Part shown: one piece after another, positions 1 through 35,040 of the stretch
How the letters are laid out: every line of letters begins with the position of its first letter
Position numbering within the stretch: the first letter of the stretch is position 1
From: an uncultured Gammaproteobacteria bacterium
GTDB taxonomy: Bacteria; Pseudomonadota; Gammaproteobacteria; PS1; Pseudothioglobaceae
Assembly: GCA_937896195.1 (NCBI GenBank)
Contig: CALBNC010000091.1
Span: 1 to 35,040, forward strand
DNA length: 35,040 nucleotides
Direction: 5' to 3'
Position numbers and translations under genes: made by a program
The notes under the pieces: generated by a model
What the model was told of the DNA's origin: nothing
What the model saw: only the letters and a program-made list of their open reading frames with translations
Database searches by the model: none

Positions 1-2
1 TT

Positions 3-62
3 TCTTATCCAATGATTTCGGCAGCTAGGAATACCAAGAAGCAAGCTAAAGAAGGAGAGTAA
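3..62 (+). CDS. possible 3' end of an upstream gene (partial)
   Basis: An open frame runs from the left edge of the window to a TAA at 60-62, giving about 19 residues rich in Lys, Ala and Glu. The AAGGAG ribosome binding site of the next small gene lies inside its last codons, and that gene starts two bases after the stop, so the two could be cotranscribed. The product cannot be recognised from so short a tail. It could equally be a chance open frame. Confidence 0.25.
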   Translation, partial: SYPMISAARNTKKQAKEGE

Positions 63-64
63 TT

Positions 65-271
65 ATGAAGATATTATTACTAACTCTATTTCTATCATTT
101 AGCTCTATTGGGATTTCTTATGCTGACTTTCAAAATGGAATGAATGCGTTTGATAAAGGTGAATATAAGGTCGCACTTAAAGAATTTAAACCTTTAGCTA
201 ATCATGGTGATATTGATGCGCAAAATAATTTAGATGCAATTTATGAAATTGTAGTATGTGACGCATCATGA
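65..271 (+). pseudogene. truncated Sel1/TPR-type secreted protein
   Basis: The 68-residue product starts with a clear signal peptide (about residues 1-20, ending SYA-D). One Sel1/TPR-like helix pair follows, with the typical AFDKGEYKVALKEFKPLA and GDIDAQNNLDAIYE stretches. Intact family members continue with several 36-residue Sel1 repeats; here homology stops in the middle of the second repeat and an unrelated tail runs to TGA. I looked for the rest of the repeat in the other frames downstream and saw none, so this looks like a 3'-deleted remnant and not a single frameshift. A good AAGGAG site sits 8 bases before the ATG. A secreted short protein cannot be excluded. A longer Sel1-type gene lies at the other end of the window. 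Confidence 0.6.
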
Positions 272-295
272 TGGCGAGTCTTTAAGTATTTTGTT

Positions 296-322
296 ACAAA
301 TATCTATACTAGATATATTTGT
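296..322. repeat. imperfect inverted repeat between Sel1 remnant and LysR gene
   Basis: ACAAATATCTA, a three-base loop, then TAGATATATTTGT: a six-base perfect core, then five more paired bases after a two-base bulge. It has no clear T-tract, so a terminator role for either convergent gene is uncertain. Confidence 0.3.
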
Positions 323-351
323 GTGTAGATTGATTAGCATTTACTTGCGAT

Positions 352-1248
352 CTACCTAAGTCTATCTGAAACAAAGTCAATAAAACTTTTCACTTTAGCG
401 GGCATATACTGTCTACTTGGATACACGATAAATACGTCGATTACAATAGGCTGATAATCACCAAATAATTCTATCAATTCACCTTTTTTAATTTCTTCTC
501 TTAGGTTGAACAGTGGTAATCTAGTGATACCTTGACCTGCTATGCACAATTCTAATGCCATTTGCTCATTGTTGGTCAATGTATGGCTTTTAATTGTCGC
601 CCTGGTCTCTTTCTTTGTGTTGGGACTTATATAGCGCCAAATGTTGTATTGTGGAATATGGTTAAGGCCAATTGTTTTATGCTTACTAAGATCTTTTGGG
701 TGGACTGGAGAGCCGTATTTTTCTAAATATTTTGGCGAGGCAAGCGTCGCTATTTTGGAAGAGTGAATTTTTCGACTAATAAGGTTTGAATCTTCTAACT
801 TAATTGCACCTCGAAACACCAAGTTAAAACCTTCACCAACTATATCAACATACCTACCTTCTAAATTTAGCTCTATATTAACTTTAGGATACTTATCCAT
901 ATATTCTAATATTAACGGCTGTAATTTATATATCCCAAAACTTACTGGGCAGCTTATTTTTAAATTACCTTGTGGCTCTAGCCTTTGCCCTTCAAGTTGC
1001 TGTTCTACTGCTTTCGCCTCATTAATAATATTTACACATTGGCGATAATATAATTCACCTTCTGGGGTGAGACTTATTGTTCGAGTCGTTCTATTTAATA
1101 ACAATACACCGAGTCTGGATTCAAGCCGGTTAATTACCTTGCTTAAGTGAGATGTGCTATGGCCTGAGAGTCTTGCAGCACTAGAAAATCCATTACTATC
1201 AACAACCATTGTAAATATGACCATTCCGTCTAATATTTTGGCGTTCAT
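352..1248 (-). CDS. LysR-family transcriptional regulator
   Basis: The 298-residue product has the normal length of a LysR regulator. It has an N-terminal winged helix-turn-helix (about residues 5-64, with GFSSAARLSGHSTSHLSKVI, then RLGVLLLNRTTR and LTPEGELYY) and a C-terminal periplasmic-binding-protein-like effector domain from about residue 90. The ligand cannot be told from sequence. It is divergent from the CDGSH and DoxX genes with 108 bases between the starts, the usual arrangement for a LysR protein that controls its neighbours, so regulation of those two genes is the natural inference. The ATG has no strong ribosome binding site in front of it. Confidence 0.93.
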   Translation of the reverse strand: MNAKILDGMVIFTMVVDSNGFSSAARLSGHSTSHLSKVINRLESRLGVLLLNRTTRTISLTPEGELYYRQCVNIINEAKAVEQQLEGQRLEPQGNLKISCPVSFGIYKLQPLILEYMDKYPKVNIELNLEGRYVDIVGEGFNLVFRGAIKLEDSNLISRKIHSSKIATLASPKYLEKYGSPVHPKDLSKHKTIGLNHIPQYNIWRYISPNTKKETRATIKSHTLTNNEQMALELCIAGQGITRLPLFNLREEIKKGELIELFGDYQPIVIDVFIVYPSRQYMPAKVKSFIDFVSDRLR

Positions 1249-1299
1249 AAGATGGTTTTATTAGAAGTCATATGGAAATAGTAAATGATAAATATAGTA

Positions 1300-1328
1300 T
1301 TAATGGTCAATTTTATACAATATATAAT
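1300..1328 (+). promoter_or_regulatory. candidate sigma70 promoter for the CDGSH-DoxX genes
   Basis: A perfect TATAAT (1323-1328) lies 29 bases before the CDGSH ATG. The matching -35 position, 17 bases upstream, reads TTAATG, a weak box. A strong -10 with a poor -35 fits an activator-dependent promoter, consistent with the divergent LysR gene. The assignment rests on motif reading only. Confidence 0.4.
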
Positions 1329-1356
1329 GTTGGCTCTTACTTAAAAAGGAAATATA

Positions 1357-1590
1357 ATGAAAAACGTAATGAATTCTAAAGGTCAGCCTTATGTTGTTGA
1401 TATATCTGCAAACGAAACAAAATATATTTGCCAGTGCGGCAAGACTAGTACGCCACCATACTGCGATGGCACCCATCAAGGGAGTGATATTGAGCCATTA
1501 GCATATACAGCTAATGTAGATGAGCAACTATATATTTGTGGTTGTGGAAAAACTGCTGGAAAGCCTTTTTGTGATGGTTCTCATCAGTAG
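1357..1590 (+). CDS. CDGSH iron-sulfur domain protein (two motifs)
   Basis: This 77-residue protein carries two CDGSH-type [2Fe-2S] binding motifs. The first has ligands at about C25, C27, C36 and H40 (CQCGKTSTPPYCDGTH). The second has C61, C63, C72 and H76 (CGCGKTAGKPFCDGSH). Each is the three-Cys, one-His pattern of the mitoNEET family, so the protein should bind two clusters and act in electron or cluster transfer or redox sensing in the cytoplasm. There is no signal peptide or membrane segment. An AAGGA site precedes the ATG. The DoxX gene follows after 40 bases and is probably cotranscribed; the LysR gene is divergent. The physiological partner is unknown. Confidence 0.93.
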   Translation: MKNVMNSKGQPYVVDISANETKYICQCGKTSTPPYCDGTHQGSDIEPLAYTANVDEQLYICGCGKTAGKPFCDGSHQ

Positions 1591-1630
1591 ATTTAAAAGA
1601 TTTTATAAAAAATAAAAAAAGGAGAATTAT

Positions 1631-2008
1631 ATGGATGACCAGGCAAAATTATTACTAAGAATAACTGTTGGATTTACCATGCTATTTCATGGCATCGCTA
1701 AATTTAATGGCATTGGTTTTATTAGTGGAACACTAGCTGGAATTGGACTGCCAGAGATTATCGCAAATGGAGTGTATATTGGTGAAGTACTTGCACCATT
1801 AATGGTTATTGTTGGATTGTATACTCGAATTGGTGGATGGCTGATGGCTATCAATATGCTATTTGCAATTGGCTTGATGCACTCTCAACAAATATTCACA
1901 TTAACAGAACAAGGCGCTTGGGCTGTTGAATTACAAGTTCTATATCTATCAGCAGCTGTAGTAATTGCTTTGTTAGGTAGTGGAAAGTTTGCACTAAAAG
2001 CTGACTAA
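1631..2008 (+). CDS. DoxX family membrane protein
   Basis: The 125-residue product has four hydrophobic segments and the family hallmarks: an early LLLRITVGFTMLFHGIAKF segment, a glycine-rich loop, then GEVLAPLMVIVGLYTRIGGW in the second and third helices. DoxX proteins are small inner-membrane proteins related to a thiosulfate:quinone oxidoreductase subunit; many bacterial members are linked to redox stress or thiol metabolism without a fixed reaction. There is no DoxA gene nearby, so thiosulfate oxidation should not be assumed. A strong AAGGAG site precedes the ATG. Pairing with a CDGSH protein and a LysR regulator points to a redox-responsive cassette. A bidirectional terminator follows. 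Confidence 0.9.
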   Translation: MDDQAKLLLRITVGFTMLFHGIAKFNGIGFISGTLAGIGLPEIIANGVYIGEVLAPLMVIVGLYTRIGGWLMAINMLFAIGLMHSQQIFTLTEQGAWAVELQVLYLSAAVVIALLGSGKFALKAD

Positions 2009-2085
2009 TTTTTAAAAGGTCAAGTAGCTGTTATGTTGCCAATGATATGATAACTAGCGACTTTCTAATCTTTAATTAGAATATT

Positions 2086-2111
2086 AAAAAAGGTGCTTAG
2101 GCGCCTTTTTT
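2086..2111. terminator. bidirectional intrinsic terminator
   Basis: Stem AAAAAAGGTGC, loop TTAG, then GCGCCTTTTTT, with one G-T wobble pair. A-runs and T-runs on both sides let it serve the DoxX transcript on the plus strand and the convergent DsrE-like gene on the minus strand. Confidence 0.85.
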
Positions 2112-2125
2112 AACGCCGACTTTAT

Positions 2126-2623
2126 CTACCAAGACTTATCTCCAATAAGAATATGAACATATTCGTCTTGCCTTATCAAGTCTCTAATTAATTGTGGCGC
2201 ACTTTCAGCAACGTAAATATATTTAGCATAACTATCTAGGGGGATTTGCATCATTGCTGACTTAGCTCCACAGACACTAACATCGACCCCTTCTTTGCTT
2301 AAGCTTTCCAAGGAGTCTTGGGTTGATGAACTAAACTTATATATACTATCTTCTGTTAATGATTTTATCCCACTTCCGTGAGCAACAACATCAATAGGAA
2401 GGTTTGGATATTTAGCTCTTATTTGTTTGACATATGACTCAATCATTGGGATAGCCCATTTCCATTTACCATCTCCACCTTTAAATTCCAAAACAACTCC
2501 AGCAGGCTTGTCAGCATATTCGTCTAGAACTTCTTGTTCAAGCCATAGATTGTAGTACTCTTTCCCAATTGAGCTAAAAGATATTAAACTGGCCAATATA
2601 AATATTAAAAAACTCCTTTTCAC
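2126..2623 (-). CDS. secreted DsrE/DsrF-like protein
   Basis: The 165-residue protein begins with a signal peptide (about residues 1-20). A DsrE-type alpha/beta fold follows: an IDVVAHGSGIKSL strand-loop (H82), then a helix leading to GVDVSVCGAKSAMM with one conserved-position Cys (about C118), and a final VHILIGDKSW strand. DsrE-family proteins such as DsrE/TusD carry persulfide sulfur on a Cys in the cytoplasm. This one is predicted to be exported, so it belongs to the periplasmic DsrE-like branch, and its role there is unproven. The start is GTG, chosen because AAGGAG lies 7 bases upstream; a nearby ATG is out of frame and stops at once. It is monocistronic and convergent with the DoxX gene. 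Confidence 0.82.
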   Translation of the reverse strand: MKRSFLIFILASLISFSSIGKEYYNLWLEQEVLDEYADKPAGVVLEFKGGDGKWKWAIPMIESYVKQIRAKYPNLPIDVVAHGSGIKSLTEDSIYKFSSSTQDSLESLSKEGVDVSVCGAKSAMMQIPLDSYAKYIYVAESAPQLIRDLIRQDEYVHILIGDKSW

Positions 2624-2653
2624 TTCATCTCTCCTTATTTAATTGATAAATTT

Positions 2654-2659
2654 ATTATA
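2654..2659 (-). promoter_or_regulatory. candidate -10 box for the DsrE-like gene
   Basis: On the minus strand this reads TATAAT, about 30 bases before the GTG start. No good -35 box is seen at 16-18 bases, so only the -10 element is proposed. Confidence 0.35.
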
Positions 2660-2695
2660 GGTTATATTAAATAATTATTTTGAACCAAATATAAC

Positions 2696-2722
2696 TTGAT
2701 AAGCAGCAACTTCATTTATACT
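2696..2722 (+). promoter_or_regulatory. candidate promoter for the secreted hydrolase gene
   Basis: TTGATA (2696-2701) and TATACT (2717-2722) are separated by 15 bases, shorter than the ideal 17. They lie 28 bases before the GTG start. Confidence 0.35.
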
Positions 2723-2750
2723 AAATTTTTATTTATCATGGAGTTATATT

Positions 2751-3575
2751 GTGAAATACTTACAGTATTTATTTACTTTCATTTTTATTATTTCCTTCAA
2801 CATTGGGGTTGCTTTTGCTGAAGATAGGGTCGGGGTGGTTCTTCTTCACGGTATCGGAACTCAGCCACAATGGAGCAAAAATAGTACTCTAGCCTCTAAT
2901 TTAAGGTCAGAAGGATATGATGTTGTTACTCCAATTTTCCCTTGGGCTGGAAAAAATGGAAAAACAGAATATAACGGCAGTCTTCAAGATGCATACAGTT
3001 TAATTTCTGAGAAGGTTTCAGATTTAAAAAGTCAAGGCAATAAATATATTTTTCTCGCTGGCCATAGTGTTGGTGCAGTTGCTTCTTTTGGATATGCTTC
3101 TGAACATTCAGGCATTAATGGTGTAATTGGAGTTACGCCTGGATTTCCAGGTTGGGATGCGCCTACGCCTATGAATAATAGTCTAGACTTTAAACCCAAG
3201 ATACTAGAGAATATGAGTAATCGTGCTCATAAAAGAATTGATATGGGTAAAGGGGATGAAGATTTTGAATTTGTCACTAAAAATCACGGTAAAAAATTCA
3301 AAATTTGGACAACGCCAAATAATTATTTAAGTTTTCATCATCTAGAGGGCGTATCAAGGATGGACTTAGTAATGCCAAAACTAAATGTACCCGTTTTATG
3401 GATTTCAACAAGTGAAGATGTGTTTACAGAAAACGGTCTATCAGAAGAAGCCTATAGTCTAGCTCCAAATAATGAAATGAATAAATATGTTGAGATTTCC
3501 ACTCAACACAACAGTGCTCCTGCTAATTCAGAGGAACATATCATATCTTGGATAAATAAAGTTAAAGGTGGCTAA
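2751..3575 (+). CDS. secreted alpha/beta hydrolase
   Basis: The 274-residue product has a signal peptide (about residues 1-23, ending AFA-E) followed by an alpha/beta hydrolase fold. The oxyanion-hole loop is VVLLHGIG near residue 33. The nucleophile elbow is GHSVG with Ser at about 106. A WISTSEDVF segment could supply the acid and the TQHNSAP segment near the C terminus the catalytic His, so the triad looks complete. The substrate is not recognisable; a lipase or esterase acting in the periplasm is a reasonable guess. The start is GTG with GGAG seven bases upstream. Unlike the DUF3530 protein at 31770-32669, this one keeps its nucleophilic serine. Confidence 0.82.
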   Translation: MKYLQYLFTFIFIISFNIGVAFAEDRVGVVLLHGIGTQPQWSKNSTLASNLRSEGYDVVTPIFPWAGKNGKTEYNGSLQDAYSLISEKVSDLKSQGNKYIFLAGHSVGAVASFGYASEHSGINGVIGVTPGFPGWDAPTPMNNSLDFKPKILENMSNRAHKRIDMGKGDEDFEFVTKNHGKKFKIWTTPNNYLSFHHLEGVSRMDLVMPKLNVPVLWISTSEDVFTENGLSEEAYSLAPNNEMNKYVEISTQHNSAPANSEEHIISWINKVKGG

Positions 3576-3682
3576 TAACCTTAGTAAATTTCAAGACTTA
3601 TTCCATTTTTTTATAACTATAGTAAGTTAATTTCTGAATATAATGATTGGAAAAAATTAACTAACACAAACGGGAGTAAGCT

Positions 3683-3841
3683 ATGGATTCAAGAGTAGAA
3701 GTAACAGATATTAAAATGCCATTTTTCTCAATGGTATGGTTCATGGTTAAATGGGCGGTAGCTTCAATTCCAGCGATTATAATCCTATGGTTTTTGTTTA
3801 TGCTGTTTGGTGGTTTAATGGGTGGCTTTTCTCGTTATTAA
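3683..3841 (+). CDS. small single-pass membrane protein (52 aa)
   Basis: An ATG at 3683 with GGGAG six bases upstream opens a 52-codon frame ending in TAA at 3839-3841. The product has a short polar N terminus (MDSRVEVTDIKMPFFSMV) and one long hydrophobic stretch (about residues 13-48) ending in a glycine-rich GGLMGG segment and a basic tail, so it should span the inner membrane once. I do not recognise a named family; similar short proteins with a PFFSMVWFMVKW-like start occur in gammaproteobacteria, from memory. It stands alone between the hydrolase gene and the convergent glutaredoxin gene. A good ribosome site and coherent membrane topology support it over the overlapping frame at 3751-3963. 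Confidence 0.7.
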   Translation: MDSRVEVTDIKMPFFSMVWFMVKWAVASIPAIIILWFLFMLFGGLMGGFSRY

Positions 3842-3865
3842 TAAACACCTTAAGCTTAGCAATTT

Positions 3866-4114
3866 TTAGGTTTCTATACCCATCTCGCGCAACATTAAAT
3901 AGGCTTCAAGATCATCACATCCACCCACATGTTTATCCGCTAAGAATACTTGTGGGTAAGTAAGCTCGTCAGGTGCCATACGAAGCATATCGTCATTTTT
4001 CCATTTAATTTCATCGACTAAACGAACCTCATATTTAACACCGTCTTCATCCAGCATGTTTTTTGCTCGGCTACAATATGAGCAATTAGGTTTGGTCCAG
4101 ATAATGTTTTTCAT
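3866..4114 (-). CDS. glutaredoxin (dithiol, CSYC)
   Basis: This is an 82-residue thioredoxin-fold protein with the active-site C11-S-Y-C14 in WTKPNCSYC, the TYPQVF cis-proline loop and a GGCDDL glutathione-binding turn, all standard for dithiol glutaredoxins. It reduces protein disulfides or mixed disulfides using glutathione in the cytoplasm. A longer frame opens at 4195, but the extra 27 residues lie over the end of hslO and add nothing to the fold. The ATG at 4114 has AAGGA upstream and starts 10 bases after the hslO stop, so it is the better start. The two genes form an operon, pairing a thiol reductase with the redox-linked chaperone Hsp33. Confidence 0.92.
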   Translation of the reverse strand: MKNIIWTKPNCSYCSRAKNMLDEDGVKYEVRLVDEIKWKNDDMLRMAPDELTYPQVFLADKHVGGCDDLEAYLMLREMGIET

Positions 4115-4124
4115 TGTTAATCCT

Positions 4125-4967
4125 TTAAGGGTTAGTCGCAAAAATTCGATCAATATCTTGCTCATCAAAAAATAAATGCTCATTGCAAATCTCATTATGT
4201 ATGGCTATTTCTCCGCGCTCTTTGAGTAAGTCGCGCGCATCTTGTTCACCTAAATCATAGATGATTTTTTCAAACCGCTCTTTGTTTTGCTCACATTCAT
4301 AACCCACCCAATCAGCATTAAATAACTGTAAAGTCTCTTCATGAAATAAACGATGCAGTAAAGACTCTGCATCCAAACTATTTAATTCGTCTTGGGTAAT
4401 GGTGTCAGATAAAGTCCCAACCCTATGCCAGCCTTCAGAATCATGCTGATCCGCCTCTGGCATTTTTTGTAATAACATAGCACAAAGATTTTCCTGAGTT
4501 GAACTCACCCACAATCTAGACTCTAACTGTTCTGACTGAAAAAAGTAATCTTCGAAAGTTGCTATTAAGCCTTTTTGGTTTATAGGTACTAACGATTGAA
4601 AGCTGTGGTCTGTTTGGGAATTGTACAAAGTGGCAACAATCTGGCCTTCGCCTAAAATTTTATCCAAAGAGTCACCCTCTTCAATAATGCTATCTGATCT
4701 AACCATGCCGCGGATCTTAAGATCACTGGTTACCTCAACTAACAATAAACTGACAATGCCACTACCTTGAACTTGCAAGGTAAGCTTGCCCTTGTGTTTA
4801 ATGCCATTAGCCAAAAAGATAGCCAAAGCGCTAAGCTCACCAAATAATTGCCTTACAAGTACGCTATAGCCACGATTTTGGATCATATCTTGCCAAGTAT
4901 CAATGAGTGATAAATGTTGGCCGCGGATATCTAAGTCTTTAAATAAAAATCTGTTAATTGTATTCAT
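4125..4967 (-). CDS. hslO: Hsp33-family chaperonin with degenerate zinc site
   Basis: The 280-residue protein matches Hsp33 across its length: an N-terminal beta-rich core (SVLVRQLFGELSALAIFLA, GKLTLQVQGSG, VRSD) and a C-terminal redox domain. Canonical Hsp33 binds zinc through CxC and CxxC; oxidation releases zinc and switches on holdase activity. Here the first motif is YECEQNKER and the second IHNEICNEH. C225 and C261 remain, while the partner positions are Gln227 and Asn258. Their spacing of 36 matches that between E. coli C232 and C268. Codons on both sides are intact, so a frameshift does not explain the change. Zinc binding and the usual redox switch are doubtful. The glutaredoxin gene follows directly. 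Confidence 0.93.
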   Translation of the reverse strand: MNTINRFLFKDLDIRGQHLSLIDTWQDMIQNRGYSVLVRQLFGELSALAIFLANGIKHKGKLTLQVQGSGIVSLLLVEVTSDLKIRGMVRSDSIIEEGDSLDKILGEGQIVATLYNSQTDHSFQSLVPINQKGLIATFEDYFFQSEQLESRLWVSSTQENLCAMLLQKMPEADQHDSEGWHRVGTLSDTITQDELNSLDAESLLHRLFHEETLQLFNADWVGYECEQNKERFEKIIYDLGEQDARDLLKERGEIAIHNEICNEHLFFDEQDIDRIFATNP

Positions 4968-5008
4968 AGGTATGATTTTAATTTATACCTAGGGATACAA
5001 GTAAAAAA

Positions 5009-5824
5009 GTGATAGAAAGAAAAATTACCATTAAAGTCGACAATCAGCTCTTAATTGATGCCTTGGTTGAAGCAACAGAATTATCTAAGCAAAATCTTAA
5101 AAGTGCGCTGGATAAAGGCTGTGTTTGGCTAAAAACAGACAAACAAATTAGTAGAATTAGACGCATTAAAAAACCATTAAAAATAGGTAATGAAGTCTTT
5201 ATTTACTGGAATGAAGAAATTTTATCCTCAGTCCCTACTCAGCCCACTTTAATACTAGATAAAAAAAGTTATAGCATTTGGTTTAAGCCTGCTGGAATTT
5301 TTTCTCAGGGCTCAAAGTGGGGAGATCATTGCTCATTAACTCGATTGGTTGAAAAGATGCTAGATCGCCCTAGCTTTTTAGTACACAGGCTTGATCGTGC
5401 AACTAGCGGGCTGATGATAGTTGCCCATTCAAAGGCTATGGCTAGAGATTTTTCAAAACTATTTGCTGATAGACTAATTAAAAAAACCTATCTGGCAATA
5501 GTTTCGGGGAGTTTTCCAGTTGAAAAAATTAGTCTAGATGATGATATCGATGACAAGCATGCATTAAGTCATATTACCAAACTGGCAGAAAGCCAAGAAA
5601 AAACATTACTTAGTATTCACATTGAAACGGGCAGAAAACATCAAATTAGAAAGCATCTTAGTGGTTTTAATTTCCCAATTATTGGTGATCGACTCTATAG
5701 TGATGCAAAAAAAGACCACCTAGAAGACTTACAATTACAGGCGGTTAATTTGGTTTTTAACTGTCCAATCGATCAGCAATCAATTAACATTAACTTATCT
5801 GAAAAAGAGCAGTTAAAACTCTAG
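5009..5824 (+). CDS. RluA-family pseudouridine synthase
   Basis: The 271-residue product has an N-terminal S4-like region (about residues 20-70) and a pseudouridine synthase catalytic domain with the signature HRLDRATSG, catalytic Asp at about 129, plus GRKHQIRKHL near the C terminus. It isomerises uridine to pseudouridine in RNA. The family includes RluA, RluC, RluD and TruC, and the target site (23S rRNA or tRNA) cannot be set from sequence alone. The start is GTG, 41 bases from the divergent hslO ATG, with only a weak AGGGA upstream; no better in-frame start precedes the conserved N terminus. The gene stands alone ahead of the htpX promoter. Confidence 0.88.
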   Translation: MIERKITIKVDNQLLIDALVEATELSKQNLKSALDKGCVWLKTDKQISRIRRIKKPLKIGNEVFIYWNEEILSSVPTQPTLILDKKSYSIWFKPAGIFSQGSKWGDHCSLTRLVEKMLDRPSFLVHRLDRATSGLMIVAHSKAMARDFSKLFADRLIKKTYLAIVSGSFPVEKISLDDDIDDKHALSHITKLAESQEKTLLSIHIETGRKHQIRKHLSGFNFPIIGDRLYSDAKKDHLEDLQLQAVNLVFNCPIDQQSININLSEKEQLKL

Positions 5825-5849
5825 TAAAGAGCATTGCAAGCCAACAGAC

Positions 5850-5878
5850 TTGAATCTATTAGATAATACCCATATCTA
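5850..5878 (+). promoter_or_regulatory. candidate sigma70 promoter for htpX-map
   Basis: TTGAAT (5850-5855) and TATCTA (5873-5878) lie exactly 17 bases apart, 31 bases before the htpX ATG. A TCTAAT at 5875-5880 is an alternative -10. In E. coli htpX is under CpxR and heat-shock control; no clear CpxR direct repeat is seen here. Confidence 0.45.
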
Positions 5879-5909
5879 ATACTCAATTATCATCGAACTA
5901 GGAGTACCT

Positions 5910-6800
5910 ATGAAAAGAATCTTTTTATTTTTAATGACTAACATTGCCATTCTTGTCTTGTTAAGCATCACTTTAAGCTTGCTTGGTGTTGAGGGAATTC
6001 TAAAGGAGAATGGCTCAGATCTTGACTTACAAGCTCTACTTATTTTCTCTGCTGTATTTGGCTTTGGTGGCGCTTTTATTTCGTTATTAATTTCCAAGTG
6101 GATGGCCAAACGCATGACAGGTGCAGTGGTCATTAAATCACCTGCTAATAACCTTGAAAAATGGCTCATTGAAACCGTTGAAAAACAAGCAAAAATAGTA
6201 GGTATTCGTATGCCTGAAGTGGCTATTTTTCCCACAGCTTCATTGAATGCTTTTGCTACGGGCGCAAGTAGAAACAAAGCTTTAGTGGCTGTTTCTCAAG
6301 GCTTGCTTGATACTATGAGTAAGGGCGAGATAGAAGCTGTTGTTGGTCATGAAATGAGTCACGTTGCCAATGGCGATATGGTAACGCTAACGCTTATTCA
6401 AGGCGTGGTAAACACCTTTGTTATCTTCTTCTCTCGAGTAATTGGTCACTTTGTTGATCGTGTTATTCTAAAAAATCAACGCGGACATGGTATTGGTTAT
6501 TTTATAACCACACTTTTTGCTCAAATTGTGCTTTCGATTTTAGCTTCGACTATTGTTATGTACGTTTCTAGAAAACGTGAATTTGTCGCTGATACTGGCG
6601 GTGCAGACTTGGCTGGCCATCAAAACATGATTGGTGCATTAAAACGCCTTGGACAGGTTGAGCCAGAAGCACTTCCTGAGCAAATGGCGGCCTTTGGTAT
6701 TAATGATAAAAAAGGTTTTGCCTCATGGTTTTCGTCACATCCACCTATTGAAGATCGTATTAAAGCCCTTGAAAATCGTGCATTAACTTTGGATAAATAA
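5910..6800 (+). CDS. htpX: zinc metalloprotease HtpX
   Basis: The 296-residue inner-membrane M48 protease has two N-terminal membrane helices (about 5-27 and 43-62), the zinc motif HEMSH (H147, E148, H151), a further hydrophobic segment (about 193-219) and the third ligand Glu at about 224 in REFVADTGG. HtpX degrades damaged membrane proteins together with FtsH. Length and topology match the family. A strong AGGAG precedes the ATG. map starts four bases after the stop, so the two are cotranscribed. Confidence 0.96.
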   Translation: MKRIFLFLMTNIAILVLLSITLSLLGVEGILKENGSDLDLQALLIFSAVFGFGGAFISLLISKWMAKRMTGAVVIKSPANNLEKWLIETVEKQAKIVGIRMPEVAIFPTASLNAFATGASRNKALVAVSQGLLDTMSKGEIEAVVGHEMSHVANGDMVTLTLIQGVVNTFVIFFSRVIGHFVDRVILKNQRGHGIGYFITTLFAQIVLSILASTIVMYVSRKREFVADTGGADLAGHQNMIGALKRLGQVEPEALPEQMAAFGINDKKGFASWFSSHPPIEDRIKALENRALTLDK

Positions 6801-6804
6801 GACA

Positions 6805-7581
6805 ATGGCTATTGATATTAAATCTTTTGATGAAATTACAAAAATGCGTGTCGCTGGACGTTTGGCTGCCGATGTTTTAGACATGATTACACCTCATGTA
6901 AAAGCTGGAATAAGTACTGACGAGCTTGATAAAATTTGCCATGATTACATCATTAACGAGCAAGGCGCTATCCCTGCTCCACTTGACTATCATGGGTTTC
7001 CAAAGTCTATCTGTACTAGTGTTAACAACGTGGTTTGTCATGGCATCCCATCAGATAAATTACTCAAAAAAGGTGATATTGTTAATATTGATATCACCGT
7101 CATTAAAGACGACTATCATGGCGATACATCCAAGATGTTTGTCATTGGAAAAGCCAGCGTTAAAGCTCAACGTATTTGTCGCGTTGCACAAGAGTGTCTG
7201 TATATTGGCATTAAACTGGTTAAGCCAGGTCTTAAGCTGGGTGAGATTGGTAAGGCTATCGGTGCACATGCTCAAAGTAACAACTATTCAATTGTGCATG
7301 ATTACTGTGGCCATGGAATCGGTCTTAAGTTTCATACAGAGCCTCAGGTTATGCATTATGACGATGGCCATGTCGAGGATAGTCCTACTCTAGAAGAAGG
7401 CATGACATTTACCATTGAGCCTATGGTTAACATTGGTAGTTTTGAGGTAGCCACTTCCAATGTTGATGGCTGGACAGTTACCACCAAAGATCGCTCTTTA
7501 TCGGCACAATGGGAGCACACAATTTTAGTGACTAAAGATGGCTACGAAATCCTTACACTTAGAGTCGAAGAGGACATCTAA
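6805..7581 (+). CDS. map: type I methionine aminopeptidase
   Basis: The 258-residue protein removes the N-terminal methionine from nascent proteins. All five metal ligands of the pita-bread fold are visible: two Asp in VNIDITVIKDDYHGDTSKMF, His in the GHGIG stretch, Glu in FTIEPMV and Glu in AQWEHTI. Length is typical of type I enzymes without an N-terminal extension. It lies directly after htpX with a four-base gap. In many gammaproteobacteria map lies instead near rpsB, so the pairing with htpX is a local arrangement. Confidence 0.96.
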   Translation: MAIDIKSFDEITKMRVAGRLAADVLDMITPHVKAGISTDELDKICHDYIINEQGAIPAPLDYHGFPKSICTSVNNVVCHGIPSDKLLKKGDIVNIDITVIKDDYHGDTSKMFVIGKASVKAQRICRVAQECLYIGIKLVKPGLKLGEIGKAIGAHAQSNNYSIVHDYCGHGIGLKFHTEPQVMHYDDGHVEDSPTLEEGMTFTIEPMVNIGSFEVATSNVDGWTVTTKDRSLSAQWEHTILVTKDGYEILTLRVEEDI

Positions 7582-7596
7582 TCTCGTAGTTGATTA

Positions 7597-7605
7597 TGCT
7601 AAAAT
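7597..7605 (+). promoter_or_regulatory. candidate extended -10 promoter for the DUF502-aspS run
   Basis: TGCTAAAAT forms an extended -10 element (TG, one base, TAAAAT) 31 bases before the DUF502 start. No convincing -35 box is present, which extended -10 promoters tolerate. Confidence 0.4.
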
Positions 7606-7636
7606 AAGTGTTTTTATTGTCATCTCAATCTAAGCA

Positions 7637-8242
7637 TTGAAAAACCTAAGAAAATATTTTATTTCCGGCCTACTTTTTTGGATTCCATTAGGTCTTAGTG
7701 TTGTTGTTATTAAGTTCTTTTTAGAGCTTGTAAACGATATTGTGCCGCCCGAATATTTACCCGAAGCCTTATTCCATCTTGATAGTGTCATTCCTGGCTC
7801 TGGTATTGTTTGGGTTATCTTAATTATTGTTGTTACTGGCGCTCTAGTCAGTAACTTTATTGGTCGCAAGCTGGTTGAAATTTGGGAAAAAATACTCAAT
7901 AGAATTCCTGGTTTTAGAGGTATTTATAACGCCTTAAAACAACTCTCTGACACGGTTCTTAGCCCTTCTGGCAACAGCTTTAAAAAAGCACTATTAGTTG
8001 AATATCCACGCAAAGGCATGTGGACTATTGCCTTTCAGACAGGTAATTATCAAGGTGAAATTGCCCAAAAAATTGGCCAGGAATTAGTCAATATTTATGT
8101 ACCAACCACTCCTAACCCAACCTCTGGATTTTTCATCATGCTGCCTAAAAGCGATGTTATCGAACTTGACATGAGTGTGGATGAAGCATTTAAATTTATT
8201 ATCTCTACTGGCGTTGTAGAGCCCAGCAAACCATCAAACTGA
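7637..8242 (+). CDS. DUF502 family membrane protein
   Basis: The 201-residue product has two N-terminal membrane segments (about residues 7-30 and 52-78) and the conserved family blocks IPGFRGIYNALKQLSDTV, a VEYPRKGMW segment and YVPTTPNPTSGFF. The function of DUF502 proteins is not established. The start is TTG: the family normally begins with a short basic stretch directly before the first helix, as here, and there is no ATG nearby. The gene lies 18 bases upstream of aspS and is probably in its transcript. DUF502 next to aspS is a recurrent arrangement in proteobacteria, from memory. Confidence 0.88.
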   Translation: MKNLRKYFISGLLFWIPLGLSVVVIKFFLELVNDIVPPEYLPEALFHLDSVIPGSGIVWVILIIVVTGALVSNFIGRKLVEIWEKILNRIPGFRGIYNALKQLSDTVLSPSGNSFKKALLVEYPRKGMWTIAFQTGNYQGEIAQKIGQELVNIYVPTTPNPTSGFFIMLPKSDVIELDMSVDEAFKFIISTGVVEPSKPSN

Positions 8243-8260
8243 TTTACAAAGGATAAAACT

Positions 8261-10012
8261 ATGAGAACGAACTATTGCGGCGAACTAAACAAAGAAAATA
8301 TTGATCAAACTGTCGAAATTTGCGGCTGGGTCAATCGTCGTCGTGACCATGGTGGCGTTATCTTCTTGGATATGCGTGATAAGCGTGGCATTGCTCAAGT
8401 CGTTATCAACCCTGATAACGCTGATTTTTCTACTGCTGAAAGTATTCGCAATGAGTTTGTACTTAAAATTACAGGCATAGTTATTGCTCGTGCTGACGGT
8501 TTAGCTAATCCAAAACTTGCCTCAGGTGATATTGAAATTGTTGCTGATCATATTGAAATCCTTAATACCTCTAAACCAGTTCCTTTTCAGATTGATGCAA
8601 CTGATACTTCTGAAGAAGTGCGATTAAAGTATCGCTATCTAGATCTTCGTAACGATGCTATGCAAAAACGCATGCGTCTTCGTTCTAAAGTAACGCATTT
8701 TATGCGTGAGTTTATGGATAACAATGATTTTTTAGATATTGAAACCCCTTTTCTAACTAAAGCCACGCCAGAAGGTGCACGTGATTACTTAGTGCCTTCA
8801 CGTACTCATCCAGGTGAGTTTTTTGCTCTACCTCAATCGCCACAATTATTTAAACAGTTGTTGATGATGTCTGGTTTTGAGCGCTACTATCAAATCGTTA
8901 AATGTTTTAGAGATGAAGATTTACGTGCTGACCGTCAGCCTGAATTTACTCAGCTTGATATTGAAGCTTCATTTATGAATGAAGATGAGATCATGGCGAT
9001 GATGGAAGAAATGACTCGTGGCGTGTTTAAAAATGTGATTGATGTTGATTTAGGCGACAAATTCCCAAGTATTACTTACGCTGATGCGATGCATACTTAT
9101 GGTGTTGATCGTCCTGATATGCGTATTCCAATGCAAATGACAGACATGGATGAACTAATGCAAGGCGTAGACTTTAAAGTATTCTCTGGTCCTGCTGCTA
9201 GCGAAGGTTCTCGTGTTGCGGCTTTGCGCGTACCAGGTGGCTCTTCTATTAGTCGTAAACAAATTGACAAATACACTAAATACGTAAGTATTTATGGCGC
9301 TAAAGGTTTGGCTTATATCAAACTTAATGAAGATGGTCCTGCCTCCCCTATTTTAAAATTCTTAGGTGATGAAGTTACCGCTAAAATTATTAAATTAACA
9401 GGCGCTCAGACGGGCGATATTATTTTCTTTGGTGCTGATAAAACTAAAATTGTAAATGAAGCACTCGGCAACTTGCGTGAGCAGTTGGCCAAAGACTTAG
9501 ACTTATATGATAAAAAATGGGCGCCAATTTGGGTGGTCGACTTTCCGATGTTTGATCAAAATGATGACGGCTCACTTAGTGCTATTCATCACCCATTTAC
9601 AGCACCAACTGTTGATACAAAAACTTTAGAAAAAACTGCACCAACTGCATTATCTAGAGCTTATGATTTAGTTATTAACGGCTCTGAAGTAGGTGGTGGA
9701 TCAATTCGCATACATCAGGTTGAAATGCAGCATACTGTGTTGAAACTTTTAGGTATTTCTGATGAAGAGGCGCAAGATAAATTTGGTTTCTTATTAGATG
9801 CACTAGAGTATGGCTGCCCTCCTCATGGTGGCATGGCATTTGGTCTAGATCGTTTGGTAATGATCATGACTGGTTGTGATTCAATTCGCGATGTAATCGC
9901 CTTTCCTAAAACACAAACAGCTGCTTGCTTATTAACAAATGCACCTGCCAGTGTTTCAAGAAAAGTGCTTAGAGAATTAAGCATACAAGTGAGTTTAGCT
10001 AAAAAAGATTAA
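8261..10012 (+). CDS. aspS: aspartyl-tRNA synthetase
   Basis: This 583-residue class II synthetase charges tRNA-Asp. It has an N-terminal OB-fold anticodon-binding domain (about residues 1-110), motif 2 in [16 protein letters not shown], a bacterial GAD insertion domain (about 280-420) and motif 3 in GLDRLVM near residue 530. The length is close to the E. coli enzyme (590). Whether it discriminates tRNA-Asp from tRNA-Asn cannot be decided here, and no asparaginyl synthetase or gatCAB is in the window. nadA follows after four bases. Confidence 0.97.
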
Positions 10013-10016
10013 ACCT

Positions 10017-10967
10017 GTGCATAGTATTACCGAACAAATCAAGACAGCACTAACGGCCAATAATGCCGTTTTAGTTGCGCATTATTATGTCAGTGCTGAG
10101 TTGCAAACCTTAGCTGAAGAAACGGGTGGTATTGTTTCTGATTCTTTAGAGATGGCGCGTTTTGGTCAAAACTGCGATGCTGATACTATTGTGGTTGCAG
10201 GTGTTAAATTCATGGGGGAAACGGCTAAAATCCTTTCTCCAGAAAAAACTGTATTAATGCTTGATAAAAATGCAACTTGCTCTTTAGATCTTGATTGCCC
10301 GATTGAAGAATTTTCAAAATTTTGCGATCAGCACCCTGATAGAACTGTCGTAGTCTATGCCAATACTTCTGCCGAAGTTAAAGCGAGAGCTGATTGGGTA
10401 GTTACCTCTGGTAGCGCCTTAAAAGTAGTTGAATACCTTAAAGAACAAGGCAAAAAAATTCTTTGGGCGCCTGATAAGCACTTAGGTAATTATGTTCAGC
10501 AAGAAACTGGTGCTGACATGTTAATTTGGCAAGGCTCTTGTGTGGTTCATGAGCGATTTAAAGCGGATGCATTGGCTATTTTAAAAAAACATCACCCTCA
10601 AGCTTGCGTTTTAGTACACCCTGAATCTCCACAATCTGTGGTTGATTTAGCTGATGTTGTTGGCTCAACAACAGTACTTATTAATGCTGTGCGAGATCGA
10701 GATGAGCAAACATTTATTGTCGCAACAGATAATGGAATTTTCCATAAGATGCGTGAAATGGCACCTCATAAATCACTTATCGAAGCCCCAACTGCTGGCC
10801 AAGGCGCACATTGCGAGTCTTGTGCCCACTGTGAATGGATGGCGATGAACACATTAGATAATTGCTTAAGTTCGCTCAATACCGGTAACAACGAAATACT
10901 AATCGATCCATCAGTTAACCAAAAAGCAAAAGAATCCATACAAAAATTACTCAACTTTACTGCATAA
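10017..10967 (+). CDS. nadA: quinolinate synthase A
   Basis: The 316-residue enzyme condenses iminoaspartate with dihydroxyacetone phosphate to quinolinate in NAD synthesis, using a [4Fe-4S] cluster. Candidate cluster ligands are C88 (in TCSLDLDC), C175 (WQGSCVVHE) and C272, the last Cys of the CESCAHC triad. It resembles the E. coli type but lacks about 30 N-terminal residues of that enzyme. The start is GTG four bases after aspS; translation is probably coupled, since no strong ribosome site is seen. No nadB or nadC is nearby. Confidence 0.96.
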
Positions 10968-11019
10968 AGTTGACCTATAAAAGTAAAATTTAACACTCAT
11001 ATTCACTGGAGAAAACACC

Positions 11020-11763
11020 ATGGCAGGACATAGTAAATGGCACAATATTCAACATCGTAAAGGCGCACAAGATGCTAAGCGTGGCAAAGTATTTACTAAA
11101 CTGATTAAAGAAATTGTCATCGCTGCTAAAGCGGGTGGTGGTGTGATTGAAAACAACCCAGGCCTTAGAATGGTGATCGATAAAGCACTGGCTTCAAACA
11201 TGAAGCGCGATACTATTGAAAGCGCAGTTAAACGTGGTAGTGGCGACTTAGAGGGCGAAAACTATGATGAGGTGCGTTACGAAGGTTACGGCCTTGCGGG
11301 CACTGCAATCATGGTTGATACCTTAACTGATAATCGCAATCGTACTGTTGCTGATGTGCGTCATGCTTTTACCAAACATGGTGGTAATCTTGGCACTGAT
11401 GGTTCGGTCTCTTATCTGTTCACCAAACAAGGATTTATTAGCTTCGCCACTGGTGATGATGAAGATCAAATTATGGAGATAGCACTTGATTCAGGTGCAC
11501 AAGACGTTGTTACCAATGATGACGGATCTATTGACGTGATTACTTCTCCTGAAGAGTTCTTTACCGTTAAAGATGCATTGGCAGATGCCGGTTTAGAATC
11601 TGCCCATTCACAAGTAACCATGGAGCCCTCTATTCGTGTTGAGTTAAATCTTCAAGATGCAGAAAAATTTATGAAACTCATTGAGCGTCTAGAAGATTTA
11701 GACGATACACAAGAGGTATATCACAATGCTGATATTTCAGACGAGGTTATGGCGCAATTATGA
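11020..11763 (+). CDS. yebC: YebC/PmpR-family regulator or translation factor
   Basis: The 247-residue protein begins with the family signature [23 protein letters not shown] and keeps the conserved [12 protein letters not shown] and YEGYG blocks across three domains. Family members have been described as DNA-binding regulators and, more recently, as factors that help ribosomes through difficult proline-rich sequences; which applies here is open. GGAG precedes the ATG. In many bacteria yebC sits upstream of ruvC; here it overlaps purL by four bases (ATGA), so the two are translationally coupled. Confidence 0.95.
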
Positions 11764-14700
11764 TTCACATTCATCAAGGTATTAGCGCATTAGGCGCTTT
11801 TAAAACTCAATCTTTACAGTTAAAAATTACTCAAGCCCAGGCAGGATTAAAACTTCTTGGTGCAGAATTTATTCACTTTGCAGATCTTAATGACAACCTT
11901 GATGAAAACAAAACAAAGCAACTAACACAACTACTAAGCTACAGCGAACCTCTAAACATTAATAACGCCATATCTAGTATTGTCGTGATCCCAAGACTGG
12001 GCACTATTTCCCCTTGGTCTTCAAAAGCAACTGATATTATGCATTTGTGCGATATGACTCAAATCAAGCGCATAGAGCGTGCAGTTGTTTACCACTTTGA
12101 TGCCAAAATTAAAAATCAATCAGCTGTTCTAGCCTGTGTCGTGGACAAAATGACTGAATCAGAATTAAGCTCGATGGATGAAGCAAATACGATTTTTGAT
12201 AATTTTGAGCCTCGACCTTTTTCTAATGTTGACATCCTTAATCAAGGAAAAACAGCACTAGAGAAAACTAACATTGAACTTGGTCTAGCTTTATCTGACG
12301 GTGAGATTGATTATTTGGTTCAAAGCTTTACCAAGCTAGAACGCAATCCTACAGATATTGAATTAATGATGTTTGCCCAAGCAAACTCAGAGCATTGCCG
12401 TCATAAAATTTTCAATGCAGATTGGAAAGTTGATGGCGTTGAACAAGCAAAAAGCCTGTTCAGCATGATTCGCAACACTTATCATAAACATCCAGAGGGT
12501 TTATTGAGTGTCTATTCAGACAACTCTGCAGTAATGGCAGGCTCTGAAGGTGAGCGTTTTTATGCGGATAAAAATGGCAAGTACGTCGCCACTAAAGAGC
12601 ATAGAGCCATCTTAATGAAAGTTGAAACTCATAATCACCCTACTGCCATTGCTCCGCATCCTGGTGCAGCAACAGGCTCTGGTGGTGAAATTCGTGACGA
12701 AGGCGCAACTGGGCGAGGCTCTAAGCCAAAAGTTGGATTATGCGGATTTAGTGTCTCCAATCTAAAAATCAACAAGGCAGGTCAGCCTTGGGAAATTGAC
12801 AACGGAAAACCTAGTCAAATTGTATCTGCTCTTGATATTATGCTTGAAGGCCCTATTGGCGCTGCTGCTTTTAACAATGAGTTTGGTCGCCCCAATACTT
12901 TAGGCTATTTTAGAACCTATGAACAAGCCACACCAGAAGGTGATATTCGCGGCTATCACAAGCCTATTATGCTAGCTGGTGGGCTAGGCCATATTCAAGA
13001 ACAACACATTAAAAAAGGTGAGATCCCTGTTGGCAGTAAAATTATTGTTTTAGGTGGTCCCGCCATGCTTATTGGACTTGGTGGCGGCGCCGCCTCTAGT
13101 ATCAAGAGTGGCGATCAAAGTGAGGACTTAGACTTTGCCTCAGTTCAACGTGCCAATCCTGAGATGGAAAGACGCGCTCAAGAAGTCATTGATCGCTGTA
13201 CAAACCTTGGCAATGAAAACCCTATTATCTCTATTCACGATATCGGTGCAGGTGGATTATCAAATGGTCTGCCTGAACTGGTCAATGATTCAGGTCGTGG
13301 CGGTCGTTTTGAATTGCGCAATATTCCTAATGATGACAATCAAATGTCACCCCTTGAAATCTGGTGCAATGAATCTCAAGAACGCTATGTACTAGCTATC
13401 GCACCTTCTAGTTTGGACATTTTTAGCGATATTTGTCTACGTGAGCGTGCACCTTTTGCTGTTTTAGGTGAGTCAACTAAAGAGCAAGAGTTGGTACTGA
13501 GCGATGAGTTATTTGGCGATACCCCTATCGATATGCCGATGTCAGTTTTACTTGGCAACCCGCCAAAAACTAGCATTGAAGCTATTACTCAAGATATCAA
13601 TCTTAATCCACTAGATACCAGTAATATCCATCTAGATGAAGCGATCAATAGAATCTTACAACTTCCTACTGTTGCTAGTAAAAATTTCCTAATTACCATT
13701 GGCGATCGAAGTGTCACTGGTATGGTTGCACGTGATCAATTTGTTGGCCCATGGCAAGTACCTGTGGCAGATTGCGCGATTAGTATTGCCGATTATGTTG
13801 GTTACAAGGGTGAAATTATGTCGCTCGGTGAGCGAACACCTTTAGCTTTGTGTGATGCAAATTCTGCAGCGCGCATGACCATTGGAGAGGCACTTACCAA
13901 TATGCTGGGTGGCTATGTTGCAGATATTCATGACATCAGTTTAAGTGCTAACTGGATGAGTGCATCAGGTCACACTGGTGAAGATGCAAAGTTATTTGAA
14001 GCAGTTAAGGCTGTCGGCATGGATTTGTGCCCTGAATTAGGTTTAACCGTTCCGGTTGGTAAAGACTCAATGAGCATGAAAAGTTCATGGACTGAGGGCG
14101 GGCAAGATAAATCAGTCACCTCGCCATTGTCTTTAATTATTACTGCTTTTTCTAAAACACCTGATGTTAGATTGCAAATAACCCCTCTACTTGATACAAC
14201 AACAGATTCAGAATTATTACTCATTGATTTAGGTCTGGGCCAAAACAGAATGGGTGGTTCATGCTTGGCTCAAGTGTTCAATCAGATTGGTAATATTGCA
14301 CCAAATCTTGACGATTCAGCCTTATTTAAGCGCTTCTTTACCGTCATTAACCAGCTTAACAAAGACGGTTTAATTAGTGCTTATCATGATCGCTCTGATG
14401 GTGGTGTAATCACTACTTTACTAGAAATGGCATTCGCCTCACACACAGGCCTTACCATTAACACAGATGCCAGTATTGAAAGCCTATTTAACGAAGAGCT
14501 TGGTTGTGTTATTCAGGTTAAATCTGAAAATAAACATGCCGTTGCTGATGCTTTAAAAGCAGCAGGCATTGCGTCTTGCACCCACTTAATTGCAACGCTT
14601 AATAACTCAGATAGTATTGAAATTATCACTAATAACCAAACCATTTACAGCCAGCCTCGCAGCTCTTTGCAAGCGCTTTGGTCAACTACTTCTTACGAGA

Positions 14701-15602
14701 TTGCCAAACTTAGAGACAATCCTGAGTGCGCTCAACAAGAATTTGACGCTATCAGCCAATCAACAGACGGCATTAAAATAGACCTAAATTTTGATCTTAA
14801 TCAGTCTATCGTTAGTCCTTATATCAAAACCAACGTTAAACCAAAAATCGCCATTCTTAGAGAGCAAGGTGTCAACGGCCAAGTAGAAATGGGTGCCGCT
14901 TTTGACAAGGCACAGTTTGAGGCGATTGACGTACACATGAGCGACATCCTTTCAGGCAGACTGTCTTTAGATGAATTTAAAGGCTTAGTAGCTTGTGGCG
15001 GATTCTCCTACGGCGATGTACTAGGCGCTGGCAGAGGTTGGGCCAGCTCAATCCTTTACAATGCTCGTGCTAAAGATGAGTTTGAAGCCTTTTTTAATCG
15101 TGATGATAGCTTTGCATTGGGTGTGTGTAATGGTTGCCAGATGATTTCTAATTTAAACGAAATTATCCCTGGCGCACAAAACTGGCCAAGCTTTAATCGC
15201 AATGTTTCTGAGCAATTTGAAGCGCGCTTCTCCAGTGTTAAGATTGGTAAAACCAACTCTATTTTTCTAAATGATATGCAAGATTCTATCATGCCGATCG
15301 CCATTGCACATGGAGAAGGTCGCGCAAGCTTTACTCATGATACGGGCAAGGCCCGTATCAACAATATTGCCATGCAATATGTTGATCATCAAGGTGATAT
15401 TACTCAAACCTACCCTCACAATCCAAATGGATCGGAGCAAGCTACTGCTGGTGTAACCAATGATTCTGGACGAGTAACCATTATGATGCCACATCCTGAG
15501 CGTGTATTTAGAGCTGTGCAATATTCACATCATCCAAAAGATTGGTTTGATCGCAGCCCGTGGATGAGAATGTTTGAAAATGCTAGAGCTTGGGTTGATT
15601 AA
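11760..15602 (+). CDS. purL: phosphoribosylformylglycinamidine synthase
   Basis: This 1280-residue single-chain enzyme of the gammaproteobacterial type converts FGAR, ATP and glutamine to FGAM in purine synthesis. It has an N-terminal PurS-like domain, a linker ([10 protein letters not shown] near residue 210), two tandem AIRS-like halves ([20 protein letters not shown] in the first, [10 protein letters not shown] in the second) and a C-terminal glutaminase domain with the nucleophile in GVCNGCQM and the His/Glu in HPERVFR. The length agrees with the E. coli enzyme (about 1295). It begins inside the yebC stop codon. Confidence 0.97.
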
Positions 15603-15646
15603 CCAATAAAACACGTCTAAAAAGAAATGTGTCATAGAAGTTAGAG

Positions 15647-15940
15647 CTAAATACTTGATTGATAACTCGTTAAATCTATATCTGCTGCGAGCTCTCGAAT
15701 TGGTATCAAAGCTTGATAAGCGCCAGATGAAAACCAATTGTCTAAAGCTTGCTGAGTGGGAAATCGAATAATGACATTATCTAAATGCTTAGTTTCTCCA
15801 GATAAGTTCTTTAATTTCTGACCTCGAAAAACAATCTCACCGCCCCAAGGGCTGATAGTCTCAAGTACTTTACTGCGATATTCAGCCCATTTAACTTTAT
15901 CTTTAATGGTGATATTACCAATGACATAAGCCTCTTGCAT
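15647..15940 (-). CDS. DUF1330 family protein
   Basis: The 97-residue dimeric alpha/beta-barrel (ferredoxin-like) type protein has the family pattern: an N-terminal YVIGNITIKDKVKWAEY strand-helix, GGEIVFRGQK, then VIIRFPTQQALDNWFSS and YQALIPIRE. Function is not established for DUF1330; relatives include monooxygenase-like and stress-response folds. AAGGA precedes the ATG. It is convergent with purL and follows metY on the same strand after a 109-base gap, so it may have its own promoter. Confidence 0.88.
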   Translation of the reverse strand: MQEAYVIGNITIKDKVKWAEYRSKVLETISPWGGEIVFRGQKLKNLSGETKHLDNVIIRFPTQQALDNWFSSGAYQALIPIRELAADIDLTSYQSSI

Positions 15941-16049
15941 ATTTCATCCTTTTTTTTCAGACTAGTAACACTATCAACTTATCTGAAAACAGATTAAAGC
16001 CTTATATAGCTATCCTATAATGCTCAAGCATTTATACAATAGCTTATTT

Positions 16050-17321
16050 TTATGCTTTATCTAGCGCCTGACTAACGTCAGCAATAATGTCATCAATGTG
16101 CTCAATACCAACAGAAATTCTGATCAAGTCAGCACCAACTCCTGCTGCCGCAAGCTCTTCATCGTTAAGCTGCCTATGAGTAGTGGAAGCAGGATGACAA
16201 GCGAGAGATTTTGCATCGCCTATATTGACTAAACGTAAAATCATTTCAAGAGAATCAATAAACTTAGTTGCAGGCTCAATTCCACCAGTAATTCCAAAAC
16301 TTAGAATGCCGGAGGCTTTACCAGAAGTAATTTTGTTGCAGTTTTCTTTATAAGGACTGTCAGCCAATGTCGCATAATTAACCCATTCAACTTTCTTATG
16401 CTGCTGAAGATACTCAGCAAGTTTTTGTGCATTTTCGCAATGTCGATCCATGCGCAATCCAAGCGTTTCAAGGCCTTGTAAAATTTGAAAAGAATTCATA
16501 GGCGATATTGCTGCGCCAGTATTTCTTAGTGGTCCAACACGACAACGACCTATATAAGCCGCCGCACCTAAAGCTTCTGTGTACACAACGCCATGATAAG
16601 CAGGATCAGGCTCATTCAGTATAGGGAAACGCTCCTTATTGGCTACCCAATCAAATTTACCAGAGTCAACTATGGCGCCACCAATCGATGTACCATGACC
16701 ACCAATATACTTAGTCAGTGAATGCACCACGATATCTGCACCTAGCTCGAAAGGACGGCACAAATAAGGAGTGGCAACAGTATTGTCAACAATTAAAGGA
16801 ATACCGTGCTTGTGTGCAATATCTGCTAAACGAGAAATATCGACAACATTACCAGCAGGGTTGCCGATAGACTCGCAAAATATGGCTTTAGTTTTTTCGT
16901 CAATTGACTGTTCAAATTTTTCAAAATCATTGTGCTTTACCATTCGAGCTTCGACACCTTGTCTTGGCAAAGCATGAGCAAACAGATTATAAGTGCCGCC
17001 ATAAAGCTCGCTAGTGCTAACAAAATTATCTCCCGCCTCAGTGATACATTGAAGTGCATAGGTAATAGCAGCCATACCTGAAGCAACACAAACAGCTCCA
17101 ATACCATCTTCCATTGCAGCTATACGCTTCTCCAAAACATCCGTCGTTGGATTCATGATGCGTGTGTAAATATTGCCGGGCACTTTAAGATCAAATAAAT
17201 CTGCACCATGCTGAGTGTCATCAAATGTATAAGAGGTTGTTTGGTAGATAGGAACAGCAGCTGCTTTAGTGGTTTCTTCTGACTTGTAGCCTTCGTGTAA
17301 CGCTATGGATTCTAGTTTCAT
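16050..17321 (-). CDS. metY: O-acetylhomoserine sulfhydrylase (PLP enzyme)
   Basis: The 423-residue Cys/Met-metabolism PLP enzyme is of the O-acetylhomoserine aminocarboxypropyltransferase type. Visible hallmarks are YTRIMNPTTDVLEKRIAAMEDG, the PLP lysine in VHSLTKYIGGHG and the C-terminal SLACHPASTTHRQL block. Length above 400 and the wide gap before the final domain favour MetY over MetB or MetC (about 380-400). It incorporates sulfide directly into O-acetylhomoserine to give homocysteine, which suits a cell handling reduced sulfur. No acetyltransferase gene is adjacent. The ATG has no clear ribosome site, only an A-run. Confidence 0.93.
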   Translation of the reverse strand: MKLESIALHEGYKSEETTKAAAVPIYQTTSYTFDDTQHGADLFDLKVPGNIYTRIMNPTTDVLEKRIAAMEDGIGAVCVASGMAAITYALQCITEAGDNFVSTSELYGGTYNLFAHALPRQGVEARMVKHNDFEKFEQSIDEKTKAIFCESIGNPAGNVVDISRLADIAHKHGIPLIVDNTVATPYLCRPFELGADIVVHSLTKYIGGHGTSIGGAIVDSGKFDWVANKERFPILNEPDPAYHGVVYTEALGAAAYIGRCRVGPLRNTGAAISPMNSFQILQGLETLGLRMDRHCENAQKLAEYLQQHKKVEWVNYATLADSPYKENCNKITSGKASGILSFGITGGIEPATKFIDSLEMILRLVNIGDAKSLACHPASTTHRQLNDEELAAAGVGADLIRISVGIEHIDDIIADVSQALDKA

Positions 17322-17675
17322 AAGTTTTTTTTCAAGGTTATGGTTTTAATTTAGTAACAAAATACAAGACCTAAATAGTACTTGCGTTAAATAATAATAA
17401 AGGTAAGTTTAGCGTATTTTATAAGGCTAGCTTGTTTTATTTATTAGCATTATTATGTATTTTTAACCCATACCTTGTCATAAAAATTTAGGAAATAATG
17501 AAAACGGCAATAAAAATAGCAATTAAATCAATTTTTATTTACTAAAATTGCAATAATAGGGGTAATTTAAGATGTAAAACGCTTAGTTTTTATGAATTTA
17601 TTTTAATAATTATAAAATTTCACAAATTTTAACAATGAGCTATTTTTTGAGCTTTTATCGGGTTAAATAACGATT
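17322..17675. other. AT-rich divergent intergenic region, metY / ygjP-like
   Basis: This 354-base gap separates two divergent genes and should hold both promoters. On the minus strand TAAAAT (17416-17421) and a looser ATGACA element (17476-17481) are possible promoter parts, neither with correct partners. I searched by eye for a SAM riboswitch before metY and saw no convincing stem pattern. A 15-codon frame at 17498-17545 has an AGGAAAT ribosome-like site but no other support. Two near-copies of GAGCTATTTTT and GAGCTTTT lie just before the ygjP-like ATG. Confidence 0.5.
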
Positions 17676-18326
17676 ATGGATTATCAACTGATACGATCAA
17701 AACGTAAAACCTTAAGTTTGCAAATTAATAATAATGCTGAGCTGATTGTGCGGGCACCAAACCGATTATCTGTAATAAAAATTGAGCAATTTATTGATGA
17801 AAAATCAAATTGGATTGAAAAAAAATCAAAATCTATTAGCTTAAAAAAACCTCAAAAGCCTAATTACACTGAAGGTGAAAAATTCTTATATTTGGGCAGT
17901 GAATACCCATTAAGCGTTAATACTGTCCATGCTAAAGGCTTGAGTTTTGATGGAGAAATATTCAGCCTTAATAATGGTGGAAAAGAGGAATTTTTGTCTT
18001 GGTATAAGGCTTCTTTTAAAAAAATTGCCCTACCGCGTCTTGAATATTATGCCAAAAATTATCAGCTTAGTTACAATCAGGTTCGGCTAAAAACTCAAAA
18101 AACTTTATGGGGCTCTTGTAGTAGCGTGAACAATATTAATCTTAATTATTTATTGATAGGTGCACCCATTTCAGTGATTGATTATGTAATTGTGCATGAG
18201 CTATGTCACAGTGTTCATAAAAATCATTCGAAGAATTTTTGGCAATTGATATTTAGCATTTTGCCAAACTATAAAGCCAGCAAACGCTGGCTTCAAGATA
18301 ATGGTCATAGGTTACAAAACCTATGA
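17676..18326 (+). CDS. YgjP-type M48-like metallopeptidase (DUF45)
   Basis: The 216-residue protein has the YgjP/DUF45 zinc peptidase pattern: HELCH (H174, E175, H178) with a third His at about 184 in HKNHSKNFW, preceded by the conserved KTLWGSCSS and INLNYLLIGAP blocks. The N terminus, KRKTLSLQINNNAELIVRAP, is also typical. Substrates of this family are unknown. It is cytoplasmic by sequence, with no signal peptide or membrane segment. No strong ribosome site precedes the ATG. It is divergent from metY and convergent with grxD. Confidence 0.9.
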   Translation: MDYQLIRSKRKTLSLQINNNAELIVRAPNRLSVIKIEQFIDEKSNWIEKKSKSISLKKPQKPNYTEGEKFLYLGSEYPLSVNTVHAKGLSFDGEIFSLNNGGKEEFLSWYKASFKKIALPRLEYYAKNYQLSYNQVRLKTQKTLWGSCSSVNNINLNYLLIGAPISVIDYVIVHELCHSVHKNHSKNFWQLIFSILPNYKASKRWLQDNGHRLQNL

Positions 18327-18351
18327 CTAGTTAACGATTATTTGTCGTTAA
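18304..18351. repeat. two tandem hairpins at a convergent gene junction
   Basis: GTCATAGGTT, a four-base loop and AACCTATGAC form a perfect ten-base stem (18304-18327) covering the metallopeptidase stop. TTAACGA and TCGTTAA (18331-18337, 18345-18351) form a second stem over the grxD stop. Neither is followed by a T-run on either strand, so they are not classical intrinsic terminators, though they may protect 3' ends or end transcription with Rho. Confidence 0.6.
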
Positions 18352-18667
18352 ATTTAGTCGTTGCATCTTCCATGGCCGCTTTTAAGCTACCCATTTGAGA
18401 CATTTCAACAATAATATCGCCACCGCCAACAAGTTGACCGTTCATGTAAATTTGTGGGAAAGTTGGCCAATCTTGGAAAGCTGGTAAGTTTTGCATAACC
18501 TCTTGGTCTTCAAAAATATTTACATAGGCAAATTCAACACCCGTAGAAGCTAATGTTTGTGAAGCTGTTGCTGAGAAGCCACATTGTGGAAATTGCGGAG
18601 TGCCTTTCATATAAAGTACGATTGGCGAGCTATCTACTTGAGCTTGAATTCTTTGCATTACATCCAT
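18338..18667 (-). CDS. grxD: monothiol glutaredoxin
   Basis: The 109-residue Grx4-type glutaredoxin has the monothiol active site C29-G-F-S in PQFPQCGFSATA, the WPTFPQIYMNGQLVGG cis-proline and glutathione-binding block, and the GGDIIVEM helix start. Such proteins bind a bridging [2Fe-2S] cluster with glutathione and pass it to target proteins, often with BolA. Length matches E. coli GrxD (115). It precedes, on the same strand, the DUF1330/metY genes only distantly, and follows the methyltransferase gene after 58 bases. Confidence 0.95.
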   Translation of the reverse strand: MDVMQRIQAQVDSSPIVLYMKGTPQFPQCGFSATASQTLASTGVEFAYVNIFEDQEVMQNLPAFQDWPTFPQIYMNGQLVGGGDIIVEMSQMGSLKAAMEDATTKFNDK

Positions 18668-18725
18668 GATTAGTTCCTTTTCTTGTATGTGTGAAAACCT
18701 AGTATTTTACTCGTATATTATACTT

Positions 18726-19316
18726 TTATGATTTAATTGCTTGAGCAATTGTATATTTTTGCCCTTGTTTGAGCTTTTTGTAATTACCAAAAACTGATTT
18801 AAAGTTATCTTTAATGAAATGTCGTAGGCCGTTAATGGTCACAAAAGTTATCTTACCGCCGGGTTTAAGTGCATCATACGCATCATACAAAATAATACTT
18901 AGCTGCTCTCTACCAACTTTTGCAGGGACATTAGATATCACTTGATCAAAATAATTCTGCTTACCAACAGCTGAGAATGCATCGGATAGATAAGCTTGGG
19001 CATTGTTAATATGGTTAAGTTGGGCATTGATATTTGACAACTCAACAGCCACAAAATCTTTATCCACCATGTGCACTTCACCCTGAGGACAGGATTTAGC
19101 TACACTAAGCCCAATAGGGCCATAACCACAACCCAAATCTAGGCATTTATCGTCCTCAGCAATATCAAGATATTTCATGAACATAACCGTACCGTCATCA
19201 ATCGCTCTTGGGCTAAATACACCCCATCGAGTTTTTAAATTTAGCTTGTGGCCCATCAAATTTGATTCGATAAGTAAGTCTTGTTTGAGTTTTGGTATGT
19301 CTTGACGATTAAACAT
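18726..19316 (-). CDS. RsmC-like class I methyltransferase
   Basis: The 196-residue SAM-dependent methyltransferase is of the small-domain (MTS) type. [12 protein letters not shown] (about residues 32-43) precedes motif [12 protein letters not shown] (59-69); the acidic motif II is HMVDKD. The catalytic-loop tetrapeptide, NPP[YF] in RsmC, RlmG and HemK enzymes, reads NVPAK (129-133) here. It equals the C-terminal half of RsmC, similar in length to the single-domain Firmicute YbxB class. The target is probably a guanine N2 in rRNA, by analogy only. Its first eight bases overlap the end of trhO, so translation is coupled. Confidence 0.8.
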
Positions 19317-20283
19317 TTTTATTTTTTATGGTTATTTTTAGTGCTTTTTTCTTGGCCTTAGCAGCAATAACCTGGCTAGCATTATCGCCAATATGCTCTT
19401 CCCCTCTAGCTTTGGCTAGCTGAACTTGTTTTTCTCTTTCGCGATACCGGCTTACTTGATCTGTACTTTTAGAGCCATGACACCTTGGACAAGATACGCC
19501 TTTTTCGTAATACTCATGCGCCTTATCTTGTTCAGTAATTGGGTAGCGACAAGCATGGCATTGATCATATTGACCTTGCTCTAAATTATGCTTAACAGCG
19601 ACACGATCATCAAAAACAAAACATTCACCTTCCCATAGGCTACCTTCTTTTGGCATTTGTTCAAGGTACTTAAGAATACCACCCTGAAGATGATAAACCG
19701 TGTCAAAGCCTTGAGTTTTTAAATAAGCAGTTGATTTTTCACAGCGAATACCGCCGGTACAAAACATGGCTACTTTTTTGCCTCGATATTGCTCTAAATT
19801 GTTCTTAGTGTATTCTGGAAACTCTCTAAAAGTTTCAGTAACAGGGTTGATAGCGCCTTTAAAGCTACCAATTTCATACTCATAGTTATTTCTGGTATCT
19901 ATCAAAATAACATCAGGATCACTGATTAACTCATTCCAGTCTTGTGGTGATACGTACGTACCTACTGATTCTTTAGGATCAATCCCTGCGACACCCAAAG
20001 TAACAATTTCTTTTTTTAGTTTTACTTTTAGGCGCTTAAAGGGTAGCTCTTTACTTTGAGAAAACTTAATTTCTAATTGATTAAAGCGCCCATCTTTGTC
20101 TAAAAAATCTAGTAATTGATTAATTGAATCTTGAGTGCCTGATACGGTTCCATTCAAACCCTCTAACGCTAACAAGATTGTGCCTTTAATCTCAAGCTTA
20201 GCCATCAACTCTCGCAAAGGCTTACTAAAATCCTCAAAATCGTCTAAATGAACAAACTGGTACAAGGCGCAAACTGAAAACAT
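19309..20283 (-). CDS. trhO: tRNA U34 hydroxylase TrhO (rhodanese domain)
   Basis: The 324-residue TrhO (YceA) protein makes 5-hydroxyuridine at position 34 of tRNAs in an oxygen-dependent reaction. The N-terminal acylphosphatase-like domain has [16 protein letters not shown]. The rhodanese domain has the active Cys at about 175 in [12 protein letters not shown], and a C-terminal four-Cys site follows (about C242, C245, C265, C268). A TTG at 20304 would add seven residues; the ATG at 20283 fits the family N terminus better. It overlaps the methyltransferase gene by eight bases and is divergent from trhP. Confidence 0.93.
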
Positions 20284-20386
20284 AAAAAACGAGCAACTGA
20301 TCAAATGATGCCCATTTTACAGTAAAGGTGTATTTTTCAATCTATAAAAAATAGAGTTATGTACATTGTCGTAAACCCTATTAATA

Positions 20387-20443
20387 ATACGGTTAATATC
20401 CGTATAATGCCACTCTTACTTAAAAAATTCATACGGGCATTAT
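20387..20443. promoter_or_regulatory. trhO-trhP intergenic control region
   Basis: A TATAAT (20403-20408) sits 60 bases before the trhP ATG without a good -35 box. Overlapping it is ATACGG, seven bases, CCGTAT (20387-20405), and a third ATACGG lies at 20431-20436. ATAATGCC (20404-20411) pairs perfectly with GGCATTAT (20436-20443). This could be an operator over the -10 box or a leader hairpin. Confidence 0.4.
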
Positions 20444-20468
20444 TTGGCTCAATGATGGAATAATTAAC

Positions 20469-21830
20469 ATGAAAAGACCTGAATTACTCTCTCCTGCCGG
20501 ATCTCTAAAGCACATGCGCTATGCGTATGCGTATGGTGCCGATGCTGTTTATGCGGGGCAGCCTAGATATTCCCTTCGAGTGCGTAACAATTCTTTTGAT
20601 TTTGACACGCTCAAACAAGGTATTAGCGAAGCACATGAGGCAGATAAAAAGTTTTTTGTTGCATCCAATATCATTCCACACAATGCCAAAATTAAGACCT
20701 ACATGGAGGATATTGAACCGGTCATCGAGCTAAAACCTGATGCGCTTATTATGGCGGATCCTGGATTAATTATGATGATAAAGGAGAAATTCCCTGAGCA
20801 AACCATTCATCTTTCTGTGCAAGCCAATGCGGTTAATTATGCCGCGGTAAAGTTTTGGAAAAATGCAGGCATCAGTCGTATTATTCTCTCACGAGAATTA
20901 TCGCTCGATGAAGTGAAGGAAATTCGCCAGGAGTGCCCTGATATTGAGCTAGAAGTATTCGTACATGGTGCCTTATGTATTGCGTATTCAGGGCGCTGCT
21001 TACTCTCGGGTTATTTTAACCATCGAGATCCAAATCAAGGCTCGTGTACTAACTCTTGCCGATGGAAGTATGATGTTAAAGAGGCAGAAGAAACACTTGA
21101 GGGTGATATTAAAGCAATTGAAATCAAGGCACCCAAGCCTATCGATCAAATTGTACTATTAGAAGAAGAAGGTCGCCCTGGCGAGCAAATGCCTGCCTAT
21201 GAAGATGAGCACGGTACCTATATTATGAACTCAAAAGACCTGCGCGCTATTGAGCATGTACATACACTTAGCGCCATGGGGATTGATTCCCTTAAAATTG
21301 AAGGGCGCACAAAATCACACTACTACGCAGCACGTACAGCGCAAGTGTATCGCCAAGCGATTGATGATGCAGTGGCTGGACGAGAATTTAACCCAGAAGC
21401 ATTTGGCGTGTTAGAAAATCTGGCTAACCGTGGTTATACCGATGGCTTTTATCGCCGACACCAGCCTGAAGAATTACAAACTTATTTTGATAATTATTCT
21501 CGCTCACACAAGCAACAAGTAGTGGGTGAGATTCTAGACTATAAAGACGGAAAAGCGCTGATTGAAGCCAAAAATAAGTTTAGCGTTGGTGACTCAGTTG
21601 AGGTGGTTTTACCGAGTGGTTGTTTTGATATTGAAATTGAGTCAATGCTCACTGAGTACAATGAAGTGCTTAAAGTTGCTAAGGGCAGTGGCTACCGAGT
21701 TTGGATTCCAATGCCTGAAATAAAGCCTGAACTTGGTTTTATCGCTCGAAATTTTGACGATAAAATTAAAATAAAAAGTAAAAATATTAAAAAAGATCCT
21801 GAACAAAAAATCCGTCGCCCTTCTTGGTAG
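20469..21830 (+). CDS. trhP: tRNA hydroxylation protein TrhP (U32 family, YegQ)
   Basis: The 453-residue U32 'peptidase' family protein has the same length as E. coli YegQ/TrhP. It begins with PELLSPAGSLKHMRYAYAYGADAVY and carries four Cys (about C170, C177, C193, C197), the iron-sulfur site of U32 proteins, followed by the conserved SLKIEGRTKSHYY. TrhP works with prephenate to hydroxylate U34 in tRNA, the oxygen-independent route to the same product as TrhO. UbiU and RlhA are relatives, but length and the residues around the cluster fit TrhP best. It is divergent from trhO. Confidence 0.92.
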   Translation: MKRPELLSPAGSLKHMRYAYAYGADAVYAGQPRYSLRVRNNSFDFDTLKQGISEAHEADKKFFVASNIIPHNAKIKTYMEDIEPVIELKPDALIMADPGLIMMIKEKFPEQTIHLSVQANAVNYAAVKFWKNAGISRIILSRELSLDEVKEIRQECPDIELEVFVHGALCIAYSGRCLLSGYFNHRDPNQGSCTNSCRWKYDVKEAEETLEGDIKAIEIKAPKPIDQIVLLEEEGRPGEQMPAYEDEHGTYIMNSKDLRAIEHVHTLSAMGIDSLKIEGRTKSHYYAARTAQVYRQAIDDAVAGREFNPEAFGVLENLANRGYTDGFYRRHQPEELQTYFDNYSRSHKQQVVGEILDYKDGKALIEAKNKFSVGDSVEVVLPSGCFDIEIESMLTEYNEVLKVAKGSGYRVWIPMPEIKPELGFIARNFDDKIKIKSKNIKKDPEQKIRRPSW

Positions 21831-21848
21831 ATCTTAAATCCACTCACG

Positions 21849-21854
21849 TATAAT
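21849..21854 (+). promoter_or_regulatory. candidate -10 box for dxs
   Basis: A perfect TATAAT lies 29 bases before the preferred GTG start of dxs, just past the trhP stop. No good -35 box is seen at the right distance; TTGGTA is 19 bases upstream. Confidence 0.4.
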
Positions 21855-21883
21855 ATCATTCTTTGCAACAAAGTTATATACGC

Positions 21884-23686
21884 GTGCTCGATCAAATTCA
21901 CTCACCACAGGATATCAAAAAGCTTGACTTAGATCAGCTACAGTCCTTGGTAGATGAGATTCGAGCCTTTCTAATTCAAACTATCCAAAAAACGGGCGGA
22001 CATTTAGCGCCAAATCTAGGCACGATCGAAATGACGATTGCCATGCATTACGTTTTTGATACCCCTGAAGATAGCTTTGTTTTTGATGTAGGTCATCAGG
22101 CCTACACTCACAAAATTCTTACAGGTCGACTCGACAAAATGTCGACTTTACGCCAAAAAGATGGCATTTCAGGCTTCACCAAGCGTAGTGAAAGTGAGCA
22201 TGATAGTTTTGGTGCTGGACATGCCTCAACTTCGATTAGTGCTGCGTTAGGTATTGCTATTGGTAATCGTCTTCACAAAAATACCAAAAAATCCATTGCA
22301 GTGATTGGTGATGGCGCCTTAACCGGTGGCATGTCTTTTGAAGCGCTGAATCATGCAGGTGATTCGAATGCTGATTTACTCATAATCTTGAATGACAATG
22401 ACATGAGTATTTCTAAAAATGTCGGCGCCATGAACAAATATTTGACCAAGCTGATCTCTGGAAAAATATACTCGACCATGAAAACTAAATCACTAGGTTT
22501 TCTTGAAAAAGTACCAATGATTCACGAGTTTGCTAAACGCTCAGAAGAGCATTTAAAAGGCATGGTATTGCCGAGTACTTTGTTTGAAGAATTAGGGCTT
22601 GATTATTTTGGACCGATTGATGGTCATGATCTGCCAACATTAGTTAAAACATTACAGAATTTGAAGTTTCAAGAAAAGCCTCGTTTATTGCATATTATTA
22701 CCAAGAAAGGTTATGGACTAGAGCGTGCTGAAAAAGACCCTTGTAAATTTCATGGCGTAGCCCCTGCTCAATCTGAAGCCAGTAAATTACCAAGCTATAG
22801 CGATGTATTTGGCACTTGGATTAACAATACTGCCAAACAAAGCACAGATTTAATTGCCATAACCCCTGCTATGTGTACCGGCTCAGGCATGAGTGCTTTT
22901 GAAAAAGACTTCCCCGATCAATATTTTGATGTGGGTATTGCCGAGCAACACGCTATTACTTTTGCAGGTGGATTAGCCGTACAAGGATTTAAACCAGTTG
23001 TTGCTATTTACTCAACTTTTTTACAACGAGGTTATGATCAACTTATTCATGACATTGCTCTACAAGAATTAAACGTCGTTTTTGCCATTGATAGAGCGGG
23101 ACTGGTTGGCGCTGATGGCGCCACTCATGCTGGTAGCTTTGATTTAAGTTTTCTACGTTGCATTCCAAACTTAGTTGTCATGTCTCCGAGTAATTCAGCT
23201 CAAATGTATCAAATGCTAAATACTGCATTTGAAACTAAAGGTGTATTTTGTGTACGCTACCCAAGAGGCACTTCAGCCATCGAAGATTACGTTAGTACAG
23301 AGCAAATTCAAATTGGTAAGGCTGACGTGGTTCGCCAAGGCACTGATATTGCGATACTCGCCTTTGGTACTATGCTAGATTACGCACTAGAAGCGGCAGA
23401 ATCGATCAACGCAACCGTGGTTGATATGCGTTTCGTGAAACCACTGGATGAGGCTCTACTAATCGAGCTTTCTAAGACTCATACTCAGTTTATTTCTATT
23501 GAAGATAATGCAATTCTTGGTGGTGCTGGTAGTAGTGTTAGTGAGTTTTTCCATCAACAAGGTGTTAATACTTCACTTAAAATTCTTGGTTTGCCTGATA
23601 TATTTACAGAACAAGGTACACAAGCTCAATTACATGAATTATATGGTTTGGACGCTAAGGCAATTATTGCTGCTAGTAAAACATGA
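21884..23686 (+). CDS. dxs: 1-deoxy-D-xylulose-5-phosphate synthase
   Basis: The TPP enzyme of the first MEP-pathway step joins pyruvate and glyceraldehyde 3-phosphate. Seen are GHLAPNLGTIEMTIAMHYVF, DVGHQAYTHKILTGR, the TPP-binding GDGALTGG...NDNDMSIS pair, and the transketolase-type central and C-terminal domains. I chose the GTG at 21884 (600 residues), because family proteins begin close to LDQIHSPQDIKKL; a TTG at 21863 would add seven residues and lies too close to the likely promoter start. The DUF2062 gene overlaps the stop by four bases. Confidence 0.95.
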   Translation: MLDQIHSPQDIKKLDLDQLQSLVDEIRAFLIQTIQKTGGHLAPNLGTIEMTIAMHYVFDTPEDSFVFDVGHQAYTHKILTGRLDKMSTLRQKDGISGFTKRSESEHDSFGAGHASTSISAALGIAIGNRLHKNTKKSIAVIGDGALTGGMSFEALNHAGDSNADLLIILNDNDMSISKNVGAMNKYLTKLISGKIYSTMKTKSLGFLEKVPMIHEFAKRSEEHLKGMVLPSTLFEELGLDYFGPIDGHDLPTLVKTLQNLKFQEKPRLLHIITKKGYGLERAEKDPCKFHGVAPAQSEASKLPSYSDVFGTWINNTAKQSTDLIAITPAMCTGSGMSAFEKDFPDQYFDVGIAEQHAITFAGGLAVQGFKPVVAIYSTFLQRGYDQLIHDIALQELNVVFAIDRAGLVGADGATHAGSFDLSFLRCIPNLVVMSPSNSAQMYQMLNTAFETKGVFCVRYPRGTSAIEDYVSTEQIQIGKADVVRQGTDIAILAFGTMLDYALEAAESINATVVDMRFVKPLDEALLIELSKTHTQFISIEDNAILGGAGSSVSEFFHQQGVNTSLKILGLPDIFTEQGTQAQLHELYGLDAKAIIAASKT

Positions 23687-24177
23687 AAAAACTTTTAAAG
23701 CGTTATAGCCCAAACCCTGATGAAGTTAAAAATAACAAGCGCCTAGGTTGGCTTAGTAAACACCTGCACGATCCTAGTTTGTGGAATTTCAATCGAAAAT
23801 CAATTTCTAAAGCTTTTGCGGTTGGTTTATTTTTTGCTTTTATTCCTGTCCCGTTTCAAATGCTACTTGCTGCACCAGGTGCGGTTATTTTTAGCGCTAA
23901 CCTGCCTTTATCTATTGCCCTGGTATGGATTACCAATCCACTGACCATGGCGCCTATTTATTATGGGTGCTATAAACTAGGTGCTTGGCTACTTGGTGTT
24001 CAGATCGAGGCTGATTTTGTTATGTCACGTGAATATGTTTGGCAAGTATTTGATACCATTTGGCAGCCATTCTTATTGGGCTGTTTAACAGTTTCAGTCG
24101 TCAGTGCAGTAATTGGCTATTTTAGTATTCAGTTTATTTATCGATACCGAGTCTATAGGCGCTCAAAAAAACTATAA
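23683..24177 (+). CDS. DUF2062 membrane protein
   Basis: The 164-residue protein has the DUF2062 pattern: a basic cytosolic N terminus, then [48 protein letters not shown] and a C-terminal membrane segment followed by a basic tail. Two to three inner-membrane helices are expected. Function is unknown. The start codon overlaps the dxs stop (ATGA), so the two are coupled. Its 3' end overlaps ispG on the other strand by six bases. Confidence 0.88.
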
Positions 24178-25260
24178 ATTATCCAAACCAAGTTTGAGTT
24201 GCGCTCTAATTTTTTCTTCTAGAGCGTCAACTAAATTCTCATTGCTTACTTTTTTGTGGGTTTTTCCATCAACATACATTAAGTTCGGCTCTCCACCTGT
24301 TAAGCCAACGGATACTGCTTTTGCCTCACCCGGGCCATTCACAACACAGCCAATAACAGCAACATCAATCGGCTCACTAATATCTTCTAGACGTGACTCT
24401 AATTCATTCACTACTTTAACGACGTCAAATTTTTGACGAGAACATGATGGGCAGGCAATTAAATTAACACCTTTTTGCCTTAGACCTAATGATTTAAGAA
24501 TATCAAAACCCACACGAACCTCATCTACTGGATCAGAGGCCAGGGAGACGCGAATAGTGTCGCCAATTCCCTCAGCAAGCAATAAGCCTAGACCAACAGA
24601 TGATTTGACCGTACCAGAGCGAAGGGAGCCTGCCTCAGTGATACCAAGATGAAGTGGATTATCAATTTGAGAAGCCAGTTGCTTGTAAGCAAAAACTGTC
24701 ATAAATATTTCACTAGCCTTAAGTGAAATTTTGTAATTATCAAAATTAAGTCGATCTAAGATGTCAATATGCCTAAATGCTGATTCAACCATTGCTTCAG
24801 GCGTGGGTTCGGTATATTTCTTTTGTAAATCTTTTTCTAACGAGCCAGCGTTAACACCAATACGAATTGGAATGCCATGATCTTTAGCTGAGGCAACCAC
24901 TTCACGAACTCGATCTTCACGGCCAATATTGCCCGGGTTAATACGTAAACAGTCGGCGCCATATTCTGCTACTTTAAGTGCAATTTTGTAGTCAAAATGA
25001 ATATCGGTAATCAGTGGAATATTAACTTGCTTTTTGATTTCTTTAAAAGCTTCAGCTGCTTGCATCGTTGGCACAGAGACACGTACTAAATCTGCCCCAG
25101 CCTCTTCAATGGCTTTAATTTGTCTAACCGTTGCAGCTACATCTGTTGTTTCTGTATTGGTCATGCTTTGTACAGAAATTGGGGCGTCACCACCCACAGC
25201 AACATTACCAACAAAAATTTGTCTAGACTTTCTTCTTACGATGGTATGTATAGGTTTCAT
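24172..25260 (-). CDS. ispG: 4-hydroxy-3-methylbut-2-enyl diphosphate synthase
   Basis: The 362-residue GcpE/IspG catalyses the penultimate MEP-pathway step, reducing MEcPP to HMBPP with a [4Fe-4S] cluster. Cluster ligands are C270, C273 and C305 ([16 protein letters not shown]), with the coordinating Glu at about 312. The TIM-barrel core ([28 protein letters not shown]) is complete. Length matches the short bacterial form. It starts within the stop of the preceding 100-residue membrane protein (ATGA overlap) and should be translated with it. Confidence 0.97.
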
Positions 25261-25559
25261 TGCTGTTTAAATGTTTGAATTAGTTCGTCAAGGCCTTTGT
25301 CGCTTTTAACTCGGCGATCAGCTTCTACTTGATCAATATTATTAGATTTAATTATAACGCTATTCACTTTTTCTTCTGCTTGCTTTTTTCCCTTGCTAAT
25401 AACAATCAAAGTATTAGTAGCACTTGATTTTTCAGCCGGTGATTCAAGATATTGATACCCATAAACACCTAATATAAAAAAACCCAGCATTAAAACCCAA
25501 TTTTTTACCCTTGGTTTACGTTTTTTCTTACTAGGATAGTAATCAATTCCGTCTAGCAT
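25257..25559 (-). CDS. small membrane protein between rlmN and ispG
   Basis: This 100-residue protein has a basic cytosolic N terminus (KKKRKPRVK), one membrane helix (about residues 21-39) and a charged outer domain of about 60 residues ending in a coiled-coil-like Lys/Glu/Asp stretch. I do not recognise a family. In other gammaproteobacteria this slot holds pilF/pilW and rodZ. The topology resembles RodZ in having a single helix and outer domain, but the RodZ helix-turn-helix and its much greater length are absent. It overlaps rlmN by 17 bases and ispG by 4, so it sits tightly inside the operon. Confidence 0.75.
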
Positions 25560-26616
25560 CTGCTCGTTTAGTTTTGTCTTTCACTTTACCTGCCAACTGA
25601 CCACAAGCTGCATCTACATCTTCACCACGGGTTCGTCTAGTCATAGTTCGAATACCATTAGAGAATAAAATATTTTGAAAACTTTCAATCGTCCTAACGC
25701 TAGAAGTCTCATAATCAGATTGTGGAAAAGGATTAAAAGGAATTAAATTCACTTTAGCAGAAACCCCTTTTAAAAGTTTAGAGAGCTGCTTGGCATGCTC
25801 TGAAGAATCATTCACACCTTTTAACATAACATACTCAAACAAGATATGGCGCTCTTGAGTGCCAGCATTTAAATATACATCACATGCTTTCATTAGTGTT
25901 TCAATAGGGTATTTTTTATTAATAGGCACCAATTCATCACGTAGAGTGTCATTTGCCGCATGCAAAGAAATAGCTAAACTTACTGGAACTCGCTCACTCA
26001 TTCTCTCTAAAGCAGGCACAACACCAGAGCTAGAAATGGTCACTCGACGACGAGATAAGCCAAATGAAAGATCGTCTAATAATAAATCACAAGCACTATA
26101 AACCGCTTCTTCATTAAGTAGTGGTTCGCCCATACCCATAAAAACAACGTTAGAGATACGCTTTCCAGCTGGATTTAAATGCAAATTAGCAATCAATACT
26201 TGGGCAATTATTTCTGCTGTGGAAAGATTTCTATTAAAGCCTTGGTAGCCTGTCGAACAAAACGTACAAGCTAAAGCGCAACCAACTTGAGAGGAGATGC
26301 ACAAAGTGCCCCTATCTTTTTCAGGAATATAGACCATCTCAACGTGATTTTCACTACCCGTTTCAATGACCCATTTTATAACACCATCTAATGCGTGATT
26401 TTTGATAACAACTTTTGGAAATTCAATACAAGCAACTTCTTTAAGTTTTTCTCTTAATTTTTTACTCAGATTAAGCATTTGATCAAAATCAAATACATGA
26501 TCTTTATATATCCATTTCATTAATTGCTTAGTACAATAAGATTTTGCACCCAGCTTTGCAAAGAATTCATCTAGTGATTTCTGATTAAGACTCAAAAGGT
26601 TTATTTTATTTTCCAT
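25543..26616 (-). CDS. rlmN: dual-specificity RNA methyltransferase RlmN
   Basis: The 357-residue radical-SAM methyltransferase modifies C2 of A2503 in 23S rRNA and A37 in some tRNAs. The cluster motif is CALACTFC (C113, C117, C120), and the resolving Cys near the C terminus is about C338 in DVDAACGQLAG; MGMGEPLLNE and SLHAAND are conserved blocks. The length is slightly below E. coli RlmN (384). The gene heads the rlmN, small membrane protein, ispG operon. A 55-base gap separates it from ndk. Confidence 0.97.
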   Translation of the reverse strand: MENKINLLSLNQKSLDEFFAKLGAKSYCTKQLMKWIYKDHVFDFDQMLNLSKKLREKLKEVACIEFPKVVIKNHALDGVIKWVIETGSENHVEMVYIPEKDRGTLCISSQVGCALACTFCSTGYQGFNRNLSTAEIIAQVLIANLHLNPAGKRISNVVFMGMGEPLLNEEAVYSACDLLLDDLSFGLSRRRVTISSSGVVPALERMSERVPVSLAISLHAANDTLRDELVPINKKYPIETLMKACDVYLNAGTQERHILFEYVMLKGVNDSSEHAKQLSKLLKGVSAKVNLIPFNPFPQSDYETSSVRTIESFQNILFSNGIRTMTRRTRGEDVDAACGQLAGKVKDKTKRADARRN

Positions 26617-26671
26617 AAATAAAAATAGCGCAGACAGACTGTACTATTTGATTAATGCCAATTTAAAAAAA

Positions 26672-27097
26672 TTATCGTGTTCTAGGACAAACGCCCTGTG
26701 CGCCAAAAAAGTATTCAATTTCAATGGCTGCATTTTCTAGAGAATCAGAACCATGCACTGCATTTTCATCTAACGACTGGGCGAAATCAGCACGAATTGT
26801 ACCGGCTGCTGCATCTTTAGGGTTTGTAGCACCCATGATTTCACGATGCTTAGCAACGGCATTATCAGCTTCTAACACTTGAACCATTACTGGTCCTGAA
26901 GTCATAAATGCAACCAGCTCATCATAAAAAGGTCGGTCTTTATGGACAGCGTAAAAGCCACCTGCTAATTCATCATCTAAATGAAGCATTTTCGACGCTA
27001 CTATTTTAAAACCAGCATCTTCAAAGCGAGTGTAAATTTGACCAATAACATTCTTAGCGACTGCATCTGGCTTAATAATCGATAAAGTGCGTTCCAT
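26672..27097 (-). CDS. ndk: nucleoside diphosphate kinase
   Basis: The 141-residue Ndk transfers the gamma phosphate of ATP to nucleoside diphosphates through a phospho-His at about 115 ([12 protein letters not shown]). The N terminus ([12 protein letters not shown]) and the usual 140-residue length are standard. AAGGGGA precedes the ATG. The gene lies after the hupB terminator and before rlmN, an order also common in other gammaproteobacteria. Confidence 0.97.
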
Positions 27098-27143
27098 AAA
27101 TATCCCCTTAAATTAAAACAGCATTTTACCAAACTTTAGGCAT

Positions 27144-27168
27144 AAAAAAAGCACCCTAAGGTGCTTTT
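27144..27168 (-). terminator. intrinsic terminator of the HU gene
   Basis: On the minus strand AAAAGCACC, a TTAG loop and GGTGCTTTT form a nine-base stem followed by a T-run of seven counting from the stem. It lies 20 bases past the hupB-type stop. A second short inverted repeat, CGTTAG/CTAACG, lies between the stop and the stem (27173-27187). Confidence 0.85.
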
Positions 27169-27188
27169 CTGACGTTAGTAACTAACGA

Positions 27189-27464
27189 TTAGCCATTAAC
27201 TGCATCTTTAAGTGCCTTACCTGCTTTAAATGCAGCAACCTTAGAAGCTTTAATTTGAATCGAAGCACCAGTTTGTGGGTTACGACCAGTACGTGCTGCA
27301 CGGTCTCTAACAACAAACGAGCCAAAACCTGTTAACTGTACACCATCACCACTTGCCATAGCGCCAGTGATTGCACTAGTTGTAGCGTTAAGTGCGCGAC
27401 CTGCATCTGCCTTTGAAATATTTGCTGCTGATGCTATTGCATCAATTAATTCTGACTTGTTCAT
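27189..27464 (-). CDS. hupB: HU-family DNA-binding protein
   Basis: The 91-residue histone-like protein begins [22 protein letters not shown] and has the [21 protein letters not shown] beta-arm with its proline, then the C-terminal [17 protein letters not shown] helix. It compacts and bends DNA as a dimer. HU and IHF subunits are similar; the N terminus and lack of IHF-type residues favour HU. Calling it HupB rather than HupA is by convention. AAGGGGAAGAG precedes the ATG. It is followed by its own terminator. Confidence 0.93.
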
Positions 27465-27642
27465 TCTCTTCCCCTTAGATTATAAAAAATTTAAAAATTA
27501 CTGAAATAATAAAACAAATCATGTAGTTCATAAATAACTAATATTGTTTTCAATAAAGTTTCCTAATTATAAGCAATAAAATACTGTTATATCAACAATT
27601 TATAAAAAAAATTTACCCTTAAAAATGATTCAATAAAAGCGA

Positions 27643-28125
27643 TTATTTATTATTCTCTTTTAAAGTTCTTTGCTTATCTATTTTCCAGTTTTTAGCTTTA
27701 GCATCTTGGCGTTTGTCATAGTCTTTTTTTCCTTTAGCAACGCCGATTTCTAGCTTAACACGGCCTTTCTTCCAATACATTTTTAAAGGGACGACGGTAG
27801 CGCCTTTCTGCTCAATTTTTTCTTTTAAACGGTTGATTTCTATACGGTTAAGGAGTAATTTTCTTGATCTTATTGGATCAGTATTCACATGAGTTGACGC
27901 GCTTTGCAATGCAGAAATATGCGCACCAAACAAAAACATCTCATTATTTTTTAAAATAACGTAGCTTTCTTTAATCTGAACCTTGTTCTCTCTTAGACTT
28001 TTTACTTCCCAACCCTCTAAAGAAACGCCAGCTTCCAAGGTTTGTTCGATAAAATAGTCATGACGTGCTTTTTTATTGAGCACAATCGTATTTGAACTAA
28101 CTTTAGGTTTTTTGGATTTTGCCAT
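27643..28125 (-). CDS. smpB: SsrA-binding protein SmpB
   Basis: The 160-residue SmpB binds tmRNA and delivers it to stalled ribosomes. It shows the N-terminal VLNKKARHDYFIEQTLEAGVSLEGWEVKSLR block, the HxxR-like loop and the basic C-terminal tail (GKKDYDKRQDAKAKNW) that reaches into the mRNA channel. The start codon shares bases with the divergent ratA ATG (CATG palindrome at 28123-28126), so each gene's promoter must lie within the other. The tmRNA gene itself is not in the window. Confidence 0.97.
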   Translation of the reverse strand: MAKSKKPKVSSNTIVLNKKARHDYFIEQTLEAGVSLEGWEVKSLRENKVQIKESYVILKNNEMFLFGAHISALQSASTHVNTDPIRSRKLLLNRIEINRLKEKIEQKGATVVPLKMYWKKGRVKLEIGVAKGKKDYDKRQDAKAKNWKIDKQRTLKENNK

Positions 28126-28552
28126 GCATCAACTCTCTAAAAGTGCTCTTGTGCCATATTCAGCTGAGCAAATGTATCAATTGGTCAACCAAGTTGATGA
28201 TTATCCAAAATTTCTCAACTGGTGCTCAAATGCCTCCATTTTAAAGCAAACTAAGGATCAAATTACAGCCTCGGTTGAGATTAATAAATCTGGATTTAAT
28301 CAAAGTTTTACCACCATTAATACGCTAACTCTAAATCAGCGTATTGACATAAATCTTAAAGAAGGTATGTTTAAACAGCTAAGTGGTGCTTGGATATTTA
28401 CCCAACTTAATGATAACGCTTGCAAAATAGAGTTAACACTTACCTTTAGTTTTTCTTCAAAAATAGTTGATATGGCTATTGCTCCTATCTTTACTAGTAT
28501 CGCCAACTCTCAATTAGAAGCCTTTATTGCAAGAGCGAAGGTTGTTTATTAA
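28124..28552 (+). CDS. ratA: RatA-type START-fold protein
   Basis: The 142-residue START/polyketide-cyclase-like protein of the RatA/Coq10 group has YSAEQMYQLVNQVDDYPKFLNWC, the KSGFNQSFTT loop and LSGAWIF. Coq10-type relatives bind ubiquinone; E. coli RatA has been reported to interfere with ribosome subunit joining. A frame opening at 28076 would add 16 residues over smpB; the ATG at 28124 fits the family start. The smpB/ratA divergent pairing is conserved in gammaproteobacteria. rluE starts on the last base of the stop. Confidence 0.9.
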   Translation: MHQLSKSALVPYSAEQMYQLVNQVDDYPKFLNWCSNASILKQTKDQITASVEINKSGFNQSFTTINTLTLNQRIDINLKEGMFKQLSGAWIFTQLNDNACKIELTLTFSFSSKIVDMAIAPIFTSIANSQLEAFIARAKVVY

Positions 28553-29076
28553 TGCTTTATGCTTTTAACAAGCCTTTTGGAGTGTTATGTCAATTTAGTG
28601 GTGAAGGCGAAACCTTGGCCAATTATATTAAGACTAAAGGCATCTATCCTGCAGGTCGATTAGATAAAGATTCTGAAGGTCTATTGCTGCTTACCGACGA
28701 TGGCAAGCTACAGCACCAAATTTCACATCCAAAATTCGATAAAGAAAAAACCTATATAGTTCAGCTGGATGGGCAAATTAATGACGCCGCTATTGAGCAG
28801 CTAAGTCTTGGTGTTATGTTGAAAGATGGATTAACCAAACCTTCAAAAGCCAGAATCATTAAAGAGCCAAGCTGGATTTGGGATAGAGATCCACCCGTCA
28901 GATTTAGAAAAGATATTCCTACTTCTTGGATGGAAATAAAAATTAGTGAAGGTAAGAACCGACAAGTAAGGCGCATGTCTGCACATGTTGGATTCCCAAC
29001 GCTGAGACTTATACGAACTCAAATTGGTGATTGGACTTTAGCTAATATCAATCAAGGAAAATATGAACGTCTTTGA
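28552..29076 (+). CDS. rluE: 23S rRNA pseudouridine synthase RluE-like
   Basis: The 174-residue RsuA-family pseudouridine synthase lacks an S4 domain and opens directly with AFNKPFGVLCQF. The catalytic motif is GRLDKDSEGLLLL with Asp at about 38; KISEGKNRQVRRM is the second signature. Absence of S4 and the GVLCQFS motif fit RluE, which modifies U2457 of 23S rRNA in E. coli. The TAATG junction with ratA and the 14-base overlap with the DUF455 gene indicate one transcript. Confidence 0.92.
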   Translation: MLYAFNKPFGVLCQFSGEGETLANYIKTKGIYPAGRLDKDSEGLLLLTDDGKLQHQISHPKFDKEKTYIVQLDGQINDAAIEQLSLGVMLKDGLTKPSKARIIKEPSWIWDRDPPVRFRKDIPTSWMEIKISEGKNRQVRRMSAHVGFPTLRLIRTQIGDWTLANINQGKYERL

Positions 29077-29851
29077 GCTTAGCTTTAAAGCACTAATGTG
29101 CGGTGATATTAATGAAAAAATTGAACGGGTTGATCAAATTCAGCTTTTAAAAAATACACAGGGACTCAATTTTCAAGCCAGCTATCCAATTCAACCTGTA
29201 GAGTTTCCTGGCAGACCCAGTAAACCTAACCTGGTTAGATTTCAATCTATTCCACAGCGAAATAAAACAGATCTTGGAATGATCAAAACAATTCATGCAA
29301 TTTGCCATATTGAATTTAATGCCGTTAATCTTGCGCTAGATGCTATTTATCGATTCAGGGAAATGCCTGATCAATTCTACCAAGATTGGATTCAGGTTGC
29401 TTTTGAGGAGTCAAAGCATTTTCAGTTGCTTAATAATCACTTGATTGAACTGGGTTATCAATATGGAGATTTTGATGCTCACAATGGCTTATGGAAAATG
29501 ACTCATGAAACTGATTATGATGTACTTGCCAGAATGGCTCTTGTACCAAGAGTGCTAGAAGCCAGAGGGCTAGATGCCACGCCTAAAATTCAAAAACGCT
29601 TTAAAGATGCTCACTTTGACAAAATGGTGAGCTTACTAGATATCATTTTTAATGATGAAATTGGACATGTAAAAATTGGTAATTTTTGGTTCCACTATCT
29701 ATGCAAAGCTCGCCAAATTGACCCTATAGAGGCTTTTGATGGGTTTATTAAAAAACATATTGGTGAGCAATTACGTGGGCCTTTTAATTTAGAAGCCAGA
29801 AAATTAGCTAACTTTAACCAAGATGAGCTTAATTACCTAGAAGCACTCTAA
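29063..29851 (+). CDS. DUF455 ferritin-like protein
   Basis: The 262-residue protein of the DUF455 family has a ferritin-like four-helix core. Possible di-metal carboxylate/His positions are in HAICHIEFNAVNLALDA, VAFEESKHFQLL and IFNDEIGHVKIG, each an Glu/His pair on a helix as expected for a di-iron site. The FPGRP and EARGLDATP segments are also typical. Its reaction is not known; relatives of the MiaE type hydroxylate tRNA, which would suit the RNA-modification neighbour rluE, but that is inference. It overlaps rluE by 14 bases and converges on the DUF4198 gene. Confidence 0.88.
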   Translation: MNVFELSFKALMCGDINEKIERVDQIQLLKNTQGLNFQASYPIQPVEFPGRPSKPNLVRFQSIPQRNKTDLGMIKTIHAICHIEFNAVNLALDAIYRFREMPDQFYQDWIQVAFEESKHFQLLNNHLIELGYQYGDFDAHNGLWKMTHETDYDVLARMALVPRVLEARGLDATPKIQKRFKDAHFDKMVSLLDIIFNDEIGHVKIGNFWFHYLCKARQIDPIEAFDGFIKKHIGEQLRGPFNLEARKLANFNQDELNYLEAL

Positions 29852-29862
29852 CAATTAATCGA

Positions 29863-30651
29863 CTACTTTTCAAACACTAAAGAAGCCCACAAACTTTCCC
29901 AATCCGCCTCTTTCATTCGCTCTTCTCTAGCTTTAATCATATGCAGGGCATTAACCATCCATCTATTGTTAACACTTAGGCTAAGTGCCACATGGCCCTT
30001 ATCATCAGTTTTTTGCTCAACTAAATCTTGAGGCTTGTCTTGAGAATAGGCTCTAACTACAATACCTTTTAAAGGCTTGCCCTGAAAATAAACCAAAAAA
30101 CTAGTTGTCTCACTTGCCCAGGGTGAATTGACAGGCACAATGTCTAGCTCAAGCCCAGTTTTTTTATAAATACTTGCATCAGCAATAGTATTTTTTGGCT
30201 TGATCAATAGCTTAGCGTAACGCGCATAATACTCTCGACCTTCACTTTGATCCGTTTTTTCAATCTGGCGCTGGTCTTGAATATGCTTTAAATGCATCTT
30301 ATCCAAATATTGATTAAATTTCTCAGCTGAGAGTGTTAGGTAGTCAAAAGTACTTTGATACACCACCGTTGATGATGTATTTTTTTTAATGACAATACTG
30401 CCTAATGGATCATCGCCCAAGTCTCCTTGAATTGGAGTCACACTCTCATCTTGAAGTTGTTCAAATCTAACAAACCAATTATTAATTCTTGGCAGTGTTT
30501 CACCTACAAAATCTTGCCCAACTTGGGCTGAAATAGTTATTTTATCACCAACAGTTGGATTAAAATTATTAGCAGTTAACCAAAAATCATGCGCCAAAAC
30601 TGGCTGATAAAAAATACAAAAGGCTAAAATAATTTTATGAGGTATTTTCAT
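29863..30651 (-). CDS. periplasmic DUF4198 protein
   Basis: The 262-residue exported protein has a signal peptide (about residues 1-20, VLA-HDFW) and a DUF4198 beta-sandwich: HDFWLTANNFNPTVGDKITISAQVG near the new N terminus and a final GHVALSLSVNNRWMVNALHM block. The new N-terminal His could bind metal. DUF4198 includes periplasmic proteins linked to nickel or cobalt uptake. The divergent neighbour encodes a HupE/UreJ-type permease, so a metal role is plausible but unproven. The two start codons overlap by 15 bases (30637-30651). Confidence 0.82.
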   Translation of the reverse strand: MKIPHKIILAFCIFYQPVLAHDFWLTANNFNPTVGDKITISAQVGQDFVGETLPRINNWFVRFEQLQDESVTPIQGDLGDDPLGSIVIKKNTSSTVVYQSTFDYLTLSAEKFNQYLDKMHLKHIQDQRQIEKTDQSEGREYYARYAKLLIKPKNTIADASIYKKTGLELDIVPVNSPWASETTSFLVYFQGKPLKGIVVRAYSQDKPQDLVEQKTDDKGHVALSLSVNNRWMVNALHMIKAREERMKEADWESLWASLVFEK

Positions 30652-31755
30652 TACTGGCTGCTAATTTTATTGTCTTTTGGTTGCTTTTCAGCTTCACAGG
30701 CTCATGAAATGAAGCCTGGTGTTGTTCAGCTCACTATCCAAGAAAACAACGAATTTATTCTAACATTAAAAGTTAATGTAGAAGCATTAATGGCAGACAT
30801 TAGCGCAAAACACACAGACACCGACAATTCACCGCGATCTGCTATTTATAACAAACTAAGAAAAAGTTCAGCTGACACAATCCAACAAAAATTTAATAAA
30901 TTTTCAGCTAGCTACCAAAAGACTTTAAATCTTAAAGCTGATAACAAGAAACTCTCTCTTAATTTTGACAATATTCAAGTGTCGCCAATTGATGATGTTC
31001 GTCTATCAAGAAATAGCATAATTACTTACTCAGGAAAGCTAGCACAAGACACCAAGCATATTACCTGGCAATATCCCGAAAAATATGGTGATAATGTTTT
31101 TAAACTTAATCAAAATGGAAAGCCTATTGCCAGTCTTTGGCTGACTAATGGCGAGCAAACAGATATGATTATTTTGCAAGAGCAGCATACTACTAACAGC
31201 CTACTTAATTATCTATGGCTTGGTTTTTTACACATTCTACCTAGAGGCTTGGATCATATATTATTTATATTGGGTTTATTCTTGTTTAGTACCCAATTAA
31301 AGCCTTTGCTTTATCAAATAAGTGCTTTCACATTAGCTCACACTATCACTCTAGGACTTTCGGTATATGGCATTATCGCCCTACCTAGTTTGTGGATTGA
31401 GCCGTTAATTGCTTTATCGATTGTCTACATCGCACTTGAAAATATACTGATACGAAATATAAGTAATTGGCGCTTATTGGTGGTGTTTTGCTTTGGACTA
31501 TTGCATGGATTAGGATTTGCAAGTGTTTTAAGTGATATTGGACTAGAGAAGTCTCAATTTTTAAGCAGTCTGTTAAGTTTTAATATTGGAGTAGAGTTAG
31601 GCCAACTGGTTGTTATTTTATTGGCTTACATTCTTATTGGATATTGGTTTAAAGATAAATCTTGGTATCGCTCTCGACTTGTCACTCCTGCTTCAATTAT
31701 TATTGCGAGTATTGGCTTATATTGGTTTTATGAGCGCATCATCATCGCTATTTAA
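30637..31755 (+). CDS. HupE/UreJ family membrane protein
   Basis: The 372-residue protein has a signal peptide (residues 1-22, SQA-HEMKPG), a periplasmic domain of about 170 residues and then six or seven membrane helices of the HupE/UreJ_2 type. Family motifs are FLHILPRGLDHILFILGLF, FTLAHTITLGLSVYG and CFGLLHGLGFAS, each with a His inside a membrane helix. Some HupE proteins move nickel; copper or cobalt are alternatives. There is no hydrogenase or urease in the window. The start codon overlaps that of the divergent DUF4198 gene, with no strong ribosome site for either. Confidence 0.88.
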   Translation: MRYFHYWLLILLSFGCFSASQAHEMKPGVVQLTIQENNEFILTLKVNVEALMADISAKHTDTDNSPRSAIYNKLRKSSADTIQQKFNKFSASYQKTLNLKADNKKLSLNFDNIQVSPIDDVRLSRNSIITYSGKLAQDTKHITWQYPEKYGDNVFKLNQNGKPIASLWLTNGEQTDMIILQEQHTTNSLLNYLWLGFLHILPRGLDHILFILGLFLFSTQLKPLLYQISAFTLAHTITLGLSVYGIIALPSLWIEPLIALSIVYIALENILIRNISNWRLLVVFCFGLLHGLGFASVLSDIGLEKSQFLSSLLSFNIGVELGQLVVILLAYILIGYWFKDKSWYRSRLVTPASIIIASIGLYWFYERIIIAI

Positions 31756-31769
31756 CAATAAAAATCTGG

Positions 31770-32669
31770 CTATCTGGGTACTTTGGAAAGATTACTTAAC
31801 CAGGTATCTATTGAATCAACCAGAGCTTTCGAAGTGCCAGTTTCAGTATAGTAATGATCAGCCTTCTTGATAATAATCTGAGCATTTTGTTTATTACCTG
31901 AAATGTCCATTAATGCTTTTCTGGAATTTGACAATCGAACCACACCTGGAAAATCTTTTTCGCCGTATATGTCAAGCACTGGTTTAAGCATAACATCAAG
32001 CGGAAAACGCTTAATTACTTTTTGCTGGTAATCAGTTGCCCCCATGCCAATACCCACAAACGCGTTAACTTTATCGTCGCCAAATTTATCAAAATAACTC
32101 ATGGCCATATGTGCACCACAGCCATGAGAAATCAGGATGATATTATCAATGCCACGTTGTTTATAAAAATCAACAGCTGCATCGATACGCTCATGTGAAT
32201 AAGGGAAAATTGGCACGTAATCATAATATTTAGCTGACTTTTCCAGTACTGGCATTTGCACAGATAGTGTGTGCCAGTCTTTTTCATTAAGTCCAACTCT
32301 AAGCGGCTTGATAACACTTTCCCAATTAGCGTGAAAACCACGAGAGTGCAATAAAATAATACCGCCTTTTGGTTTTTCAGAATCTGATTCCATGAAAATA
32401 CTAAATACCTCTTGATCATTGGAAATCGGCAAATACTCGACATTACCATCCATGACTGCATCTTCAATTTCAGAGGTCATTCGGTTTTCACGCTCAATAT
32501 TGGGCTTTTCATTGGTAAATTGGTTGTAAAACTTTTGAAGTGAACTGGGATCAAAGTTTTTTATTATAGGTAGTTCTGGAAATTGAGGAAAACTACCCAA
32601 ACCTGGTAAAAATGCAAAAGCATTTATTGAAAAACTTAATGTCGCTATTGTAATAATTTTATTCCACAT
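31770..32669 (-). CDS. DUF3530 secreted alpha/beta-hydrolase-like protein
   Basis: From the ATG at 32669 the product has 299 residues: a signal peptide (about 1-19, AFA-F), then an alpha/beta hydrolase-like fold with GGIILLHSRGFHANW (102-116), DIYGEKD and a late HYYTE. The nucleophile elbow reads ISHGCGA, with Gly at about 183 where a catalytic Ser is expected, so hydrolysis by the usual triad is unlikely. A TTG- or ATG-led extension to 32705 would put 12 polar residues before the signal peptide. The start overlaps the sel1 gene end by 11 bases, so it belongs to the rhodanese cluster. Confidence 0.82.
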   Translation of the reverse strand: MWNKIITIATLSFSINAFAFLPGLGSFPQFPELPIIKNFDPSSLQKFYNQFTNEKPNIERENRMTSEIEDAVMDGNVEYLPISNDQEVFSIFMESDSEKPKGGIILLHSRGFHANWESVIKPLRVGLNEKDWHTLSVQMPVLEKSAKYYDYVPIFPYSHERIDAAVDFYKQRGIDNIILISHGCGAHMAMSYFDKFGDDKVNAFVGIGMGATDYQQKVIKRFPLDVMLKPVLDIYGEKDFPGVVRLSNSRKALMDISGNKQNAQIIIKKADHYYTETGTSKALVDSIDTWLSNLSKVPR

Positions 32670-33177
32670 ATTTTTCTTTGAGTAATTCCAATGCAGCTTG
32701 TGCATCTGGATGGTTATTTTTAGAAGAACGTGTAAACCAATAATAAGCCTGCTTTATATCACCTTTCTCTAGCATCAAAGAAGCTAGGTTATATTGCGCA
32801 TACTCATCTTCTTGCTCGGAAGCAATCAACCACCAATCTTCTGCTAGCTGAGTATCTTGCTCAACACCTTTGCCATCATAATACATCATAGCTAATTCAC
32901 TTTGAGCATAAGACACACCTTGTTTGGCTGATTTATTAAACCATTCAAAAGCTTTCTTATCGTCCTTTTCTGTACCAAGCGCATGTAAATAGCTTAGTCC
33001 AATGTTATTTTGCGCAGCACCATGTCCGCCGTCAGCGGCACGCATCATCCATTCAAAGGCATCGTCATTTCGACCTTTTTGTGAATAATCGTATCCAATT
33101 TGATACCATCGATCAAATTTCGTTTCAGCTTGCGCGAAAGAAGTAGTTAAAACATAAAAAAGGGACGCTATTAACAT
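32659..33177 (-). CDS. secreted Sel1-repeat protein
   Basis: From the ATG at 33177 the product has 172 residues: a signal peptide (about 1-17, AQA-E) and three to four Sel1/TPR-type repeats (AADGGHGAAQNNIGLSYLHALG, then SAKQGVSYAQSELAMMYYDGKG, and two less regular ones). Such proteins act as scaffolds for protein contacts in the periplasm; the partner here is unknown, with the adjacent rhodanese-like proteins as candidates. A TTG at 33204 would add nine residues. The ATG lies inside the left arm of a terminator-like hairpin, which should limit its expression. Confidence 0.85.
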   Translation of the reverse strand: MLIASLFYVLTTSFAQAETKFDRWYQIGYDYSQKGRNDDAFEWMMRAADGGHGAAQNNIGLSYLHALGTEKDDKKAFEWFNKSAKQGVSYAQSELAMMYYDGKGVEQDTQLAEDWWLIASEQEDEYAQYNLASLMLEKGDIKQAYYWFTRSSKNNHPDAQAALELLKEKYVE

Positions 33178-33184
33178 CCCTTTC
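33157..33184 (-). terminator. terminator-like hairpin over the sel1 start
   Basis: On the minus strand AAAGGGATG, a seven-base loop and CGTCCCTTT form a nine-base stem with one wobble pair, followed by more T. It lies about 20 bases past the stop of the downstream rhodanese-like gene. The ATG of the sel1 gene is the last three bases of the left arm. Confidence 0.65.
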
Positions 33185-33204
33185 TTTAAAAAAATGGTTA
33201 ACAA

Positions 33205-33879
33205 TTACTTAACTGTTAAGCCCAACAATTTCCAATCATTCATACCACCGCGGTAGTATTTGATCTTGCTTTGTGGGTAACCCATCGTTAACAATGCTCT
33301 AATCGAAGCTGGAGACTGGCCACACCATGCACCATTACAGAACAAGTATAAAGTCTTAGCATTATCATAGTTTAATACGCCATCCATATCTTTAACGCCA
33401 AATGTACCTGTCAAGATTTCAACAACAGCCATCGGATCTTTAGCAAGTGCTTTAGAGTTAAGCATAGTAAATGGAACGTTCACCGAGTGTGGGATAGTGC
33501 CTTTCTTAACCCAACCTGGTGTACGTGCATCAACAATTAACTTTGTCTTATCGCCAGCAGCGATATCACGTGCAGCATGGATTACGTCTAACTCAGTAAC
33601 TGTATCAACTGCTGCAGGCGCGAACGGTGCAGTTGGTTGAATACAGAACGGTGGACAAGGACGTGACGTCTTTGCAAACGCAGGATCAACCATATTGCTA
33701 CTGTCTGCATTACGAGAAATGCCTGCAATTTCTAATACGCCTGAAACGATACCGACTGGCTTAGCAGCTTTCTTTGCAGAAGAACCGTTATTCCAGTTAT
33801 GGTCAGCACCTAAATAGTCTGCTTGCGCACCTAAAGTAAATACAGCAGCGATCGTAATCGCTAATAATTTAATTTTCAT
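33205..33879 (-). CDS. periplasmic rhodanese-like protein, copy A
   Basis: The 224-residue exported protein has a signal peptide (about 1-20, AQA-D), a PVGIVSG motif, a CPPFC segment (C75, C79) and a rhodanese domain (about 95-224). The active-loop Cys is C181 in FCNGAWCGQSPAS, with a second Cys at 186 in the loop. Rhodanese domains carry sulfane sulfur on the loop Cys; two extra Cys pairs suggest disulfide or persulfide exchange in the periplasm. Residues 77-183 are encoded by DNA identical to copy B. AGGAG precedes the ATG, but only 16 bases lie between a terminator and the start, so it depends on read-through or on a promoter within the terminator. Confidence 0.88.
   Translation of the reverse strand: MKIKLLAITIAAVFTLGAQADYLGADHNWNNGSSAKKAAKPVGIVSGVLEIAGISRNADSSNMVDPAFAKTSRPCPPFCIQPTAPFAPAAVDTVTELDVIHAARDIAAGDKTKLIVDARTPGWVKKGTIPHSVNVPFTMLNSKALAKDPMAVVEILTGTFGVKDMDGVLNYDNAKTLYLFCNGAWCGQSPASIRALLTMGYPQSKIKYYRGGMNDWKLLGLTVK
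33331..33651 (-). repeat. 321-bp identical block, copy A
   Basis: Every base matches 34059-34379, an offset of 728. On both sides the genes differ immediately and often, including at synonymous positions. Confidence 0.95.
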
Positions 33880-33895
33880 AATAATCTCCTAGATT

Positions 33896-33920
33896 AAAAA
33901 AGCACTCTCGAAAGAGTGCT
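33896..33920 (-). terminator. intrinsic terminator between the rhodanese-like genes
   Basis: On the minus strand AGCACTCT, loop TTCG, AGAGTGCT is a perfect eight-base stem with a stable tetraloop, followed by six T. It ends copy B transcripts 12 bases after its stop and lies just upstream of the copy A ribosome site. Confidence 0.88.
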
Positions 33921-33932
33921 CTTATGCATTAG

Positions 33933-34580
33933 TTACTTAGTAGTTAAACCTAAAGATTTCCAAGCGTTCATACCACCACGGTAGTACTTAATCTTGTTCT
34001 CAGGATAACCCATTGTTAACAATGCTCTGATTGACGCTGGAGACTGACCACACCATGAACCATTACAGAACAAGTATAAAGTCTTAGCATTATCATAGTT
34101 TAATACGCCATCCATATCTTTAACGCCAAATGTACCTGTCAAGATTTCAACAACAGCCATCGGATCTTTAGCAAGTGCTTTAGAGTTAAGCATAGTAAAT
34201 GGAACGTTCACCGAGTGTGGGATAGTGCCTTTCTTAACCCAACCTGGTGTACGTGCATCAACAATTAACTTTGTCTTATCGCCAGCAGCGATATCACGTG
34301 CAGCATGGATTACGTCTAACTCAGTAACTGTATCAACTGCTGCAGGCGCGAACGGTGCAGTTGGTTGAATACAGAACGGCGGACAAGGACGTGAAGTCTT
34401 TGCAAATGCTGGATCAATTAATGCATCATTATCTTGGTTACGAGAGATACCCGCAACGTCCATAACACCTGACACAATACCTACCGGCTTACCTTTTGAT
34501 GCATGCGACTCAGCCATTACTACTGATGATGTTAAAAAAGCTACTGATGCAGCGCTTACTACTAATGTTTTAATGTTCAT
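33933..34580 (-). CDS. periplasmic rhodanese-like protein, copy B
   Basis: From the ATG at 34580 the product has 215 residues: a signal peptide (about 1-23, VMA-E), PVGIVSGVMDVAGISRN, the CPPFC motif and a rhodanese domain ending CNGSWCGQSPAS and YYRGGMNAWKSLGLTTK. The N-terminal third differs from copy A, while the centre is identical in DNA. A frame open from 34616 would add 12 basic residues before the signal peptide; AGGGGAAG directly before 34580 favours the shorter form. It is followed by a strong terminator, and so is probably the main product of the pair. Confidence 0.9.
   Translation of the reverse strand: MNIKTLVVSAASVAFLTSSVVMAESHASKGKPVGIVSGVMDVAGISRNQDNDALIDPAFAKTSRPCPPFCIQPTAPFAPAAVDTVTELDVIHAARDIAAGDKTKLIVDARTPGWVKKGTIPHSVNVPFTMLNSKALAKDPMAVVEILTGTFGVKDMDGVLNYDNAKTLYLFCNGSWCGQSPASIRALLTMGYPENKIKYYRGGMNAWKSLGLTTK
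34059..34379 (-). repeat. 321-bp identical block, copy B
   Basis: Identical partner of 33331-33651, spanning from the CPPFC motif to the first bases of the rhodanese active loop. Confidence 0.95.
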
Positions 34581-34599
34581 ATTTCTTCCCCTTTTTTTT

Positions 34600-34624
34600 A
34601 AAAAATAAACTCTCAATTGAGTTC
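34600..34624 (-). terminator. weak terminator-like hairpin before copy B
   Basis: On the minus strand GAACTC, a six-base loop and GAGTTT (five Watson-Crick pairs plus a wobble) lead into TATTTTTT. It lies about 50 bases past the stop of the small Cys protein and just upstream of the copy B ribosome site. The stem is short, so read-through is likely. A perfect palindrome CTTTATTAATAAAG lies beside it at 34624-34637. Confidence 0.5.
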
Positions 34625-34674
34625 TTTATTAATAAAGTCTACCTTAATAAAGGCAGGCCTTATAAATTCTTTTC

Positions 34675-34914
34675 TTAATCGCAGCTTGGCTCTTCTTCTA
34701 AGTTATGATTCGCGAAAAAATCCATAACACATTCTTCTTTTGCACCTTCTTCTGCGCTGTCACAAAAATCTTTAGCACCATCGCGAACGATTTTCTTTTG
34801 CGCTTCAGATTGAGAATCTACTGGCAATGGCAATGGTGCAATTGTTTCACCAGCTACATGTGCAAATGTTACTGAACTTAATAATAAAATAAATAATACG
34901 GCTATTTTTTTCAT
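34675..34914 (-). CDS. small exported Cys-containing protein (79 aa)
   Basis: The 79-residue product has a clear signal peptide (about 1-18, TFA-HVAGE) and a mature acidic domain of about 60 residues with three Cys (C51, C62, C78). The C-x10-C pair on a predicted helix with a third Cys at the C terminus could form a disulfide or bind a metal. I do not recognise the family. GGGAGG before the ATG is the strongest ribosome site in the cluster. It is the first gene of the rhodanese/Sel1/DUF3530 set on this strand and is followed by a weak hairpin. Confidence 0.8.
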   Translation of the reverse strand: MKKIAVLFILLLSSVTFAHVAGETIAPLPLPVDSQSEAQKKIVRDGAKDFCDSAEEGAKEECVMDFFANHNLEEEPSCD

Positions 34915-34961
34915 TTTTTACCTCCCTGTTGAAATACATTAAATAAATACATCACTACTAC

Positions 34962-34990
34962 ATTATTACCATATGTACCAATAAATGCAA
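34962..34990 (-). promoter_or_regulatory. candidate sigma70 promoter for the rhodanese cluster
   Basis: On the minus strand TTGCAT (34990-34985) and AATAAT (34967-34962) lie 17 bases apart, 47 bases before the first ATG. The leader of about 40 bases and strong ribosome site fit a well-expressed first gene. Confidence 0.45.
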
Positions 34991-35040
34991 GCTTTTTTAT
35001 GACTATCTAAATATTATAATATTATACTTTTTTAATTAAA

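Follow-up and report, generated by a model that had tools for sequence, protein, structure and literature searches.

Recurrent homogenisation of the core of tandem rhodanese-like genes in the SUP05/Thioglobus family

The stretch of DNA analysed here (the window) comprises 35,040 nucleotides and is the whole of one contig (G000:C91) of G000, the 1.42-Mb genome, in 127 contigs, of a marine sulfur-oxidizing bacterium in the family under study, the Thioglobaceae (SUP05/Thioglobus). It carries two adjacent genes predicted to encode exported rhodanese-like proteins, copy 1 upstream and copy 2 downstream (Table 1). As in other members of the Pfam family Rhodanese (PF00581), a single rhodanese domain is recognised in each copy, scoring 45.3 and 49.3 bits in profile searches (gathering cut-off 22.2); the copies differ from that family in carrying a conserved N-terminal CPPFC extension and a C-N-G-x-W-C-G-Q-S loop. 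The closest solved chain by sequence, 3d1p, is only weakly similar (E=0.005). Comparison with relatives indicates that copy 1 likely starts at the ATG at 34580 (MNIKTLVV...) rather than at an upstream TTG. The Cys in CNG of the predicted active-site loop is encoded by both copies, and both likely serve in sulfur transfer, either in the periplasm or at the membrane.

Table 1. Features of the tandem rhodanese-like locus in the window
Feature	Position	Strand	Description	Basis
Copy A (copy 2, downstream)	33205..33879	-	224 aa, predicted exported rhodanese-like, mature N-terminus with HNWNNGSS	ORF; Pfam Rhodanese PF00581 E=1.3e-11
Copy B (copy 1, upstream)	33933..34580	-	215 aa from ATG, predicted exported rhodanese-like	ORF; Pfam Rhodanese E=7e-13; start by relatives
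Conversion tract, copy A	33331..33651	-	Same 321 bp as in copy B; runs from PFC in CPPFC to CNG in the active-site loop	Longest common substring
Conversion tract, copy B	34059..34379	-	321 bp identical to copy A	Longest common substring
Intrinsic-terminator-like hairpin and T run	33896..33923	-	Between copy B and copy A	RNA fold -16.0 kcal/mol
Small exported protein	34675..34914	-	79 aa, directly upstream of copy B	ORF; conserved order
Sel1-repeat exported protein	32659..33204	-	Adjoins copy A downstream	Pfam Sel1; conserved order
DUF3530 protein	31770..32705	-	After the Sel1 gene	Pfam DUF3530; conserved order

Of 83 family genomes searched in six frames, 46 contain the gene or a relative, and 22 complete tandem pairs were extracted from them. 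In nearly all neighbourhoods read (G061 is an exception), the 79-aa protein is followed by copy 1, then by copy 2 in genomes that have it, and then by Sel1 and DUF3530. Hairpins like that in the spacer of the window occur in 18 of the 22 pairs; none was found in the pairs of G053, G054, G057 and G058 (genus g9). A further terminator-like hairpin (A-run, GC stem, T-run) lies on the minus strand in the first codons of the Sel1 gene (signal peptide, GMLIASLF; window 33154-33186), and in the same place in 27 relatives. Across 26 distinct sequences of this element, 97% of pair cells are kept and 4 of 14 pairs have two-sided changes, and the covariation score was reached by 0 of 500 shuffles. It looks like a translated attenuator for the Sel1 and DUF3530 genes.

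The two copies are told apart by their N-terminus and by their last ~20 residues, where the copy-specific residues E/Q194, A/D206 and S/L209 recur across genera. In copy 1, KPVGIV or a similar sequence usually comes after a short leader. The leader of copy 2 is of another kind: in genus g9 its end is a lipobox-like LTAC, and in most other pairs an NWN(N) motif comes next. A similar leader with a mature N-terminal H(N/D)WNN motif was also observed in unrelated exported proteins: the three carriers are rhodanese copy 2 (window 33787-33801), NapB and a ~106-aa protein whose gene directly follows a SoxA-like gene (the latter two sites at G000:C77:10430-10444 and G000:C95:15647-15661). The feature is seen in relatives too. 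This leader region could be a common sorting tag or a shuffled N-terminal module. The window's genome also encodes a third, more distant rhodanese paralog (45% identity; G000:C95:36855-37433), which adjoins a PrmC-like methyltransferase gene, is without the CPPFC motif and has counterparts in many relatives.

Nearly all genomes holding the pair have dsrA, and genus g5 has neither the pair nor a full-length dsrA match. The link of the pair to sulfur oxidation is nevertheless loose, because g6 genomes with dsrA also are without an intact pair. In most genomes of genus g6, which retain dsrA, the rhodanese gene is frameshifted, interrupted by stops or gone (e.g. G039:C1:329934-330477, G040:C1:683965-684282 and G037:C1:413607-414025).

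An earlier note on this DNA had reported 321 consecutive identical bases, third positions included, between the two genes, and the longest common substring of the copies is indeed exactly that long, in frame, and comprises 107 consecutive identical codons. Elsewhere, identity falls to 9 of 39 aligned codons in the N-terminus before GISRN, 10 of 23 from GISRN to CP, and 21 of 41 in the C-terminus, which has 14 silent and 6 replacement differences. A permutation test, in which silent differences were shuffled among degenerate codons for the same residue, gave P about 2e-4 for the longest silent-identical run of the window pair (104 codons, against 30 silent differences elsewhere); this value is the floor of 5000 shuffles, none of which gave such a run. 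The claim of abundant silent and replacement differences in the flanks, with diverged N termini, is thereby upheld. The tract had also been said to span CPPFC, but the exact tract begins at the second Pro of the motif, and on that side identity fades over the next ~40 bp with no sharp stop. Segments of the converted core of G000 are no closer to copy 1 of relatives than to their copy 2, and neither copy stands out as the donor.

Long exact tracts recur in the family: 395 bp in G064, 321 in G000, 271 in G047, 263 in G046, 173 in G054, 113 in G057, 99 in G058 and 92 in G003, with 26-83 bp in the remaining pairs. The silent-site permutation was significant for 7 of the 22 pairs after correction for 22 tests (P<0.0023), and silent sites place the tracts at codons 55-185 in G064, about 105-193 in G046 and G047, 72-158 in G054 and 68-177 in G000. 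Because lengths and positions differ between genomes, conversion must have recurred. G046 and G047, which are close relatives, have long tracts within each genome and yet differ from each other in their cores; each has been homogenised to its own core, and conversion therefore took place after their separation. Silent divergence in the core is 0.00-0.07 between the copies of G064, G000, G054, G046, G047 and G003, and 0.11-0.47 from these to the nearest same-copy ortholog (for the window's genome, 0.01 versus 0.25-0.31).

The differing tract ends also mean that the active-site loop is no general stop. The earlier note had placed the boundary at a loop codon that is Ala in one copy and Ser in the other, but the tracts of G046, G047 and G064 pass through this codon. 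A reading of the residue as a selected difference between copies is likewise not supported: the two copies within a genome mostly agree at this position (Leu/Leu, Ala/Ala or Ser/Ser), and the residue is not copy-specific.

Separate trees for core and flanks, which had been proposed as a check, conflict. In the N-terminal tree (first 57 comparable codons), the 44 sequences of the 22 pairs split by copy (UFB 94), copy 2 of G049 being the sole misplaced sequence. The core tree (108 codons) instead joins the two copies within 12 of the 22 genomes, with a support of 100 for the window's pair. Forcing the copy split on the core was rejected (dlnL 860, AU p 1e-4), as was a constraint that united the window's two copies in the N-terminal tree (dlnL 51, AU p 0.003). 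The C-terminal 38 codons group mostly by copy in the window's genus and its neighbours, and more by genus or genome elsewhere. In 10 of the 22 pairs, within-genome core cherries are absent, and conversion is therefore sporadic. These conflicting trees, together with the independent occurrence of the same pattern elsewhere, including in the single-contig genome G057, bear out the earlier preference for recent conversion of the centre over a recent duplication of the whole gene.

Five relatives (G072, G066, G067, G044 and G002) have a single gene in the interval from the 79-aa protein to Sel1, with a copy-1-like start and the short Sel1 junction that normally follows copy 2. The tail is clearly that of copy 2 in G072 (PQSKIKYYRGGMNDWKLLGLTVK) and leans to copy 2, less sharply, in G066 and G002, so that at least these three genes resemble recombinants that begin as copy 1 and end as copy 2. 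The tails of G044 and G067 are copy-1-like despite the copy-2-like junction, and these two genes are therefore not explained by a simple crossover in the core.

We read the locus as an old tandem pair in which the core has been homogenised repeatedly by gene conversion while the ends were kept (probability roughly 0.93). The duplication would be ancient, being present across the family, and its products would be exported (periplasmic or lipid-anchored) single-domain rhodaneses. The direct repeats, 728 bp apart, would recombine such that the central catalytic part of one gene overwrites that of the other without crossover, probably by RecA-dependent double-strand-break repair. The latest such event in the window's genome would be recent, its 321 bp holding zero differences. 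If the same repeats crossed over or slipped instead, one copy would be lost and a fused gene would remain, as may have happened in some relatives. The divergent ends may persist because pairing fails there, because different export signals are useful, or both. The same core behind two leaders suggests one activity with two destinations or two expression levels.

The scatter of tract boundaries weighs against the idea that a short-read assembly merged two similar cores into one consensus and output it twice. The window's genome is fragmented, 321 bp is probably longer than a short read, and contigs of several relatives end inside rhodanese genes. The pattern is, however, found with different boundaries in many unrelated assemblies, among them the one-contig G057 (113 bp, P about 2e-4) and the SUP05 scaffold genome G046 (263 bp); assemblers merge nothing but near-identical sequences, and pairs with cores about 50% codon-identical (G062, G063 and G065) were assembled normally. 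Since G057 is a single contig, such an artefact is unlikely as a general cause, and we consider it very improbable. The contig breaks in G077 and G068 were also considered as a sign of identical cores and dismissed, the broken ends being without exact overlap and the shared tracts only 38-55 bp long. Purifying selection at both the protein and the silent level could be invoked for what is a conserved catalytic domain, without any recombination; but the cores of G062, G063, G065 and G070 differ silently between copies at 26-31 of 108 codons, and orthologs of different genomes have silent differences at 11-47% of comparable codons, which shows that silent sites are unconstrained and leaves this explanation practically no room.

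Cores would also group within genomes if each genome had recently duplicated the gene in tandem on its own and the ends had then diverged fast, and tandem pairs are hard to tell from re-duplication according to the authors of a survey of concerted evolution (PMC6053082). Against this stand the N-termini of copies 1 and 2, each common to several genera, the recurrent copy-specific tails, and the conserved spacers and gene order; for the rhodanese pair, the conservation of copy-specific N-termini settles the question in favour of conversion, and we give re-duplication next to no credence. The short distance between the repeats and the existence of single-copy relatives with a copy-2-type junction would suit RecA-independent template switching or replication slippage as the source of both exchanges and deletions. 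Unconverted pairs offer few long pairing sites, though, with exact stretches of 26-41 bp in the cores of G062, G063, G065, G070 and G071, and we regard this route as unlikely.

Conversion of the core, as preferred here, takes place in a family in which searches for two mismatch-repair genes came up empty. MutS was detected in 0 of 83 family genomes by TIGR01070 and in 0 of 83 by Pfam MutS_V; 11 of 14 control genomes were positive, and MutS was found in 104 of 114 genomes of a sample across the class, which was used because an order-level search returned the same family alone. No MutL match exceeded the cut-off in 49 good family genomes, which gave weak short matches only. RecA was over the cut-off in 69 of 83 family genomes, that of the window included; five g6 genomes, all of them without an intact pair, either lack it or have a broken version. 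Thus, the core is homogenised recurrently and ancient copy-specific N-termini and tails are retained in a family in which MutS and MutL are undetectable and RecA is present. Among 274 genomes sampled across the class, no mismatch-repair-proficient relative with a comparable tandem pair was seen, and searches of the open-access literature turned up no account of SUP05 having lost MutS, or of MutS and MutL being undetectable across the family.

MutS and MutL ordinarily stop strands from exchanging where the sequences have diverged (Worth et al. 1994, as cited in PMC5485169). When mutS is mutated in Salmonella, conversion of the tuf genes becomes roughly 200-1000 times more frequent, with rates per generation at three sites that rise from 2e-6 to 1e-3, from 1e-5 to 2e-3 and from 2e-8 to 2e-5, and the unrestricted walk averages about 1000 nt (PMC5485169). 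Because MutS and MutL are undetectable while RecA is present, the chief barrier to recombination between diverged copies seems to be missing in the family, and we infer that this is the reason for the frequent exchange. Tracts of 170-400 bp that fade at divergence would be compatible with exchange free of mismatch repair. A wider and more tentative proposition, which we hold at somewhat below even odds, is that Thioglobaceae/SUP05 lost MutS and MutL and hence recombine diverged repeats unrestrained, the tandem rhodaneses being a read-out (core-only concerted evolution, distinct conserved export ends and fusion deletions) that other paralogs should match.

Among the nearest precedents is tufA/tufB of Salmonella and Escherichia coli, likewise two chromosomal paralogs homogenised by non-reciprocal transfer, with a much higher conversion rate and longer tracts without MutS (PMC5485169). 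The Salmonella tuf genes differ at few nucleotides over their full length, whereas the rhodanese copies lie side by side and have diverged at either end, and the Thioglobaceae are naturally without detectable MutS or MutL, family-wide. Recurrent concerted evolution, with paralogs within a species closer than orthologs and repeated along a clade as here, has been described for 26 prokaryotic genes (PMC6053082); no rhodanese is mentioned there, and the pair studied here is homogenised in the core alone. We found no report of this rhodanese gene conversion in the open-access literature. The tandem rhodaneses are therefore a well-documented new case of bacterial concerted evolution, a phenomenon itself known.

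The case is a clean natural one, in that trees inside and outside the core, silent sites and gene order agree over 22 pairs, and it is a warning that core-gene trees built from such paralogs are misleading. Its hosts form an ecologically major family of sulfur oxidizers, uncultured and symbiotic. Should the absence of MutS and MutL be the cause, the family would be a natural mutS-minus experiment on the limits that mismatch repair sets to gene conversion, and the same absence may explain genome fluidity in these symbionts.
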